Shown here piece by piece: positions 1-64,000 of a stretch of DNA of 64,000 bases. The notes below the pieces were generated by a model that saw only the letters and a program-made list of their open reading frames with translations, was not told the DNA's origin and made no database searches. The stretch comes from Persicimonas caeni (GTDB lineage: Bacteria > Myxococcota_A > Bradymonadia > Bradymonadales > Bradymonadaceae). Both the position numbers and the translations under genes were made by a program. Each line of letters begins with the position of its first letter. Position 1 is the stretch's first letter. The stretch lies in the NCBI RefSeq assembly GCF_006517175.1, contig NZ_CP041186.1, positions 2,941,001-3,005,000 on the forward strand, written 5' to 3'.

Positions 1-35
1 CCGACGCCGAAGAAGGTCGAGAAGAACATCGACAC
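1..35 (-). CDS. possible 5' end of a truncated gene
   Basis: A GTG at 35 and an ATG at 29 share an open minus-strand frame reading MFFSTFFGV that runs off the window edge. It would lie about 55 bp downstream of the gtrA-like gene and could be the next member of that operon. The only support is this short hydrophobic start and a weak AGG upstream, so it is tentative and no function can be given. Confidence 0.22.
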   Translation of the reverse strand, partial: MSMFFSTFFGV

Positions 36-90
36 CGGGGCCTGTCGCCAAGCTTGCCGCCAGGTCGGCTTAGGTTCGTCGGCAGGTTGC

Positions 91-537
91 TCAGGCGACT
101 CCATGCTCGGCCTCCTCTTCGGCGTTCTTGCCGGCGAGGCCGCCGAAGACGACGTACCGACTCAGGGGATAGGTCCACAAAATCCAGATCAAGCCTTTGG
201 ACGCACCCCAGCCCCAGCCGGCGCCGACGATCCCGGCGAGCCACTCGGTGAGCAGGCCGTGGCCGACGGCGGCCGAGCCGCTCATCGCAAAATAGGTCAG
301 CGCCGACCAGCGCAGCGAGGCGTCGAAGCGGCGAAAGACCCAGAAGCGGCACATCGAGTAGTGGATCACGCCGCCGACCACCGCGGCCAGGCCCGCCGAG
401 ACGCCCACCGACAAGAGCCCCCAGGCGACGAGCGTGTGCACAAAGGCCGCGTAGACGAGCCCGTCCGAAGCCGTGGCCACAAAGCTCGCCACAGACGATC
501 CCGATACGTCCATCAGATGTCTGCGCCAGGTGCTCAC
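91..537 (-). CDS. GtrA-like small membrane protein
   Basis: This is a protein of about 148 residues with four predicted hydrophobic segments and the GtrA/DPMS family pattern, including the HYSMCRFWVFRR stretch after the second helix (family: NHxxxRxWVF). GtrA-family proteins are thought to flip polyprenyl-phosphate sugars or help glycosylate envelope molecules. The GTG at 537 overlaps the TGA of the upstream MMPL gene as GTGA, which implies translational coupling; an internal ATG (Met9) is an alternative start. The short acidic tail (NAEEEAEHGVA) is unremarkable. As the last complete gene of the inositol-lipid operon it suggests a lipid-linked sugar or lipid transfer step, but the substrate cannot be read from sequence. 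Confidence 0.72.
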   Translation of the reverse strand: MSTWRRHLMDVSGSSVASFVATASDGLVYAAFVHTLVAWGLLSVGVSAGLAAVVGGVIHYSMCRFWVFRRFDASLRWSALTYFAMSGSAAVGHGLLTEWLAGIVGAGWGWGASKGLIWILWTYPLSRYVVFGGLAGKNAEEEAEHGVA

Positions 538-2909
538 GACGCGCCTCTCCCTGCGTCTTTGAGGAGCACCAGATGCGACAGCAGGTTGACCACCAGAATC
601 GTCCCCAGTCCAATGACGGCGATGGCGCCCAGCGAGAAGAGCCCCTCGTGGTGGGCCAGGAGCATCGCGCCGAAGCCGACCATGCTGGTGATGAAGGCGC
701 CTGCGATGGCCGCGGCCGTGGTCAGCTGCGCGCTCAGGTCGTCGGGGTGCTCGCGAAGGTGCATGAGCACGTGGAACGAGGCGTCGATGCCCAGGCCCAG
801 CCAGATGGGCAAGATGATGATGTTCAAGAAGTTCAGGTCGATGCCCAGCCAGCCGGCAAGCCCCAGCGCGCCGGTGAACGAGGCGACGAGGATGCCCATC
901 TGCAGCAAGACCTCGCGCCGGCGCCGAAACGCCAGCACCGAGATCAACAGCAGCCCAGTCAGGGTCAGCCCGATCATCCAGGCGGCGTCGCGCTCGACGA
1001 GGCGCACGATATCGTACAGCAGGAGCGCCTCGCTGATGGCGTCGTAGCGCCCCGGCTCGTCGATGCCCGGCAGGTCGGCCAGCGCCCCGGCAAAGCGCGA
1101 GACCTGGTCGATCTCGGCCAGGTCGATCGCCGGAAAGACGAGCACGACCTGCTTGTCGTCGACCTTGCTGCGAAACGGCTCGCGCACGCCTACGGGGAGC
1201 TTGTCGGCGGTCAGAGGCCCGCGCTCGAGCAGTCCCTCGATCTCGTCGACGAAGCCGGCGAGCTCCTCGCTTCGCTTTTTGGCGGGCACGTCTCGGAGGT
1301 CGTCGAGCACCTCTTCGAGCAAGGCGAGTTTGTCGCTCTGGCGCCCGGGCAGGAGCGAATGCAGGGCGATGACCTTGTCGATGGTCTCGCCGCCGGGATC
1401 TTCGTCGCGGCGCCGCTCGAGCTCGGCGATGACCGCGTCGCTCTGCTCGGTCGAGTCGGTCAGCACCACCGTGGGCGTCTGCGACTGACCCAGGAGCTTG
1501 TTGATCTTTTGGTCGAGCTTCCACGACGCCGAGCTTCGGTTCTCCAGCGGGGCGAAGCTTCGCTCGAAGTCGAGCTGGGTGATGCCCACGCCGGCGGCGA
1601 GCACGAGCACGCCCAGCGCAATCGCCGCCGAGCGCGCCGCCCGCGGCAAGGTCTGAATGGCGTCGTGGCCGAGCCGACCGGACAGGTAGCGGGTCAGAAG
1701 CAGCGAGGCCGGCGCGCGAAACCGGCGGCCTTTGCGCTCGAACAAGTAGACCAGCGGCGGCATGAACAGCGCGTAGGCCAACAAGATCAGCGCGATGCCG
1801 CCCAGCGAGATGACCCCGAATTCGAAGAACGCCCGAAAGTCGGTCACGATGAGGCTGGCCAGGGCCACGGCCGTGGTAAACCCGCCGTAGAAGTTCGCCC
1901 GCCCGCTCGTCGCAAAGGTCTGGGCCAGGGCCTCGCCGGTGGGCAGGCTGTCGCGAAGCTCTTGGTAGCGAATGTAGAGGTGAATGCCGTAGTCGACCCC
2001 GATGCCCATGAGCACGGCGGCCAAAAACCCGGTCAAGATGTTGAGGCTGCCGAAGGTCAGCTGCGCCCAAGCCATCGACCAGATCGTGCCGGCGACCAGC
2101 GGCAAGCCGACCACAACCATGCCCGAGGGGCTTCGAAGCAACAGCAACAAGACGAGCGCCAGAAGTGTCAGCGCCACGCTCGTGGCCACGCCGAGGTCGC
2201 TCTGGAGCACGTTCTGCAGGTCGACGCGCTTCTGGTAGCGCCCGGTCAGGCCGAACTCGACGCCGTCGAGCGCCCCGACCTTGGCGGCGACGCTGTCGCG
2301 CACGCGGCTCGTCAGCGAGCGGGTGCGCTCGAGATCGGTCGAGGGAAACGACGGGTAGACGAAGAGCGCGAGCGTGGTGCCCTCTTCGCCCACGTAATAC
2401 GACGACTGGTCGAGGTCGCCGTACCTGTCGGTCAGGTCCGAAAAGTCGACCTCGGGCGGGTCGTCGTCGCCCAGCGAGACGAAGAGCGGGTTGGCCCGCT
2501 TTTTCTCCCAGCGGATGCGCTTGTCGAGGCGTGCTTTAGCTTCTTCGAGGTCGGCGTAACCGGCGTAGAGCAGCCGAAAATTCTTGAAGAAACCGACCGG
2601 CTTTTTGACCTCCACGCGGCGCACGCCGTCGAGCCGCCCGAGGTCGTCTTCGAGATCATCTGCGAGCGCCTCGAGGGTCGGCCGGTCCGCCCCGTCGAGC
2701 ACGACGCTCAGCCTACCGATCTGGCCGCCGTAGACACGCTCGAGCTCGTCGAGCCCGCGCACGCTGGGGGCGTTCTCGGGCAGCAAACGCGTCAGGTTCG
2801 AGTCGAGCGTGAGCTTGGAGGCAAGCCCACCGGCCGCCGCGGTCAACACCATCAGAGCGGCGAGGACGACGAAGAGACGGCGGCGGCAAAATTCGATGAA
2901 GGCGTGCAT
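534..2909 (-). CDS. MMPL/RND-superfamily lipid exporter
   Basis: About 791 residues with the duplicated RND plan: one N-terminal helix (around residues 10-35), a large periplasmic loop, five helices (about 225-395), a second helix and periplasmic loop, and five final helices. The TM4-type motif GIGVDYGIH is intact and its repeat in the second half reads GLGIDASFH, so both proton-relay Asp positions are present. The family exports lipids or hydrophobic molecules using proton motive force; hopanoid and mycolate exporters are relatives. It starts 35 bp after the CDP-alcohol phosphatidyltransferase gene and overlaps gtrA, which suggests it moves a lipid made by this operon. The ATG at 2909 is preferred over an in-frame TTG at 2921; neither has a strong ribosome-binding site. 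Confidence 0.88.
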   Translation of the reverse strand: MHAFIEFCRRRLFVVLAALMVLTAAAGGLASKLTLDSNLTRLLPENAPSVRGLDELERVYGGQIGRLSVVLDGADRPTLEALADDLEDDLGRLDGVRRVEVKKPVGFFKNFRLLYAGYADLEEAKARLDKRIRWEKKRANPLFVSLGDDDPPEVDFSDLTDRYGDLDQSSYYVGEEGTTLALFVYPSFPSTDLERTRSLTSRVRDSVAAKVGALDGVEFGLTGRYQKRVDLQNVLQSDLGVATSVALTLLALVLLLLLRSPSGMVVVGLPLVAGTIWSMAWAQLTFGSLNILTGFLAAVLMGIGVDYGIHLYIRYQELRDSLPTGEALAQTFATSGRANFYGGFTTAVALASLIVTDFRAFFEFGVISLGGIALILLAYALFMPPLVYLFERKGRRFRAPASLLLTRYLSGRLGHDAIQTLPRAARSAAIALGVLVLAAGVGITQLDFERSFAPLENRSSASWKLDQKINKLLGQSQTPTVVLTDSTEQSDAVIAELERRRDEDPGGETIDKVIALHSLLPGRQSDKLALLEEVLDDLRDVPAKKRSEELAGFVDEIEGLLERGPLTADKLPVGVREPFRSKVDDKQVVLVFPAIDLAEIDQVSRFAGALADLPGIDEPGRYDAISEALLLYDIVRLVERDAAWMIGLTLTGLLLISVLAFRRRREVLLQMGILVASFTGALGLAGWLGIDLNFLNIIILPIWLGLGIDASFHVLMHLREHPDDLSAQLTTAAAIAGAFITSMVGFGAMLLAHHEGLFSLGAIAVIGLGTILVVNLLSHLVLLKDAGRGAS

Positions 2910-2943
2910 CTTGAGACTCAATCTTGCGAATCGGGGCGGACGC

Positions 2944-3774
2944 TCAGGAGGAGGCTTCGGCCATGGAAGAAGAGCCCGACGGGCGGCCGGCGTTGTCGGG
3001 CGCGGCCGGGTCCGTCTGGGAGAGCGCGCGCATGATCCACAGCGCGCGCTGGCCGGCGGTGATCGTAGAGAGCGCCGCCAGCAAGCCTATGCCGGTAAGC
3101 ACGACTTGCATCTGGGAGACGCCTCCCGGGCCGAACGCGGCGATCAGGGGGGCGAGCAAGAGGGTGAAGAAGAGCACGAGCAGCCGCTCGGGGCGCTGCA
3201 TCAGGCCGACCTTGCAGTCGACGCCCAACCCCTCGCCGCGGCCGCGGGCGTAGCTGATCATGTACGAGGCGACCAGCCCCCACAGGCTCAGAAAAAAGAG
3301 CAGATTCTCGCGGCCATAGTAGGCCAACCCGGCGAAGACGACGCCTTCGGAGATGCGATCACAAAACGAGTCGAAGAAGGCCCCGACGCTCGACTGCATG
3401 TCGAGCGAGCGGGCCAGCAGCCCGTCGATCAGGTCGCAGGCCATCGCCGCGAAGAGCACCCAGGCCGCGCTCATGAGGTGACCGGTGGCGATCAGACCGG
3501 CGGCGGCCGTCGACAGCACCACCGAAAAGGCGGTGACGTGGTTGGGCCGCAGCCCCAGGCGGTCGAGCGGAGCGACAAACGACTCGCTCAGCCAGTAGGC
3601 GTACCGAATGAGCACCTGGGGAAGCAGCACAGAGCCGGTCTTGCGGCTCGCCTTCTGCTCGAATTTCGGTTGGCGAATCAAAAAGACGGCCAGCGCCAGG
3701 AGCAGGATTCCGAGAATCGCCAGTCCGGGCGCCAACGCCATCCAAACATTTGTAGAACCATCCATGGTGTTCAT
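2944..3774 (-). CDS. CDP-alcohol phosphatidyltransferase, probable phosphatidylinositol-phosphate synthase
   Basis: This 276-residue membrane protein carries the full CDP-alcohol phosphotransferase signature D-x2-DG-x2-AR-x8-G-x3-D-x3-D, read as DLIDGLLAR followed by G, D and D at the expected spacing (about residues 130-160). The enzyme swaps CMP of a CDP-lipid for an alcohol or its phosphate at the inner membrane. The gene starts 13 bp after inositol-1-phosphate synthase, so inositol 1-phosphate is the most likely acceptor and phosphatidylinositol phosphate the product (inference from context; phosphatidylglycerophosphate or phosphatidylserine synthases share the motif). An N-terminal helix precedes the catalytic core. 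The following gene is an MMPL exporter. Confidence 0.85.
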   Translation of the reverse strand: MNTMDGSTNVWMALAPGLAILGILLLALAVFLIRQPKFEQKASRKTGSVLLPQVLIRYAYWLSESFVAPLDRLGLRPNHVTAFSVVLSTAAAGLIATGHLMSAAWVLFAAMACDLIDGLLARSLDMQSSVGAFFDSFCDRISEGVVFAGLAYYGRENLLFFLSLWGLVASYMISYARGRGEGLGVDCKVGLMQRPERLLVLFFTLLLAPLIAAFGPGGVSQMQVVLTGIGLLAALSTITAGQRALWIMRALSQTDPAAPDNAGRPSGSSSMAEASS

Positions 3775-3787
3775 CGACTCAGGTGGA

Positions 3788-5068
3788 TCAACCGCGCTCT
3801 TTGAGGGCGTAGAGCGTATCGAAGAGCAGGTCGCGCTGGGCGAACAAGTCGTGCACGGGCACTTCGCCGGCGACCGGCTGCGGGCTCTTGAAGTAGAAGC
3901 TCAGCCAATCCTGCACCCCGCCCATGCCGGCGCGGCTGGCCAGGTCGCCGAACAGCGCCAGGTCGAGCACCACCGGGGCGGCCAGAATGGAGTCGCGGCA
4001 CAAGAAGTTGACCTTGATCTGCATCGGGTAATCCATCCACCCGAAGATATCGATATTGTCCCACCCCTCTTTGTTGTCGCCGCGCGGCGGGTAGTAATCG
4101 ATGCGCACCTTGTGATCCATCTCCTCGTAGATCTCGGGGTAGGCATCCGCGTCGAGGATCGACTCGAGGACCGAAAGCTTCGACTGCTCCTTGGTCTTGA
4201 AGGAGCCGGGATCGTCGAGCACGGCGCCGTCGCGGTTGCCCAAGATATTGGTGGAGTACCAGCCGCTCACGCCCAGCATGCGCGCGGCGAAGCCCGGGGC
4301 GAGGATGGTCTTGATGAGCGTCTGGCCGGTCTTGAAGTCCTTGCCGGCGATAGGCACGCCCTCGCGCTCGGCCAGCTCGATGATCGCCGGGGTGTCGAGG
4401 GCGGTGTTCGGCGCGCCGTTGAGGAAGGGGACGCCCGCCTTGATGTGCGCATAGGCGTAGATCATCGTCGGGCTGATCGCCGGATCGCTCTCCAGCAGGC
4501 CCGCCTCGAAGGCCTCCAAGCTCGAGTGCACCGGGCCGAGGTTGACGTGCACCTCGGTCGAGGCGCACCACACGGACACGGCGCGGTCACAGCCGTTATC
4601 GGCCATGAAGCTCTCGATGTCGTCGATGAGCGCCTCGGCCAACTCCATCTTGTTGGCGCCCTCTTTGACGTTCGGGCCGCTCAGGTTGCGCACGTAATCT
4701 TGGTCGAAGACCGCGCTCATCGGGCGAATCGCCTCGAGTTCCTCGCGGATCGGATCCAGGTGGCGGTCTTCGAGCACGCCGGCATTCTTGGCCGCCGTGT
4801 AGCAGTCCTCGTCGAAGATGTCCCAGCCGCCGAAGACGATGTCGTCGAGGTGGGCCAGCGGCATGGCGTCGCGCAGTCGCGGCGCGTTCGGATCGTCACC
4901 CATGCGCGCGTACTGGGTCAGGCTTCCGATCGGCCGCGCCAGGCCTTTGCGCGCGGCCAAGACGCCTGCGATGACGGTGGTACCCACCGCGCCCAAACCG
5001 GGTAGGAGCACCGCGAGTTTTCCTTTGGCCGGCGCGACGGGATCGTTGTTCAACTTCTGCTTGTTCAC
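3788..5068 (-). CDS. ino1: myo-inositol-1-phosphate synthase
   Basis: A 426-residue enzyme converting glucose 6-phosphate to inositol phosphate through NAD-dependent oxidation, aldol cyclisation and reduction. Visible hallmarks are the Rossmann motif GLGAVGTT near the N-terminus, NGAPN, the catalytic GKDFKTGQT block (family: GDDFKSGQT) and NILGNRDG. The length fits the shorter prokaryotic form. The start is set at GTG 5068, which has AGAGG five bases upstream; an in-frame TTG at 5092 has no such site. It is the first gene of a four-gene minus-strand operon, and two palindromes upstream (5176-5189 and 5248-5264) are candidate control sites. Inositol could also feed other pathways, but the adjacent CDP-alcohol transferase argues for phospholipid synthesis. 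Confidence 0.93.
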   Translation of the reverse strand: MNKQKLNNDPVAPAKGKLAVLLPGLGAVGTTVIAGVLAARKGLARPIGSLTQYARMGDDPNAPRLRDAMPLAHLDDIVFGGWDIFDEDCYTAAKNAGVLEDRHLDPIREELEAIRPMSAVFDQDYVRNLSGPNVKEGANKMELAEALIDDIESFMADNGCDRAVSVWCASTEVHVNLGPVHSSLEAFEAGLLESDPAISPTMIYAYAHIKAGVPFLNGAPNTALDTPAIIELAEREGVPIAGKDFKTGQTLIKTILAPGFAARMLGVSGWYSTNILGNRDGAVLDDPGSFKTKEQSKLSVLESILDADAYPEIYEEMDHKVRIDYYPPRGDNKEGWDNIDIFGWMDYPMQIKVNFLCRDSILAAPVVLDLALFGDLASRAGMGGVQDWLSFYFKSPQPVAGEVPVHDLFAQRDLLFDTLYALKERG

Positions 5069-5175
5069 AGCAACCTCTACATCAAAGTTCAAAAGCTATC
5101 TGAAGTCGTTCTTCTCAATGTTGATCAGGTGAATGTTGCTCAGGCATGTCGGCATCCCCCGCCCGGCCGCTTTAC

Positions 5176-5189
5176 TTAACGCTCGTTAA
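5176..5189. promoter_or_regulatory. TTAACG-CT-CGTTAA palindrome, candidate operator
   Basis: A perfect 6-2-6 palindrome (TTAACGCTCGTTAA) lies about 110 bp upstream of the ino1 start. Its size and symmetry resemble TetR-family operators. No regulator gene is adjacent, so the bound protein is unknown. Confidence 0.4.
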
Positions 5190-5247
5190 TCAGCGCCTCG
5201 AGCAAAGCAGCGGGATCATACGAACTCGCATCACCCGTGTCAATCTT

Positions 5248-5264
5248 AGTGGTGTGACACCACT
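5248..5264. promoter_or_regulatory. AGTGGTGTGACACCACT palindrome
   Basis: A perfect 17-bp palindrome with a single central base lies about 180 bp upstream of ino1. The TGGTGT/ACACCA half-sites resemble GntR-type operators. It also partly resembles the dispersed GGTGTCWGACACC repeat but is not the same sequence. Confidence 0.35.
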
Positions 5265-5336
5265 GGGAGGCCCATCTTCGATGCAGCTGCTGCTGCTTTG
5301 GTTTCGTCGAACACGCGCAACACTCGCTTCCAAACG

Positions 5337-5385
5337 CAACAAGGGCACGGAGGAGCGCGAGTCGCGCTCCTCCGTGCCCTTGTTG
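5337..5385 (-). terminator. 49-bp perfect hairpin after the baeRF-like gene
   Basis: Two perfectly complementary 24-base arms flank one central base, 35 bp past the stop of the minus-strand gene that ends at 5421. The outer arms are CAACAAGGGCACGG and its complement. A transcript would form an extremely stable stem. There is no clean U-tract outside the stem, so the terminator role rests on position and on similarity to the hairpin at 31752-31792. Confidence 0.6.
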
Positions 5386-5420
5386 GGAAAGTCCTACGGC
5401 TGTGCTCTACAGGTGCCTGC

Positions 5421-6650
5421 TCAGGTCATACGCGCCCGCTCACCGCCATACTCGGCGCGGCCCGAGCCGCGCAGGATAGCCGCAGCCCCGGTGTCGACCG
5501 GCATGCGGGACTTGGGCAGCTCGAAGACCTCGCCGCCCATCGAGATGACGAACTCGGCGAGCTCGTCGAGCACGTCGGTCTCGTCGGTGTGGTCACGCCC
5601 GTTCTCGCGCTCGACCTCGACAGTCCCCTCGTTGCGGTCGATGTTGCCCCAAACGCGCCGGCCCTCCTCGATGAGCAGGAAGCGCACCTGGCTCATCAAG
5701 GTGCGCTTGGCGATCTGCTGCAGGTCGGTCTCGGCCTTGCCGCGGCCGTACTCGCGCTCCCAGAGTTCCAAGACCTCGTCGATCTTCTTCTCGGACGCCT
5801 TCTTGGCCAACGGCCAAGTCTTCTCGTGGATCTTGGCCGGCTTGAGGTGGACCAAGCTCTCCTGGAGCCCCTCTTCGGCCAAATTGTCGAGTTTGCTCTC
5901 CTGGCGGAAGTGGCTGTACATGCGCCCCGGCGCAGCCAGAATCAGCGGCCCGGTGGCGTTGTGGAGCATCTCACGCAAGCCCTCGTCGACGATCTGGGCG
6001 TATTGGCGAAAGTAGCGCGGCTCGAGGTCGCGCTCGTCGCCCATGCCCACAAACGCGGGCTTGGAGCCCGACACGCCCGCAGGCGAGCCCTGCGCATTGG
6101 GCGCGCCGCCTTCGCGCTGGCGACTCTCGGCCGACGGGTGCGTCGGAAAGTCGGCCTGCAGCGCATCGTCCATGCTCGTGGGCGTATCTCCCAGGCTGAT
6201 CTCCTCGATGCGATCCTCGCTTGCCTCGAACAGTTTGGTGTTCTTCTGGTCGAAAACCAGCACCCAGTAGCGCTGGGGCTCGAGCATCGTGCGCAGCATC
6301 GGACGCGTGTAGAACGTGTCGCTGACGATCGCCTCGTCGTCGACCTCGGTCTTGAGACGATAAACCCGCTCGATCTCGGGCGAGAAGAACGCGGCGACGC
6401 CTTTGGAGAGGCTCCCCCAGAAGGCGTCGTCGTCGAGCCAGTCGTCCATCATCTCGGCCACCGAGCGGAACTCCTCGTCGGGATAGCGCTCCTCGAGCAT
6501 CTTCTTGGCTCGGTTGACCTGATCGCGAAACGCCAGCTTGTTGTTCTTGCCCTTATTGTTCTGACGATCGGCCTTGACGAAGATCGACACCGCCGGGCCT
6601 TTCTGTACGTCGAGCAACTCCTTGAATTGGTCTTTTCCGAAAAAGTCCAT
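5421..6650 (-). CDS. baeRF / Balon-like ribosome-associated factor (release-factor-1 fold)
   Basis: A 409-residue soluble protein that I recognise as a bacterial archaeo-eukaryotic release-factor homologue, the group that includes the ribosome hibernation factor Balon. Supporting stretches are the N-terminal FKELLDVQKGPAVSIFV, the central YWVLVFDQKNTKLFE strand pattern, LILAAPGRMYSHFR (family: L.L.G...l...f), and the C-terminal domain with LLIEEGRRVWGNID and DVLDELAEFVISMGGEVFEL, which resembles the eL30-like third domain of aeRF1/Pelota. An acidic Gln/Gly-rich loop interrupts the middle. The likely role is binding the ribosomal A site in stress or hibernation. The gene is monocistronic, divergent from the GH15 gene, and ends at a strong hairpin. 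Family assignment is from memory of motifs; which baeRF subfamily applies is uncertain. Confidence 0.72.
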   Translation of the reverse strand: MDFFGKDQFKELLDVQKGPAVSIFVKADRQNNKGKNNKLAFRDQVNRAKKMLEERYPDEEFRSVAEMMDDWLDDDAFWGSLSKGVAAFFSPEIERVYRLKTEVDDEAIVSDTFYTRPMLRTMLEPQRYWVLVFDQKNTKLFEASEDRIEEISLGDTPTSMDDALQADFPTHPSAESRQREGGAPNAQGSPAGVSGSKPAFVGMGDERDLEPRYFRQYAQIVDEGLREMLHNATGPLILAAPGRMYSHFRQESKLDNLAEEGLQESLVHLKPAKIHEKTWPLAKKASEKKIDEVLELWEREYGRGKAETDLQQIAKRTLMSQVRFLLIEEGRRVWGNIDRNEGTVEVERENGRDHTDETDVLDELAEFVISMGGEVFELPKSRMPVDTGAAAILRGSGRAEYGGERARMT

Positions 6651-6835
6651 TCTTGCACTCCCTGTGTATTTGGATTTGCGCTTCGCGCCCCGATCACTCC
6701 TCCCTCAAACTTAATACGCACGCAGTCAAAACAACCTTACTTCCTTCTACTGCCTTGCTTTAGCCGCTCAGTTGCGGCACAATCGCCGCCAAGTAAGTAC
6801 TCACTAACTTCACGCCTATCCTCTGCGGTCGAATC

Positions 6836-9577
6836 ATGACACCTCGACTCCACATTGCCTCGGTCGTCGCCTTGGCCTCCGTGCTCGTCACCGGCCAAGC
6901 CTTTGCCAATGAAGACTTGCCCTACGAGCCTCCGTTCATCGAGCTGGGGCTGGGAGCCACCAATATCGAGACGACGCTCGGCAACGGCGGGCTGACCGCC
7001 GGCGTCTCCCAAGACGGAGATCTGACGATGATCTCGTGGCCGTCGCCGTCGTACTTCGACCACATGCACTATATGACCACCAATGCTCCGGACGCGCGTC
7101 AGCGCCCGCGCTTCGGCGCGCAGGAAGGCATGGGCGCTTTCGCCGGGTTGGCGTATACCGTGCAGGGCGACTCGACGGCGCAGGTGAGCTTTTTCCGCAG
7201 TGAGGACTGGCAGACGACCACCAAGTTCGTGGCCGAGGATGTCGGAGTCGTCGAGACGACTTTCGAGAACGCCACGCTGGGGATCACCGTGCGCCAGCTC
7301 GACCTGGTGCCCTACGAGCACGACGTGTTCATCCGCCGCTTTCTGGTCACCCGCGACTCGGCGAGCACTGTCGACACCGCCTCCATCCTCGCCTACTCGA
7401 ACTTGTCGCCCAACCTGTCGAAGATCCCGCAGGTGCCGCTTCTCGACGCACTCATCGACCACAAGAACGACTATTTGGCCGTCTGGCAGGAGACTCAAAA
7501 GGCGGTGATGCACTTCCACCCGGGAGACACCGGCGTCGCCCAGAATCTGGGCGCGATCTTGCAGCCGCTCGACCGAGATTTCGGCGCGCTGGGTGAACTC
7601 CTCGAGAGCCAGACGCCCGACACCGCCCAGATCGACACCATCGCCGCCGACCTCGACAGCCACTACGCCGAAGGCGTCTACATCGCGGTCAGTTCGATGC
7701 CCGAGCCGGTCGAGTTCCAGATCGGTGAAGACACCACCGACTCTTGCGCGATGATCGACGAGCTCGCCGACAATATTCAGGTGCTGGGCGAGCGCTACCC
7801 CGACAAGAGCCTGCCGGCGCCGCCGCAGGTCGCCGACACCGTGCGCTGCAACGACTTCGACCCCCTCGAATACCCGCGCACCCAAAATGGCTGGACCTAC
7901 ACCGCCCAGGACGCGCTGGCCGACGCAGCCGACGGTGAACTGAGCGGCAACCGGCTGGCCGGCGGCCAGGTCAACGCCACCATCAAGTTTCCGCTGACCT
8001 TCGACGCCGGCGAGGCCGAGGCGACCCTCGTCTACGCCTTCGGCGCCACCGCCCAAGCGGCGAGCGACGAACTCGCCTGGGTGCGCAGCCAAGACATGCA
8101 GACGGTGCAGGACGACATCGCCCAGAAGGACAAGGCGTTCGTCGACGGGCTGTGGATCCCCGAAGAAATCACCGGCGAGATGCGCAAATTCGTCAAGCGC
8201 ACCTTCTTGAACATGCGCGTGGGCACCGACCGAGAGACCGGCGCGATCGTCGCCTCGGTCAGCCGCCAGCCCAGCTACCAGCTCGACTGGCCGCGAGACG
8301 GCGCCTTCTTCAACATCGCCCTCGACTTGGCCGGCCAAAACGAGCTGGTGACCAAGCGCATGCGTTTTTACTCGGACACCATCCGAGACACCCCGGCCCG
8401 CCCCGTCGCCCTGCTCAATCAGCCGGTCCCCGGCTGGCCCGACGACCCGTCAGCGCGCGACTTCCCGGCCGATTCCTGGGAGATGAACTACTACGCCGAC
8501 GGCATGACCGGCGGCAATATCCGCCTCGAGATCGACAACACCGCACTTTTGGTGTGGGCCTACGTCTACCACATCGGTCATCTGGAGGGTCAGGCGCGCG
8601 AGGACTACATCGAGCAGGAGTGGCCGACCATCAAACGCGCCGCCGACTGGCTGCACTCCTGGCGAGACCCGGAGACCGGGCTGAACTGGTACGCCAACGA
8701 AGACGACCACGCCGTCTACACGCAGGGGCTGCAGGGCTCCTCGACGACCTACGGCGCCCTGGTCTCGGCCGCACGCGTGGCCAAGTATCGCGGCGAGGAC
8801 GACCTGGCCGACAAGTGGCTGCACCGCGCAGGCGAGCTCAAGGCGGCGACGATCAAGTACATGCACGTGCCCGGCGAGGGCTTCCGCGGCCACCCCGACC
8901 CCGACGAGCCGGGCGGCGGCTCGCCGCACTGGCTCATCTGGCCCACCCACATGTTCCCGCACGGCGACGAGCGCGTCGCCCCGCAAATCTCGTCGGGCCT
9001 CGACAAGCACCTGGCCGACGTCAGCGGCGAGACCCCGGGCGGCCAATACCCCACCAAGGTCGCCATCAGCGCGGCGCTGGCCCTCCCCGAGGGCGAGGAG
9101 CGCGACAAAGCGCTCGAAATCGCCACCAAGCTGGCCACCGAGATCGCCAACCCGCACACCTACACCATCGGCGAGCACTACTCGGCGATCGACAGCGACG
9201 GCGACGGCGAGTGGGACGACGGCTGGGTCAACGGCGTGTCGACCCCGCACCTGTGGTCGATGGCGCTGGTCTACCTGACCGCGGTCGCCTACCACCATCC
9301 GGACAAATTCGACGCCTACGACGCGGTGCTCCCGCAGGTCACCGTGCCCGAGGTCGAGCCGCCCGGAGGCAGCGGTGGCGAAGATGCCGGCGGCGATGTC
9401 GGTGCGGATGTGGGGGGCGATGTGGGCGCGGATGCCGGCGAGGTCGTGCCCAGCGTTCAGGACGATCCCGACCCGGACGGTTGCGGATGCGGCTCGACCG
9501 GCGAAGGCGTGCCGGGTGGGGTGTTGATGGTGTTGGTTGGGGCTTTGGGAGTGGTGGTGCGAAGGAGGTTGGTCTAA
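6836..9577 (+). CDS. secreted GH15-like glucan hydrolase with C-terminal anchor
   Basis: A 913-residue exported protein with a Sec signal peptide (residues 1-24, ending AFA). An N-terminal beta-rich domain (about 30-420) and an alpha/alpha-barrel catalytic domain (about 430-840) match glycoside hydrolase family 15 (glucoamylase/glucodextranase). Landmarks are YQLDWPRDGAFF at the barrel start, DPETGLNWYANED in the middle and IGEHYSAID near the end, where the family places its acidic catalytic residues. The tail has a low-complexity Gly/Asp linker, a Cys pair (GCGCGS), one hydrophobic helix and Arg residues. This resembles a MYXO-CTERM sorting signal and implies surface anchoring. The substrate is probably an alpha-glucan such as starch or dextran, by family. 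Confidence 0.82.
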   Translation: MTPRLHIASVVALASVLVTGQAFANEDLPYEPPFIELGLGATNIETTLGNGGLTAGVSQDGDLTMISWPSPSYFDHMHYMTTNAPDARQRPRFGAQEGMGAFAGLAYTVQGDSTAQVSFFRSEDWQTTTKFVAEDVGVVETTFENATLGITVRQLDLVPYEHDVFIRRFLVTRDSASTVDTASILAYSNLSPNLSKIPQVPLLDALIDHKNDYLAVWQETQKAVMHFHPGDTGVAQNLGAILQPLDRDFGALGELLESQTPDTAQIDTIAADLDSHYAEGVYIAVSSMPEPVEFQIGEDTTDSCAMIDELADNIQVLGERYPDKSLPAPPQVADTVRCNDFDPLEYPRTQNGWTYTAQDALADAADGELSGNRLAGGQVNATIKFPLTFDAGEAEATLVYAFGATAQAASDELAWVRSQDMQTVQDDIAQKDKAFVDGLWIPEEITGEMRKFVKRTFLNMRVGTDRETGAIVASVSRQPSYQLDWPRDGAFFNIALDLAGQNELVTKRMRFYSDTIRDTPARPVALLNQPVPGWPDDPSARDFPADSWEMNYYADGMTGGNIRLEIDNTALLVWAYVYHIGHLEGQAREDYIEQEWPTIKRAADWLHSWRDPETGLNWYANEDDHAVYTQGLQGSSTTYGALVSAARVAKYRGEDDLADKWLHRAGELKAATIKYMHVPGEGFRGHPDPDEPGGGSPHWLIWPTHMFPHGDERVAPQISSGLDKHLADVSGETPGGQYPTKVAISAALALPEGEERDKALEIATKLATEIANPHTYTIGEHYSAIDSDGDGEWDDGWVNGVSTPHLWSMALVYLTAVAYHHPDKFDAYDAVLPQVTVPEVEPPGGSGGEDAGGDVGADVGGDVGADAGEVVPSVQDDPDPDGCGCGSTGEGVPGGVLMVLVGALGVVVRRRLV

Positions 9578-9620
9578 CGACCAAGTTCGCCCGTGAGCGT
9601 GCACGTGCAGGTTCACGGGC

Positions 9621-10544
9621 TTAGACCCCCGGCAACCCCTCCAGCGCCGTATGCAGGCTCTTGTCGTGCCCGTCGGCCGGCACCACGCCCATGATCGTGG
9701 GCGAGCAATACACCGACAGGGCGACCATCACCCACCACAGCTTCATGGTCCCCGACACGATCGTGCGGCCGGCGAGGGCGTCGCCGTCGTTTTGCAAGAG
9801 CTTGACGCCGATGGCGCGGTAGATGCGTGCCGCGACGACAATGGCCAGGCGCGAGCGCGCCGGGATATAGGCCATGCCGCAGTCGGCGCTTCGGTAGTAG
9901 CGGTCGGCGAGCTTCAACAGGTCGCACACGACCTGGCTGACCTTCTCGGGGTCGGCCTCGCCGGCGAGTAGCTCGCGGGGTTCGACGCCGGCGTCGCGCA
10001 GGCGCTTGGCGGGCAGGTAGACCCGGCCACGCTCGGCGTCTTCGAGCACGTCGCGGCAGATATTGGTCAACTGCATCGCCACGCCCAGATCGATGGCGTG
10101 GGCATGGGCGCGCTGGTCGTCGACGCCGAGCACCGCGCACATCATCAAGCCGACGGTGCCAGCGACGCGGTAGCAGTAGCGCAACAGGTCTCGGTCGCTA
10201 CGAAGGCATACCTTGCCCAGGTCGCTCTCCACCCCGGCAATGAGCTCGAGGGCGTAGACCACATCCAGCTTGCGGCGCTCGGCGACGTCGAGAAACACAG
10301 CAACCAGCGCGCGCGCGTCGCGCTCACCTTCGAGTTCGCCGCGCAACAACTTCAACTCGGCGCGCGCCTGCTCGGCGCTGTCACTTTCGTCGGCAATATC
10401 GTCGATCAGCCGGCACAGGGCATAGACCACCGCCGCGTCGTCGCGCCGATCGGCAGGCAAAAACCACGACGCCCAGCTAAACGAACGCGAATTGACGGCC
10501 AGCACCTCGCGGCTGGCGACCACCATATCGGTACTACCGCTCAT
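9621..10544 (-). CDS. crtB: phytoene synthase
   Basis: A 307-residue squalene/phytoene synthase that joins two geranylgeranyl diphosphates to phytoene. The two Asp-rich metal-binding motifs are visible: DDIAD near residue 48 and NICRDVLEDAERGRVYLP near residue 160, the latter nearly identical to the family signature. It is the last gene of the crtY-crtW-crtI-crtB minus-strand operon, and its ATG overlaps the stop of crtI by ATGA. No GGPP synthase gene (crtE) lies in the window, so precursor supply is encoded elsewhere. Confidence 0.95.
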   Translation of the reverse strand: MSGSTDMVVASREVLAVNSRSFSWASWFLPADRRDDAAVVYALCRLIDDIADESDSAEQARAELKLLRGELEGERDARALVAVFLDVAERRKLDVVYALELIAGVESDLGKVCLRSDRDLLRYCYRVAGTVGLMMCAVLGVDDQRAHAHAIDLGVAMQLTNICRDVLEDAERGRVYLPAKRLRDAGVEPRELLAGEADPEKVSQVVCDLLKLADRYYRSADCGMAYIPARSRLAIVVAARIYRAIGVKLLQNDGDALAGRTIVSGTMKLWWVMVALSVYCSPTIMGVVPADGHDKSLHTALEGLPGV

Positions 10545-12067
10545 GCACTCGCTCTCTCATTGGCCTTCGGAACATCGACTCGCACACCGGCCGACGGCAC
10601 CGGCACGACCTTCTCGAGCACTTTGGCCGAGGTGATCACGCCCGGCACACCTGCGCCCGGATGCACGCCCGCTCCCACAAAGTACAACCCGTCTACGTCT
10701 TCGGAGCGATTGTGATAGCGGAACCAAGCTGACTGCGTCAATCGTGGCTCGGGTCCGAACCCGGCGCCGGCCTCCGAGCGAAGCTCGTGCTCGAAGTAGT
10801 CCGGCGTGACCGCAAACTTGACCGTCAGGTGCTCGCGAAGCCCCGGCATATGCCGCTCTTCGAGGTGTTCGAGGATACGCTCGAGGTACTCCTCTTTGAG
10901 CTCCTCCCAATCCAGGCCGCTGTTGTTGTTGGGCACCGGCGAGAGCACGTAGAAGCAGTCGTGGCCCTCGGGGGCGAGGCTCGGGTCAGTGGCCGTGGGC
11001 CGGTGCAGGTACAGCGAGAAGTCGTCGGCGAGCACCTTTTTGTTGAAGATATCGTCCAACAACTCTTTGTAGCGCGGGCCGAGCACGATGGTGTGGTGCT
11101 CGATGTCCTCGTACTTCTTGTCGGTGCCGAAATAGGCCACAAACAGGCCCATCGACTGCTTGACGCGGTCGACCTTGCGGTCGGTGTTCTTGCGCCGATG
11201 CTTCGAGTCGATGAGGTTCTTGTAGACGAAGGACGGGTCGGCATTGCTCACCACAAACCGGCACGGCAGGCGCTCTCCGGCCTCGGTGTGCACTGCGACG
11301 GCCTGGCCGTTTTCGACCTCGATGTCGACCACCGGCGTGTTGAAGCGCACGTCGACGCCGATGTCCTCCAGAAGTTGGACCATGGCGTGGACGATCGCGG
11401 TGGTGCCGCCCTTGGCAAAATGCACGCCCCACTTGCGCTCGAGCGCATGGATCAGCATGTAGATCGAGGTGACGTTGAACGGGTTACCACCCACCAGCAG
11501 GGGCTGGAAGGTGAAGACCTGCCGCAGCCGCTTGTCTTTGATGTACTTGGAGACCAGCCCGTAGACCGACCGGTAATTCTGCAGCTGGATCATCTTGGGA
11601 ATGATCGTGAGCATGTCGGTCAGCTTGTCGAACGGCTCGTCGGCGAGCTGCTCGTAGCCCACCGCAAAGATCTCTTTGGCATGCTCGAGCATGCGCTTGT
11701 AGCCGTCGACGTCGGGCGGGTTGAACTCGCCGATCTGGGCGAGCAGCCGCTCCTGGTCGTTAGTGTAATCGAAGACGCTGCCGTCGGTGAACGTGATCCG
11801 GTACATGGGATCGACGTCGACCAGATCGAAGTAGTCCTCACGCCGACGCCCCACCAACTCGAACAGCTCGTCGAACAGGTACGGCGCCGTGATGACGGTC
11901 GGGCCGGCGTCGAAGGTGTAGCCGTCGCGCTTGAAGACCGCTGCGCGCCCACCGGGCTCGCCGCGGGCCTCGAGCAACGTGACCGGATAGCCCATCGCAC
12001 GCATGCGAACGGCTGCTGACAAGCCCCCAAAGCCGGAGCCGATGATGATGACGGGTTTTTGTTCCAT
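10541..12067 (-). CDS. crtI: phytoene desaturase (CrtI type)
   Basis: A 508-residue FAD-dependent desaturase/isomerase. The N-terminal dinucleotide-binding fold reads IIIGSGFGGLSAAVRM followed by LEARGEPGGRA. The C-terminal CrtI signature is present as GLYFVGAGVHPGAGVPG with SAKVLEKV. CrtI enzymes take phytoene to lycopene (four desaturations) or neurosporene (three). It lies between crtW and crtB in the operon. A second paralogue at 18427-19992 lacks the typical CrtI features in the middle region and is better read as a CrtD, so this copy is the main desaturase. Confidence 0.95.
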   Translation of the reverse strand: MEQKPVIIIGSGFGGLSAAVRMRAMGYPVTLLEARGEPGGRAAVFKRDGYTFDAGPTVITAPYLFDELFELVGRRREDYFDLVDVDPMYRITFTDGSVFDYTNDQERLLAQIGEFNPPDVDGYKRMLEHAKEIFAVGYEQLADEPFDKLTDMLTIIPKMIQLQNYRSVYGLVSKYIKDKRLRQVFTFQPLLVGGNPFNVTSIYMLIHALERKWGVHFAKGGTTAIVHAMVQLLEDIGVDVRFNTPVVDIEVENGQAVAVHTEAGERLPCRFVVSNADPSFVYKNLIDSKHRRKNTDRKVDRVKQSMGLFVAYFGTDKKYEDIEHHTIVLGPRYKELLDDIFNKKVLADDFSLYLHRPTATDPSLAPEGHDCFYVLSPVPNNNSGLDWEELKEEYLERILEHLEERHMPGLREHLTVKFAVTPDYFEHELRSEAGAGFGPEPRLTQSAWFRYHNRSEDVDGLYFVGAGVHPGAGVPGVITSAKVLEKVVPVPSAGVRVDVPKANERASA

Positions 12068-12132
12068 ATTGATATTTCCTCAAGCGTGTCGAGAACCCAC
12101 TCCTCCACTAAGATGCAACTGTCTGTTCTGAG

Positions 12133-12852
12133 TTACACCGACTTCTCGAACTTCTTTCGAACCTGCGGCAATCGCCACCAGGGAACCCCCGGTTTTTCGT
12201 GATGTTCCCAGTGATAGCCGAAGTGATAGCACGTCAAAAACGACACCCACGTCGAGTAGGCGTTGCTCCTGGCCCGGTGGCGATCGGCGTAGCCCTCCGG
12301 CGGCTCTTTATGCGGCAGGTACGTGCCGAAATAGAAGAGCTGGACCGTGCTCAACAGCGCAGGCACTACCCAAAAAAGGTTCAGCTGTAAAAGGCCGACC
12401 CCCAAAAGGTGATGCAAGACGTTAAAAACCACCGCCATGCCGATGATCTGGAAGACCCCGACGTAATTCTTCAAGAAGTTGAAATACCACGCGAAAAAGC
12501 CGCGATGCTCACCATTGTGGTAGTCGGGGTCTTGGCCGGAGGCGGGATGATCGTGGTGCTCCCAGTGTTTTTCGGTCAGCTTTTTGTACGAGAAGAGCGC
12601 GTAAAGGCGCACCACGACTGTGCCGATCAGGTCGTTGAGCTTGCGGTTGTCGGGCGCGACGGTGCCGTGCATGGCATCGTGGGCGGTGATGAACAACCCG
12701 GTGTACAGAAAGGTCTGCACGGCGATGGCCGGCACGACCAGCCACGGCGAGATCGCGATGACATCGACGGTCAGAAGAGCCGCCAGACACGCCGCCCACG
12801 CGCCGATGATGGTCAGCGCGATCGCGACTCCTTTAAAGGTTCGTTTGGTCAT
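12133..12852 (-). CDS. crtW: beta-carotene 4-ketolase (CrtW type)
   Basis: A 239-residue membrane di-iron enzyme with the full set of His boxes: HDAMH near residue 60, HWEHHDHP near residue 97, and a C-terminal HWEHHEKP. FLYTGLFITAHDAMHGTVAP and LFYFGTYLPHKEP are distinctive of CrtW ketolases rather than CrtZ hydroxylases. It adds a keto group at C-4 of a beta-ionone ring at the membrane. The start at 12852 overlaps the crtY stop as ATGA; an upstream in-frame start at 12879 would fall well inside crtY. No crtZ hydroxylase is present, so 4-keto but not 3-hydroxy products are expected from this cluster. Confidence 0.9.
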   Translation of the reverse strand: MTKRTFKGVAIALTIIGAWAACLAALLTVDVIAISPWLVVPAIAVQTFLYTGLFITAHDAMHGTVAPDNRKLNDLIGTVVVRLYALFSYKKLTEKHWEHHDHPASGQDPDYHNGEHRGFFAWYFNFLKNYVGVFQIIGMAVVFNVLHHLLGVGLLQLNLFWVVPALLSTVQLFYFGTYLPHKEPPEGYADRHRARSNAYSTWVSFLTCYHFGYHWEHHEKPGVPWWRLPQVRKKFEKSV

Positions 12853-14081
12853 CCTGCCAGTGCCCTGATCATCTCCCAACCTTCACGCCCCATCGCCGTT
12901 TTGGTCAGCGACATGCGTAGCGACATCGGGGCGACACGAAATAGACTCCACATGACCCGGGCGATCTCCGCGGGGGCCAGGGTGCCGGACATATAGCCTT
13001 TCCAGTACTCACCGGGCAGCGAAAAGAAGACTTCGAAGAAGCGGCGGGTCTGGGCGGGCTCGAGGCGAAGGAGGCACTCGAGGCCGAACATCCACAGTTT
13101 GCGCGCGCGCACTTGGTCCTCGGGCCAGATGGTCCGCCAGGCGCTCTGCGCTGCGTCTTTGGGGTCGGCGCCCAGCTTGCCCAGTTGCTCGGCGATGACG
13201 CCGGCGAGCTCGGGAGCGGTGCGTAGCATGCGGGCCATCTGGTAGCCGGTGGCCGGGTGGACCATGCTGGCGGCGGCGCCGAAGCCGACGACCTGTTGGT
13301 CGAGCAGGGGCATCGGGCTATTCATGGGGATGAGGCAGCGCTCGACGTCCTCGACGCCGACGACGGGCACTCCGCGCGCGCGCAGTCGCTGGGCGAGTCG
13401 TTCTTCGAGCACGTCGAAGGTCATTGCCGGGCGGTGGACCAGTGAGGTCTCCTCGACAAAGTAGCGCCCATCGCCAAGGTTCATGGCGTAGAGGAACGTG
13501 GCCTCGGGGCTTCGGCGCGGGCCGGCGTCGAGAAAGTCCTCGCGAAAATCCATGAGCACGAGGTCGTCGCCGCCGATGGGGTCGCCGTCGAAGTCGCCGA
13601 CAAAGCCGTAGGCGGCCTGGGAGGCGTTGGCGCCGCCCTGCTCGCGCTCGACGAACTTGGGGCGGTGGCCGGTCGCGTCGATCAGAAGCGCGGCCGTGTA
13701 CTCTTGGCCGTGCCGGTCGAGCACGGTGATCCCCCGTTTGTTCACTCGTGTAGACGCGGCGAAGCCCTCCAGCCAGCGCACCCCGTGGGCGTCACACCAT
13801 TCGGTCAGCCGCGCGCGCAGCTTTTGGTTGTCGAGGCGAAGATAGACCCGGTCGAGGTGGTGGGCGTGGGTTTTGCTGGTATAGGCCACCGGATTGTCCC
13901 AGCGCCGGTCGTAGCAGTCGGCCAGACCCAGCCCGGCGATTTCGTCTTCCCAAAGCCCGTAATTGTTCGGCCACGGCGACGGATGCGACGGCGCCAAGCA
14001 CCCCACGTCGAGGCCTGCACGCGCCAAAGCCGCGCTCGCTGCCATTCCCGCCGGACCTGCGCCTACTACAAGGACGTCCAT
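12849..14081 (-). CDS. crtY: lycopene beta-cyclase (CrtY/CrtL type)
   Basis: A 410-residue FAD/NAD-binding cyclase. Diagnostic features are the N-terminal VVGAGPAGMAASAAL fold, the plant/cyanobacterial-type motif NNYGLWEDE near residue 40, IDATGHRP, and the FxEET-like catalytic block YFVEETSL near residue 215. It forms beta-ionone rings from psi ends of lycopene. Whether it cyclises one or both ends cannot be told from sequence; the accompanying crtC and crtD act on open ends, which favours monocyclic products. It is the first gene of the minus-strand crt operon. Confidence 0.92.
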   Translation of the reverse strand: MDVLVVGAGPAGMAASAALARAGLDVGCLAPSHPSPWPNNYGLWEDEIAGLGLADCYDRRWDNPVAYTSKTHAHHLDRVYLRLDNQKLRARLTEWCDAHGVRWLEGFAASTRVNKRGITVLDRHGQEYTAALLIDATGHRPKFVEREQGGANASQAAYGFVGDFDGDPIGGDDLVLMDFREDFLDAGPRRSPEATFLYAMNLGDGRYFVEETSLVHRPAMTFDVLEERLAQRLRARGVPVVGVEDVERCLIPMNSPMPLLDQQVVGFGAAASMVHPATGYQMARMLRTAPELAGVIAEQLGKLGADPKDAAQSAWRTIWPEDQVRARKLWMFGLECLLRLEPAQTRRFFEVFFSLPGEYWKGYMSGTLAPAEIARVMWSLFRVAPMSLRMSLTKTAMGREGWEMIRALAG

Positions 14082-14524
14082 GGTGCCTACACCTCCGATT
14101 AGATTCCCAAGATATGATGCGCGTTCGCGCCCAACGTAACATATCGGTTAAAATGTAATCACTGGACGATCGAGATACGCCGAGAGTCTGGCCGCTAAGC
14201 GCATCGCCGAATGCAACCGCCCAAATCTGCCCCCCCAAAACAACCCTCCCCCCAAACGGTGTCAGACACCATGAGAGGTAGTCGTAATGCGGCTCACAGC
14301 ACGTTTCGACCAAGCTCGACGAGTCAATTCGGCGTGATGACGACGGCGAAACCGGCATCAGAACACGTCGAATCAAAATCGGCTGCGAGTTGGCGGGTTC
14401 TTCGGTCGAAAAACGGTGGGAAACATAGTGTGGTGGATGCACTTCGGCAGGCTCACGGCACAGGTCGCGAGAGCGGGCGGGGGACAATGGCTGGAGCTTC
14501 TCGAATCGACGACGGGAGGTCGCC
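14082..14524. other. intergenic region between crtY and the transposase
   Basis: This 443-bp stretch contains the putative promoter side of the minus-strand crt operon and one copy of the dispersed 13-bp palindrome (14258-14270) next to a C-run. No gene was convincing in it and no clear promoter boxes were seen. Confidence 0.5.
14258..14270. repeat. GGTGTCWGACACC palindrome, copy 1
   Basis: An exact copy of the dispersed palindrome, here with central A, 254 bp downstream of the RAYT-like transposase stop. It is followed by ATG, as in most copies when read in the matching orientation. Confidence 0.85.
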
Positions 14525-15496
14525 TCAGGCGGGCCGTGGCGGCACGGTCATGTTGAACTGACCCTTGCACCCGTAGCAGAACTGGTGGCCTGGCGGGATC
14601 GTCCCCTCGGGAAACTCGATCCGGTTGACCGGCGTCTTTCCCTCGCGCCACTTTCCGACCGCCTCTTTGTAGCTGTCGGCCACGTCCCAGCGCTGCTTGC
14701 GATACTCCTCGCGCTGCTCGGGGTCGCCTCCGTGACACAGCGGACGCGGCGCCTTTTTCGGATTTGCAGGACGGCTCGACCACTTCTGGGCGAGCACCTT
14801 CTTTGGGCCCAGGCACGGCTTGCAGCGCTTTTCGGCCAGCTGCCCGGCGTGCTTGTGGCACTCCTCGACAATCTTTGCGTGGTAGGCCTCGTCGTCGAGG
14901 TCCTTCCACTGCGGGAGCTTGGCCATCTCGAGCGGGTAGCGCACCGTGGCCATCTCGATGAGCTCGGCCTCGCTCTTGTCTTCATTCTTCTTCTTTCGCT
15001 TCTCGCGCCAGTACGTCTCCCTGTCGACCACCTCTCCCCACATGGGCTCGCCGCTGTGGTGGATGTCCCAGGAGCAAAGCCCGGGCCACCGCTTCGGATG
15101 ACTCACCAGGTCCGACTCGCACGGGTTGCACACCGTGTAGCGCAGCCGGTCGATCAGCGCGTCGTCGTCCAAGATCTTGGTGGCCGTGTAGCGGCGCTCC
15201 CAGAAAGTGCCCGTGCGGTTGTGAAGCTTGTTGAGCTTGCGCGCCAGCTGGCTCTGGAAGTCACGCATGAACAGGTGGAGCTGCAGCGAACGGCAGCGCG
15301 CCACGATGTGGAAGTGGTTCGACATAAAGCAAAACGCAAAGATCTCCACGCCGTAAATCCAGGCGTACTTGGCCAGAAGCCCAAGGATGATCTTGTTGAC
15401 CTCCTCGCCCGGCTTGAGCCCGTGGAACTGGTGGAGCGTGCGATTGACGATTTCGTAGATCGCGTCCTTTTCTTGCTGCCTGAGCGGTTGTCCCAT
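14525..15496 (-). mobile_element. REP-associated (RAYT-like) Y1 transposase
   Basis: A 323-residue protein of the IS200/RAYT transposase class. The HUH nuclease motif SNHFHIV (His61 and His63) is intact, followed by RTGTFWERRY (about residue 95) and LRYTVCNPCESDLV, which align with the RTGtlWegRY and YI.lNPv signatures. The catalytic Tyr expected 7-11 residues before RTG is not visible; that stretch reads QLARKLNKLHN. The C-terminal half (about residues 150-323) is an unusual Lys-rich extension with CKPC and CYGC pairs that may bind zinc. ATG 15496 is chosen because GGAG lies 8 bases upstream; 15616 is an alternative start. Palindrome copies lie on both sides and the gene splits the two crt operons, so it probably mobilises or maintains these repeats. 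Confidence 0.8.
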
Positions 15497-16112
15497 CTGC
15501 CAGTCTCCGTAAGGTGAAGGTTCATCGACAGCCCTCAATACGGTTTTCGGCAAAAGGGGCCGAATCGTTGCGTGTTCGAGCCAACTTTTTCGCGGAACGA
15601 TGTGCGACGCGAGCACAGAGGATCGCGCTCAGATGCCCATGGATGCTGGACAACATGGTGTCTGACACCGTGTTGGGGGTGGGGCGAGATCGGGGGGTGA
15701 TTTCTGTTTCGAGATCCAGGACAACATGGTGTCTGACACCGGTACGATACGGTGTCTGACACCAGCAAACATGGTGTCTGACACCGGTATGGGAGGGGGC
15801 GGCGTGGGTGGTGATGGCGCTGCTCGACAAGTCGACTCGCTTCTTGCCACAATCGGCGCCGCTCGGGAGCCAAGCTGAATTCGGCGCCTTCACACAATGT
15901 TCGCAAGCACAGTCATCATCCTTCTCGTTGCTTCGCTCACGATGAACGTCACAGCACCGCACGCTGGTGGCGCGATCGAAAGCCAGCGCCCCGGAATCAT
16001 GTAACTCATACCCAACCTGCAGCATCCAAGATGCGTGGTTATTTTCGAGTCACCCTCGAGTTGCTCTTTGGTGATCTTTGTTCATCCTCAGTTTTCCTCA
16101 CTCGACCCGAAC
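15497..16112. other. intergenic region carrying a palindrome cluster
   Basis: About 616 bp lie between the transposase start and the crtC-like start. It contains four copies of the 13-bp palindrome within 130 bp. The remainder reads open in some frames, but those frames include the palindromes and show no recognisable protein. Confidence 0.6.
15657..15785. repeat. cluster of four GGTGTCTGACACC palindromes
   Basis: Exact copies sit at 15657-15669, 15728-15740, 15751-15763 and 15773-15785. Three are preceded by CAT, giving a longer asymmetric consensus CATGGTGTCTGACACCG. Closely spaced palindromes upstream of a RAYT gene are the standard arrangement of REP/BIME elements. Confidence 0.88.
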
Positions 16113-17270
16113 ATGTCCCAGACCTCGCTCATTTGCCTGTCGCCGCCCGATCATCGCCTCGACCGCGCGCTGCTCGACGCTCGAGGCGGCTTCGTGTGGT
16201 GGTATGTCGACCTCGTGGACACCTCCGGCAACGGCCTGGTGCTTATCTGGTCGTACGGCCTGCCCTTCTTGCCCGGCTACGCCCAGTCGGCCCGCGACGG
16301 GCGCGCGCCGGCACCGCGTGAGCGGCCGAGCATCAACCTGTCGGTCTACAAAGACGGCGAACTCGACTTCTACCTCCTCCAAGAGCTCGCCCCCGACGAC
16401 GCCACCTGGTCGAGCGACGACGATACATGGTCCTTTGGCGACTGCCGGATGCAGCGCCGCGTCGAAGACGGCCGCGTCTACCTGGACGTCGAGCTCGACT
16501 GCCCCGTCGACGGCTCCGACGAACGCCTGACCGGTCGCATCGAGCTCGACGGCGTCTGCCGACAACCATGCGGTGAAGAGACCCATCCCGGTGAACTACC
16601 CCATCACGATTGGACGCCGCGCGTCGGCCCCGCCACGGGTCGGGCGGATCTGACCCAAGGCGAGCATCACTGGCGGATCGACGGGCGCGCCTATCACGAC
16701 CGAAACGGCGGCTCGGTGCCCCAGCACGATCTCGGCATGGACCACTGGATTTGGGGACGCGTGCCACTCGAAGGCCGCGAGCTCATCTACTACCTGCTGT
16801 GGGAAGAGGCCGACGGCGAGCCGATTTGTCTGGGCCTGACCATCGACGATGACGGACGCACCGAGTTCCTCGAAGACGTGCGCGTCGAGCTCGCCTCGCC
16901 GCGCAAGAATATGGGCGGACTTCGCTGGTGGCCTGCACTCGAACTGTTCCGGGGCGACGAGCCCTGGCTCGGTGTCAGACACCATGATGTGGTCGACAGC
17001 GGCCCGTTTTATATGCGCTATCTCACCGAAGTGACCACGCCGACAGGCGAGTCTGCTCGCGGCGTCGGTGAGCTGTGTGAGCCCGACCGCGTCGACTTGC
17101 ACCGCCACCGCCCGCTGGTGCGCATGCGGGTGCACAACACCGCCGGCGACAACTCGATGTGGTTGCCGCTCTTCACGGGTCCCAAGCGCGGGCGAGTGCG
17201 CCGGCTTCTGGGCTCGTGGTTGAACGGACGGCGCTCCGACGAGAACCGCTCGCCCGGGGGCGCCCGATGA
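16113..17270 (+). CDS. crtC: carotenoid 1,2-hydratase-like protein (CrtC family)
   Basis: About 385 residues with the CrtC/lipocalin-like beta-barrel pattern. GGFVWWYVDLVDTSGNGLVL near residue 30 and GLPFLPGY match the family's WWYvDA...Glt.I...FspyY block, and DHWIWGRVPL in the middle matches the second half. The family hydrates the C-1,2 double bond of an open carotenoid end, giving a tertiary hydroxyl. It opens the crtC-GT-crtD operon and overlaps the next gene by ATGA. The coding sequence contains one dispersed palindrome at 16971-16983. ATG 16113 is preferred to a GTG at 16035, whose extra 26 residues look unlike protein. Confidence 0.78.
   Translation: MSQTSLICLSPPDHRLDRALLDARGGFVWWYVDLVDTSGNGLVLIWSYGLPFLPGYAQSARDGRAPAPRERPSINLSVYKDGELDFYLLQELAPDDATWSSDDDTWSFGDCRMQRRVEDGRVYLDVELDCPVDGSDERLTGRIELDGVCRQPCGEETHPGELPHHDWTPRVGPATGRADLTQGEHHWRIDGRAYHDRNGGSVPQHDLGMDHWIWGRVPLEGRELIYYLLWEEADGEPICLGLTIDDDGRTEFLEDVRVELASPRKNMGGLRWWPALELFRGDEPWLGVRHHDVVDSGPFYMRYLTEVTTPTGESARGVGELCEPDRVDLHRHRPLVRMRVHNTAGDNSMWLPLFTGPKRGRVRRLLGSWLNGRRSDENRSPGGAR
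16971..16983. repeat. GGTGTCWGACACC palindrome inside crtC
   Basis: An exact copy with central A lies within the crtC-like reading frame, encoding part of LGVRHHD (about residue 287). It keeps the reading frame open. Confidence 0.8.
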
Positions 17271-18430
17271 TCGAGACGCTCCTCAGCTGGGAAACGCTCA
17301 TCTGGGCCGCCGGCGCGGGCTTGCCGCTCTTCGCGCTCCTGATGACGCTCTTCAACCTCGTCACCTGGCCGCGAGGCCGGCGGGGCAGCCGTTTTACCGG
17401 GCGCTTATCGGTGCTCATCCCCGCGCGTAACGAAGAAGAGACCATCGAGCAGTGCGTGCGCGCGGCGCTCGAGGGAACCCACCCGGTCGACGAGGTCCTC
17501 GTCTACGACGACCAGTCGACCGACGAGACGCCGGCAATTTTGGCCCGGCTATGCGAGGAGTACGACCAGCTTCGCGTCGTCGAGGCAAAGAAGCTTCCGC
17601 CCGACTGGGTCGGCAAACCCCACGCCTGTCACCGGCTGGCCGAAGCTGCCACCGGCGACGTGCTCGTCTTTGTCGACGCCGACACCTTCTTGCAAGACGA
17701 CGGCTTGGCCCGCATCGCCTCGCTCTTCGAGCGCGTCGACGCCGAGCTGGTCACCGCCGTGCCACGCCAGCAGACAGCGAGCTTCGCCGAGCGCCTCGTG
17801 CTGCCGCTGTTGCACCTGACCTACACCAGCTGGTTCCCGCTCATGCTGGTCTACCGCACCCAAGATCCACGCTTTCTGGCCGCCAACGGCCAACTCTTGG
17901 CCGTCAACCGCGCCACCTATGACGATATCGGCGGCTTCGAGGCCGTGCGCTGCGACGTGGTCGACGACATGGCCTTCTGCCGGCTCGCCAAGGAGGCCGG
18001 CCACCGCGTCGTCTTCGCCGACGGCTTCGAAATGGCCAGCTGCCGGATGTACGAGTCGGCCCGTGAAGTGTGGGAAGGATTCTCGAAGAACCTGTACGAG
18101 GGCATCGGCGGCCACCCCGTCGCCCTTCTGGGCGTGTGCGTGGTCTACTTCACCGCCTTCGTGCTCCCCTATGTGATGCTGGCGACAGCTTTGCTGGGCG
18201 GGTTCGCCTGGATGTTCTGGCCGGCTGCAGTAGGGGTAGGCGCCAACGTCGCGCTTCGCGCCGCCCTGGCCTGGCGCTTTCGCCAGCCCGTCGAGGGCAT
18301 CGTGCTGCACCCGGTGGGCGCGCTGGCGTTGCTGAGTATCGCCTTCAACTCATTTCGCTGGCACGCCAGCGACTCGATCATGTGGAGTGGACGTACGTAC
18401 GCGCGCAAGTCGCGCAGGAGTGAAACGTGA
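17267..18430 (+). CDS. membrane glycosyltransferase family 2, probable carotenoid glycosyltransferase
   Basis: A 387-residue protein with an N-terminal helix, a GT-A domain and C-terminal helices. GT2 motifs are LIPARNEEETIEQC (about residue 50), YDDQSTDET, VFVDADTF (the DxD-type metal site), and a VDDMAFCRLAK acceptor region. The WVGKPHACHRLA segment resembles CruC, CrtQ and HpnB-type transferases that act on isoprenoid lipids. Its position between crtC and crtD, with four-base overlaps on both sides, supports transfer of a sugar to the hydroxyl made by the CrtC hydratase. The sugar donor is unknown. Confidence 0.8.
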   Translation: MIETLLSWETLIWAAGAGLPLFALLMTLFNLVTWPRGRRGSRFTGRLSVLIPARNEEETIEQCVRAALEGTHPVDEVLVYDDQSTDETPAILARLCEEYDQLRVVEAKKLPPDWVGKPHACHRLAEAATGDVLVFVDADTFLQDDGLARIASLFERVDAELVTAVPRQQTASFAERLVLPLLHLTYTSWFPLMLVYRTQDPRFLAANGQLLAVNRATYDDIGGFEAVRCDVVDDMAFCRLAKEAGHRVVFADGFEMASCRMYESAREVWEGFSKNLYEGIGGHPVALLGVCVVYFTAFVLPYVMLATALLGGFAWMFWPAAVGVGANVALRAALAWRFRQPVEGIVLHPVGALALLSIAFNSFRWHASDSIMWSGRTYARKSRRSET

Positions 18431-19992
18431 CGCAATTCGCCATCATCGGAGCCGGCATGGGCGGCTTGTCGTCCGCCATCAGCCTGGCCGCACGCGGCCA
18501 CGAGGTCACTGTCTACGAGGCCGGGCCGCGCAGCGGCGGCAAAGTCGGCATCGCCACCCACGACGGCGTCGAGTTCGACACCGGCCCGAGCCTGCTGACC
18601 CTGCCCGACCTCATCGACGAGGTCCTCGCGCTGGCCGGCACGAGCCTCGAAGCCGAACTCGAGCTTCTTCGCCACGACGTGGCGTTTCGGTACCTGTGGC
18701 CCGACGGTACCGCCCTCGACGTGCATTTTGCGCCCGAGGACACCCGTGAGAGCGTGCGCAAGACGCTCGGCGACAAGGCCGCGCGCCAGTTCGACGACTT
18801 TTTGGGCTACGCCCGGCGCATCTGGGAGGCGGCCGCGCCGAACTTCGTGCTCGGCCCGGCGCCCTCGTTCGGCTCGGTGGTCAAGCTGGGTCTGGGCTCA
18901 CTCGGCAAGATGATGGCCATCGATCCCATGAACACGATGGCCCGCGGTATCGAAAGCCGGGTCAAAGACCCGAAGCTGCGCGACCTTCTCTTCCGCTACG
19001 CCACCTACAACGGCTCGAACCCCTTCGAGGCGCCCGCCACGCTCAACTGCATTGCCTGGGTCGAACTGGGCCTGGGCGGCTGGGGCATCCGCGGCGGCAT
19101 GTACGAACTCGCCCGCGCCATGGAGCGCGTGGCGCGACGCGTCGGCGTCGAGTTCGCGCTCGATTCCTACGTCACAAGCATCGCCGTCGAGGGAGGGCGA
19201 GTGAGCGGAGTGGAATGGGGCTCACCACGGGGGACACAGGGGACTCAGGAGACAGGGAGCGAAGAGGAGACCGACCCCGTGAACGCCGTGCCCTCGGTGG
19301 CGAACCCAGCCTTTGCTCGGGCTGATGCGATCGTGGTCAACGCCGACGTCGCCCACCTCATCGACGACTTGCTCCCCGAGGCGACGAAGCACGACCTGGA
19401 GCCGCCGGAGACTCCGTCGATGTCGGGATGGACGGCCGTTCTCAAGGCCAAGCGTCGCTCCGCCGCCGAGCGCCAACCGCACACGGTGCTCTTTCCCGAC
19501 CACTACGACGACGAATTTACCGATATCTTCGACCACGACCGGCCCCCCCGCGAGCCGACCGTGTACCTGTGCGCTCAAGAGAAGGCGCACGCCCGCGAGG
19601 GATGGGAGAATCACGAACCCATCTTCGTCATGGCCAACGCCCCCGCCGAGCCCGAGCACGGCCCGCGCTCCGAGCAGGTATGGGCAAACCTGCGCGAAAC
19701 GGTCCTCTCGAGGCTCCACCGAATGAATCTCATCGACGCAGACGACGTCATAGTCTGGGAGCGCACGCCGTCAGACCTCGCCTCGCAATTTCGAGGCACC
19801 CGTGGCAGCATCTACGGCGCAGCGTCCAACTCAAAACTTGCCGCTTTCCGGCGTGCGCCTAATCGTATCGATGACGTCCCGGGCCTGTACCTGGCCTCGG
19901 GCAGCGTCCACCCCGGCGGCGGCGTTCCCCTGTGCGTGCAGTCGGGCAAGACGGCCGCCCAGGCGGCGCATGACGATGTAACGAATGGATGA
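18427..19992 (+). CDS. crtD: carotenoid 3,4-desaturase-like (CrtD), with an inserted segment
   Basis: A 521-residue CrtI-superfamily flavoprotein: IIGAGMGGLSSAISLA at the N-terminus, YEAGPRSGGK, and the C-terminal GLYLASGSVHPGGGVP signature. NPFEAPATLNCIAWVELGLGGWGIRGG matches CrtD (hydroxyneurosporene/1-hydroxycarotenoid 3,4-desaturase) better than CrtI. It begins with GTG overlapping the glycosyltransferase stop (GTGA). Residues about 264-296 are a Gly/Thr/Glu-rich insertion encoded by CACCACGGGG-type repeat DNA related to the intergenic element at 33797-33869. The insertion leaves the frame intact. The expected role is to extend the conjugated chain next to the 1-hydroxyl. Confidence 0.85.
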   Translation: MTQFAIIGAGMGGLSSAISLAARGHEVTVYEAGPRSGGKVGIATHDGVEFDTGPSLLTLPDLIDEVLALAGTSLEAELELLRHDVAFRYLWPDGTALDVHFAPEDTRESVRKTLGDKAARQFDDFLGYARRIWEAAAPNFVLGPAPSFGSVVKLGLGSLGKMMAIDPMNTMARGIESRVKDPKLRDLLFRYATYNGSNPFEAPATLNCIAWVELGLGGWGIRGGMYELARAMERVARRVGVEFALDSYVTSIAVEGGRVSGVEWGSPRGTQGTQETGSEEETDPVNAVPSVANPAFARADAIVVNADVAHLIDDLLPEATKHDLEPPETPSMSGWTAVLKAKRRSAAERQPHTVLFPDHYDDEFTDIFDHDRPPREPTVYLCAQEKAHAREGWENHEPIFVMANAPAEPEHGPRSEQVWANLRETVLSRLHRMNLIDADDVIVWERTPSDLASQFRGTRGSIYGAASNSKLAAFRRAPNRIDDVPGLYLASGSVHPGGGVPLCVQSGKTAAQAAHDDVTNG

Positions 19993-20017
19993 GCAGTTCG
20001 AGCTAGTACGAGGTAAA

Positions 20018-20680
20018 ATGATGAAGATGCGCCTCCCGATCCTCCTGTTGTCCCTCGCTGCGGCGGCGCTCGTAGCGCAGGGCTGCGCCACTGGTGACAC
20101 CGCGCGCACCCAACCCGCCCAGACGACCGAGCCGCCGGCCACCACGACGGCCGACGAGCAGATCCCCCCCAAAGAGCGCGCCGCGCTCGAGGAAAAATTC
20201 TGCACCGCGACGCTCGAGCAGCTGCGAAATGATCCCGACCGCCAAGTCCCCGACGACTGCAAAGGGGTCGTCATGCGCCGTACCGAACAGTTCGGCCACG
20301 GCGAAAACAATGGCTATCTGGTCACGGTGATCGTGGGTGAGGACCGCGAGAAGATCGACCTCGGCGCGGTGGTCACTCCTGCCGGCCAAGTCGAGCTGCG
20401 CTCCCTGCAAACCGGCCTGAACCGCGCCGCCGTCCAAGAGGCCGAGCTCGGCATCCGCAACCTGCAGACGAAGATCGACGAATTCTTCCTGCAGAGCGAA
20501 CCGCGCCGACTCCCCGACTCACTCGAAGAGCTCGAGCAACAAAATGTGGTCGACAACCTGCCGACCGACCCATGGGGCAACGCCTACATCTACACCAAGA
20601 AGTCGGCGACAGATTACGAGATTTACAGCGCCGGCCCGGACGGGCAGAAGGGAACGCTGGACGACGTTCGCGTGCAGTGA
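20018..20680 (+). CDS. lipoprotein with GspG-like C-terminal domain
   Basis: A protein of about 220 residues with a lipoprotein signal (LLSLAAAALVAQGC) and a Thr/Pro-rich linker. The C-terminal segment LPTDPWGNAYIY...YEIYSAGPDGQKGTLDD closely matches the C-terminal Ca-binding region of type II secretion major pseudopilins (GspG), but here it is on a lipoprotein without a pilin N-terminus. A single Cys pair (FCTATLEQ and PDDCKG) may form a disulfide. GAGG precedes ATG 20018. It follows crtD by only 25 bp and may be co-transcribed, though no carotenoid link is evident. Function is unknown. Confidence 0.68.
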   Translation: MMKMRLPILLLSLAAAALVAQGCATGDTARTQPAQTTEPPATTTADEQIPPKERAALEEKFCTATLEQLRNDPDRQVPDDCKGVVMRRTEQFGHGENNGYLVTVIVGEDREKIDLGAVVTPAGQVELRSLQTGLNRAAVQEAELGIRNLQTKIDEFFLQSEPRRLPDSLEELEQQNVVDNLPTDPWGNAYIYTKKSATDYEIYSAGPDGQKGTLDDVRVQ

Positions 20681-20686
20681 GTAAGC

Positions 20687-20769
20687 AAAAGAGCTAAAGA
20701 GCTAAAGAGCTAAAGAGCTAAAGAGTAAAAGGGCCAACGCCGACCGGCATTGACCCTTTTGCTCTTTTT
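20687..20769. terminator. octamer repeats plus bidirectional terminator
   Basis: About four and a half tandem AAAGAGCT units (20687-20725) run into a hairpin with arms at 20727-20743 and 20744-20760, followed by GCTCTTTTT. In the minus-strand RNA two C/A mismatches become G-U pairs, so the hairpin is better there, with a CCCTTTTACTCTTT tail. It therefore best serves the minus-strand clpX gene while also lying 46 bp past the plus-strand lipoprotein gene. Confidence 0.72.
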
Positions 20770-20804
20770 GCGTCTCCCTCTTCTACCGGCGCGCCACGAG
20801 CGCG

Positions 20805-22076
20805 CTACGCCGACTTTTTCTCGTACACGAGCATCGGCTTCTCCTTCTTGGTGAGCACCTCTTCGGTGATCACACACTCACGCACGTTGCGCAGGCTCGG
20901 CAGCTCGTACATCACGTCGAGCATGACCTCCTCGAGGATGGAGCGAAGCCCGCGGGCTCCCGTCTTGCGTTTAATGGCCTCGCGCACGATGGCGACCATC
21001 GCCTCGTCCTGGAAGCGCAGCTTGACGCCCTCCATTTCGAACAGCTTCTGATACTGCTTGACGAGGCTGTTCTTGGGCTGCCACAGGATATCGACGAGCA
21101 TATCTTCTGAAAGCTCGTCGAAGGTGACGATGACCGGGAAGCGGCCGACGAACTCGGGGATGAGGCCGAATTTGACCAGGTCGTGGGGACGGGCAAACTT
21201 GAGGATCTCGGAGGTGTTCTCGTCCTTCTTCTTCAATTCCGAGCCAAAGCCCATCTGCTGCTCACCCATGCGCCGGCTGATGATCTCGGTGAGGCCGTCG
21301 AACGAACCGCAGCAGATGAACAAGATATTGCTGGTATCGACCTGGATAAACTCCTGCTGGGGCCGGTTGCGGCTCCCTTCGGGAGTGATCATCACCTCCG
21401 ACGACTCGACCATCTTCAAGAGCGCCTGCTGGACGCCCTCGCCGCCCACGTCGCGGGTGGCCGACGGCGACGAGCCGCCCTTGGCGATCTTGTCGATCTC
21501 GTCGATACACACGATGCCGCGGCTGGCGCGCTCGACGTCGCGGTCGGCGGCGAGCCACAGGTTCTTGATGACGTTTTCGACGTCTTCGCCCACATAACCC
21601 GCCTCGGTCAGGCTGGTGGCGTCGGCGATGGTGAACGGCACGTCGAGCTTTTTGGCCAACGACTGGGCCATCATCGTCTTGCCGCTGCCGGTCGGCCCGA
21701 TCATCAAGATATTGCCCTTGGTCAGTTCGACTTCGTCGTCCTCCTCGTCGAACATGTCGGGCATCTCGAGGGCCAGATCGTCAGCCATGATGCGCTTGTA
21801 GTGGTTGTAGACCGCCACCGAGATGACCCGTTTGGCGCGGTGCTGGCCGACCATATGCTCGTCCAGAAACGCCTTGATTTCTTTGGGACGCATCTCGTCG
21901 AGGCCCTTTTGCTGCTTGGGCTCGCGCTCTTTGTCCTCCTCGATAATCTCGCGGCACAACGACACACACTCGTCGCAGATATGCACCTTGGGACCGGCGA
22001 TGAGCTTGCGCACATCGCGCGCTTCCTTGCCACAAAACGAGCAACGGACCTTGCTATTGGAATCAGTCGGTTTCAT
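20805..22076 (-). CDS. clpX: ClpX-type AAA+ unfoldase
   Basis: A 423-residue ATPase with an N-terminal zinc-binding domain (CSFC...CDEC, residues 12-37), Walker A GPTGSGKT, Walker B IDEID, the pore loop GYVGED and the sensor region LIPEFVGRFPV. The ClpP-docking loop reads MGFG where IGF is usual, so docking is plausible. The RKH substrate loop is altered: SRNRPQQE stands where GRKHPQQE is typical, and the preceding segment (ESSEVMITPE) also differs. No clpP or trigger factor gene is adjacent, unlike the common tig-clpP-clpX order, so this may be a second, divergent ClpX. It ends at the terminator at 20727-20769. Confidence 0.92.
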   Translation of the reverse strand: MKPTDSNSKVRCSFCGKEARDVRKLIAGPKVHICDECVSLCREIIEEDKEREPKQQKGLDEMRPKEIKAFLDEHMVGQHRAKRVISVAVYNHYKRIMADDLALEMPDMFDEEDDEVELTKGNILMIGPTGSGKTMMAQSLAKKLDVPFTIADATSLTEAGYVGEDVENVIKNLWLAADRDVERASRGIVCIDEIDKIAKGGSSPSATRDVGGEGVQQALLKMVESSEVMITPEGSRNRPQQEFIQVDTSNILFICCGSFDGLTEIISRRMGEQQMGFGSELKKKDENTSEILKFARPHDLVKFGLIPEFVGRFPVIVTFDELSEDMLVDILWQPKNSLVKQYQKLFEMEGVKLRFQDEAMVAIVREAIKRKTGARGLRSILEEVMLDVMYELPSLRNVRECVITEEVLTKKEKPMLVYEKKSA

Positions 22077-22263
22077 CTCGGCTCTTATCGGGGGTAATCA
22101 TCTTCTATGCCTTGTCTCATGGATTCAACCAATAACCAACCGCGTTTACTCCAACGAGACAAGCTCCCCCGAATTTGAGTGGAAACCCCCCGGACATGCA
22201 AGCTCTTTTCTCGCCGGCCGCCCCTCAGTGCGAAGTTGGGCGTCAACAGGGCGAGGTTGGGCG

Positions 22264-22833
22264 TCAAAACCGAAAGTCGTAGCCGAGCCCGCCGAGCAAG
22301 AAGCCGCTGCACATCGCGCAGTCGTTGCCCGGGTCCTCGGCGAGCACGCCGGCCTGAGCCAACGTCACCGCCAGACGAAGGGTGTGGCGGCCAAATTGGA
22401 ACCGGTACGCCCCCGAGCCCAGGATGCCTACTGTGGGAGCGACGTTGTCAGCGTCGATTTGAGCGCCCAGATAAGGACCCACGTCCACCTCGAACGCCAG
22501 CCAGTCGAGCAAGAAGAGCGTGCCGCCGATCCCGGCGGACACGCCGGAGTGTGCGGCCAGCGATTCCGCCCCTCCCAACACGCCGGCCACCGAGGCGTCC
22601 GCGCCCACCCATGAGTTTCGCGCCGCCCAATACGTATAGCGACCGGCGAAGGCGCCTCCGGGATCTGATATCGAGCCGGGATAATCGCCAAATACGCCTG
22701 CGGCCACGTCCATCGTGAGTCGTTCGGACTCCGCGTAGCGAGCATCTTGAGCCAGCGCCGGCGGTGACGCAGCCAAACATGCCGTCAGACAACCAAATAC
22801 CAGAGCCCATCGGACCGAAGCCTCTCGCTGCAT
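22264..22833 (-). CDS. small exported beta-barrel-like protein
   Basis: A protein of about 189 residues with a signal peptide (cleavage near ALAQ), then alternating Gly-rich amphipathic strands ending in GYDFRF. A terminal aromatic residue and this pattern suggest an outer-membrane barrel of about eight strands. The Cys pair CAMC lies near the C-terminus. ATG 22833 follows AGGTGAGG, so it is preferred to ATG 22851. A MITE-like element starts 28 bp upstream of this start and may separate the gene from its original promoter. No family was recognised. Confidence 0.62.
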   Translation of the reverse strand: MQREASVRWALVFGCLTACLAASPPALAQDARYAESERLTMDVAAGVFGDYPGSISDPGGAFAGRYTYWAARNSWVGADASVAGVLGGAESLAAHSGVSAGIGGTLFLLDWLAFEVDVGPYLGAQIDADNVAPTVGILGSGAYRFQFGRHTLRLAVTLAQAGVLAEDPGNDCAMCSGFLLGGLGYDFRF

Positions 22834-22860
22834 TTCCTCACCTTGGGGCATTCACCACTA

Positions 22861-23021
22861 GGGCCTGTACGAAAATTAATTTGGTCGCGAATGACGGCTG
22901 AGTTTTGGTCCATTTTTGCCCGTAAAGCCTCGACTTAGCGCTGCTAAGCCTACGTTTTACGAACAAAAATGGCCTCAAAATCAGCTCGCCCTCGCTCGGG
23001 CACATATTTTCGTACAGGCCC
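22861..23021. mobile_element. 161-bp MITE-like element with TA flanks
   Basis: The ends GGGCCTGTACGAAAAT (22861) and its exact complement (ending at 23021) are flanked on both sides by TA, the target duplication of IS630/Tc1-type elements. The whole element is one long imperfect inverted repeat centred on CTTAGC-GCT-GCTAAG at 22934-22948. It encodes no protein and would need a transposase in trans; none is in the window. Confidence 0.8.
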
Positions 23022-23142
23022 TAATCGTTTTCAAACAATCCAGAATTTATCGCATAGGAATCCCCAGCAGGTGCAATCCTCGTGCCTGCGATGCAGAAAG
23101 CGCGCAGACGTGTCGCGCCGGTGGCCAAAAGTTACACAGCAC

Positions 23143-23185
23143 GACACTTGTGTCAGTTTCGGTCACCGAACATGACATATGTGTC
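23143..23185. promoter_or_regulatory. 43-bp dyad with GACAC..GTGTC ends
   Basis: Arms of 21 bases with four mismatches flank one central base. Each end is itself a near-palindrome (GACACTTGTGTC and GACATATGTGTC) with centres 31 bp apart. It lies 54 bp past the DksA-like stop on the minus strand. It may be a weak terminator or paired operator sites for the barrel gene before the MITE inserted. Little else is visible in the gap 23022-23238. Confidence 0.35.
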
Positions 23186-23238
23186 GGTATGGCCCGCCCG
23201 CAAAACCAGTTCGTAGTCCGCGGCCAGACCGACAGCCA

Positions 23239-23643
23239 TCACTCGTACTCGTCCATCATGCCGGGACGAATCTTCGTGCGAGCCTCCTCACGCTCCTGCT
23301 CCTCTTTGCAGTCGATGCACATGGTCGTCATCGGCCGCGCTCGCAGGCGCTTCTCGTTGATCTCCTCTTCGCACGACTCGCAATAGCCGTACTCGTCGTT
23401 GGCGATGCGCTCGAGGGCGTCGTTGATCTTCATGATCAGGTTGCGGTCGCGGTCGGCGAACCGCAGCCGGGTCGACATGCCCTGCTCGTCGGTCGACTCG
23501 TCGAGTGAATCACGTCCACCTTGGTACTGGTCGGAGTCACGAATTTCATTTTGAGCCAATTTACTCTTGTTGATCAGCTCGGCGCGGCGGGCCTCGAGGT
23601 CCTCACGGATCTCTTGGAGTGTTTCTTCGCTGACTGCGCTCAT
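23239..23643 (-). CDS. DksA/TraR-family zinc-finger protein
   Basis: A 134-residue protein with an N-terminal coiled coil (about residues 5-75) and a C4 zinc finger CESC...CIDC with the spacing typical of DksA/TraR. DksA-type proteins insert the coiled coil into the RNA polymerase secondary channel and modulate initiation with ppGpp. The coiled-coil tip region reads RDSLDESTDEQG, where DksA has the catalytic Asp pair DxxDxA, so acidic tip residues are present. GAGGAG lies seven bases before ATG 23643. Cytoplasmic; the gene stands alone. Confidence 0.85.
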   Translation of the reverse strand: MSAVSEETLQEIREDLEARRAELINKSKLAQNEIRDSDQYQGGRDSLDESTDEQGMSTRLRFADRDRNLIMKINDALERIANDEYGYCESCEEEINEKRLRARPMTTMCIDCKEEQEREEARTKIRPGMMDEYE

Positions 23644-23787
23644 CGGATGGCTCCTCGTGGTGTTGAAGTTTACTGCGTCTGCTTTGCGTATTACGCATTG
23701 CATTCGAATCATAGGCACAATGCCGGTGTGGTGAAAGCCGAGTGGCTCAGCCCCACGCAACCCGAGACGCACAGATTGAGACGCGAC

Positions 23788-25434
23788 ATGTCCAAATGCC
23801 CGAGCTGCCCCCTCGTCGACCTCCCCTACGCGGAGCAACTCCACCAAAAACACCAAAAGGTGGCGCGCGCGTTCGGGGCCTATCCGCAGATGGCAGGCCA
23901 CGAGATTCCGGCGGTGCACCCGTCGCCCCACGAGCAGGGCTACCGAAATCGCGCCCGCATGGTGGTGCTGCCGAAAGCCGACGCCTCCGAAGCACTGCTC
24001 GGCTTTTACGAGGAGGGGAGCCGCCAGGTGGTGCCGGTCGAGCGCTGCGAAGCCCACCACCCCACCGTCGAGACGGTGTTGGGCGAGCTTCGCCCATTGC
24101 TCTTTACCGATGGGCTGTTGCGTTGGTTTACGCGCTTTGTCGACGTACGCTCGACCGCCGGCCACCCTGCCGCTGAGGAGGCGGCCATCGTCACGCTGTG
24201 CGGCGAGGTCGCCGAACACGACCGCGACGAACTCGAGGCGCATGCCGCCACTCTGCACCGAGCGCTCGACGAGGCGTGCGACGAGCTGCGCGTCTCGCTC
24301 CACCTCAACCTCGCCGACGAGCCGTCGCAATCAGTGCTGGCGGGCGAGCAACAGGTCGTCGCCGGCGACGCCTGGCTCGACGTCGAAGTCACCAACCGGG
24401 AGTTTCGCGTGCCGCCGACGGCCTTTTTCCAGGTCAACCTCGACGCCCTCGAGGCGGTGCACCGGCGCATGGACGCCGTTCTCGGCGACGACGAAAGTCG
24501 GCGACCTCTCGTCGACCTGTACTGCGGCGTGGGGGCCCACGGCGTCGCGTTGGCTGAAGCGGACACCGAGCTGCTCGGCACCGATATCGAACAGGCGGCG
24601 ATTGATTTGGCCGAAGACAACGCCCGTCGGGCCGAACTGCACGCCGAGTTTCGCGCCGCCGCGGACACTCACGCCGCCGACTGGCTCGCCGATCGACTCG
24701 ATGGCCGCGCCTACCGGCTCATCACCAACCCTGCGCGCGCCGGCATGTCGGCCCAGACGGTCGCCTTTGTGGGCGCCACCAAGCCCGATTGTATTCTGTA
24801 CCTTTCATGCGAGCCGCACACGCTGGCGCGCGATCTCGACCGCCTGCTCGACCACGGCTTTCGCCTCGAGAGCATCGAGCCGTTCGACTTCATGCCCCAG
24901 ACGGACCAGGTCGAAACACTGGCTGTGCTCACGCTCGACGACGCCTCCACCAAGTCGAGCCGCGAGCGCGCCTACCAGCCGCAAGGTCCCGCCCAGCGCA
25001 CCTTCTCGCCGGGTGTCTCCGGCCCCAACATGGTGTCTGACACCGTGATCGACGCGTCGAGTTGGGTGGCACTCGTGGCCGGCGAGACGCCCAAGCACGG
25101 ATTCTTGCCCAAGGCGCGTGGGCTCGACGGCCAAGGCCGCATCGAGGTCGAGCGGCTGCGCAAGGTCGAGGGAAACTCGGTGGTGCGCGTCAAAGCGCCG
25201 ACGCTGAGCGACGACGAGCTGCGCCAGCGCTTTCGCGCCTGGAACCACCCGGTGCTCGGTGACCCCGACTACGGCGACCGCAATGCCAATCATCTGGCTG
25301 CGCGCCATGCGTATCTCGACCGCATGGCGCTGCATTGTGTGGAGGTGCGAGCTGGCGGGGAGGTCTACCGGGCCGAGGTGCCCGGTAGTTTCCTGGCGCT
25401 GATGCGGTTGCCGCGCAAGGTGCTCGAGGGTTAA
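23788..25434 (+). CDS. RNA m5U methyltransferase (TrmA/RlmCD type) fused to a pseudouridine-synthase-like tail
   Basis: A 548-residue fusion. Residues 1-400 form an RNA uridine-C5 methyltransferase: a Cys pair CPSC (Cys4, Cys7) and VERCEAHHP resemble the iron-sulfur ligands of RlmC/D, SAM motif DLYCGVGAHGVALA, ITNPARAGM, and the catalytic LYLSCEPHTLARDL. Residues about 420-548 resemble the C-terminal half of RluA-type pseudouridine synthases (WVALVAGETPKHG, LRQRFRAWNHPVLGDPDYG, RMALHCVEV) but lack the HRLD catalytic segment. The linker contains a dispersed palindrome encoding MVSDTV (25032-25044). One of the usual four cluster Cys residues is not visible. The likely target is 23S rRNA; the exact uridine is unknown. 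Confidence 0.83.
   Translation: MSKCPSCPLVDLPYAEQLHQKHQKVARAFGAYPQMAGHEIPAVHPSPHEQGYRNRARMVVLPKADASEALLGFYEEGSRQVVPVERCEAHHPTVETVLGELRPLLFTDGLLRWFTRFVDVRSTAGHPAAEEAAIVTLCGEVAEHDRDELEAHAATLHRALDEACDELRVSLHLNLADEPSQSVLAGEQQVVAGDAWLDVEVTNREFRVPPTAFFQVNLDALEAVHRRMDAVLGDDESRRPLVDLYCGVGAHGVALAEADTELLGTDIEQAAIDLAEDNARRAELHAEFRAAADTHAADWLADRLDGRAYRLITNPARAGMSAQTVAFVGATKPDCILYLSCEPHTLARDLDRLLDHGFRLESIEPFDFMPQTDQVETLAVLTLDDASTKSSRERAYQPQGPAQRTFSPGVSGPNMVSDTVIDASSWVALVAGETPKHGFLPKARGLDGQGRIEVERLRKVEGNSVVRVKAPTLSDDELRQRFRAWNHPVLGDPDYGDRNANHLAARHAYLDRMALHCVEVRAGGEVYRAEVPGSFLALMRLPRKVLEG
25032..25044. repeat. GGTGTCTGACACC palindrome in an interdomain linker
   Basis: An exact copy preceded by AACAT and followed by GTG, in frame within the methyltransferase fusion gene, encoding the peptide MVSDTV between the two domains. 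Confidence 0.85.
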
Positions 25435-26969
25435 CGGCTCACCGCCTCGACCAAGCAATCCCGATAGAACGCCACGCGAAATACGCTGCCAGTCTTCCAC
25501 AGCCGTGCCAGGGCAGCGAGTGCGTCGTCCGAGCCATTCATGGCCAGCCGCCGCGCACAGTCGAGCCCCAGCGGGCCCTCGAGGCGGGCGTGCTCTTCGA
25601 GGGCGGCGATGAGCGCTTCCTCTTCGATGGAGTTGGCGCTGAAGGCCAAGGCCGCCTCGATGGCGTCGGTGCGCTCCAAGAGTTCGGCCTCGCGGCGGGC
25701 AGCCTCGTGGTCGAGCGGCACGAGCAGTTGGCGCACGGCCAGGCGGATCGCCGCCGAGCTGTTGTCGAGGAATTCTTCGACCCACGCTTCGGCATGCTCG
25801 GCGAAGCGCTCGTGGTCGTGCATCACCAGCCGGCGCAGATCGCACATCGTGCGCACCACAGCGACCACGGTCGCGTCGGCCATCTCGTCCATCTCGGCGA
25901 TCCCGTCGAGCAAAGCGCGCGAGGTCTCCAGGTTGAGGTGCTGCTCGGCGGTCGCCGACAGCGGCAAGCCGGGGATGCCGGCCGAGTGGATGTCGAAGAG
26001 CGTGAGGCGTTCGTGAGCGGCCACCTGGGCGCACAACAGCGCGAGCTCGTCGTCGGGAGCAACCGCGATGGCAAATCCGAGCCCCTGGGCGGTGGCGATC
26101 GGCTCCCAGACCTCGGTCTTGGCCCCCGGCTCGACGGCCAGCAGATCGAGCAACTGCTGGGCTTCCTCGTCGTCGGGTGCCTCGAAGCCGGCTCCGGCCG
26201 CCGCGCTCACCGCCAAGAGCGCGGCGAGTTCGAGGGACGGATCTTCGACCGCTTCGAGCATGCCCAACACCTCGAGCCACTGGGTGGGGCCGTGGACCTG
26301 CAAAAAGTCGGCGACCACGGGCATATCGCCCAGCCAGCCGATCCCCGAGTCACCGGCGAGTACTCGACGAGCGTAATCGCTCGGCTCGAGCACGGCGTAG
26401 AGTCCATCGAGACGCGCCTTTTCGAGCTCGTCCTCGTCGAGCTCCTCGAGCGCCTCTTCCCAGACCCGAAACGATTCGGCGAGCTCCTCGCTCAGGTCGA
26501 GCGCCGCGGCGCGCAGCACCTCGAGGGCGTCCTCGACGACCTCGCAGTCCTCCAGCCAAGCGGCGACCTGGTCGGGATTGGCCACCGCCAGCAGCAGCGC
26601 CGCGGCGCGCCTGTTGGCGTCATGGTCGAGCAACGCCTCGATCTGATCGCTGTCCCACGCGATCCCGGCACGCGCCAGCGTCTCGGCCACCGTACCCGCC
26701 TCGCCTGAATCGAGCATCTCGTCGATGCGCTCTTCGACCGCCTCGGACTCGCTGGCCACCCAGGCGACCTTGCCGAGCGCGTCGGCTTTCTCGAAGTCGA
26801 TCTTTTTCGCCCACTGACCGCGCACCGACTCGTCGGTGCTCGACGCGAAGAGCGCGGCGACCAGGTCCGGGGCGTCCTCGGCGATCAGCTCGCCGAAATC
26901 GGCGTCGACCGGCTCTCCGGTGGCGACGTGGTGCTTGAGGGTGTCCAACAATGCTTTCGTATCGGTCAT
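25431..26969 (-). CDS. large acidic alpha-helical repeat protein
   Basis: A 512-residue soluble protein built almost entirely of Leu/Ala/Glu-rich amphipathic helices in the style of HEAT or TPR-like solenoids. Examples are AAALLLAVANPDQVAAWLED and HLNLETSRALLDGIAEMDEM. There is no signal peptide, catalytic motif or recognised family. ATG 26969 has GGAGCGAG upstream; a longer start at 27092 would add residues unlike the rest. Its stop overlaps the methyltransferase stop on the opposite strand (TTAA at 25431-25434), a convergent arrangement. A scaffold or protein-interaction role is a guess. Confidence 0.6.
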   Translation of the reverse strand: MTDTKALLDTLKHHVATGEPVDADFGELIAEDAPDLVAALFASSTDESVRGQWAKKIDFEKADALGKVAWVASESEAVEERIDEMLDSGEAGTVAETLARAGIAWDSDQIEALLDHDANRRAAALLLAVANPDQVAAWLEDCEVVEDALEVLRAAALDLSEELAESFRVWEEALEELDEDELEKARLDGLYAVLEPSDYARRVLAGDSGIGWLGDMPVVADFLQVHGPTQWLEVLGMLEAVEDPSLELAALLAVSAAAGAGFEAPDDEEAQQLLDLLAVEPGAKTEVWEPIATAQGLGFAIAVAPDDELALLCAQVAAHERLTLFDIHSAGIPGLPLSATAEQHLNLETSRALLDGIAEMDEMADATVVAVVRTMCDLRRLVMHDHERFAEHAEAWVEEFLDNSSAAIRLAVRQLLVPLDHEAARREAELLERTDAIEAALAFSANSIEEEALIAALEEHARLEGPLGLDCARRLAMNGSDDALAALARLWKTGSVFRVAFYRDCLVEAVSR

Positions 26970-27280
26970 CGACTCGCTCCAAAGTTTGGAAATCACACAG
27001 CATGGGCTGACAGGCGCGTAATATCGCACCCAACCCGAAAACGCCAAATGCCCATGCCCTGCCATCGTCGTCCGAGACTCCCTTTGTGACACACTGTGAC
27101 TTCAATGACACAAATCCTTCCATCAGAGTGACAATTGAGCCTGGTGGCCGTGGGCGTGAACTCCTCCGCCCTCATCTCGTCACGCCTGCGCTGCCACCAT
27201 CACTCGTTCTCTTGGCGCCCGGTCGGCCCCCTCACTTTCGCCGGCCGGGCACCTCGAGGCTTCTCCCGGAGGGATGACCC
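26970..27280. other. divergent promoter region
   Basis: A 311-bp gap between two divergently transcribed genes. It contains a TTTGTG...CACAAA dyad (27083-27115 region) that could be a regulatory site. GGAGG at the right end serves the vWA gene. No small gene was supported. Confidence 0.4.
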
Positions 27281-29365
27281 ATGTCGAATCGCACAAAGCT
27301 CGTTTCGCTCGCACTCACAGCCTCTTTCGCCGCCACGCTCGCCCTATCGGGCTGTAGCGACCCCATCGACCCCCAAGGAGACACTGGCGACACAGGCCGT
27401 CTGATCGACGTCTCGGAGCCCGACGCAGGAGACGCTGCGGACGCCCCCTCCGACACGGCCCCCGATGCCGAGCCGTCGCCGGATGCGAACTCGGACGCCG
27501 GTGACACGGCCCCTGATACGTCCCCAAGCGATGCCGGCGCCGACGCGGATACCTGCGATGAAGACACCGGCGACGACTGCGACTTCGACGGAATCGTCGA
27601 CTGTCAAGAGGAGCTCATCGGCACGGACCCCTGCAACCACGACACCGACGGTGACGGGCTCAGCGATCTTCACGAATTTCAGCACGGCGCCGACCCGTTG
27701 GTGGCCGACACCGACGGCGACGGCATCGAGGATGGTCAGGAGGTCGAGTTCGGCCTCGACCCCTCCCGGCAGGACACCTACGGCGACGGACTCCCCGACG
27801 GCGATCGCTGGGTCGTCGAAGCCTGCCGCGAACCTCGGACCGAGGCCCTCACCTTCTACCACTCGCAGTTGGTGACCACCCCGTCGAACACCCAGTCCAA
27901 CGTGGGTAACTGGCGCATCGCGCTGCCGACGACGTTCAACAACTACACCGAACTGACCATCGCCGGCGCCGACCTCACCAACCGCGAGGCGGCCGCCGTC
28001 TACGATGATCCCGCCCTTGAGATCGCTGCATTCACCCTCTCGCACGTGCCCCAGGGCCACCAGACTGGCCCGGGCGACGTGCTCGCAGGGTTGCGCGCGG
28101 CGCTTGGAGCCGTCGGCGGCATCCAGCAAGATCTGAGCTACGACCTCGACACCCACGACTACCGCGAGGCCGCCCGGGGCAACTACTGGATCCGCGCGAC
28201 CACGCCCATGTCGACCAAGCAAGTGCGCGACACGCTGCTCTTTGCGATGGCACCGTTCGACGCCGACGCAACCAGCGGCCTTCCGTCGACTGCCGGCGCC
28301 GTCTACAGCGACTTTCGCATCTACGTGTCGACGGTGTGGCGAGAGTACGGGAATGGCCAGAAACACCTGATCACTTCGTTGGCGGTTGCCCCCAAACAAA
28401 AATTCGAGAACCGCGACAAGGTCCAGTTCCGCATGGACGACCTGACCAACACGACCAACGTCGCCGAAGCGGGCGACGGCGATCTGTCGCGCTGCGATTT
28501 GTTCGGCCCCAAGGAGCCCGCGCCCACCGACTTCTACTGGGTGCTCGACCACTCCGGCTCGATGAACCCGGTCAACAACCGCATGGCCATGATCGCCAAC
28601 CAGTTCTTCAACGAGCTCCTCAACGCCGGGCTCAACTACCGCCTGGGGGTGACTACGATGCAGGAGGCTCGCCACGGCCGGCTTCGCCCCACCGCCGGCT
28701 GGCACACGGATCTGAACACCTTTATCGGCGAGGTCAACTGGGTCATCAGTCTCAACGGCGCCTGGGAGGGGGGGCTGCAGGTGGCGCGCGAGGGCATCGA
28801 GTTCATGAAGGGCCTGACGGGCCTGACGCCCCCGCAAAACGAGATGATCCGCCCCGACGCCCACCTGATCACCGTCTGGATCTCTGACGAGGAATCCGAG
28901 TGGTTCCAGTACCAAGATATGGGCGAAGCGACCGCCCAGCAAAAGCTGGGCGATCATATCGACTTTTACAGCACCCACACGACCAGCTTCGCCATCGTGG
29001 GCAACCCAGCAGAGAGCTGCGGCATGAGCGAGGGCACCGCCTACAAAGAGGTGGCGCGCGCCACGGGAGGCTCGTTCGCCAGCGTCTGTGCCCGGGATCT
29101 TTCCGAGACGATCAACGAGATTATTTTCGCCGCCAGCGCCCAGGCCGGCTACCGCATGCCCGAAACCCCGATCTCGAGCAGCCTGCGGGTGTTCCTCAAC
29201 GGGGAGTGGGTCCCGCGCAGCCGTGAGAACGGCTTCGATTATTTCGAGTCGACCGACTCGATCGCCTTTTTTGGCAGCTATCGCCCCGAATTGCCCGACA
29301 ACGGCGAGGCCCCCGACGTGATCGCCATCTCCTACCAGACCTGGCAAGACCGCACGAAAGACTGA
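27281..29365 (+). CDS. vWA-domain lipoprotein with calcium-binding repeats, copy 1
   Basis: A 694-residue lipoprotein (signal ending LALSGC, Cys25). A Ser/Asp/Pro/Ala-rich linker of about 70 residues carries it off the membrane. Next come three or four thrombospondin type-3-like repeats (about residues 100-170; DTDGDGLSDLHE, DTDGDGIEDGQE), a beta-rich domain, and a von Willebrand A domain starting at DHSGSM (about residue 422), where D-x-S-G-S is an intact MIDAS metal site. Several Cys residues suggest disulfides. Such proteins usually mediate surface adhesion or assembly. GGAGG lies eight bases before the ATG. A tandem paralogue follows. Confidence 0.78.
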   Translation: MSNRTKLVSLALTASFAATLALSGCSDPIDPQGDTGDTGRLIDVSEPDAGDAADAPSDTAPDAEPSPDANSDAGDTAPDTSPSDAGADADTCDEDTGDDCDFDGIVDCQEELIGTDPCNHDTDGDGLSDLHEFQHGADPLVADTDGDGIEDGQEVEFGLDPSRQDTYGDGLPDGDRWVVEACREPRTEALTFYHSQLVTTPSNTQSNVGNWRIALPTTFNNYTELTIAGADLTNREAAAVYDDPALEIAAFTLSHVPQGHQTGPGDVLAGLRAALGAVGGIQQDLSYDLDTHDYREAARGNYWIRATTPMSTKQVRDTLLFAMAPFDADATSGLPSTAGAVYSDFRIYVSTVWREYGNGQKHLITSLAVAPKQKFENRDKVQFRMDDLTNTTNVAEAGDGDLSRCDLFGPKEPAPTDFYWVLDHSGSMNPVNNRMAMIANQFFNELLNAGLNYRLGVTTMQEARHGRLRPTAGWHTDLNTFIGEVNWVISLNGAWEGGLQVAREGIEFMKGLTGLTPPQNEMIRPDAHLITVWISDEESEWFQYQDMGEATAQQKLGDHIDFYSTHTTSFAIVGNPAESCGMSEGTAYKEVARATGGSFASVCARDLSETINEIIFAASAQAGYRMPETPISSSLRVFLNGEWVPRSRENGFDYFESTDSIAFFGSYRPELPDNGEAPDVIAISYQTWQDRTKD

Positions 29366-29628
29366 TTCAAAAGAGTGCTCCAACGTGATGAGCGCCCCCG
29401 CATCGGCCGGCGGGGGGCCGCTCCGACCGGGCATGTCGACCGGACCGAGCGCGTGGCTTCGCCCACCGGTCGCCATGTGCAAATCGCGCGAATGTCACAC
29501 GTCGTTGATTTCGCCCATACAATCCTCTATCTTTTGGGTCCTCAAGGGCGAGGAAAACGCCGCGGTGCGCCGCAAAAGCACCATGACGTGCACATATCAG
29601 TTGAGCATTGCTACCAGGATTTGGCGAA

Positions 29629-31734
29629 ATGAAGATCCGACGATTGGCCTTAATACTACTGCTTGCGACGACAGGGTTCGTCGGCTGTAGTGACGACCCG
29701 GATGGCACCAACAACAAGCTCGACAAGGGCGACGCAAGTGTTGACGTCATCGATGATGATGCCGACGAGGCCGACGCTGGCGACGTTGGGCCGGATACCG
29801 ACCCGGCTGACGTCGAAGAGGATACCGACCCGGCGGATGTGATCGAGGATGTTGAAGAGGACGTCGAAGACGACGTCGGCCAAGACGTCGACGAAGATGC
29901 CACCAATATCTGTGGCGATGGCATCGACGACAACGACTGTGACTATGATGGCATCTACGATTGCGAGGAAGCCCAGATCGGCACCGATCCTTGCAACCAC
30001 GATACCGACGGCGACGGGTTGGGCGACCTCCAAGAATTGGACAACGGCACCGATCCAAACAACCCCGACTCCGACGGCGACGGACTGACCGACGGTCAAG
30101 AGGTCGAGCTCGGCCTCGACCCGACCAAGACCGACACCTACGGCAACGGCACTCCCGACAACGAAGAGTGGATCGTCACCGCCTGTGAAGACCCCTCGGG
30201 CGAGCCGGTCAATTACTACGTGTCGAATAACGTGCAGGTCGACCCGAACAGCCCCAACCAGGTCAACGTGGGCAACTGGAAGCTGGCGCTGCCGCCGGCC
30301 TTCAACAACTACGCCGAGCTGACCGTCAGCGGGCTGTCGATGAACGGCAGCATCCCGGCCAACCGTAAGGCCGCCGCCGTCTATGACGACCCGACCAACG
30401 AGGTCGCAGGCTTCCTGCTGTCGTACACGCCCAACTCCTCGCAGGCCGACCCGATCGAAGTCCTCGACAGCCTGCGCACCGCCATCAACGCCCAGGGCTC
30501 GATCGTCCAGGGCTTCAACGGCGGTATGTTCGACACCCACGACTTCAACAAGGCCGCCATCGGCCGCTACCTGCTCGACGTGTCGTCGCAGTCGTACAAA
30601 GAGTTGCGCGACAGCATGCTCTTCTCGATGGCCCCGTTCGGCCAGAGCGACGTCACCGGCCTGCCGACGACCAGCGGTGCGGACTATACCAAGTACCGCT
30701 TGTTCGTGTCGGCCATCTACCGCGACAAGAGCAACGAAGACCAGGTGCTCATCTCGGTCGCACTCGCGCCTGCTGACAAGTACGAAGCGCGCGAAAAAGT
30801 CCAGTTCCGCATGGACGACCTGACCAACACGACCAACATCGCCGAGTCGGTCGACGGCGACCAGGTGCGCTGCAACATCTTCGAGCCCAAAGAGAGCACC
30901 AAAGCCGACTTCTACTGGGTGCTCGACCAGTCGGGTTCGATGTCCGACGACTACAACCGCGTTCAGGCCGTCGCCAACCAGTTCTACAACGAGCTGCGTA
31001 ACACCGGCCTCGACTACCGCCTGGGCGTGACCACCATGGACGAGGCCTACAACGGCCGTCTGCTCACCCCCGGCTGGCACACCGACCTCAACAGCTTCCT
31101 GGCCGCGGTCAACGCCGTGATCAACTGGAGCGGTAACGGCTACGCCGAGTACGGCCTCAAGGTCGCCGAAGAGGGCATCAAGTTCATGAAGGGCATCAGC
31201 GGCACCCCGCCCGCCAACGAGCGCGTGCGCCCCGACGCCCAGCTCATCACCATCTGGATCTCCGACGAGGAGTCGCAGTCGATTCAGGACAACGACCTGT
31301 CGGGCGCCACCGGCCAGCAGATGCTGCAGAACTGGATCACGTTCTTCAGCCAGCACACCATCGGCTTCTCGATTGTGGGCGACGGTAGCGGCTGCGGCAC
31401 CCACGACGGACGCTCCTACAAAGAGGTCGCTCAGGCCACCCGCGGCTCGTTCGCCTCGCTGTGCGCCACCGACATCTCCGAGACGATCGAGGACATCATC
31501 TTCGCCGCCTCCGGTTATGCCGGCTACCAGCTTCCGGACACCCCGATCTCGAGCTCGCTGCGCGTGTTCATCAACGGCGACTGGGTCCCGCGCAGCCGCG
31601 AGAACGGCTTCGACTACTTCGCCCAATCCAACTCGCTGGCCTTCTTCGGCAGCTACCGCCCCGAGGTCAACGCCACGCCCCCGGACAACATCTCGATCAC
31701 CTACGAGACCTTCCAAGATCGCTCGAAGAACTGA
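29629..31734 (+). CDS. vWA-domain lipoprotein with calcium-binding repeats, copy 2
   Basis: A 701-residue paralogue of the preceding gene with the same architecture: lipoprotein signal (FVGC, Cys20), an Asp/Glu/Val-rich linker different from copy 1, type-3 repeats (DTDGDGLGDLQE, DSDGDGLTDGQE), and a vWA domain beginning DQSGSM (about residue 432). The C-terminal blocks, such as PISSSLRVF and WVPRSRENGFDYF, are almost identical between copies while the linkers diverge. ATG 29629 is preferred to 29608 because it opens the signal peptide. The 263-bp gap between the copies holds nothing recognisable. A strong terminator follows at 31752. Confidence 0.78.
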   Translation: MKIRRLALILLLATTGFVGCSDDPDGTNNKLDKGDASVDVIDDDADEADAGDVGPDTDPADVEEDTDPADVIEDVEEDVEDDVGQDVDEDATNICGDGIDDNDCDYDGIYDCEEAQIGTDPCNHDTDGDGLGDLQELDNGTDPNNPDSDGDGLTDGQEVELGLDPTKTDTYGNGTPDNEEWIVTACEDPSGEPVNYYVSNNVQVDPNSPNQVNVGNWKLALPPAFNNYAELTVSGLSMNGSIPANRKAAAVYDDPTNEVAGFLLSYTPNSSQADPIEVLDSLRTAINAQGSIVQGFNGGMFDTHDFNKAAIGRYLLDVSSQSYKELRDSMLFSMAPFGQSDVTGLPTTSGADYTKYRLFVSAIYRDKSNEDQVLISVALAPADKYEAREKVQFRMDDLTNTTNIAESVDGDQVRCNIFEPKESTKADFYWVLDQSGSMSDDYNRVQAVANQFYNELRNTGLDYRLGVTTMDEAYNGRLLTPGWHTDLNSFLAAVNAVINWSGNGYAEYGLKVAEEGIKFMKGISGTPPANERVRPDAQLITIWISDEESQSIQDNDLSGATGQQMLQNWITFFSQHTIGFSIVGDGSGCGTHDGRSYKEVAQATRGSFASLCATDISETIEDIIFAASGYAGYQLPDTPISSSLRVFINGDWVPRSRENGFDYFAQSNSLAFFGSYRPEVNATPPDNISITYETFQDRSKN

Positions 31735-31751
31735 TCGATAGGGCATAAGAC

Positions 31752-31792
31752 ACAAAGAAGGCCGGCGGATTTGCTCCGCCGGCCTTCTTTGT
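31752..31792. terminator. strong bidirectional terminator
   Basis: Perfect 18-base arms (ACAAAGAAGGCCGGCGGA and complement) with a five-base loop TTTGC. The right arm ends in CTTCTTTGT and the left begins ACAAAGAAG, so both strands get a T-rich tail. It lies between the convergent vWA gene (ends 31734) and kinase gene (ends 31843). Confidence 0.9.
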
Positions 31793-31842
31793 TTTGCGAA
31801 ATATCTCGTTTTGCCTCCACCCCTCGAGACATCACTCTCAAC

Positions 31843-33708
<1,866 letters not shown>

Positions 33709-33796
33709 GGATGCATCGAACGCGACTTGGAGGAAAAATGCCTAGCCAAATTGTAGAGGCTAAGCCGACGCGTGTCGATGGTCACGGAGCTTGAAT

Positions 33797-33869
33797 TCAC
33801 CACGGGGACACAGGGAATACGGGGGAAAAACAAAAGCCTTTCTCCGTGTACCCCGTGTCCCCGTGGTGA
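33797..33869. repeat. CACCACGGGGACAC inverted repeat
   Basis: Perfect 15-base arms TCACCACGGGGACAC (33797-33811) and complement (33855-33869) enclose a second imperfect GGGG/CCTTTCTCC-type hairpin. A related sequence forms the insertion in crtD at about 19225. It sits between two minus-strand genes and could act as a terminator or as a REP-like element. Confidence 0.65.
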
Positions 33870-33895
33870 GCTTTTTTCGATGCTATTTGGCAGTG

Positions 33896-34333
33896 CTATT
33901 TGGCCGTGATCGCCAGGATGAGCATGCAGTCTTTGTAGTCGAGGCCGGCCTGGAAGAAGGTACTGCCGGGCGAGGCACGAAGCGTGGTCTGCAGTTTGTC
34001 GCCGATGGCCAGACCTAGGCGCAGCATATTGCCGGCGGTGCCGTGAAAAGTGATCTTGACCTTGGTGCCGCCGGGGACAGTCTCGGTGTGCGATTGCTTC
34101 TTGCTCAGGGTGAACTGGTCGTCGTCGATGAGCTTGAAACTGCTGTAGCCGCGGAAGGCCTTTTTGAGTTTGCCTTTGAGATCGTCGAGTTCGCTGTCGA
34201 AGGCTTTGCCCTCGGTGCACGCGCCGATCGAGCGGATGCGAACGGTGACATCTTGGGCGGCGGCGGGCTCCGAAAAGCCCAGAATGCCGGCGACCACCGT
34301 CACGGTCAGTAAGATGTTGAGAAGCGTCCGCAT
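33896..34333 (-). CDS. secreted protein of unknown function
   Basis: A 145-residue protein with a signal peptide (cleavage near AAAQ, residue 26) and a mature part of about 118 residues containing two Cys residues (GACTEG, YKDCML) that could form a disulfide. Alternating strands such as VTVRIRSIGAC and GTKVKITFHG suggest a small beta-sandwich. AGGAAG precedes the ATG. It shares direction with the sigma/anti-sigma genes upstream (59 bp gap) and may be in their operon. No family was recognised. Confidence 0.6.
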   Translation of the reverse strand: MRTLLNILLTVTVVAGILGFSEPAAAQDVTVRIRSIGACTEGKAFDSELDDLKGKLKKAFRGYSSFKLIDDDQFTLSKKQSHTETVPGGTKVKITFHGTAGNMLRLGLAIGDKLQTTLRASPGSTFFQAGLDYKDCMLILAITAK

Positions 34334-34391
34334 GACTACTTCCTAGGAGTGTATTTCCCGTCAACGGGAAGGTTCATTTCAGTCGAACAGC

Positions 34392-35636
34392 TCAAATGGG
34401 CTGTCCCTTCGGCGCTGCATCGGTTCCGGCGTCGGTGCCCGGGGCCTCGTCGCCCTGCTCACCTTCAGCCGGCGCGGCCTCGTCTTGCTCCGCGGGCGCT
34501 TCGTCAGCCGAAGCCTCGTCGCCCGAGTCGAAGAGCCAGATGACCGTCGGGTCCTCTTCGCCATCCGATTCGGCGCTGGCTTGCTTCATCGGGCTATCAA
34601 TCATGACGGAGGAGCCGGGCGAATATTCAACTTGCTCGACAACAACCACCCGTTTTTCGACGATCACGCGCTCTTGGGGGCCGAAGATCTGGTCTTTGAA
34701 CAGCCCCACCAGCCCCGCCAGGACCACGGCAGCGGCCAAGCCGCCCACGATCGCCTGGCGATACTCCGAAAACCAACTCGTGCTGCTCGTCCCTCGAGAT
34801 CCGCTGCGCCGATCGGCGCGCGCGCTATCGAGGGAGACGACCTCGGCGTCGGCCGCGTCCTCGGCGATCGCCGCCTCGACACCGGTCCAGATGCCGCGCA
34901 AGTCGGCCTCTTCGCAGGCCGTCTCGATGGCGACGTTGACGCCCAGGTGCAACTCGGCGAGCACGTCGAGGTGGGCTTTGACCTCCGCGTTGCCCTCGTC
35001 GAGCCACCGCTCGACGCGAGCGGCCTCTTCGCAGCTCACCTCGTCGTCGACGTAGCGCTGCAGAAGCACCAAGTGCGCTTCGCGCTCGAAGGCCACCTCG
35101 TCTGTCGGCGCGGAATCGGCCCCGGCAGTGCCGGCGCCGGACGTATCAGCGCCAATTTGAGCGGCGATGCCGTCCCAGAACCCGTCGAAGTCGACATCTT
35201 CGGCCAACTCCTCGCCGGCCACGCGCAAACCATGGCCGATCTCGTCGAGCCCGGCCAAATAGTCGACCGCGTCTTCACGCTCGTCGAGCAGCGCGGTCAC
35301 GAAGGCCATCTCGGCCTCGTCGGCCTCGCCGTCGTGGAAGCGCTCCAAAAGCGGCGCCAGCTCTTCGAGCGGCGCCTGGGTCGGATCGCCGGCGCTTACG
35401 GCCAACTCGGTGAGCACCGTGGGCGCGGGCATCGCGCTTTCGGCATCCTCCCAAGCAAGCTCGCTCGCCGCACGCACGCTGTGCGTCAGCTCTTCGAGCG
35501 CACGCACATAGACCCGCGCCGAAGCCGAGCGCTCCAAGAGCTGCTTGGCTTGCACGCTCTCGGCCGCCGACAGTTCGCCGTCGTAGTGGCGCTGCAGCAA
35601 TAGGCACTGCTCTCTGGAAAGTCCTTGTGGGGCCAT
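34392..35636 (-). CDS. membrane anti-sigma-like protein with three repeated cytoplasmic domains
   Basis: A 414-residue protein. Three related segments (about residues 10-60, 90-145 and 185-235) each follow the anti-sigma (ZAS-like) pattern: LLQRHYDGELSAAESVQAKQLLE, LLERFHDGEADEAEM and LLQRYVDDEVSCEEAARVERWL. The zinc ligands of classic ZAS domains (H-x3-C-x2-C) are absent. One helix (about residues 288-312) crosses the membrane, and the acidic C-terminal tail of about 100 residues would be outside. It lies 142 bp downstream of the ECF sigma factor gene, so it is most likely its regulator (inference from order and fold). Three tandem inhibitory domains in one protein is unusual. Confidence 0.7.
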   Translation of the reverse strand: MAPQGLSREQCLLLQRHYDGELSAAESVQAKQLLERSASARVYVRALEELTHSVRAASELAWEDAESAMPAPTVLTELAVSAGDPTQAPLEELAPLLERFHDGEADEAEMAFVTALLDEREDAVDYLAGLDEIGHGLRVAGEELAEDVDFDGFWDGIAAQIGADTSGAGTAGADSAPTDEVAFEREAHLVLLQRYVDDEVSCEEAARVERWLDEGNAEVKAHLDVLAELHLGVNVAIETACEEADLRGIWTGVEAAIAEDAADAEVVSLDSARADRRSGSRGTSSTSWFSEYRQAIVGGLAAAVVLAGLVGLFKDQIFGPQERVIVEKRVVVVEQVEYSPGSSVMIDSPMKQASAESDGEEDPTVIWLFDSGDEASADEAPAEQDEAAPAEGEQGDEAPGTDAGTDAAPKGQPI

Positions 35637-35778
35637 CTTGTCCTCAGCAGTCGATTGGCTCTCTGCTGGTAGACGAGGGTAAAAACAAAATATTCAAAAC
35701 GAGTCTGGGATCTGGGGATCTAGGGGGATTCCGCGGATTCCGTCCCGAAACCCCGAGACCCCACCCCCCCTAATAAAC

Positions 35779-36381
35779 CTACTCAACAGTAATCTGATCG
35801 CCCAGATACTCCTTGATGGCATCCTGGAAATAACGCCGGGCGTGATACAGCCGACTCATGACCGTGCCCTTGGAGATCCCGAGCACGTCGGCCATCTCCT
35901 CGTAGGCCAACCCCTCGACCTCGCGCAAAATCAGAATGGTGCGGTGCTTCTCCGACAGCGTGTCGAGCGCCTCGAGCATCTTCTCACGCAGCTCTTTGCG
36001 CCCGTAGACCCGATCGGGCTGCAGCCCCAGCGTCGAGGGCAGAATATTCTCGTCGCCCTCGACCTCGGTGCTGCGCTGGATGGTGTCGTCGTAATCGACC
36101 TCCGAGCGCCGCTTCTGCTTGCGGATAAAATCGATGCACTTGTTGTACGTGATTCGGTACAGCCAGGTATAGAAGCTGGAGTTGTGGTTGAAATTCTCCA
36201 GGTACTTGAAGACTTTGATGAAGACTTCTTGGCTGACGTCTAGAGAGTCCTGCTTGTTCTTGAGCATGCCATAGCAGATGGAGTAGACCTTGCGCTGGTA
36301 GTTCTCCACCAGCTGCTGGAAGGCCTCCTGGTCGCCATCCTGCGCCCGTTTGACAAGCTTGAGTTCCTCTGCTTCTTCCAC
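35779..36381 (-). CDS. ECF-type RNA polymerase sigma factor (RpoE-like)
   Basis: A 200-residue sigma-70 family factor with region 2 (LVENYQRKVYSICYGMLKN, DSLDVSQEVFIKVFKYL, TWLYRITYNKCIDFIRKQ) and region 4 (LREVEGLAYEEMADVLGISKGTVMSRLYHARRYF). It directs RNA polymerase to stress or envelope-response promoters. The following gene is a membrane anti-sigma-like protein. A perfect GGTACCGGTACC palindrome lies 23 bp before the start (36404-36415) and may be part of its control. Confidence 0.93.
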   Translation of the reverse strand: MEEAEELKLVKRAQDGDQEAFQQLVENYQRKVYSICYGMLKNKQDSLDVSQEVFIKVFKYLENFNHNSSFYTWLYRITYNKCIDFIRKQKRRSEVDYDDTIQRSTEVEGDENILPSTLGLQPDRVYGRKELREKMLEALDTLSEKHRTILILREVEGLAYEEMADVLGISKGTVMSRLYHARRYFQDAIKEYLGDQITVE

Positions 36382-36403
36382 CGTCTCTCCCGCTGTGCGT
36401 TGC

Positions 36404-36415
36404 GGTACCGGTACC
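36404..36415. promoter_or_regulatory. GGTACCGGTACC palindrome upstream of the sigma gene
   Basis: A perfect 12-bp palindrome 22 bp before the sigma-factor start. Its position would suit an operator or mRNA hairpin near the ribosome-binding site. No bound protein can be named. Confidence 0.3.
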
Positions 36416-36514
36416 TCACGGACCTAAAGAAGGAAGGCCCGCACCTGTGTGGACTGGGTACAACGATCTGCGTCGTGAGGCAAGTTCGTCGACATTCGCC
36501 GCGACACCTGACGC

Positions 36515-37621
36515 TCAAGGACAATCGACCAACGTGGTTCGATAGCTGAGCGTGTTGCTGCCGTTTGCAATGGTCACCTCGTACTCCACGTCGGCCTCGG
36601 CGTTGGGCACCTCCCACGAGATCGTGTCGATCGCGTAGCCGTTGCGAAGCTTCTGAACGTTGTTGACTTGCACGATCGAGCTGTCGCTGACGTTCGTGAT
36701 CGTGACCTCGGGCGAGGAGCCGAAGTTAAAGCTTCGCGAGCCTGCCGACCACGCACCCAAAAGCGCCGAGCGAGGGAAAAAGCCCGCCGACGGATAGAAG
36801 ACGTGGTCGACCGACGACGCCTGACTTCGATCGAACGAGTACATGCACGAATAGCTTCCCCGCTGGCCAAATCCGGTGGCCGCCATCGTCGGGTTCAGAC
36901 ACCAGCGACGGTGGCCCAGACTGTTGACCCCGCGGTCGCCGATATACAGATCGACGGTCGCCGCCGGGTTGCGCACGCCGTAGGCGATATTCGACGACGA
37001 TGCGCCCGTGGCCGCTTCCTGGGTGTAGCAAGCGTAGTCCGACGGGATATTGTGAGTCAGCCCGGCGCCTTCGGCGGCGAGCGTCGTGGCACAGGCCTGG
37101 GTGACCTCGATGTAGTTCGGTTTGGTCGTCACCGGGTCGAGGCCAACCAGCCACCGAAACAAGTCGAGCCGGCGAATCGCGTCGCCCTGCGCTTCGGGAT
37201 GCAGCTCGCCCCAGTCGCACTCGTCGGTCGGCTCTTGCGCCCACAGAGTTGCCGCCTGCGGCGCATAGCCCGTCCAGCGGGTGCACACCTCTTGACGAGT
37301 GCGCGTGGCGGGATCACTGACCGGATCGGGGGTGCACCCGCCGGCGCCGTCCGACGAGTAGCCCGGGTCGCAGTCACCGCTCGGGTCCGGGCCCGTGTCG
37401 GGCGCCGTATCGGAGGTGGTGTCAGACACCGTGTCGACCCCGGTATCACTGAACGAGCTATCACTGGACGAGCCGTCATTGGACGAGGCGTCACTGGACG
37501 CGCCGTCGCCGGCATCGGCCGTCAGCGTTTTGTCGCTGCTGCCGCCGTTGTCGTCCGAACAGGCTGTCACTCCCAGCAGCCCCACGCTCACTACACAACA
37601 CAGCAATCGTCGCAGCATCAC
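36515..37621 (-). CDS. CAP/SCP-domain lipoprotein
   Basis: A 368-residue lipoprotein (signal ending GVTAC) with a long Ser/Asp/Thr-rich linker (about residues 25-95). The CAP domain (about 110-280) shows THNIPSDYACYT, ASSSNIAYG and GDRGVNSLGHRRWCLNP, the last being a strong CAP-family signature. A beta-sandwich-like tail closes the protein (about 290-368). Bacterial CAP proteins are secreted and of varied or unknown function. The DNA for the DTVSDTTSDT linker contains one copy of the dispersed palindrome (37418-37430). Confidence 0.75.
   Translation of the reverse strand: MMLRRLLCCVVSVGLLGVTACSDDNGGSSDKTLTADAGDGASSDASSNDGSSSDSSFSDTGVDTVSDTTSDTAPDTGPDPSGDCDPGYSSDGAGGCTPDPVSDPATRTRQEVCTRWTGYAPQAATLWAQEPTDECDWGELHPEAQGDAIRRLDLFRWLVGLDPVTTKPNYIEVTQACATTLAAEGAGLTHNIPSDYACYTQEAATGASSSNIAYGVRNPAATVDLYIGDRGVNSLGHRRWCLNPTMAATGFGQRGSYSCMYSFDRSQASSVDHVFYPSAGFFPRSALLGAWSAGSRSFNFGSSPEVTITNVSDSSIVQVNNVQKLRNGYAIDTISWEVPNAEADVEYEVTIANGSNTLSYRTTLVDCP
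37418..37430. repeat. GGTGTCWGACACC palindrome in the CAP lipoprotein linker
   Basis: An exact copy with central A falls in the low-complexity SDT linker. Because that linker is itself built of Ser-Asp-Thr, convergence rather than insertion is possible for this copy. Confidence 0.65.
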
Positions 37622-37687
37622 TCGCTCCGTTTGACGAGATTATCGGTCGGTCAATGGGAGGAGTGTAGCATTGTTTGGTGGCGTCCG

Positions 37688-37815
37688 CTATTTGGGGCGC
37701 CTGTACTGCGGCGCAAACTACAATTTGAGTGTTCCCCTGGGCACCACAAAAGCTGGATTGGGGAACACTCAAATTACCGTTCCGCGAGGGCGTCGTTTGC
37801 CCTCGCCCCAAATAG
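37688..37815 (-). mobile_element. 128-bp MITE-like element, full copy A
   Basis: The ends CTATTTGGGGCG (37688) and its exact complement (ending 37815) define a 128-bp unit. A long internal stem AATTTGAGTGTTCCCC/GGGGAACACTCAAATT lies near the middle, with a GCGAGGGC stem beside it. A second full copy of identical length lies in the other orientation at 54863-54990. Similarity continues for some bases outside the ends (TGTGGTTRTTGRGGC side), so the true unit may be about 150 bp. It encodes no protein. It fills most of the gap between the CAP and GMC genes. Confidence 0.82.
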
Positions 37816-37857
37816 AGGGCCCCAATAACCACATGAGCCTCATCGAAGGAACCCGCC

Positions 37858-39423
37858 TCAAATGGCCGCCGCGATCTTGCGCCCCATCGCCAGCGCGTTG
37901 CCCATGATCGTCATCTGCGGGTTGGCGCCCATGGCGGTCGGAAAGACGCTGGCGTCGGTGATGTGCAGGTTTTCGATGTCGTGGGTCATCCCGTCTTCGG
38001 GTCGCACCACGCCCACCTCGGGGTCGGGATGCATCCGGCACGTGCTCATCGGGTGGCTGGCGTACAGGCTCAAATCGGAGGCGTTGGTGGTCTTGCCCAC
38101 CTGGTCGAGGGTTTCATTGAGGCTGCTGTAGAACTTCGCGCCGGCCACCAGCGGCATCGCGCTCTTGGCGCCGGCGGCGAAGAACATCTCGGCGGTGAGC
38201 TGCAAACCCCGGATGAACTTCTTGCGGTCGGCTTCCTCGACGAAGTAGCGGATACTCGCCTTGCCGTCCGACTTGCGGGTCACCTCGCCGGAGGAGACGT
38301 CGCGGATCATCGAGCCGCAGCCGGCCAGGTAGCGCAGGTTGCGCAAAAAATCGACCGCGTCGTAGCCCACCGTCGCCGACTGGGCGAGCATCGCGTCGGG
38401 CGGGGCCGAGAAGGTCTCACACAGGACCTCCGGGTCGTCGGGGTGGTGGGCGTAGTAGCCCTGAGTGGCACCTTTCCAGATCTCGACTTCCTCGGGCATC
38501 ATCGCCACCATCGCGATCGCCGGGTGGACGTGCAAGTTCTTGCCGAGCGCACCGCTGGAGTTGGCGAGGCCTTGTTTTTGGAGCAGCAACGGCGTGTTGA
38601 TGGAGCCGCAGGCCAAGATGACCCGGTCGGCCTCGACGACGACCTCGGCGATGTCCTCTTTGGCCTTCGGATCGCGCATCGTGCCCCGCACGCCCACCGC
38701 GCGCCCACCTTTGATCACGATCTCTTCGACGCGCGTGTCGGCATAGAGCCGGCCGCCGTTTCGGAGCACCCGCGGCAGCCAATTGAGATCCGAGCTGGCC
38801 TTGCCGCCGGAGGGACACCCCGTATGACAGGTGCCACAGCCCGCGCACCCGCCGGCGTTTCGGGGCATGTAGCCGTGATGGACACCGAGCGCCGAGAAGC
38901 CTCGCCGAGCGACCTCGGAGTTCTTGCCGGCGATCGCAGGCGACGTGTCGACCACCCCGATGGCCCGCTCGACCTCGTCGTATAGCGCCTCGCGCTCGCT
39001 CTGCTGCCATTGTTCGGCCCCCCACTCGTCGACCCACTGGTCGAGCACCCAGTTGGGCGTGCGAAAACAGATGGCCGAATTGACCAGCGTGCCGCCGCCC
39101 ACGCCTCGCCCGCTAGCCAGCGGGATGAAGACGTTGCCCTGCATGATCCGCGTGCCCTTGGCCTGGTAGAGGTTCTCTTGGGCGAAATTCATGTCGCGCA
39201 CAAAGGCCTTGGGCCGCCAAAATTGCCCCGCCTCGAGCATGACGACGTCGAGGCCGGCTTCGGTCAGCGCGGTCGCCGCGCACAACCCGCCGGGCCCGGT
39301 GCCGGCGATGACGACGTCGGCTTTCAAACGCAGACTGGGTCCCCCGCCCCCCTTGGCGTACGTCTGCGCAGTGTGAAGCTGCTTTCCAAGATAACGAACT
39401 GCCGAGAAGTCGAAGCCGATCAT
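37858..39423 (-). CDS. GMC-family FAD oxidoreductase with a Cys cluster
   Basis: A 521-residue flavoprotein: VIAGTGPGGLCAATAL at the FAD site, GRGVGGGTLVNSAI, and the C-terminal GMC block SHPMSTCRMHPDP and GANPQMTIMGNALAMG with the catalytic His and Asn region. A Cys cluster, CAGCGTCHTGCPSGGKAS (about residue 190), resembles that of long-chain alcohol oxidases and could bind a metal or iron-sulfur centre. The enzyme likely oxidises an alcohol or sterol-like substrate. It overlaps the Tat-signal gene by ATGA and lacks its own signal peptide, so it may be exported with that partner. Confidence 0.85.
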   Translation of the reverse strand: MIGFDFSAVRYLGKQLHTAQTYAKGGGGPSLRLKADVVIAGTGPGGLCAATALTEAGLDVVMLEAGQFWRPKAFVRDMNFAQENLYQAKGTRIMQGNVFIPLASGRGVGGGTLVNSAICFRTPNWVLDQWVDEWGAEQWQQSEREALYDEVERAIGVVDTSPAIAGKNSEVARRGFSALGVHHGYMPRNAGGCAGCGTCHTGCPSGGKASSDLNWLPRVLRNGGRLYADTRVEEIVIKGGRAVGVRGTMRDPKAKEDIAEVVVEADRVILACGSINTPLLLQKQGLANSSGALGKNLHVHPAIAMVAMMPEEVEIWKGATQGYYAHHPDDPEVLCETFSAPPDAMLAQSATVGYDAVDFLRNLRYLAGCGSMIRDVSSGEVTRKSDGKASIRYFVEEADRKKFIRGLQLTAEMFFAAGAKSAMPLVAGAKFYSSLNETLDQVGKTTNASDLSLYASHPMSTCRMHPDPEVGVVRPEDGMTHDIENLHITDASVFPTAMGANPQMTIMGNALAMGRKIAAAI

Positions 39424-39935
39424 ACGCTACCTCCACAGCTGTAGTGGATGCCGGCAGCGGCGAGCACGTCCGGATGATTGCAGTACTGGTTGGAGAGCAC
39501 GTATTTGAGCGCCCGAAAACCGGAGCGGCGCACCATCATGCCGCTGTTCTCCCACACCTCGAGCGCGGCGATGCGCTCGCTACGCGGCCGCTTGTGAAAA
39601 CGCGTCAGGCTGAGGTCGCCAAAGACCGCCATGTCGTCGATGGCATGCAGCAACATCCGAAGCCCGTCGGCCGACGCGTCGTCGAGGCCGGCCAAATAGG
39701 CATCAAACTTCTCGACCACCCCGACCTCGATCCCGTTTGGCATTGGCGGGCTTCCGACATCCCCCGGAAAGAGCGCATCGGCGATAGAGGCGGTGATCGC
39801 CGCCTCCTCGTCGCTGAGCACCTCGAAATCGGTGCTCGGGAGTTGATCCCACCAGTGGGCGAGTCGAAACGATACTCCTGCGGTGACCGCGGCGGTGCCC
39901 AAGCCGGCAAGTTTGAGAAAGTCGCGTCGGTTCAT
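39420..39935 (-). CDS. Tat-signal small subunit (gluconate 2-dehydrogenase subunit 3-like)
   Basis: A 171-residue protein beginning MNRRDFLKLAGLGTAAV, a clear twin-arginine signal. The mature helical part (LSDEEAAITASIADALFPGD...) resembles the small subunit that accompanies GMC-type dehydrogenases. Its gene precedes and overlaps the GMC gene, so it probably forms the complex and carries it across the membrane. The mature C-terminus ends YSCGGSV. Confidence 0.78.
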   Translation of the reverse strand: MNRRDFLKLAGLGTAAVTAGVSFRLAHWWDQLPSTDFEVLSDEEAAITASIADALFPGDVGSPPMPNGIEVGVVEKFDAYLAGLDDASADGLRMLLHAIDDMAVFGDLSLTRFHKRPRSERIAALEVWENSGMMVRRSGFRALKYVLSNQYCNHPDVLAAAGIHYSCGGSV

Positions 39936-39990
39936 GACTGCGTAGGACCTCTACGGGGTACGATGCGCGGAGAACGGGCTGGCCCTTACC

Positions 39991-40033
39991 AAGATCTGAA
40001 AACAGCGGGGCAAGATCTGAAACACAGCGGGGC
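39991..40033. repeat. short direct repeat (AAGATCTGAAA...CAGCGGGGC)
   Basis: Two tandem units of 21 and 22 bases (39991-40011, 40012-40033), with the start of a third (AAGATTTTGG), lie 56 bp upstream of the Tat-signal gene. They may be iterated binding sites or a slippage duplication. Confidence 0.45.
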
Positions 40034-40218
40034 AAGATTTTGGAATCAACAAGGAAAGTATGACAGACGGGCCTAGAGATGGCAAACCGACTGGTCAGTT
40101 TTTTTCAACCCCAGTCAGAAGATAGACGCCCGAATAGGTCTGCTCAAGGGGAGCGATTGAAGGACTGGAATCATTCCGGGAAGAAAGGCGTAGCTCGAGG
40201 ACACCCGCCCATCCGTCC

Positions 40219-40908
40219 TCAAAAGAACGTCATCTGATGGGCGAAAGCATAACCCACGCCCATCATCAGCCCGGCGCCCATGCAAACCCACACCGACAGC
40301 CCCAGTTCGTACAACAACGCCAGCCCGAAGTAGACGATCGCATACTCGGCGAGCGGCTCGCCGACCTTGGACCAAGGGTGGCCCACGAGAAACGGAAGCC
40401 AGAGCGCCGCGCCCAGCGCAGTCACCACCAGCGGACGCACGAAGGACGACCACCCGCGGAGCACCACGCTCTGGACGAACGCCTGCCAGAAAAACGTGCC
40501 CACGGCGAAGATGCCCCCGTACACCGCCATCGCCAAGCCCAGCTTGCTCCAGTCGCCGATATGCTGATAGCCGTCGAAGTTGATCGCGCACAACGCCACC
40601 ACGACGACAATCGGTACGCTCGCCGCCGCCGCCATGCGCACGTCGACGTTGTCGACCAGCGGCTTGTTGGCATCGGTGTCTGCATCGGCCCCCACGAAGA
40701 GGGCGACCGCGGCCAAAAACGTCGGTCCCCAGATGGTCAGCCCGAGCCAGCCGTTGACGTTGCTCTCGCCGTAGAAGCCCAGCGGCGTCTGCAGAAAAAA
40801 ATGAGGCGCAGCGGCAGCGACGATCGCGCCCAACGCCACCCAGATGGCGGTCGTTCGGCTCGAGCCTAGCGTTGGTTTGTCGGCGGAAGTCTTCGTTTCA
40901 ACGGCCAT
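40219..40908 (-). CDS. multi-pass membrane protein of unknown function
   Basis: A protein of 229 residues with about six hydrophobic helices (for example TAIWVALGAIVAAAAPHFFL and PIVVVVALCAINF). WQAFVQSVVLRGW weakly recalls the CPBP/Abi protease family, but the EE pair of its first motif is missing, so the assignment is not made. ATG 40908 is chosen over a TTG at 40947. It stands alone, divergent from the small secreted protein gene. Confidence 0.6.
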   Translation of the reverse strand: MAVETKTSADKPTLGSSRTTAIWVALGAIVAAAAPHFFLQTPLGFYGESNVNGWLGLTIWGPTFLAAVALFVGADADTDANKPLVDNVDVRMAAAASVPIVVVVALCAINFDGYQHIGDWSKLGLAMAVYGGIFAVGTFFWQAFVQSVVLRGWSSFVRPLVVTALGAALWLPFLVGHPWSKVGEPLAEYAIVYFGLALLYELGLSVWVCMGAGLMMGVGYAFAHQMTFF

Positions 40909-41021
40909 AACAGGATGTTTCCAATTGCAGGTGGTTGCGTTCGCCAACAGCTGGCTGGTAGACTAGACCAGCTAATAGCTCCTCGAACAAAGCCTTTCTG
41001 GTACTCGAACACGGCGGCGCG

Positions 41022-41534
41022 ATGATATCCTCCAAGATTCTGCTCCAAACGGCAACCGCGGGTCTAATGGCTGGCGCAATCCTCTCGATGCCCCTCTTCG
41101 TGTTTGACGCCGAGGATCATGCCTGGAAGAGCCGTAGCTGTCCGCATGCCACTGTGCAACCGACGCCGCGCCACATCGAACCGTCTCAGCAGTACAACCA
41201 GCACGTGTTGCGCGCCGCACCTTCGGTCGCCCAGGTCAAGGTGATGCCCAAGGATGACCTGGTGCGTCGCTCGCTCGAGCAGCGCAACCAAGCGGCTCGC
41301 CAGGCGCTCCAAGAGTTGGACAAAGCCTACGAGCATTCCGACGCCCAGCAGCGCGGCACCTATATGGCGCACTCGGTGGCCGCCCACTCGATGGGCCAAC
41401 AAACAGCGACCCGCGTCAATATCAAGGCCCTCGGAGGCTGTCGCGGCGAGCACCGCCAGGCATGCCAACAGCTGCAGAAAGTGCTCGAGCAGCACGGCCC
41501 CATGTTGCAGAATATCCCCCAATTTCGTCGTTGA
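41022..41534 (+). CDS. small exported protein of unknown function
   Basis: A 170-residue protein with an N-terminal hydrophobic segment (residues 6-28) that could be a signal peptide or anchor, then a helical, Gln/Ala/His-rich mature region (SLEQRNQAARQALQELDKAYE). Four Cys residues are present, one at SCPHA and a C-terminal group including GGCRGEHRQACQQ. No family was recognised. It converges on the kinase gene ending at 41556. Confidence 0.5.
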   Translation: MISSKILLQTATAGLMAGAILSMPLFVFDAEDHAWKSRSCPHATVQPTPRHIEPSQQYNQHVLRAAPSVAQVKVMPKDDLVRRSLEQRNQAARQALQELDKAYEHSDAQQRGTYMAHSVAAHSMGQQTATRVNIKALGGCRGEHRQACQQLQKVLEQHGPMLQNIPQFRR

Positions 41535-41555
41535 ATAGTCGTCGCCCGCTGCGGC

Positions 41556-43511
41556 TCAGCTGACCACCGAGCTCTTCTCGGCGAGGTGTTGGACGACGTG
41601 CTCGTGGCGAATCAGCCACAGCTGCAGCCGATCGGCCGAGATGCCCAGGCCGTTGAGGTTCCCGTCGTTGCCGAAAGAGAGCGCCTTGAGGTTGGCGAAC
41701 GACGCCTCGATGCGCAAAAAGGCGCTCGGGTCCGTCAGGCTGACCACGCGCAGCTCTCCCGATTCTTCGACGACCGCCGCGATATCCCCGTGCAAACCAC
41801 AGGTCGACGCAATGGGCGCGCTCGACAGCGGCTCGAGCACGCGCAACTCCTTGCGTGAGGCGATGTCGAGCGTCTTCATCTGCCCTTCCCAACAAGCCAC
41901 GAAGAGCTGGCCGGTCTTGGGCACGAAGCGCACCGCGCTGATCGGGCTGGAGGCCTGGTGGACCTCGATGGTGCGCTCGGTGCGTGAATCGTAGAGCAGC
42001 GCGCGACCGCGCTCGGTGCCGATGGCCAGGCGCGTGCCCTGCTCGTCGATATCGAGCGAAAAGATGCGATCGCCGACATCGACCACCCGGCGAGGCAAAC
42101 CCACGGTCAGGTCGAGGTTCCAGCGCAGCACCTTGCAGGCAAAACCGCCGGCGTAGACCTCACCACGACTCGGCGAGATGGCCACCGCCGTGTTCATGCC
42201 CTCGGCGCCCCCAAATGACATCGTCTGCAGGTCGGTCTTGAGCCCGACCAGGTGAACCTGCTCTTCACGATCGGCGATCACCGCATAGTCACCACCCGGT
42301 CCCAGTGCGCTGGCCGTAATGCTCTTTGCTGCCGTCTTGATGCGCTCGGGAAGCTCGAGGCTGGCCACCAGGTGCACGACGCGCTGGCGCGCCATCGGAG
42401 GCGCGCCGATTTCGCCGGCGTCCAATCCGTCGAGGGTCGAACTACTCGGCGCCTCCGTCTCGGTCGGCTCGGCGCCGACCGGCACGGCCTGCCGCTCTGC
42501 CTCCGAGATGCTCGACCGGGTGTTGAGGCCCAGCGCGTCGAGCGCGCGCACCACTTCGCCACAATCTTGCGGGCGGTCCTGGGCGTTTTTGGCCAACATC
42601 CTGCGGACCAGCGTGTCGAGGCTCTCGGGGGCCTGCTCTCGGGAGATGAGGTCGAAGATCGAGGGAACCTCTGCCTCGATATGCGCCTCCATGACGGCCA
42701 AGGAGCGCTCGCTTTGATAGGGAGGGCGCCCGGTCAAGCAGTGAAACAGCACACAGCCGAGGCTGTAGACGTCGCTCCGCGCGTCGATCTCACCGTTGGA
42801 AGTGCATTGTTCCGGGGAGGCGTACAGCGGTGTGCCGCGAAACCCGCTGGTCTGGCGCACGCTGTCGACCATGTAGGCGATGCCGAAGTCGAGGATGCGC
42901 GCGAAGACCCCGCTGGCCGGCATCTGCTCGACCATGATGTTCTCGGGCTTCATGTCGCGGTGGATAATCCCGCGCTGGTGCGCCTCGTGCAGCCCGTTGG
43001 CGGCCTGGCGCACGATCTCGATGGCCTCTTCGAACTCGAGCCGTCCGGTGCGATCGAGACGCTCTTGGAGGGTGACCCCCTCGACGAAATCCATGACGAT
43101 CACAAAGACGTGATCGCGCACCTTGAACGACTCGTAGACGTTGATGACGTGGGGGTTGCGAAGCCGGCTCATCGCCTCTACTTCGAGCTCGAGGCGGCGA
43201 ACCATCTCGTCTTCGAGCTCTTTTCGGCCGTAGCGTTGGGTGTCGACGACCTTCAGGGCGAAGGGGCGCTGGATGCGCGTGCCCGTGCCGCGGTAGACGT
43301 CGCCTGTAGTACCGGCGCCCACAAAGCGGTCGACGACATAGCGGCCGTCGAGCTCACGGCCCAGATAAGCGTAGGAAGCGGTTTGGAGGTCTTCCCAGCC
43401 CGCCGAGGGGCGCGGGCTGAGGCATTCGGGACATCCGTCGGGATCGTCGGCGAGGCAGCTTGTGCAAACGGGGCAATAAACCTCAAAATCGGACAGCGCG
43501 ATGCTCGACAT
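41556..43511 (-). CDS. Ser/Thr protein kinase with zinc ribbon and C-terminal beta-propeller-like domain
   Basis: A 651-residue cytoplasmic kinase. An N-terminal zinc ribbon (CPVCTSC...CPEC, residues 13-30) precedes the kinase domain (about 57-325; [30 protein letters not shown]). After a short linker, residues about 370-651 show repeated four-strand units such as [30 protein letters not shown] and [12 protein letters not shown], which look like a WD40/PQQ-type propeller. No membrane helix is seen. The gene starts 41 bp after the PEGA kinase gene, so the two are probably one operon. Confidence 0.85.
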
Positions 43512-43552
43512 TTATGTCGCCTCCGCCCTGGCTCGAATACGACGCGAGAGCC

Positions 43553-46141
43553 TCATCGGTTGATTACCTTCTTGTTCTCGCCGGGTTTGACCTCGACGTA
43601 GACCGTCTTGTTCAAGCCAAACTCTTCGTTGACGAGTCGAATCTTGTGGTTGCCGGCCTTGATCTTGAAGTTGATCAGCGGTGTGTAGCGCCCGGTGTCT
43701 TTGCCGTCGATGTGCACGCGCGCCACCGGCTTCGAGCCGATGGTCAGCGTGCCGGTGCCCACCGGCTTTTTCTGCTCGGGCTTTTTGGTCGTGGTGGTCG
43801 AGCCGCTCGAGCCCGAATTGCTCCCTCCCGAGTTCGAACTCGATCCGGAGTTGTTCGTGTGGCTGGAGCCGCTCGAGCCCGAATTGCTCCCTCCCGAGTT
43901 CGACCCGCTGTTTCGGTTGGCCTGGGCGACCGCGCCTGACGACGAGCTGCTCGAGCCGCGGTCTTCTTCGCGCTCGAGCTCGGCGTCGAGGGTGTTCTCC
44001 TTGTCGGTGCCGGCCTCGAATTCCTTTTCCCACTCCTCGTAGCCGCTCTTGTCGACGACCACGCGGTACTTCTTGCCGCCGGCGAGCTCTTCGATCGTCT
44101 CGGGGGTGCGCCCGCGAGCCACGCGCTCGTCCTTTTCGACGTCGTAGACCGAGAAGCGCGCCCGTCGGGGCTCGCTTCGCACCGTCAGCGACACCTGCTT
44201 GGGGCGCAACTTGATCGACAGTTCTTCGACGCCCGACTCGACCTCGACGGTCTTCTCTTCGGGGAAATACTCCTCGTGGGAGACCTTGATGGTGTACTCG
44301 CCCGCCTCGAGGTCTTCGAGGGTCAACGGCGTCGCCTCTTTGCGAGCCTCGCCGTTAAGCTCGACCTTGGCTCCGGGGGGCTCGGTCTTCACGAAGATGC
44401 CGCCCTTCTCGGCCTTGGCCGGCTTGAGCGCCTGGTTGAGGCTGTAGGTATCGCCCGACTTCAGCTCTTGGGTCTTGGTGTAGGGCTGGAAGCCTTCGCT
44501 CTCGATGCGAATCTCGGCGTTTCCGGCGGTCGCCTCGTAGGTAAACGGCGTCTCGCCACTGTGAATCTTCTCACCGTTGATGAAGATCTGGACGGCCTTG
44601 GGCTCGGTGTCGAACACGATCGACGGCTTGGCCTTGTCGCCCATGACGAAGAAGTAGACGCCCAGGCCCACCGCGATGACCGCGACGGCCACCCCGGCGA
44701 TGACCATGCCTCGGCTGCCCTTTTTGTTCGACGCCGGCGACATGCTCTGGACGGTGACCTGCGGGTCGCGCCGCTCCTGGGGCACCGGCGCCATCTGCGC
44801 GGTCGGCTGGCGGGTGCGGCCGGTCTCGGGCAGGTCGTTGAAGCTGTCGGGGCCGCCTCCGTCGAAGCCCATCGGGCCGCCGCCGGTGTCGATCTCGCGC
44901 TCCTCGAACTGCTGTTGGACGTCCCAACGGTTGTACTCGATGGTGGCGTCGCCGTCGTCGACGTCATCTTCGATCTCGATGATGTCGTCGTCGGCCGCGT
45001 ACACGATCTGCGACTCGGTGATCGCCTCGACCTCTTCGGAGGTGCGGTCGAAGATCTGGGTCTCCATCTCCTCTTCGCCCCACTCCAGCCCGCCGCCTCC
45101 GCCGCCGGGCGGCTCCAGGCGCGCCTCGCCGTCGTCGCTCGGGGCGGTCAGGTTCAGGCCCCGGTAGTACTCGAGCTTTTTGTTCTCGAACTCGATGTCG
45201 GCGTTGAACGCCTGCTTCATCGAGTTGGCCAGGTCTTTGTTCGTAAAATAGTAGCCCTGGTTGCGCATGAAGCGCTCGAGCGCCTCGGCCAGATCGTGGG
45301 CCGACTGGTAGCGGTCGTCGGGCGACTTCGCCAGCGCCTTGAGGACGATGTCCTCGAGCTCCTTGGGGATATGCGGGTTGTAGAGGCTGGGCGGGCTCAT
45401 CTCGACTTTGCGGATCTTTTCGAGCGTGTCGAAGTCGCTCTCGCCCAAAAAGAGCCGCTCGAGGGTGAGCATCTCGTAGAGCACGATCCCCAAGCTGAAG
45501 ATGTCGCTGCGGTGGTCGACATGCAGCCCGCGCACCTGCTCGGGGCTCATGTAGCTGAACTTGCCCTTGAGGATGCCCACCTGTGTCTGGCTCTGCTTGC
45601 CGGTGGCCTTGGCGATGCCAAAATCGATGACCTTGACCTCACCTTCGTAGGAGATGAGGACGTTTTGCGGAGAGATGTCGCGGTGGACGATGTTGAGCGG
45701 GTTGCCCTGCGAGTCGTTCTTTTCGTGCGCGTGGGCCAGCCCCTCACACACCTTCATGACGATGTAGCAGACCCGCGGGATGTCGACCTTCTCGCCGATG
45801 CGCCGCGCGCGCTCGAAGATGGTCTTTACATCTTTGCCGCTGATGTACTCCATGGCGATGAAGTACGAATCGTCGACCTTTCCCAGGTCGAAGATCTGGG
45901 CGATATTCGGGTGGTTGAGCTGCCCGGCGATCTTCGCTTCATCAATGAACATATTGATGAACGACTCGTCCTCGGCGATGCTCGACAGGATCTTTTTGAC
46001 CGCCAGAAGGCGCTCGAACCCCTCCACACCGAAGGCTTTCGCCTTATATACCTCCGCCATTCCCCCAACGTTGATACGTTCGAGGAGGTAGTACTTTCCA
46101 AACGGAATGGGTTTGGGAAGAATGCCCGGTTCGTTGCTCAT
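43553..46141 (-). CDS. transmembrane Ser/Thr protein kinase with PEGA domains
   Basis: An 862-residue kinase: kinase domain (about residues 14-300; GGMAEVYKA, HRDISPQN, DFG, GKFSYMSPEQV), an acidic Asp/Glu/Gly-rich linker, one membrane helix (about 477-500; VIAGVAVAVIAVGLGVYFF), then PEGA domains at about 505-570, 575-640, 645-710 and, after a Ser/Gly/Asn linker, a further one at 795-860. PEGA domains are beta-sandwiches likely to contact the cell wall or surface layer. The Ser/Gly linker is encoded by a duplicated 39-bp segment (43801-43903). It is first in a two-kinase minus-strand operon. Confidence 0.92.
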   Translation of the reverse strand: MSNEPGILPKPIPFGKYYLLERINVGGMAEVYKAKAFGVEGFERLLAVKKILSSIAEDESFINMFIDEAKIAGQLNHPNIAQIFDLGKVDDSYFIAMEYISGKDVKTIFERARRIGEKVDIPRVCYIVMKVCEGLAHAHEKNDSQGNPLNIVHRDISPQNVLISYEGEVKVIDFGIAKATGKQSQTQVGILKGKFSYMSPEQVRGLHVDHRSDIFSLGIVLYEMLTLERLFLGESDFDTLEKIRKVEMSPPSLYNPHIPKELEDIVLKALAKSPDDRYQSAHDLAEALERFMRNQGYYFTNKDLANSMKQAFNADIEFENKKLEYYRGLNLTAPSDDGEARLEPPGGGGGGLEWGEEEMETQIFDRTSEEVEAITESQIVYAADDDIIEIEDDVDDGDATIEYNRWDVQQQFEEREIDTGGGPMGFDGGGPDSFNDLPETGRTRQPTAQMAPVPQERRDPQVTVQSMSPASNKKGSRGMVIAGVAVAVIAVGLGVYFFVMGDKAKPSIVFDTEPKAVQIFINGEKIHSGETPFTYEATAGNAEIRIESEGFQPYTKTQELKSGDTYSLNQALKPAKAEKGGIFVKTEPPGAKVELNGEARKEATPLTLEDLEAGEYTIKVSHEEYFPEEKTVEVESGVEELSIKLRPKQVSLTVRSEPRRARFSVYDVEKDERVARGRTPETIEELAGGKKYRVVVDKSGYEEWEKEFEAGTDKENTLDAELEREEDRGSSSSSSGAVAQANRNSGSNSGGSNSGSSGSSHTNNSGSSSNSGGSNSGSSGSTTTTKKPEQKKPVGTGTLTIGSKPVARVHIDGKDTGRYTPLINFKIKAGNHKIRLVNEEFGLNKTVYVEVKPGENKKVINR
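43801..43903. repeat. in-gene direct duplication in a Ser/Gly linker
   Basis: A segment of about 39 bases beginning GAGCCGCTCGAGCCCGAATT occurs twice (near 43801 and 43865), encoding repeated NSGGSNSGSSGS in the PEGA kinase. It is probably a recent slippage or recombination product. Confidence 0.6.
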
Positions 46142-46372
46142 GAGGCCTCAAATGGCTGACACGGACCAGCTTTTGACGTGTCGACGACCGTCGAATCCTA
46201 GAGAAGCCCCCGCCCGAATGTCAACCAGCGCCGGGGGGGTCGTCATCAGCTCCCGGGCGGTCGCACGCATCGAAGCACGAAAAGGGCACGTTCAGCGCGT
46301 AGAATACAACAGGACGCGGTGTGCGTGAAGTGTGCGAAACAATTAGGCTCTGTTCGCCCACATTGAGCCACT

Positions 46373-46990
46373 CTAGTTAATTTGTCTATGGCTTCTGAGT
46401 AACTCTGCGCGTCGCTTGCGCACCCAGCGATGAAACATCCACATGACGAACGCGTGCAGGCGCGTCTGGGTGAATCGATAGGTGAGCGCGCGAGCCCGGG
46501 CGAGCAGCCCGCGCGTCCTTCGGCCGCTGATCGCCGGGCGAAAGCCGACCAGGCGCGTCTCGAAGATCTCGCGATCGCCGTCGCGCCACCATCGAAAGCT
46601 CAGCTTGGCGTCCCACTTGTTCTCGGAGTGAATCACCGCCAGCAGCCCGCCGGTGACCGGATAGAACAGCTCGCCTTCTTCGCCGCGCGCCAGCGCCCCC
46701 ATCTTGATGATCTTGGGGCCGACCGGCCACACATAAAACGCCGGCTGGACCTGGTCTTCGCCGCTGGCGGACACGCCGATCACCCCGAAGAGCAGCCGGC
46801 TGACGTAGTCGGGGTAGGCCAGCGCGGCGCGGTGACAGCCCACGGCGAGTCGATCTTCGCCGTCGGCCGTCGCCGCGATGCCGCGCCAGGTGGTCGTCTC
46901 GCGACTGAACGAGTACCCGTCGTCGTCCAGGTCGGTCTCCGAGTCGTAGGAGACGTCGACCCGGGTCAGTTGTGCGTCGGTTTCACTCAA
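46373..46990 (-). CDS. conserved-looking protein of unknown function
   Basis: A 205-residue protein without a signal peptide or membrane segment, ending in a basic helix (RKRRAELLRSHRQ). SFRWWRDGDREIFETRLVGFRP suggests a beta-rich core. Its start overlaps the stop of the aldehyde dehydrogenase (46987-46990), so the two are translationally coupled. No family was recognised. The 231-bp gap before it (46142-46372) shows no feature. Confidence 0.55.
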   Translation of the reverse strand: MSETDAQLTRVDVSYDSETDLDDDGYSFSRETTTWRGIAATADGEDRLAVGCHRAALAYPDYVSRLLFGVIGVSASGEDQVQPAFYVWPVGPKIIKMGALARGEEGELFYPVTGGLLAVIHSENKWDAKLSFRWWRDGDREIFETRLVGFRPAISGRRTRGLLARARALTYRFTQTRLHAFVMWMFHRWVRKRRAELLRSHRQIN

Positions 46991-48591
46991 CTGAACAGGT
47001 CAGTGATCTTTTTGGAAATCCCGCGCCGGTACAGCACGCCGAAGACCTTGTCGACCGCCTTGCCCACCCCGGCGTTGTACGGGAACCAGAACGGCTCTTT
47101 CTTGAGGTTGAAGATATCCTCGAGCACCGTCTTCGACTGGGTGAACTTGTGCAGCTCGTTTTTGCTCTTGCGCCGGCCGATGCCCGAGTGCTTGACCCCG
47201 CCGTAGGGCGCCTCGAGCGCCAGGTAGCTGGCGATGACGTCGTTGATGCACACCTGCCCCGACTCGATCTGGCGAGCCAGGTCGCGTCCGCGGCGCACGT
47301 CGCCGGTCCACACCGACGAGTTGAGGCCGAACTCCGAGTCGTTGGCCAACTGCACCGCCTCGAAGCCCGAGCGCACCTTCATGATCGGCATGACCGGGCC
47401 GAAGGTCTCTTCCTTCATGATCTTCATCGAGTGATCGACGTCGACGAGCACGGTGGGCTCGAAGAAGTCGCCCTCGTCGGTGTCGCGGCGCTTGCCGCCG
47501 GTCAGGATGCGCGCGCCCTTGTCGACGGCGTCCTTGATATGCTTCTCGATGATATGCTTTTGGTCCGGGTCGATCATCGCGCCGATGTCGATGGTGTAGT
47601 CCCACGGCACACCCTGGCGCAGGTCACGGGTGAGCTCGACGACGCGCTCGACGAACTGGTCGTAGACCGCCTCGTGCACGTAGACGCGCTCGACGGACAT
47701 GCACACCTGGCCGGAGTTGAAGAACGAGCCCCACACGATGCCGTTGGCCGCCCGCTCGATGTCGGCGTCATCGAGCACGATCGCCGGGTCCTTGCCGCCC
47801 AGCTCGAGCGTGCATGGCACCAGGTTCTCGGCGGCCGCCTTGGCGACCTTGCGCCCGGTGGCCACGCTGCCCGTAAACGTGATCGCGTCGGCCTCGTCAC
47901 ACAGCGCGGCGCCCACGTCGCCAAAGCCGGGCATCACCTGCAGCAGGCCCTCGGGAAGCCCCGACTCGTTCATCACCTCGATGGCCCGAATCACCGCCAA
48001 GGACGTGTGCTCCGACGGCTTGATCATGACCGCGTTGCCCGCGATCAGCGCCGGAATCGCCGGAGTCAGCGACAGGTCGATGGGGAAATTCCAGGGGCTG
48101 ATATTCACGACCAGCCCGATGGGCGGATACTGCACCTTGACCCGCTTGTTTTTGAGCAAGTGCAGGTTGAGGGGCTGGTCGGCCAGAAATTCAGCCGCGT
48201 TCGACGTGTAGTAGCGGAAGGTCTCGAAGACCGTCAGCAGCTCGGCCTGCGCGTCGATGATCGCCTTGCCCGTCTCGGCGACCAGCAGGTCCAGAATCTC
48301 CTCGCGGTGGTCGAGCAGATGATCGCGCGCCTCGAGCATGTGCCGGCAGCGCTCCTCGACCGACAACCTGCGCCAGCTCTGGAACGCCTGCTTGGCCGCG
48401 GTGACCTTGGCGGGAATCTCCTCGACGGCGGTCGCCGGGATCTCGGCGATGATCTTGGAGGTCGCCGGGTTGTAGCACTCGATGGTGCGGGCCGCCTTTT
48501 TGGTGTTCTTTTTTTTCTTTGCCGACGTCTTATTGGTAGGTGACTTCTTGGCGGATGACTTCTGATCGGTCGTCTTGCTGGCGCTGGTCAT
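46987..48591 (-). CDS. NAD(P)-dependent aldehyde dehydrogenase
   Basis: A 534-residue ALDH-superfamily enzyme. Seen are ISPWNFPIDL, the cofactor loop FTGSVATGRKV, the catalytic Glu in LELGGKDPAIV, the catalytic Cys in NSGQVCMSVERV, and EETFGPVMPIM near the end. The sequence is closest in style to succinate-semialdehyde/general acyl-aldehyde dehydrogenases. A Lys/Ser-rich N-terminal tail of about 35 residues (KKKKNTKKAAR) is unusual and not part of the fold. GGGAG lies before ATG 48591. It is co-translated with the following unknown gene. Confidence 0.9.
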   Translation of the reverse strand: MTSASKTTDQKSSAKKSPTNKTSAKKKKNTKKAARTIECYNPATSKIIAEIPATAVEEIPAKVTAAKQAFQSWRRLSVEERCRHMLEARDHLLDHREEILDLLVAETGKAIIDAQAELLTVFETFRYYTSNAAEFLADQPLNLHLLKNKRVKVQYPPIGLVVNISPWNFPIDLSLTPAIPALIAGNAVMIKPSEHTSLAVIRAIEVMNESGLPEGLLQVMPGFGDVGAALCDEADAITFTGSVATGRKVAKAAAENLVPCTLELGGKDPAIVLDDADIERAANGIVWGSFFNSGQVCMSVERVYVHEAVYDQFVERVVELTRDLRQGVPWDYTIDIGAMIDPDQKHIIEKHIKDAVDKGARILTGGKRRDTDEGDFFEPTVLVDVDHSMKIMKEETFGPVMPIMKVRSGFEAVQLANDSEFGLNSSVWTGDVRRGRDLARQIESGQVCINDVIASYLALEAPYGGVKHSGIGRRKSKNELHKFTQSKTVLEDIFNLKKEPFWFPYNAGVGKAVDKVFGVLYRRGISKKITDLFS

Positions 48592-48785
48592 CGATATCTC
48601 CCTGGCTGGAACGCACATGTATTTGGGGCGTGTGGCAGACACTCGCACATATAGCAGTTGGACCCCGCAGTGTCAGGTGGCCACATTACAATTTGCCATC
48701 CGATCCTAAGTTCGTAAGATGTGGTCGCAAGCCCGGGCCAGGCTGAAGCACAATCAGCGCTTCTCTCAGTAAAAGGGAACAACCA

Positions 48786-49181
48786 ATGAGTGAACAAAAG
48801 TTGAACAGACGCGAATTCTTCGAACGAGCCGCGATGCTCGGAGCCGTTGCTGCAGGCGCAGGTAGCTTCTTGGCGGCATGCCAGAAGCAAGGCGGCAACG
48901 GCGCCGAAGCCGAAGGCGGCGCCGGCGCGCAAAAAGCCGAAGGCGGCGGCGCCAAAGGCGGCGAGCTGAGCTGCACCGACACTGCTGGCCTGAGCGAGCA
49001 GCAGATCAAGGTGCGCGAGTCGCTCAACTACGTCGACAAATCGCCCAAACCCGAGCAGCTGTGCGAGAACTGCCAGCTGTACAAGCCCGCCCCCAGCGCA
49101 GGGGAATGTGGCGGCTGCCAGACCGTCCCCGGCCCGATCCACCCGAAAGGTTGGTGCACGGCATGGGTGAAAAAGTCGTAA
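48786..49181 (+). CDS. high-potential iron-sulfur protein (HiPIP)
   Basis: A 131-residue electron carrier. The N-terminus (LNRREFFERAAMLGAV) is a Tat-type signal and overlaps a lipobox-like LAAC (Cys32), so it may be a lipoprotein exported folded. A Gly/Ala/Lys linker precedes the mature domain. The four cluster ligands follow the HiPIP pattern C-x2-C ... C ... C (CENC, GGCQT, GWCTAW). HiPIPs carry single electrons in the periplasm between cytochrome bc1 or alternative complex III and an oxidase. It is monocistronic and ends in a clear terminator. Confidence 0.92.
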   Translation: MSEQKLNRREFFERAAMLGAVAAGAGSFLAACQKQGGNGAEAEGGAGAQKAEGGGAKGGELSCTDTAGLSEQQIKVRESLNYVDKSPKPEQLCENCQLYKPAPSAGECGGCQTVPGPIHPKGWCTAWVKKS

Positions 49182-49205
49182 TTGCGCACGCCTTCTAGAT
49201 TCGAG

Positions 49206-49240
49206 CCCCCGTACAGTCTCTGAGTGTACGGGGGTTTTTT
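49206..49240 (+). terminator. Rho-independent terminator of the HiPIP gene
   Basis: A ten-base stem CCCCCGTACA/TGTACGGGGG with a nine-base loop is followed by six Ts, 24 bp after the HiPIP stop. Confidence 0.95.
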
Positions 49241-49373
49241 GGTTCTTGCTGACGGAAGCGCTCAGCAGGAACATCCCACGCTCCCAGTTGTTGTAACCCT
49301 AGACAGACCAAGTTACACTCGACTGCCCGGGATGCTTGGGTTCCGGTGCAGACGCGACGCTTCAGGGAGTACG

Positions 49374-51926
49374 ATGGAAGACAAGGAGCAACTGGCTCGT
49401 CAACTGCTCGACAAGATCGAGGAGACCGAAGACGAAGAGCGCTACCGCAGCTTCAGGGACCAGCTGTACGGGTTGGGCCCCGACGTGCTGCCGCTGCTTC
49501 GCAAGGAATTGGCCAGCTACCACTATCGGCGGCGCATGGCCGCAGCGACCAACTTGGGACGATTGGGGGACGCGCAGGCCGTCAGCGAGCTTGTGCGCCT
49601 GCTGAACGACCCGCAGGCCGGCGTGCGCGAGATGGCGTTGTTCGCGCTGGGGATTTTGGGGGACACCAGCGTCACCGACGCCATCCTCAACTCCCTGAAC
49701 GACTACGACGCCGACGTGCGCTACCGCGCGCTGGTCGCCCTGAGCGACCTGGGCTACGGCCAGCTCGAGGACGTGCTCATCCGCTGCATGAACGACGAGG
49801 CGTACGGGGTGCGCGAGCAGGCGCTCGGCCAGCTTCGCACCATCGGCTCGGTCAAGGCGGTGCCCGCGGTGCTGCGCGCGCTCTTGGAGCGTGAATCCGA
49901 GATGCAGCAGATGGCCGAGGAGGCCCTCGACCGCCTCGTCCCCAAGATGACCCGCGAGCACTACAAGCGGCTTCGCGAAGAGCTCAAACCCCGCGAGCGC
50001 CGCCTCGTGCTCAACTACTTGGAGGCGCGCAACCTGCAGGAGGTCTACGGCACGCTGTGGAAAAAGCTGCAGCTCGTCTCCAAGAATAGCGGCTCGAAGC
50101 GCGGGCTCGACAAATACGGGCGCATCCTCAACTCCCCCGACGAGCGCGAATTCTTGTCGCGCGCCTACGGCCGCGACGAAGAGGTCGACCTGCTCGTCGA
50201 CCACTTCGGCAACCCCGACGTGCAGCGCAGCGTCTTGCTGGTCGGCGAGGCCGGCGTGGGCAAGACCGCGGTCATCCAGGAGTTCGCCCAGCGGCTCATC
50301 GACACCGACGAAGACTGGAAGGTGCTCGAGACCAACACCAGCGAGCTCATCAGCGGCACACGCTACCTGGGCGACTGGGAGACCAAGCTCAAGGAGATGA
50401 CCGACGCGATCCTCAAGGACAAGTCGCGCGTGATCATCTACATCACCAACCCCAACGACCTTTTGGGCGCAGGCGCGCACTCCAAGAGCGACGAGAACTT
50501 CGCCGACTTCTTCAAGCCCTACCTGCACCGCGGCCAGGTCCACATGATCGCCGAGTGCACCGAAGAGGCGCTCAAGGGCGGCCTGAGCCGCGACCCCGGC
50601 TTCTTGCGCCTCTTCCGCCAGGTCAAAGTCCAGCCGATGGACGACAAGCAGACCCTCGACGTGCTCGAAAAGCGCGTGGGAGATCTGAAAGCCCACGGCG
50701 GCCGCAAAGTCACCGCCGAAGAGGGCACGCTCGAGCAAGTCGTCGACTTCGCCAAGAGCTTTTATACCCGGGCGCACGCCCCGGGCCGCGCCTGCGACCT
50801 GCTCGACGCGCTCGTCGACTACGCCGGCCGCAAGAGCGACGACGACGAAAAGGTCGTCGAGCTTCGCGTCGAGCAATTGCCGCCGTGCTTGTCCGAAGTC
50901 ACCGGCATGAGCCTCGACCTGCTCGACGACACCATCCCGCTCGACCTCGACGAAACCGAGGAGTGGTTCAAGACGCGCCTGATCGACCAGGACCACGCCG
51001 TCGACAGCTTCGTCGACCGCCTGGCGATGGTCAAAGCAGGCCTGGGCGACCCGGAGCGCCCGCTGGGCGTCCACTTCCTGGTCGGCCCCACGGGCGTGGG
51101 CAAGACCTACTTCACCAAGCTCGTGAGCGAGCGCCTCTTCGGCAGCGACGACCGCATGATTCGCTTCGACTTGAGCGAATACCAGGGCCGCTTCGCCGTC
51201 GAGAAGCTCATCGGCTCGCCGCACGACAAAGACCGCGAGGGCCTGCTGACCGAGGCGGTCAAAAACCAGCCGTACAGCGTGTTGCTCTTCGACGAATTCG
51301 AGAAGGCCGACCCCGAGATCTACCACCTGTTCCTGCAGATCTTGGACGAGGGCCGCCTGACCGACGCGCGCGGTCGCACCACCGACTTTCGCCAGACGCT
51401 CATCTTCCTGACGAGCAACCTGGGCGCCTCCAAGACGAGCATCGTGCCCGTCGGCTTCGACGGCAACAACGGCCAGACGAGCTACACGGGCCATATCCGC
51501 CACAAGCTCGACGAATTCTTCGCCCCCGAGTTCTTGAACCGGTTGGACGAAATCGTCGTCTTCGACCCGCTCACCCCGCGCGCCATGGAGCGCCTGGTCG
51601 AGCTCGAGATCGCCAAGGCCCTCGAGCGCCGCGGGTTCGCGCGCCGAAAACTTCGCGTGCGCACCACCCGCGCGGCGATGCTGTGGCTCGAAGAGCAGGG
51701 CTTCTCGGAGCGTTTCGGCGCCCGCGAGCTCAAGCGCACTATCGAGCGCAGCGTGCTCGCTCCCATCAGCCGACTCATCGTCACCGAACCCGGCGGCCAC
51801 CACGGCAAGACGCTCCTGGTCGACGAGGAGGACGGTGATTTGACCGTTTCGTTCGTGCGCCGCGAGGAGACGACTGGTACACCGGCTCTGCCAAGAGAAC
51901 CCCGGACGCCGTCGCGGGTCGAGTAG
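49374..51926 (+). CDS. HEAT-repeat / double AAA+ Clp hybrid
   Basis: An 850-residue protein. Residues 1-235 are HEAT-like repeats (VSELVRLLNDPQAGVREMALFALGILGD and following units) that replace the Clp N-domain. The first AAA+ domain (about 270-500) keeps Walker A GEAGVGKT, but its Walker B strand reads VIIYITNPNDLLGAGA where FIDEIH is expected, so the catalytic acidic pair is missing. The second AAA+ domain (about 555-800) is intact: GPTGVGKT, LLFDEFEKAD, LTSNLGA, NRLDEIVVF, and FGARELKRTIE. VGFDG precedes the NRLDE motif where ClpC carries its VGF ClpP-docking loop. AGGGAG precedes ATG 49374. It is presumably an unfoldase or disaggregase with HEAT-mediated substrate choice. Confidence 0.85.
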   Translation: MEDKEQLARQLLDKIEETEDEERYRSFRDQLYGLGPDVLPLLRKELASYHYRRRMAAATNLGRLGDAQAVSELVRLLNDPQAGVREMALFALGILGDTSVTDAILNSLNDYDADVRYRALVALSDLGYGQLEDVLIRCMNDEAYGVREQALGQLRTIGSVKAVPAVLRALLERESEMQQMAEEALDRLVPKMTREHYKRLREELKPRERRLVLNYLEARNLQEVYGTLWKKLQLVSKNSGSKRGLDKYGRILNSPDEREFLSRAYGRDEEVDLLVDHFGNPDVQRSVLLVGEAGVGKTAVIQEFAQRLIDTDEDWKVLETNTSELISGTRYLGDWETKLKEMTDAILKDKSRVIIYITNPNDLLGAGAHSKSDENFADFFKPYLHRGQVHMIAECTEEALKGGLSRDPGFLRLFRQVKVQPMDDKQTLDVLEKRVGDLKAHGGRKVTAEEGTLEQVVDFAKSFYTRAHAPGRACDLLDALVDYAGRKSDDDEKVVELRVEQLPPCLSEVTGMSLDLLDDTIPLDLDETEEWFKTRLIDQDHAVDSFVDRLAMVKAGLGDPERPLGVHFLVGPTGVGKTYFTKLVSERLFGSDDRMIRFDLSEYQGRFAVEKLIGSPHDKDREGLLTEAVKNQPYSVLLFDEFEKADPEIYHLFLQILDEGRLTDARGRTTDFRQTLIFLTSNLGASKTSIVPVGFDGNNGQTSYTGHIRHKLDEFFAPEFLNRLDEIVVFDPLTPRAMERLVELEIAKALERRGFARRKLRVRTTRAAMLWLEEQGFSERFGARELKRTIERSVLAPISRLIVTEPGGHHGKTLLVDEEDGDLTVSFVRREETTGTPALPREPRTPSRVE

Positions 51927-51939
51927 TTCTAGTATGCAG

Positions 51940-52139
51940 TCCCTTGCTTTTTGGCGGGGCCCCTCCGACGGCTCCGCCGACACCTCCCCTTGCGCTGAAA
52001 ACCGCGCCGGGGAGGGGGATTGCAGGTAAGAAAAGCGTTCCAAAGGTGCAATCCCCCTCCCCCGGCTGCTTTCCAGGCCGAGGGGAGGTGGCCGAGCGCC
52101 GTTCGCTCGACCGGAGGGGCCCTTACAAGAAGCAAGGGA
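51940..52139. repeat. 200-bp imperfect inverted repeat
   Basis: Ends TCCCTTGCTT and AAGCAAGGGA bound two arms of about 90 bases that share GGGGCCCCTCCG, CACCTCCCCT and CGGGGAGGGGGATTGCA in mirror order. It occupies most of the gap between the Clp hybrid and rsmG, which share its direction. No protein is encoded. It could be a non-autonomous element or a large RNA hairpin. Confidence 0.7.
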
Positions 52140-52175
52140 TCTCAGCATATCCACCTCAATCACCCATCTCTCACC

Positions 52176-52820
52176 ATGCCCCTCCAAAAACTCCAAAACT
52201 TCTGCACCGCCAACAACCTCCCGTGGACCGACGAAATCGTCAACGATTTCGCCACCTATCTCGAGCTTCTGACCCACTTCAACAAGGTGATGAACCTCAT
52301 CGGACCCATGTCCGAAGGGGAGGTCGTCGACCAGTTGCTCATCGACAGCGTCGCCGCGGCCGCGGTGTGCGCGCCGCAGGGGCCGATCCTCGACGTCGGC
52401 AGCGGCGCGGGCCTGCCCGGCGTGCCGCTCAAGCTGCTCTACCCCGACCTGCCGATCACGCTCGTCGAGCCGCGCCAAAAGCGCACGACTTTCCTGAAGA
52501 TCGTGCTCAATCGGCTCGACTTGGCCGACACGACCATCGAGCGAAAACGCATCGAGGAGGTCGAGCGCGCCGAATTCTCGTACGTGATCTCGAAGGCGTT
52601 TCAGCCGCCGGTGCAGTGGTTGGAGACGGCGAGCGAGTGGACGGCTGACGAAGGGGTCGTGATGTGTCTGACGCGGCCCGACGAGCGCGCGGCGCTCGAG
52701 GCGAAGGCCGGCGAGCTCGGGCTCGAGCTCGCCGGGGCGTGCGACGACACGACCGTGCTCGGCGCGCCCAGCGTAGGCGACGTGCGGGCTATCTACGCGT
52801 TTGGGCAGCCGGGAGAGTAG
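52176..52820 (+). CDS. rsmG: 16S rRNA G527 N7-methyltransferase
   Basis: A 214-residue SAM methyltransferase of the RsmG/GidB family. The N-terminal helices (FATYLELLTHFNKVMNLIG) and the SAM motif LDVGSGAGLPGVPLKL followed by LVEPRQKRTTFLK are diagnostic. It methylates G527 in the decoding site region. ATG 52176 is used; an upstream start at 52020 would lie inside the inverted repeat. The usual parA/parB or mnmG neighbours are absent. Confidence 0.9.
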   Translation: MPLQKLQNFCTANNLPWTDEIVNDFATYLELLTHFNKVMNLIGPMSEGEVVDQLLIDSVAAAAVCAPQGPILDVGSGAGLPGVPLKLLYPDLPITLVEPRQKRTTFLKIVLNRLDLADTTIERKRIEEVERAEFSYVISKAFQPPVQWLETASEWTADEGVVMCLTRPDERAALEAKAGELGLELAGACDDTTVLGAPSVGDVRAIYAFGQPGE

Positions 52821-52856
52821 GCCTTGCAGGGCGTGACGCCCTCTAAATATGCATCT

Positions 52857-52948
52857 AAGGACATAGGGGCTGCGTATCGTGCAGGGGTTCAGGTTCGCTT
52901 GATGGCGCACCTGTACCGCGTCGCGAATCGCAGCGCCTATGTCCTTAA
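52857..52948. repeat. 92-bp MITE-like inverted repeat
   Basis: TAAGGACATAGGGGCTGCG at the left end pairs with the right end (complement differs at one base). An inner CAGGTTCGC/GCGCACCTG stem continues the fold. It lies between two convergent genes and could terminate both, but the long near-perfect ends suggest a small transposed element. Confidence 0.6.
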
Positions 52949-52967
52949 TTGCTTATGTAGCAGGCCT

Positions 52968-54224
52968 TCAAAAACCGAGGCGCCTCGTCCTCCAGAGCCC
53001 CCACACTCCGCCGATTAGCCACCACACGCCGACCGGCCCACCACTTCCGCCTGTCGAACACCCTCCATCACCACCAGGGCTGTCGCTAGCTCCAGCGTCG
53101 GCCTCGCCTCCTGCGTCGCCGCCGCCCGAGTCGACCTCGACACCGAGCGCGTCGGCCAGCTCGAGCCACACCGCCGGGCAGGTCTGAGCGACGTCGCTGT
53201 CGGCCGGGCAGTCGTTTCTGGGCCCGGCGAGGCGCGTGAACTCGACGGCCGCGGCCAGCGAGTCGTCGGCGCCGACGCGTGACAGGTCGTGGCCTTCGCG
53301 GTCGCGGCGCGCGCACAGATGGTGCGCCCCGTCGACGTAGGCGACGCACATCGCGCTGTGGTCGACGAGCGTCTCGGACCAGAGCGGGTCGACGCCCTGC
53401 TCGCCCACGAGCACGCCACGGGCGTCCTCGAAGACCCCGCTGACCCACACCTTCAGGCCGCGGTCGGTGAGCACCGCCCCGCTGGGCCACGAGTCGACCG
53501 CCCGCGCGTGGGCGGTCGGGTTGGTGATCGGTCCCCAGTAGACGCGCATCTGGTCGCCGTCGCGCCCCAGCCAGACGACCCACCCCTGTTCGTGGACGTC
53601 GAAGACGTACGGATATGTCAGGCCGTCGAGCTCGACGAGCTCGCGGTGGGTGCCCTCGTCGAGGTCGACGAGCAGCAGGTGCGCGGCGCCGCGCACGGCG
53701 TCGTCGGTCGAGTAGGCCGACACCACGAGGCTCGACTCGCTCAGAAACGCCGCCCGCGTCAGGTGCAACGGCGCGTCGATGCTCACCTTCTCGACGGTCT
53801 GCCCCGCGTCGTCGGTCCACCAGACGCCCTGCTCGGCGGCGTCGTCGACGTTGATCAGATACGCCGCCCGCGTGCGCTCGGGGCTGACGGCGACTCCGGC
53901 AGGTTTTCGGGGGATCTGCTGGCGAATCTCGAAGTCGCAGCCGTCCGGCGAGTAGAGGACGGCGTCGTGGGTAAACACGAGCCACTCGTGCAGCCCGAGC
54001 ACGCCCACCTGGAAGTCGTCGCCCCCGGCGAACGCCTCCTCGCACACGTAGCGCTCGGGCGCCTCGCTCGTGATCAGCCCGAAATTCGTGCGCATCACCC
54101 ACTGCGAGTCGCCCACGGCGCTCAGGTCGGTGGGCAGCGGCTCGGAGCCGTGCGCCGAGGCGCTCGTCGAGACCATCATCGAGGCGAGGAGCGAGGCGAT
54201 GCAAAGCGTCAACAGTCGGGTCAT
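52968..54224 (-). CDS. secreted protein with MYXO-CTERM-like tail
   Basis: A 418-residue protein with a signal peptide (cleavage near ASAH) and a beta-rich mature part. Repeated strand units such as WVVWLGRDGDQMRVYWG, LLLVDLDEGTHREL and VWVSGVFEDARGVLVG suggest a propeller. Pairs of Cys are present. A Gly/Asp/Ser linker leads to CSTGG, a hydrophobic helix (VGVWWLIGGVWGLW) and a short basic tail, the layout of MYXO-CTERM sorting signals that anchor proteins at the surface. Function is unknown. Confidence 0.65.
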   Translation of the reverse strand: MTRLLTLCIASLLASMMVSTSASAHGSEPLPTDLSAVGDSQWVMRTNFGLITSEAPERYVCEEAFAGGDDFQVGVLGLHEWLVFTHDAVLYSPDGCDFEIRQQIPRKPAGVAVSPERTRAAYLINVDDAAEQGVWWTDDAGQTVEKVSIDAPLHLTRAAFLSESSLVVSAYSTDDAVRGAAHLLLVDLDEGTHRELVELDGLTYPYVFDVHEQGWVVWLGRDGDQMRVYWGPITNPTAHARAVDSWPSGAVLTDRGLKVWVSGVFEDARGVLVGEQGVDPLWSETLVDHSAMCVAYVDGAHHLCARRDREGHDLSRVGADDSLAAAVEFTRLAGPRNDCPADSDVAQTCPAVWLELADALGVEVDSGGGDAGGEADAGASDSPGGDGGCSTGGSGGPVGVWWLIGGVWGLWRTRRLGF

Positions 54225-54303
54225 GGGTCCGCCGGGGCGTCGAGTCGGATTCCCTACACCCTACACAACGACCGACGCACTAGGCAAAAGGCCGGAGAGG
54301 CCG

Positions 54304-54735
54304 TTAGATGAGGCCCGGAGCGAACTCGTCGGCCTCGATGAAGTCGCTGTCGTCGGTGTCGTACGTGTCGAAGAGCCCGTCTTCGAACTCGTCGTCGTCG
54401 ATGAAGTCGTCGCCGTCGGCGTCGAACGTGTCGAAGTCGACGTTGACTAGCCCGTAGTCCTCGGCGCGCACGGTGAACTCCTCTTCGTCGAGGCGCTCGT
54501 CGTCGTCGGTGTCGAACTCCTCGAAGACCCCCTCGTCGTCGAGGCCCTCGGCGAATTCGTCGGCGTCGAGCTTGCCGTCGTCGTCCTCATCCCAGTCGGC
54601 GAACGCCGTGTCGATGGGCCCGCCGCCCAGCGGCTCGTCGTCCTCGACGACGTCGCCGTTGCCCGAGCAGCCGAAGGCGCCACAGGCGGTGAGCAGGAGC
54701 GCGAATAAAATGGCGAGATTCTTGTGGTATGTCAT
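54304..54735 (-). CDS. EF-hand lipoprotein
   Basis: A 143-residue exported lipoprotein: hydrophobic signal with candidate lipobox Cys at LLTAC or AFGC, then four EF-hand-like loops (DWDEDDDGKLDADEF, DTDDDERLDEEEF, DADGDDFIDDDEF, DTDDSDFIEADEF). Each has the DxDxDG-type spacing with Asp/Glu ligands, some imperfect. It is extremely acidic. A calcium buffer or sensor at the cell surface is likely. It is followed by the convergent or same-strand secreted protein gene after about 80 bp. Confidence 0.82.
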   Translation of the reverse strand: MTYHKNLAILFALLLTACGAFGCSGNGDVVEDDEPLGGGPIDTAFADWDEDDDGKLDADEFAEGLDDEGVFEEFDTDDDERLDEEEFTVRAEDYGLVNVDFDTFDADGDDFIDDDEFEDGLFDTYDTDDSDFIEADEFAPGLI

Positions 54736-54776
54736 GGCTTTCCTCGTGTGTGAGTCCAGCGAGGAATTTAAACACG

Positions 54777-54845
54777 CTATTTGGGGCGAGGGCTAACTAC
54801 GCCCTCGCGGAACGGCAATTTGAGTGTTCCTCCGGTGGGGCGCGT
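54777..54845 (+). mobile_element. 128-bp MITE-like element, partial copy
   Basis: The left half (CTATTTGGGGCGAGGGC through TTTGAGTGTTCC) is nearly identical to the start of the full copy at 54863, but it breaks off after about 64 bp. It reads as the remains of a nested insertion or a tandem duplication. Confidence 0.72.
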
Positions 54846-54862
54846 GTGGTTGTTGAGGCTCG

Positions 54863-54990
54863 CTATTTGGGGCGAGGGCTAACTACGCCCTCGCGGAACG
54901 GCAATTTGAGTGTTCCCCAATCCAGCTCGTGTGGTGCATGGGGCAACACTCAAATCGTAGTTTGCGCCGCTGTTCAGGCGCCTCTAATAG
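54863..54990 (+). mobile_element. 128-bp MITE-like element, full copy B
   Basis: Same length and order as copy A at 37688-37815 but in the opposite orientation. It starts CTATTTGGGGCGAGGGC, contains TTTGAGTGTTCCCCAATCCAGC, and ends GGCGCCTCTAATAG, a two-base variant of the expected terminal repeat. The two copies agree at roughly nine of ten positions by eye. Confidence 0.82.
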
Positions 54991-55097
54991 CACGCGCCAC
55001 GCCTCTGCAAGGCCTGCATCCCAACTATTATTGGCCAACCCGACCACTCTGCGGTAAAACCGCCCCGAACAACGACCTTCCCTGTCTTTTCAAGCAC

Positions 55098-56858
55098 ATG
55101 TCCAAAAACGAAACGAAGACCGACGCCCCCGAATCGAGCGTCGATGAAGCGGCCGAAACAGCCAAAAAGACCGGCCGCGGCTTTCTGGTGATCACCGGCG
55201 CCAAGATGTGGTTCATGGTCACCGGCGCGGTGATCCAGCTCGGCCTGCCCATCTTTTTGGGCTCGCCGGAGCAATTCGGCGTCTTCAAGATCGTGACCGA
55301 GGCGATCAGCCTCATCAATATGGTCATGATCACGGGCACGCTGCAGGCGGTGAGCAAGCTGGTGAGCGAGCAGCCGCACGCGGCCAAGCGCGTGGTCAAC
55401 CAGGCGCTCAAGCTGCAGCTCTTTTTGGGGCTGCCCATCGCCGCCGTGTACGCCCTCGGAAGCCCCTGGATCGCCGAGCAGTTCAACGACCCGACGCTGA
55501 CGAACCTGATACGCCTCTCCAGCCTGATCATCGCGTTCTATGCGTTCTACGCGATCTTTGTGGGCTACCTGAACGGGGTCAAAGAGTTCGTGCGCCAGGC
55601 GAGCCTGGATATTACGTTCGCGACGCTCAAGATGGTGGGCATCGTCGGGCTTGTCTTGCTGGGCTTCGGCGTCGGCGGCGCGGTCGCAGGCTTTGTGGGC
55701 GCGGCGGGCATCATCTGCCTAATCTCGGGCGTGTGGGTCTTTCGGATCATGCGCACCCACGCCGACCGGTTTCCGGCCAAGGACGAGGACGAAGACGCCC
55801 CCAAAGAGGCGCTCAAGCGCCTGCTCGGCTACCTCGTGCTCATCATGGTCTACACCTTCGCCCTCAACGGGCTGATGCGCGCCGACCTGTTCGTCCTCAA
55901 GAGCGTGACCTCGGAGGTCCCCGCGCACCTGTCGGGCGCCGAAGGTCTGTTCAACCTGATCAGCTCGAAATTCGCCGGCTTCTACGGGGCGGTCCTGAAC
56001 ATCGCGCGCATCCCCTACCAGGGGGTCATCGCGGTGACGTTCGTCATCTTCCCGCTCATCAGCGAATCGACGTTCAAAAAAGACCGCAGCAAGACGCAGG
56101 CCTATATCAAGGACACGTTCCGCTACTGCCTGCTCCTCATCGCCGGGGTGGGCGGCCTGCTGGCGCTCAACGCCGACTCGATCATCGCCGGATTGTACTC
56201 GAGCGAGTACGGCGCGGCGGCCTCGGCGCTGGCGATCTTGAGCGTGTCGATCATCTTCTTCGCGCTCTACTACGTCGCCACCACGATCATCATCGGCGCA
56301 GGGCGCCCCAGCGTGGCCGTGGTCATCATGGCCATCAGCCTGGCGATGAGCGCGGGGCTGAACTACTGGTTCGTCAACGAGGTGCACGACGAGACGGTCG
56401 CGCAACTCGACTGGACGCCGCTCGAGTCTCAGGAGGCCGCCACGGCCCAGGGCGCGGTCCAAAACGCCATCGCTGTGGCCCAAAACCGCGTCGACCTCGC
56501 CGGCCCGTACCTGCTCGAGGGGGCCAACTACATGGAGTCGGCCGCCGTCGCCACCACGATCGCGATGTTCGTCGGTTTTCTTCTGTCTTTGCTGTGGTTG
56601 TGGAAGAATTACGGGGCCGCCGCCCCGCCCATGACCGTGGTGCGGATCCTGGCGGCTCTGGGCGCGCTGTACGGCGTCGATTATCTGGTGCAACTGCCCA
56701 CTGCCTGGGTCGCCGAGTACGGTAAAATTGGCTACCTGGGCATCGTCGCGGGTAAAATGGCGGCGATGGGGCTGTTGTTCTTGGTCGTATTGTTCGTGCT
56801 GCGGGAGTTCGGGGAGAAGGATTTGAACCGGGTGAAGGCGGTTATTGGTAAGAAGTGA
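55098..56858 (+). CDS. MATE/MOP-superfamily flippase (polysaccharide or lipid II type)
   Basis: A 586-residue membrane protein with about 14 hydrophobic segments and the polysaccharide-flippase (Wzx/MurJ) style: FLVITGAKMWFMVTGAVIQLGLP at the start, YLNGVKEFVRQASLDIT, and IARIPYQGVIAVTFVIFPLISE, which recalls MurJ/Wzx central helices. An unusual hydrophilic insertion (about residues 425-480; LDWTPLESQEAATAQGAVQNA) lies between late helices. It probably flips a lipid-linked glycan; the substrate is unknown, and no glycan genes are adjacent. The ATG at 55098 is supported by the acidic cytoplasmic N-terminus. Confidence 0.82.
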   Translation: MSKNETKTDAPESSVDEAAETAKKTGRGFLVITGAKMWFMVTGAVIQLGLPIFLGSPEQFGVFKIVTEAISLINMVMITGTLQAVSKLVSEQPHAAKRVVNQALKLQLFLGLPIAAVYALGSPWIAEQFNDPTLTNLIRLSSLIIAFYAFYAIFVGYLNGVKEFVRQASLDITFATLKMVGIVGLVLLGFGVGGAVAGFVGAAGIICLISGVWVFRIMRTHADRFPAKDEDEDAPKEALKRLLGYLVLIMVYTFALNGLMRADLFVLKSVTSEVPAHLSGAEGLFNLISSKFAGFYGAVLNIARIPYQGVIAVTFVIFPLISESTFKKDRSKTQAYIKDTFRYCLLLIAGVGGLLALNADSIIAGLYSSEYGAAASALAILSVSIIFFALYYVATTIIIGAGRPSVAVVIMAISLAMSAGLNYWFVNEVHDETVAQLDWTPLESQEAATAQGAVQNAIAVAQNRVDLAGPYLLEGANYMESAAVATTIAMFVGFLLSLLWLWKNYGAAAPPMTVVRILAALGALYGVDYLVQLPTAWVAEYGKIGYLGIVAGKMAAMGLLFLVVLFVLREFGEKDLNRVKAVIGKK

Positions 56859-56875
56859 TGAGGACTTGACGAGCG

Positions 56876-57033
56876 GCGACCCCTTCCGAGGGTGCGCTCA
56901 TCGAGAGCGCCCGAGGGCGCCTCGATTCCGCTTCCCCCCGGAGACGAGTTCAAATTGAAACCTCGTCACCGGGGGTAAGCTCAGTCGAGCGCGCATTGCG
57001 CGCTCGACGTAGCGCACCCTCGGAAAGGGTCGC
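56876..57033. repeat. 158-bp imperfect inverted repeat
   Basis: Outer arms GCGACCCCTTCCGAGGGTGCGCT-type (56876-56898) and complement (57011-57033) match almost perfectly. Inner segments include palindromes such as GAGCGCGCATTGCGCGCTC. It fills the gap between the flippase and a lipoprotein gene and resembles in style the elements at 51940 and 58375. Confidence 0.65.
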
Positions 57034-57079
57034 AGCTCAAAAGAGTTTCAATCAGTAAAGCACTCGAAAGGCCTATACG

Positions 57080-57577
57080 ATGAAGTATCTCACAACTCTG
57101 CTGCTCCTCCTCACCCTCGCCCTGCCCGCCTGCGCCAACTCGCCGACCGACAAGTCGATCGACGACAAGGCCAACCTGCAGGTGACCGTGCAGACCTTCC
57201 ACCGCGACATGCGATGGAAGCGCTGGGAGTCGGCCGCCATGCTCATGGCCCCCGAGAAACGCCAGGAGTTTTTGGGCCGCTACGAAGAGCTCGGCGAGGA
57301 CTTCCATATCTCGAGCATCGAGCTCAAATCGCTGACCCACGAGGGCGACAAGGCGATCATCGACCTCGAGCAGGAGTCGTACAAAGAGCCGGCGATGATC
57401 GTGAAGAAAAAGCGCATCATCGAGGTGTGGGAGAAGCGCGACAGCGCCTGGGTGCTCGCTGATCGCATGCCCAAGGACGACTACAAAGAGATGAAGAAGG
57501 CCGAAGAGGCGGCGAAGAAGGCCGAGGAGGCGGCGAAGAAGGATGAGGCGCCTCCAGAATCCGACGCGCCTCAATAA
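57080..57577 (+). CDS. lipoprotein of unknown function
   Basis: A 165-residue lipoprotein (LTLALPAC, Cys18) with an alpha+beta mature domain (TFHRDMRWKRWESAAMLMAPEKR, KAIIDLEQESYKEPAMIVKKKRIIEVWEKRDSAWVL) that recalls NTF2-like or DUF-type stress lipoproteins. It ends in a Lys/Glu/Ala-rich coiled tail with a repeated KKAEEAA unit. It converges with the ABC ATPase gene, stops being five bases apart. Confidence 0.65.
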   Translation: MKYLTTLLLLLTLALPACANSPTDKSIDDKANLQVTVQTFHRDMRWKRWESAAMLMAPEKRQEFLGRYEELGEDFHISSIELKSLTHEGDKAIIDLEQESYKEPAMIVKKKRIIEVWEKRDSAWVLADRMPKDDYKEMKKAEEAAKKAEEAAKKDEAPPESDAPQ

Positions 57578-57581
57578 GGCC

Positions 57582-58346
57582 TCACTCCACCACCCACACC
57601 TTCCGTCCCGCCACCGTGCCGCCCCTGAGCGGCACTTCGAAGACCTCCGACAACAGAGACTCGGTGAGCGTGCTCGCCGTGGGCCCGTCGGCGACGGCGC
57701 GGCCGGCGTCGAGGACGACGACGCGGTCGAAGTAGCGGTCGACGAGCGCCAGGTCGTGCAGCACGGCCAGCGCCGAGCCGCCCTCGGCGCAGTGCTCCGA
57801 GACGCGGTCCAACAGCGCGACCTGGTGGCGCAAGTCGAGGCTCGCCGTGGGCTCGTCGAGCAGCCAGGTATCGGCCTCGGTGACCATCGTGCGGGCCATC
57901 AGCACGCGCTGCAGCTCACCGCCGCTCAACACCGACGCGGCGCGCTCGGCCAAGTGGGCGACCTCGAGGCGCTCCATGGCCTGCAGGGCGCGCGTCTTTT
58001 GGTCTTTGGAGGGCAGCGAAAAGCGCCCGGAGCGGGCGTGAAAGCCCATCAAGACGACCTCGAGCGCGCTGAACTCGAAGACCTGCGGTCGCGCCTGCGG
58101 CACCACCGACAACTTGCGGGCGACCTGGCGGCGGTCGACGTGCTGCAGGTCTTCGCCGTCGAGCTCCACACGGCCCCCCTGCGGGTCGAGCAGCCCGGCG
58201 AGCGTGCGCATGAGCGTCGTCTTGCCCGCGCCGTTGGGGCCGACGAGGGCGACCGACTCGCCGGGCTCGATGGTGAGCGAGACGTCGCGCAGGACTTCGG
58301 TCGGGCCGAAGGCGTGGGTGAGGTTGTGGGCTGTAATCGTCGTCAA
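57582..58346 (-). CDS. ABC transporter ATPase, BtuD/FecE type
   Basis: A 254-residue ATPase: Walker [11 protein letters not shown]-loop VVPQARPQ, signature LSGGELQRV, Walker [13 protein letters not shown], and the switch His in VLHDLAL. The sequence style is that of FecCD-partner importers of cobalamin, haem or siderophores. TTG 58346 with GGAG seven bases upstream is the preferred start; an in-frame ATG at 58511 would read through the repeat at 58375-58524. It is the last gene of the btuF-btuC-btuD-like operon. Confidence 0.88.
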
Positions 58347-58374
58347 CTCAGAACTCCGTATATACACGCAACAT

Positions 58375-58524
58375 CTTCCTCTCCGCCCGAGGCGAAGCCG
58401 AGGGATGGAGAGGACCGAGGAGAGGACTCCCTTTCCATGTAGCGAAGCGGAATGGAGAGGGACCGAGGGAGAGGCGTCCCCTCCTCGGTCCTCCCCACTT
58501 TTGAACTGCAAAGCGGGGAGGAAG
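58375..58524. repeat. 150-bp nested inverted repeat
   Basis: Outer arms CTTCCTCTCCGC and GCGGGGAGGAAG, middle arms GAGAGGACCGAGGAGAGGAC against its near complement, and an inner TCCCTTTCCAT/ATGGAGAGGGA hairpin form one nested fold. It separates the permease and ATPase genes of the importer operon and might lower expression of the ATPase. Confidence 0.65.
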
Positions 58525-58553
58525 ACGCTGCGCGATCGAGCGCATTCGCCTGA

Positions 58554-59594
<1,041 letters not shown>

Positions 59595-59609
59595 GTACGG
59601 TACGTCCTG

Positions 59610-60563
59610 TTATTTGCGAGCAGATGCAGAGCCGACGATCGCCTCGCGAATCGTGCGCAGGCCGTCGACCAGCCGCGGGGCGGGCCGCAGCACGACCGGG
59701 TCGTCGATCAAGTAGACGTGGCCCCTCTCGACGGCGTCGATCGAGGGGTACTGGTTCCAAAACTCGGTGTCGAGGCCCTCGCCGGCCATCGTGGCGTCGA
59801 TGATGCGCTCGGGGTCGAGGCTGATGACCTTCTCGATGTCGAGCTTGGGATAGGGGGCTTTTGCGTCGGCGAGGACATTTTTGCCCCCGGCGAGTTCGAC
59901 GAGTTCGTGGCCGAAGGTGCCCGGGCCGGCGGCGATGAGCGGGTTGCGCCCAAAGATCATGAGCACCCGCGGGTGCTCGCCGTCGCGGGCGCTGTCGGCG
60001 ACGCGGTCCATCTTCGCCTCCATGTCGGCCGCGAGCGCCTCGGCCTTGTCGGCGGCGCCCACGAGCTCGCCGATCTTGGCGATGCCCCGGTAGGTCTGGG
60101 CGAGGTTGTCCATGCGCACGAAGCCGTAGGGGATGCCGGCGTCGTCGAGCTTCTTGGCGATCTTGGGGTCGGCCCCCGAGCTCGTGCCCACGACCAGGTC
60201 GGGCTCTTTGGCCAAAATCGCCTCGAGGTCGACGTCGACGATGCCGCCGACCTTCGGGATCTCGGCGGCCTGGGCGGGATAATCGCAGAAGCGGGTCACC
60301 CCGACGAGGCGGTCGCCTGCGTCGAGCGCGAACAAGATCTCGGTGACGTTGGGAGCCAGCGACACGATGCGCTCGGGCCGGCCGGGCAGCTCGTCGGTGA
60401 CGACGACCTCGGGAGCGCCCTCCCCGGCCGACGCCGCTGTCTGGTTAGCCGACTTCTGGGTTGTCGACGGCTTGTCACACCCGGCCAGCACCGCCAACAG
60501 CACCATCAAACCCCACCAAATCAGCGTGCCATTGCTTGGTTGGCGAAAAAGCGTAGAATTCAT
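59610..60563 (-). CDS. periplasmic binding lipoprotein of the importer (BtuF-like)
   Basis: A 317-residue class III binding protein with lipobox LAVLAGC (Cys29). RIVSLAPNVTEILFALDAGDRLVGVTRFCDYP is close to the cobalamin-binding BtuF consensus, so vitamin B12 is the best-guess ligand. No cobalamin riboswitch is visible in the 97 bp upstream. It starts the importer operon, divergent from the MXAN_5187-type gene. Confidence 0.85.
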   Translation of the reverse strand: MNSTLFRQPSNGTLIWWGLMVLLAVLAGCDKPSTTQKSANQTAASAGEGAPEVVVTDELPGRPERIVSLAPNVTEILFALDAGDRLVGVTRFCDYPAQAAEIPKVGGIVDVDLEAILAKEPDLVVGTSSGADPKIAKKLDDAGIPYGFVRMDNLAQTYRGIAKIGELVGAADKAEALAADMEAKMDRVADSARDGEHPRVLMIFGRNPLIAAGPGTFGHELVELAGGKNVLADAKAPYPKLDIEKVISLDPERIIDATMAGEGLDTEFWNQYPSIDAVERGHVYLIDDPVVLRPAPRLVDGLRTIREAIVGSASARK

Positions 60564-60660
60564 ACCGAATGAAAGGCTGATATCGAGAAACGGGGTTTGG
60601 AAAAGCCCTGCCGCGTTGGTAAATTAGTCTACGTGGGTGCGTTTGCAAAGAGGGTCCCGT

Positions 60661-61935
60661 ATGACGCCGAAGGACGAGTTGTCGTCGTCGCATTTTGACG
60701 CCAAGCTGAGCGAATTCGAAAAGAAGCTCGAGCGGTTATACCGCACGTACGAGCAGTATTTTATCGGCGTCGAGAAGCGCCCTCCTCACGCCCAGCGCCG
60801 CGAGGTGGTGCGGATGTATCGGGAGCTCGAGCAGCTACCGATGGTCAAAACCGCCATCAAGTTCCGCTTCCGCAGCCTCGTGCAGCGTTTCAACAGCTAC
60901 AAAGCGTACTGGAACCGCACCGAAAAGCAGATCGAAGAGGGGACCTACCACCGCGACCTGGCCCGCGCCAAGGCGCGCCAGCAGCGCCGTCAGGACCAAG
61001 AGCAGCGCCACGAGCCCGAAGAGCGCAGCGGCCAAGCCGAAGACGGCGCCTTCGAGATCGACGACCTCGACCTGGAGAATCTCGATCTGGGCAGCATGGA
61101 GGAAGAGCTCCAGCAGATGGACCAGCGCGGTGAGTTCGAGAAATACGTCGGCACGCAGAAGATGAAGCGCGACGGGTTTCCCGAAGATGAGCAGCGCGGC
61201 GGTCAAGCTCCCAACCAGGAGTTCAAGCCGGCGCCGCGCGGCGACGGCAGCGGGCGGCCCCCGCAGCGCGGGCGCCAGGGAAGCAGCAGCTGGGAGCGCC
61301 CGAAGGTCGACGAGAACGTCAAGCAAAAGAAGCTCGCCGAACTGCAGGCCAAGCTCGGCCTGTCGACGCGTGGCAACCAGTCCAGCCAGCCCAATCAGCC
61401 CAGCCAGCCCAATCAGCCGGCCCAGGGCGGCAACAATCCCTTCGAGCGCAGCGCCGAAGGTCCCACGCAAAAGGCGCGCCCCGAAAATCCCTCGGCCCCC
61501 AGCCGCGGCGCCGACATGTCAAAGCTGCGCAAGCTTCGTCGCGCCAAAGAACGCCTCGAGAAAGAAAAGCAACAACGCCGCTCGGCCCCGCAGCGCTCGA
61601 GCGCCAACCGCAGCGTGGCCAGCCAGGCGCGCAGCAACCGCGACAACAACAGCAGCCGCACCACCGGCTCCAACCGCGTCATCCGGCGCAACTCGAGCGC
61701 CTCGGCGGGCAGCGGCGGCTTCAGCGAAGAGAAGTCGCGCAAGATCTACAACAACCTCGTCGAGGCCAAGCGTCGCTGCAAAGAGGACACCAGCAACCTC
61801 AATTACGACACCTTCAAGCGCACCATGGAGAAGCAGCGCAGCCAGATTCAGAAGAAAAAAGGCGCGCGCGACGTCGATTTCAAAGTGGTGATCAAGGACG
61901 GGCGAGCATTTTTGAAGCCGGAGACCAAGAAGTGA
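60661..61935 (+). CDS. MXAN_5187-type C-terminal-domain protein
   Basis: A 424-residue cytoplasmic protein with a conserved N-terminal helical region (residues about 10-100; LSEFEKKLERLYRTYEQYFIGVEKRPP), a long low-complexity Gln/Gly/Arg/Ser-rich centre with a PNQPSQPNQP repeat, and a conserved C-terminal domain (about 355-424; KIYNNLVEAKRRCKEDTSNLNYDTF..., DVDFKVVIKDGRAFLKP) that I recognise from myxobacterial MXAN_5187-like proteins. GAGGG lies upstream of ATG 60661. The family has no firm function. Confidence 0.72.
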   Translation: MTPKDELSSSHFDAKLSEFEKKLERLYRTYEQYFIGVEKRPPHAQRREVVRMYRELEQLPMVKTAIKFRFRSLVQRFNSYKAYWNRTEKQIEEGTYHRDLARAKARQQRRQDQEQRHEPEERSGQAEDGAFEIDDLDLENLDLGSMEEELQQMDQRGEFEKYVGTQKMKRDGFPEDEQRGGQAPNQEFKPAPRGDGSGRPPQRGRQGSSSWERPKVDENVKQKKLAELQAKLGLSTRGNQSSQPNQPSQPNQPAQGGNNPFERSAEGPTQKARPENPSAPSRGADMSKLRKLRRAKERLEKEKQQRRSAPQRSSANRSVASQARSNRDNNSSRTTGSNRVIRRNSSASAGSGGFSEEKSRKIYNNLVEAKRRCKEDTSNLNYDTFKRTMEKQRSQIQKKKGARDVDFKVVIKDGRAFLKPETKK

Positions 61936-62013
61936 TTCGTGAAATGCTCCGGCCCTAAACCTTGTTATTGATACGACGTAAGACTTCTATAACCGACAAC
62001 AACGGAGTCAACA

Positions 62014-63678
62014 ATCGGACGCAGTGTTCACGGAGACCTAAGTGGCCTCAAAACGAGCGAGAAACGTGCGCTCGAAAAGCTCTACCGGCGCCAGATCAAT
62101 TCGGCGGCGCCGATCACTCAGGAATTCGCCGACCGTCTGGCCAACATCTCCAGGCAGCTCAATCGAGTTGTAGCTGTCTTGGTCGACCGCACAGGCGACG
62201 TCGAGTGGGTCATGGTCGGTGACGCCGACCGTGTCTACCTGCCCGATATCGGCCGCCAACGTGCCGCCTCGGACCGCTTTCGTGGCATCCGCCTCATCCG
62301 CACCAGCCTCGACGGCAACGGCAACAAGGTCGAGTTGTCGCGCGACGACCTGACTGACTTGTCGAAGCTGCAGCTCGACATGGTCATGACCATCTCGGTC
62401 AGCCCCAGCGGCGAGGCCGGCGCGACCAAGTGGGCACACCTGCTGCCCGAGAACCCCGACGACAAGATCTGGGAGATTCACTCCGAAGAGCGCCCCTACG
62501 ACTGCTTCTTCGACTTCGAGCAGTTCATTCGCGAGCTCGAGAGCGAGTTCCAGCGCAAGGCCGACGCGCTCATCAAGACGGGCCAAGACCCGGCGCTTCT
62601 GGTCTTCGTGGCCACCCCCGACGGGCGCGACGAGGAGATCGAGATCGCCGAGCTCTTGGAGCTGACGCGCACCGCCGGCGTCGAGGTGGTCGACACGATC
62701 ATCCAGCGCCGCACGCGGGTGCACCCCAAATACGCCGTCGGTAAGGGCAAGATCGAAGAGATCACGCTGCGCGCGCTGCAGCTCGACTGCGACCTGGTCA
62801 TCTTCGCCCAGGACCTGACGCCCGGCCAGCTGCGCGCGATCACCGACGAGACCGACTTGAAGGTGATCGACCGCACCCAGCTCATCCTGGACATCTTCGC
62901 CCAGCGCGCCAAATCGCGTGACGGTAAGATTCAGGTCGAGCTCGCCCAGCTCAAGTACAACCTGCCGCGTCTGCACTCCAAGAATACCGGCATGAGCCGC
63001 CTCACCGGTGGCATCGGCGGGCGAGGCCCGGGTGAGACGAAGCTCGAGATCAACCGGCGTCGCGCTCACGACAAGATCCGCGACCTCGAACAAGAAATCG
63101 AAAAGCTCAGCCAGCAGCGCGAGATTCGGCGCAAGCGCCGCAAGCGCGCTAATATCCCCATCGTCAGCGTGGTCGGCTATACGAACGCCGGGAAATCGAC
63201 GCTATTGAACGGGCTGACCGAGTCGCGCGTCCGAAGCGAGGACAAGCTCTTCGCCACGCTGCGCCCGACGACGCGCCGGCTGCGCTACGGCGACCGCGAA
63301 GAGATCATCTTGACCGACACCGTCGGTTTCATCCACGAGCTGCCCGAGGACCTGGTCGCCGCCTTCAAGGCGACCCTCGAGGAGCTCGACGAAGCCGACC
63401 TGCTCTTGCACCTGGTCGACATCTCCAACGAGAACTTCGAGGAGCGCATGGAGGCGGTCAACCGCATCCTGCGCGACATCGGCCTGGAGGACAAAGAGCA
63501 GCTTCTGGTCTTCAACAAGATCGACCAGGTCGAAGACAAGGTCGTCGACGCCCTCTCCCGCCGCTTCGAGGCGATCCCGATCACCGCGCTCGACCTGAGC
63601 ACCGCCGAGCCCTTGATCGACGAGATCGAGAGCCGCCTGTTCCGCCAACAGCGGGCGCGGGCCTACAGTCAGGCGTAG
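62014..63678 (+). CDS. hflX: ribosome-splitting GTPase HflX, possibly with an ATC start
   Basis: About 554 residues. The HflX N-domain (GLKTSEKRALEKLYRRQIN, RVVAVLVDRTGDVEWVMVGD), the glycine-rich linker GGIGGRGPGETKLEINRRR, and the G-domain (G1 GYTNAGKST, G3 DTVGF, G4 NKID) are all present. HflX splits stalled or hibernating ribosomes. The conserved N-terminus begins near 62029, but between the stop at 61990 and a TTG at 62179 there is no ATG, GTG or TTG in frame. ATC at 62014 has GGAG six bases upstream and is taken as the start; starting at TTG 62179 would delete about 50 conserved residues. A sequencing error is the alternative. Confidence 0.85.
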   Translation: MGRSVHGDLSGLKTSEKRALEKLYRRQINSAAPITQEFADRLANISRQLNRVVAVLVDRTGDVEWVMVGDADRVYLPDIGRQRAASDRFRGIRLIRTSLDGNGNKVELSRDDLTDLSKLQLDMVMTISVSPSGEAGATKWAHLLPENPDDKIWEIHSEERPYDCFFDFEQFIRELESEFQRKADALIKTGQDPALLVFVATPDGRDEEIEIAELLELTRTAGVEVVDTIIQRRTRVHPKYAVGKGKIEEITLRALQLDCDLVIFAQDLTPGQLRAITDETDLKVIDRTQLILDIFAQRAKSRDGKIQVELAQLKYNLPRLHSKNTGMSRLTGGIGGRGPGETKLEINRRRAHDKIRDLEQEIEKLSQQREIRRKRRKRANIPIVSVVGYTNAGKSTLLNGLTESRVRSEDKLFATLRPTTRRLRYGDREEIILTDTVGFIHELPEDLVAAFKATLEELDEADLLLHLVDISNENFEERMEAVNRILRDIGLEDKEQLLVFNKIDQVEDKVVDALSRRFEAIPITALDLSTAEPLIDEIESRLFRQQRARAYSQA

Positions 63679-63869
63679 GAGAGCCAAAAAGCTAAAGAGC
63701 CAAAAAGCTAAAAAGCTAAAGAGCCAAAAAGCTAAAAAGCTAAAGAGCCAAAAAGCTAAAAAGCTAAAGAGCTAAAAAGCTAAAAAGCTAAAAAGCTAAA
63801 GAGCCAAAAAACTAAAAAGCTAAAGAGCCAAAGAGCCAAAGAGCTAAAAAGCTAAAAAGCTAAAAAGCG
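63679..63869. repeat. octanucleotide tandem array (AAAGAGCY / AAAAAGCT)
   Basis: About 23 units of an eight-base A-rich repeat begin right after the hflX stop, alternating AAAGAGCC, AAAAAGCT and AAAGAGCT. It leads directly into the terminator hairpin and is a much longer version of the array at 20687-20725. Confidence 0.9.
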
Positions 63870-63902
63870 ACATGCCTTCGGGCCTGTCGCTCTTTGACTT
63901 TT
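63867..63902 (+). terminator. UUCG-loop terminator of hflX
   Basis: AGCGACATGCC-TTCG-GGCCTGTCGCT, a ten-base stem with one mismatch and a UUCG tetraloop, is followed by CTTTGACTTTTTT. Confidence 0.85.
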
Positions 63903-63981
63903 TTACTCTTTGACTTTTTTACTTCTTTACTCTTTCACTTCTTTACTCTTTCACTTCTTTACTCTTTCACTTCTTTACTCA
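63889..63981. repeat. T-rich octamer array downstream of the terminator
   Basis: TCTTTGAC, TTTTTTAC, TTCTTTAC and TCTTTCAC units continue with eight-base phasing to 63981, complementary in character to the A-rich array on the other side of the hairpin. Confidence 0.8.
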
Positions 63982-64000
63982 AGCACTCACTCACACCCCA

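Follow-up and report, generated by a model that had tools for sequence, protein, structure and literature searches.

We identified a Clp protein of Persicimonas caeni, here called HEAT-Clp, in which, as read from the sequence, the site of ATP hydrolysis survives only in the second AAA domain (D2) and the canonical aromatic pore-loop paddle only in the first (D1). HEAT-Clp is real, conserved and unusual, and it appears to be a ring-type Clp protein-remodelling machine carrying HEAT repeats instead of the usual recognition domain. Its gene lies in a 64,000-nucleotide stretch, referred to as the window, of the P. caeni genome (8.05 Mb, single contig). Its features are listed in Table 1, with motif positions taken from alignment with E. 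coli ClpA and ClpB.

Table 1 Features of HEAT-Clp in the window and of two related fusion genes; residue numbers refer to HEAT-Clp
Feature	Position	Strand	Basis
HEAT-Clp gene, 850 aa + stop	49374..51926	+	Open reading frame; ATG at 49374, stop ends 51926
N-terminal HEAT solenoid (1-232), about 14-15 helices	49374..50069	+	Pfam, model, PDB matches
D1 AAA domain (245-487), predicted ATP binding without hydrolysis	50106..50834	+	Pfam AAA; alignment to E. coli ClpA/ClpB
D1 Walker A GEAGVGKT (291-298)	50244..50267	+	Alignment
D1 pore-1 loop GTRYLGDW (328-335), aromatic Tyr331 retained	50355..50378	+	Aligned to GTKYRGDF of E. coli ClpA
Thr358-Asn359 at the D1 Walker B Asp-Glu position	50445..50450	+	Alignment
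D1 arginine-finger position, Arg412-Leu413 versus Arg-Arg	50607..50612	+	Alignment
D2 large AAA domain (495-730), catalytic motifs intact	50856..51563	+	Pfam AAA_2 (2.8e-44); structural match
D2 Walker A GPTGVGKT (571-578)	51084..51107	+	Invariant in 18 orthologues
D2 pore-1 replacement GSPHDKDREGL (614-624), no aromatic paddle	51213..51245	+	Near-invariant in 18 orthologues
D2 Walker B VLLFDEFEKA (636-645)	51279..51308	+	D640, E641 invariant
VGF (693-695) at the ClpP-docking loop position	51450..51458	+	Aligned with IGL of E. coli ClpA
D2 arginine finger Arg723 (PEFLNRLD)	51540..51542	+	Invariant
D2 small (lid) domain (731-805), sensor-2 GAR (782-784)	51564..51788	+	Pfam ClpB_D2-small
C-terminal motif PREPRTPSR (840-848; conserved form PREPRxPSR)	51891..51917	+	Alignment
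Clp-like ATPase with C-terminal RF2-like (PCRF/prfB) domain	L034:3317-6913	-	
Clp-like ATPase with C-terminal RF2-like (PCRF/prfB) domain	L060:174-2969	+	

A HEAT solenoid in place of the Clp N-domain

Pfam searches with HEAT-Clp returned HEAT_2/HEAT_PBS repeats, AAA (residues 287-372), AAA_2 (563-727) and ClpB_D2-small (733-805), and the order from the N to the C terminus is HEAT solenoid, D1, D2 and small D2 lid. The two consecutive Clp-type AAA domains and the D2 small domain by which we recognized the Hsp100/Clp double-AAA family are present, and HEAT-Clp is a member of this family by fold and sequence. The best structural matches of its model are ClpC and ClpAP chains; residues 236-830 superpose on ClpC with Z 30.2 (575 residues, rmsd 7.5), the full model being a monomer (pTM 0.60) in which inter-domain placement is uncertain.

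A preliminary description had the Clp N-domain replaced by about 235 residues of HEAT repeats, and this is well founded. Besides the Pfam repeats, residues 1-236 modelled alone form a HEAT solenoid (pLDDT 96.1, pTM 0.88), and the best PDB matches of the modelled N-terminal part are alphaRep/HEAT proteins. Five other Clp-like frames in P. caeni match Clp_N (PF02861), and HEAT-Clp has no such match even at E<=10. A divergent Clp N-domain inside the HEAT region was rejected, as there is no Clp_N match and the HEAT fold is clean. The HEAT paralogues of family f2 share this N-terminus (219 columns, 97.8%, E 6.5e-13 with hhalign); a HEAT relationship was unsupported for the N-terminus of L034, one of the fusion proteins in Table 1 (hhalign 1.6%).

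HEAT-Clp is core to the order Bradymonadales

A search for homologues with the same domain order, as had been suggested, found orthologues throughout the order: all 26 Bradymonadales genomes examined encode one, with 53-81% identity, namely 21/21 in the family of P. caeni and 5/5 in another family. Contig ends truncate some of these genes. Named relatives include Lujinxingia vulgaris and Lujinxingiaceae and Bradymonadaceae bacteria. Full-length orthologues were found in 0/31 other genomes of the class and nowhere else in a 237-genome sample of the phylum. HEAT-Clp is core to the Bradymonadales, which have been described as a predatory group (PMC7460792).

The features of HEAT-Clp are retained across an alignment of 18 orthologues, on which all residue-invariance counts are based; mean pairwise identity is 0.64 for D1, 0.70 for D2 and 0.61 for HEAT. 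The PREPRxPSR motif, set in a variable tail, occurs in most same-family orthologues, not in f2. A pseudogene or sequencing artefact was ruled out by the conservation in 26 genomes, and the idea of a non-enzymatic relic or mis-called pseudogene, which the degenerate D1 might invite, is vanishingly improbable given the open frame and the high conservation over the whole order. A known defence system was also considered; the PADLOC matches do not extend beyond the generic AAA core and the HEAT repeats and are uninformative.

D1 is predicted to bind ATP without hydrolysing it

The earlier observation that Walker A is present in D1 whereas Thr-Asn occupies the Asp-Glu position of Walker B is borne out by the alignment, in which YITN of D1 stands opposite FIDE of E. 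coli ClpA/ClpB. Asn359 is found in 18/18 orthologues, and residue 358 is Thr in 15 and Lys in 3. Two hydrolysing AAA domains are a feature of ClpA/ClpC; here D1 has Thr-Asn or Lys-Asn in all orthologues. In the arginine-finger pair, R412 is present in 18/18, residue 413 is Leu (15), Gln (2) or Cys (1), and the second arginine is lost. Since the catalytic Glu is replaced by Asn, as in an ATP-trap mutant, D1 probably stays ATP-bound and stabilizes the ring; it probably binds ATP but does not burn it.

The D1 Walker B block (350-385) has a mean pairwise identity of 0.84, versus 0.64 for the whole of D1, and residues 358-376 are almost invariant. Within this block, D1 might still hydrolyse ATP through a different acidic residue, for example Asp362 or Glu374: position 362 is always Asp or Glu and E374 is invariant in the 18 orthologues. 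However, both positions lie downstream of the AAA+ Walker B strand position, their columns vary outside the orthologue group and the finger pair has also lost its second arginine. We regard this alternative as very unlikely.

D1 had been proposed to be a nucleotide-binding scaffold. The kept Walker A and the invariant Asn agree with this, but the pore tyrosine is retained, and T329, R330, Y331, L332, G333 and W335 of the pore loop are invariant in the 18 orthologues. The tyrosine in GTRYLGDW suggests that D1 may be more than a scaffold.

D2 keeps its catalytic motifs and has lost the GYVG loop

The D2 model matches D2 of ClpB (4fcv) with a VIA-align Z of 29.1 and an rmsd of 1.9 over 299 residues. 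In addition to Walker A, D2 carries FDE in Walker B, TSN in the sensor-1 region and NRLD at the arginine finger. The preliminary description had called D2 complete, which is correct for the ATPase motifs, all of them present, but not for the pore. E. coli ClpA carries GAPPGYVGFDQGGL where HEAT-Clp D2 has GSPHDKDREGL; the GAPPGYVG pore loop, by which D2 of ClpA and ClpB holds on to substrate, is replaced by a nearly invariant SPHDKDREG in every HEAT-Clp orthologue, and the GYVG looked for as a ClpA/ClpC feature is missing from all of them. The region around it (611-626) is highly conserved and charged in the 18 orthologues. That this loop and the D1 block 358-376 are both almost invariant points to selection, not decay.

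The tyrosines of KYR (D1) and GYVG (D2) both touch the substrate chain in ClpA (PMC9663308), and mutation of the GYVG tyrosine abolishes disaggregation by Skd3 (PMC7343390). With the aromatic loop lost, the usual paddle is no longer there for D2 hydrolysis to drive. HEAT-Clp D2 should thus grip poorly, so that either D1 holds the client for D2 or remodelling occurs without threading. The proposal of an unfoldase driven by D2 alone is in part retained, D2 being the sole intact hydrolysis site, but an ordinary unfoldase of this kind would not lack the D2 paddle.

A conserved GF motif at the ClpP loop

An [IVL]G[FL] motif is present between sensor-1 and the arginine finger. The claim that VGF lies where ClpC docks ClpP agrees with its alignment to the ClpA IGL. 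In the orthologues the motif takes the form [VLM]GF, with G694 and F695 in 18/18 within an otherwise hypervariable loop, which in the model has a pLDDT <50 and disordered flanks. An invariant Gly-Phe with variable and disordered flanks fits a short ClpP-docking motif, and HEAT-Clp probably docks ClpP, as far as these residues indicate. Two full-length ClpP genes are found in the P. caeni genome. On the other hand, the GF is also found in members of the wider clade described below without a known ClpP link and could therefore serve ring packing, and the loss of GYVG counts against ClpP feeding, because feeding needs translocation.

These points bear on a rather unlikely competing explanation, a ClpP-independent remodeller or assembly ATPase in which D2 cycles would reshape the ring and part HEAT-bound partners without pore threading, the GF being a leftover or packing within the ring. 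Consistent with such an enzyme are the loss of GYVG in 38/38 clade members, the highly conserved, charged D2 loop found instead and the absence of a protease neighbour, whereas the invariant D1 pore tyrosine and the invariant GF amid a hypervariable loop argue against it.

Elsewhere in the window, an AAA_2 match at 21129-21719 (minus strand) falls in a 430 aa frame that is probably ClpX-like; the other gene of this kind, G000:C1:3738964, lies after a clpP.

HEAT-Clp belongs to an apparently undescribed Clp clade

A tree built on the D1-D2 core (28 rows, 555 columns) places HEAT-Clp in a clade apart from canonical ClpA/ClpB, with a support of 100/100. The clade also holds the f2 HEAT paralogues, RF2-fused proteins and tandem Clp-like genes. 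According to the motif table, 38/38 clade members (22 from the tree, the other 16 recruited by similarity) have neither the catalytic Glu in D1 nor GYVG in D2; Walker A and the Asp-Glu of Walker B are kept in D2 of 38/38. Six canonical Clps included in the table retain the D1 catalytic Glu, GYVG and D2 Walker A/B. The clade is apparently an undescribed branch of the Clp family. Literature searches, made in open-licence papers only, found no description of HEAT plus Clp, release factor plus Clp, PCRF plus Clp, a degenerate Walker B plus GYVG, or Clp-RF2 fusions; for a search of that scope, such absence is weak evidence. The earlier remark that no described system has this make-up holds for that literature, but the protein is one of a clade with the same two losses.

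The RF2-like C-termini of relatives gave prfB matches with E-values of 2e-31 (L034) and 6.5e-13 (L060), and of 7.8e-20 to 1.5e-12 in five Myxococcota relatives (L076-L080); weak RF2 traces were seen in HEAT paralogues and tandem genes. Hosts of the fusions are Myxococcota and an Obscuribacterales genome. The GGQ motif, a feature of working release factors, is absent in all seven fusions (L034, L060, L076-L080), and HEAT-Clp itself has no RF2-like domain. By reading, the Obscuribacterales gene adjoins a frame resembling a VirB4/TraC-type conjugation ATPase (L060:3804-6629, plus strand). In family f2, the second HEAT-Clp paralogue (L029, L030, L031; partial in L032, L033) has about 170 extra C-terminal residues with a weak RF2 trace.

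The P. caeni genome also carries three tandem Clp-like genes within the clade (G000:C1:1238032-1246677, L061). Sets of two to three adjacent paralogous Clp-like genes (L061, L035, L036, L081-L083), with a degenerate D1 and without GYVG, recur among further families of the class and phylum. They possibly form a hetero-oligomeric machine.

Genomic neighbourhood

Upstream of HEAT-Clp lie an aldehyde-dehydrogenase-like gene (minus strand) and a gene for a high-potential iron-sulfur protein (HiPIP) with a likely Tat signal (48786-49181, plus strand). The HiPIP gene is followed by a terminator-like hairpin (49215-49236), of a kind no rarer in shuffled sequence. The 16S rRNA methyltransferase gene rsmG lies directly downstream in 8/12 same-family loci besides the window, two of the four loci without it ending at or near a contig edge. 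It does not overlap: HEAT-Clp ends at 51926 and the rsmG frame starts at 52020 at the earliest. In family f2 the neighbours differ (acyl-CoA dehydrogenase and CxxCxxCC), and no protease, adaptor or obvious client was found among the HEAT-Clp neighbours. An operon with a functional partner was rejected, given the hairpin after HiPIP and the different neighbours between families. A Ser/Thr kinase with PEGA repeats is encoded near HEAT-Clp (43553-46141, minus strand), and three other same-family loci (L042, L048, L053) have an orthologue of it adjacent to HEAT-Clp or nearby.

The rsmG association and the RF2-like C-termini (L034, L060, five Myxococcota, weak traces elsewhere) would both suit a ribosome- or translation-linked Clp acting on ribosomes or rescue factors, whose release-factor part was lost or comes from another member of the clade. 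We find this improbable, as the window protein has no RF2-like part, the gene order is different in family f2 and rsmG, without overlap, may be incidental.

Proposed mechanism and significance

The explanation we prefer, to which we give an even chance, is an Hsp100-type remodeller powered by D2, with an ATP-bound gripping D1, recruitment by HEAT and docking to ClpP. It draws on features of the aligned sequences: the architecture, the loss of the D1 Walker B, the intact D2 catalytic motifs, the loss of GYVG, the conserved GF and the conservation over the order. HEAT-Clp would form a two-tier, probably hexameric ATPase of the Hsp100/Clp type in which D2 would be the only ring to hydrolyse ATP. 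D1, permanently in the ATP state, would act as the assembly ring, with its pore tyrosines holding on to the client. The HEAT solenoid, earlier proposed to choose substrates, would recruit clients or an adaptor, and the [VLM]GF loop would attach HEAT-Clp to one of the two ClpP peptidases. With no aromatic GYVG paddle in D2, translocation is expected to be weak, and the strokes of D2 would more probably remodel a client held by D1, or feed it slowly, than unfold stable domains with a strong grip.

More broadly, and as a tentative view, HEAT-Clp could represent an undescribed Hsp100 subfamily in which a non-hydrolysing D1 grips, a paddle-less D2 powers, and exchangeable HEAT or RF2-like modules aim the machine, possibly at the ribosome. 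The points of most interest are the split of hydrolysis and grip between the rings and the release-factor-like fusions in sister proteins. If this view is true, ATP hydrolysis and pore-loop grip would here be separated naturally. Engineered mutants have been the usual way to ask whether the two must share one ring, an issue at the heart of AAA+ mechanics. A counterpart of a combined D1 Walker B and D2 pore-loop mutant has apparently been fixed by nature, order-wide and in the wider clade, which would make the question testable with a wild-type protein. It would also show how HEAT or release-factor-like modules attach to a Clp machine.

Comparison with known Clp systems

Like ClpC/ClpA, HEAT-Clp has two AAA rings, no long M-domain of the ClpB type, the D2 catalytic motifs and, at the position of the ClpP loop, the [IVL]G[FL] motif. 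Unlike them, it has a HEAT N-terminus and lacks the Clp N-domain, the D1 Walker B Asp-Glu and the D2 GYVG, and it belongs to a separate clade, the tree placing it outside canonical ClpA/ClpB members (100/100). ClpB/Hsp104, ClpV (TssH), ClpK and ClpG share a common D1-D2 core with HEAT-Clp, as seen from NCBIfam matches, but the M-domain is absent from HEAT-Clp in the alignment, motifs are lost and the scores are far below the curated cut-offs (365 versus 1232 bits for ClpB and 303 versus 885 bits for ClpV).

ClpI of Actinomycetota is likewise a phylogenetically distinct double-ring Clp class, with a variable N-domain and a ClpP motif that is present or absent (PMC10149685); in contrast to HEAT-Clp, its ATPase modules and translocation motifs are intact. 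Because the defining features that we compared differ, HEAT-Clp is not ClpA, ClpB, ClpC, ClpV or ClpI. The RF2-fused Clp-like ATPases (L034, L060, L076-L080) have the same D1 and D2 losses, and L034 and L060 are in the HEAT-Clp clade, but they end in an RF2-like domain and HEAT-Clp does not.

In human Skd3/CLPB, a repeat solenoid also precedes a single hydrolysing D2-type ATPase (PMC7343390). Skd3 differs in having no D1, ankyrin and not HEAT repeats, and an essential GYVG that is kept, and the paper describing it makes no mention of ClpP (PMC7343390). By analogy, HEAT-Clp would work most like a machine of the ClpC type in which one ring is disabled, and Skd3 would be the nearest analogue of its solenoid plus single active D2.
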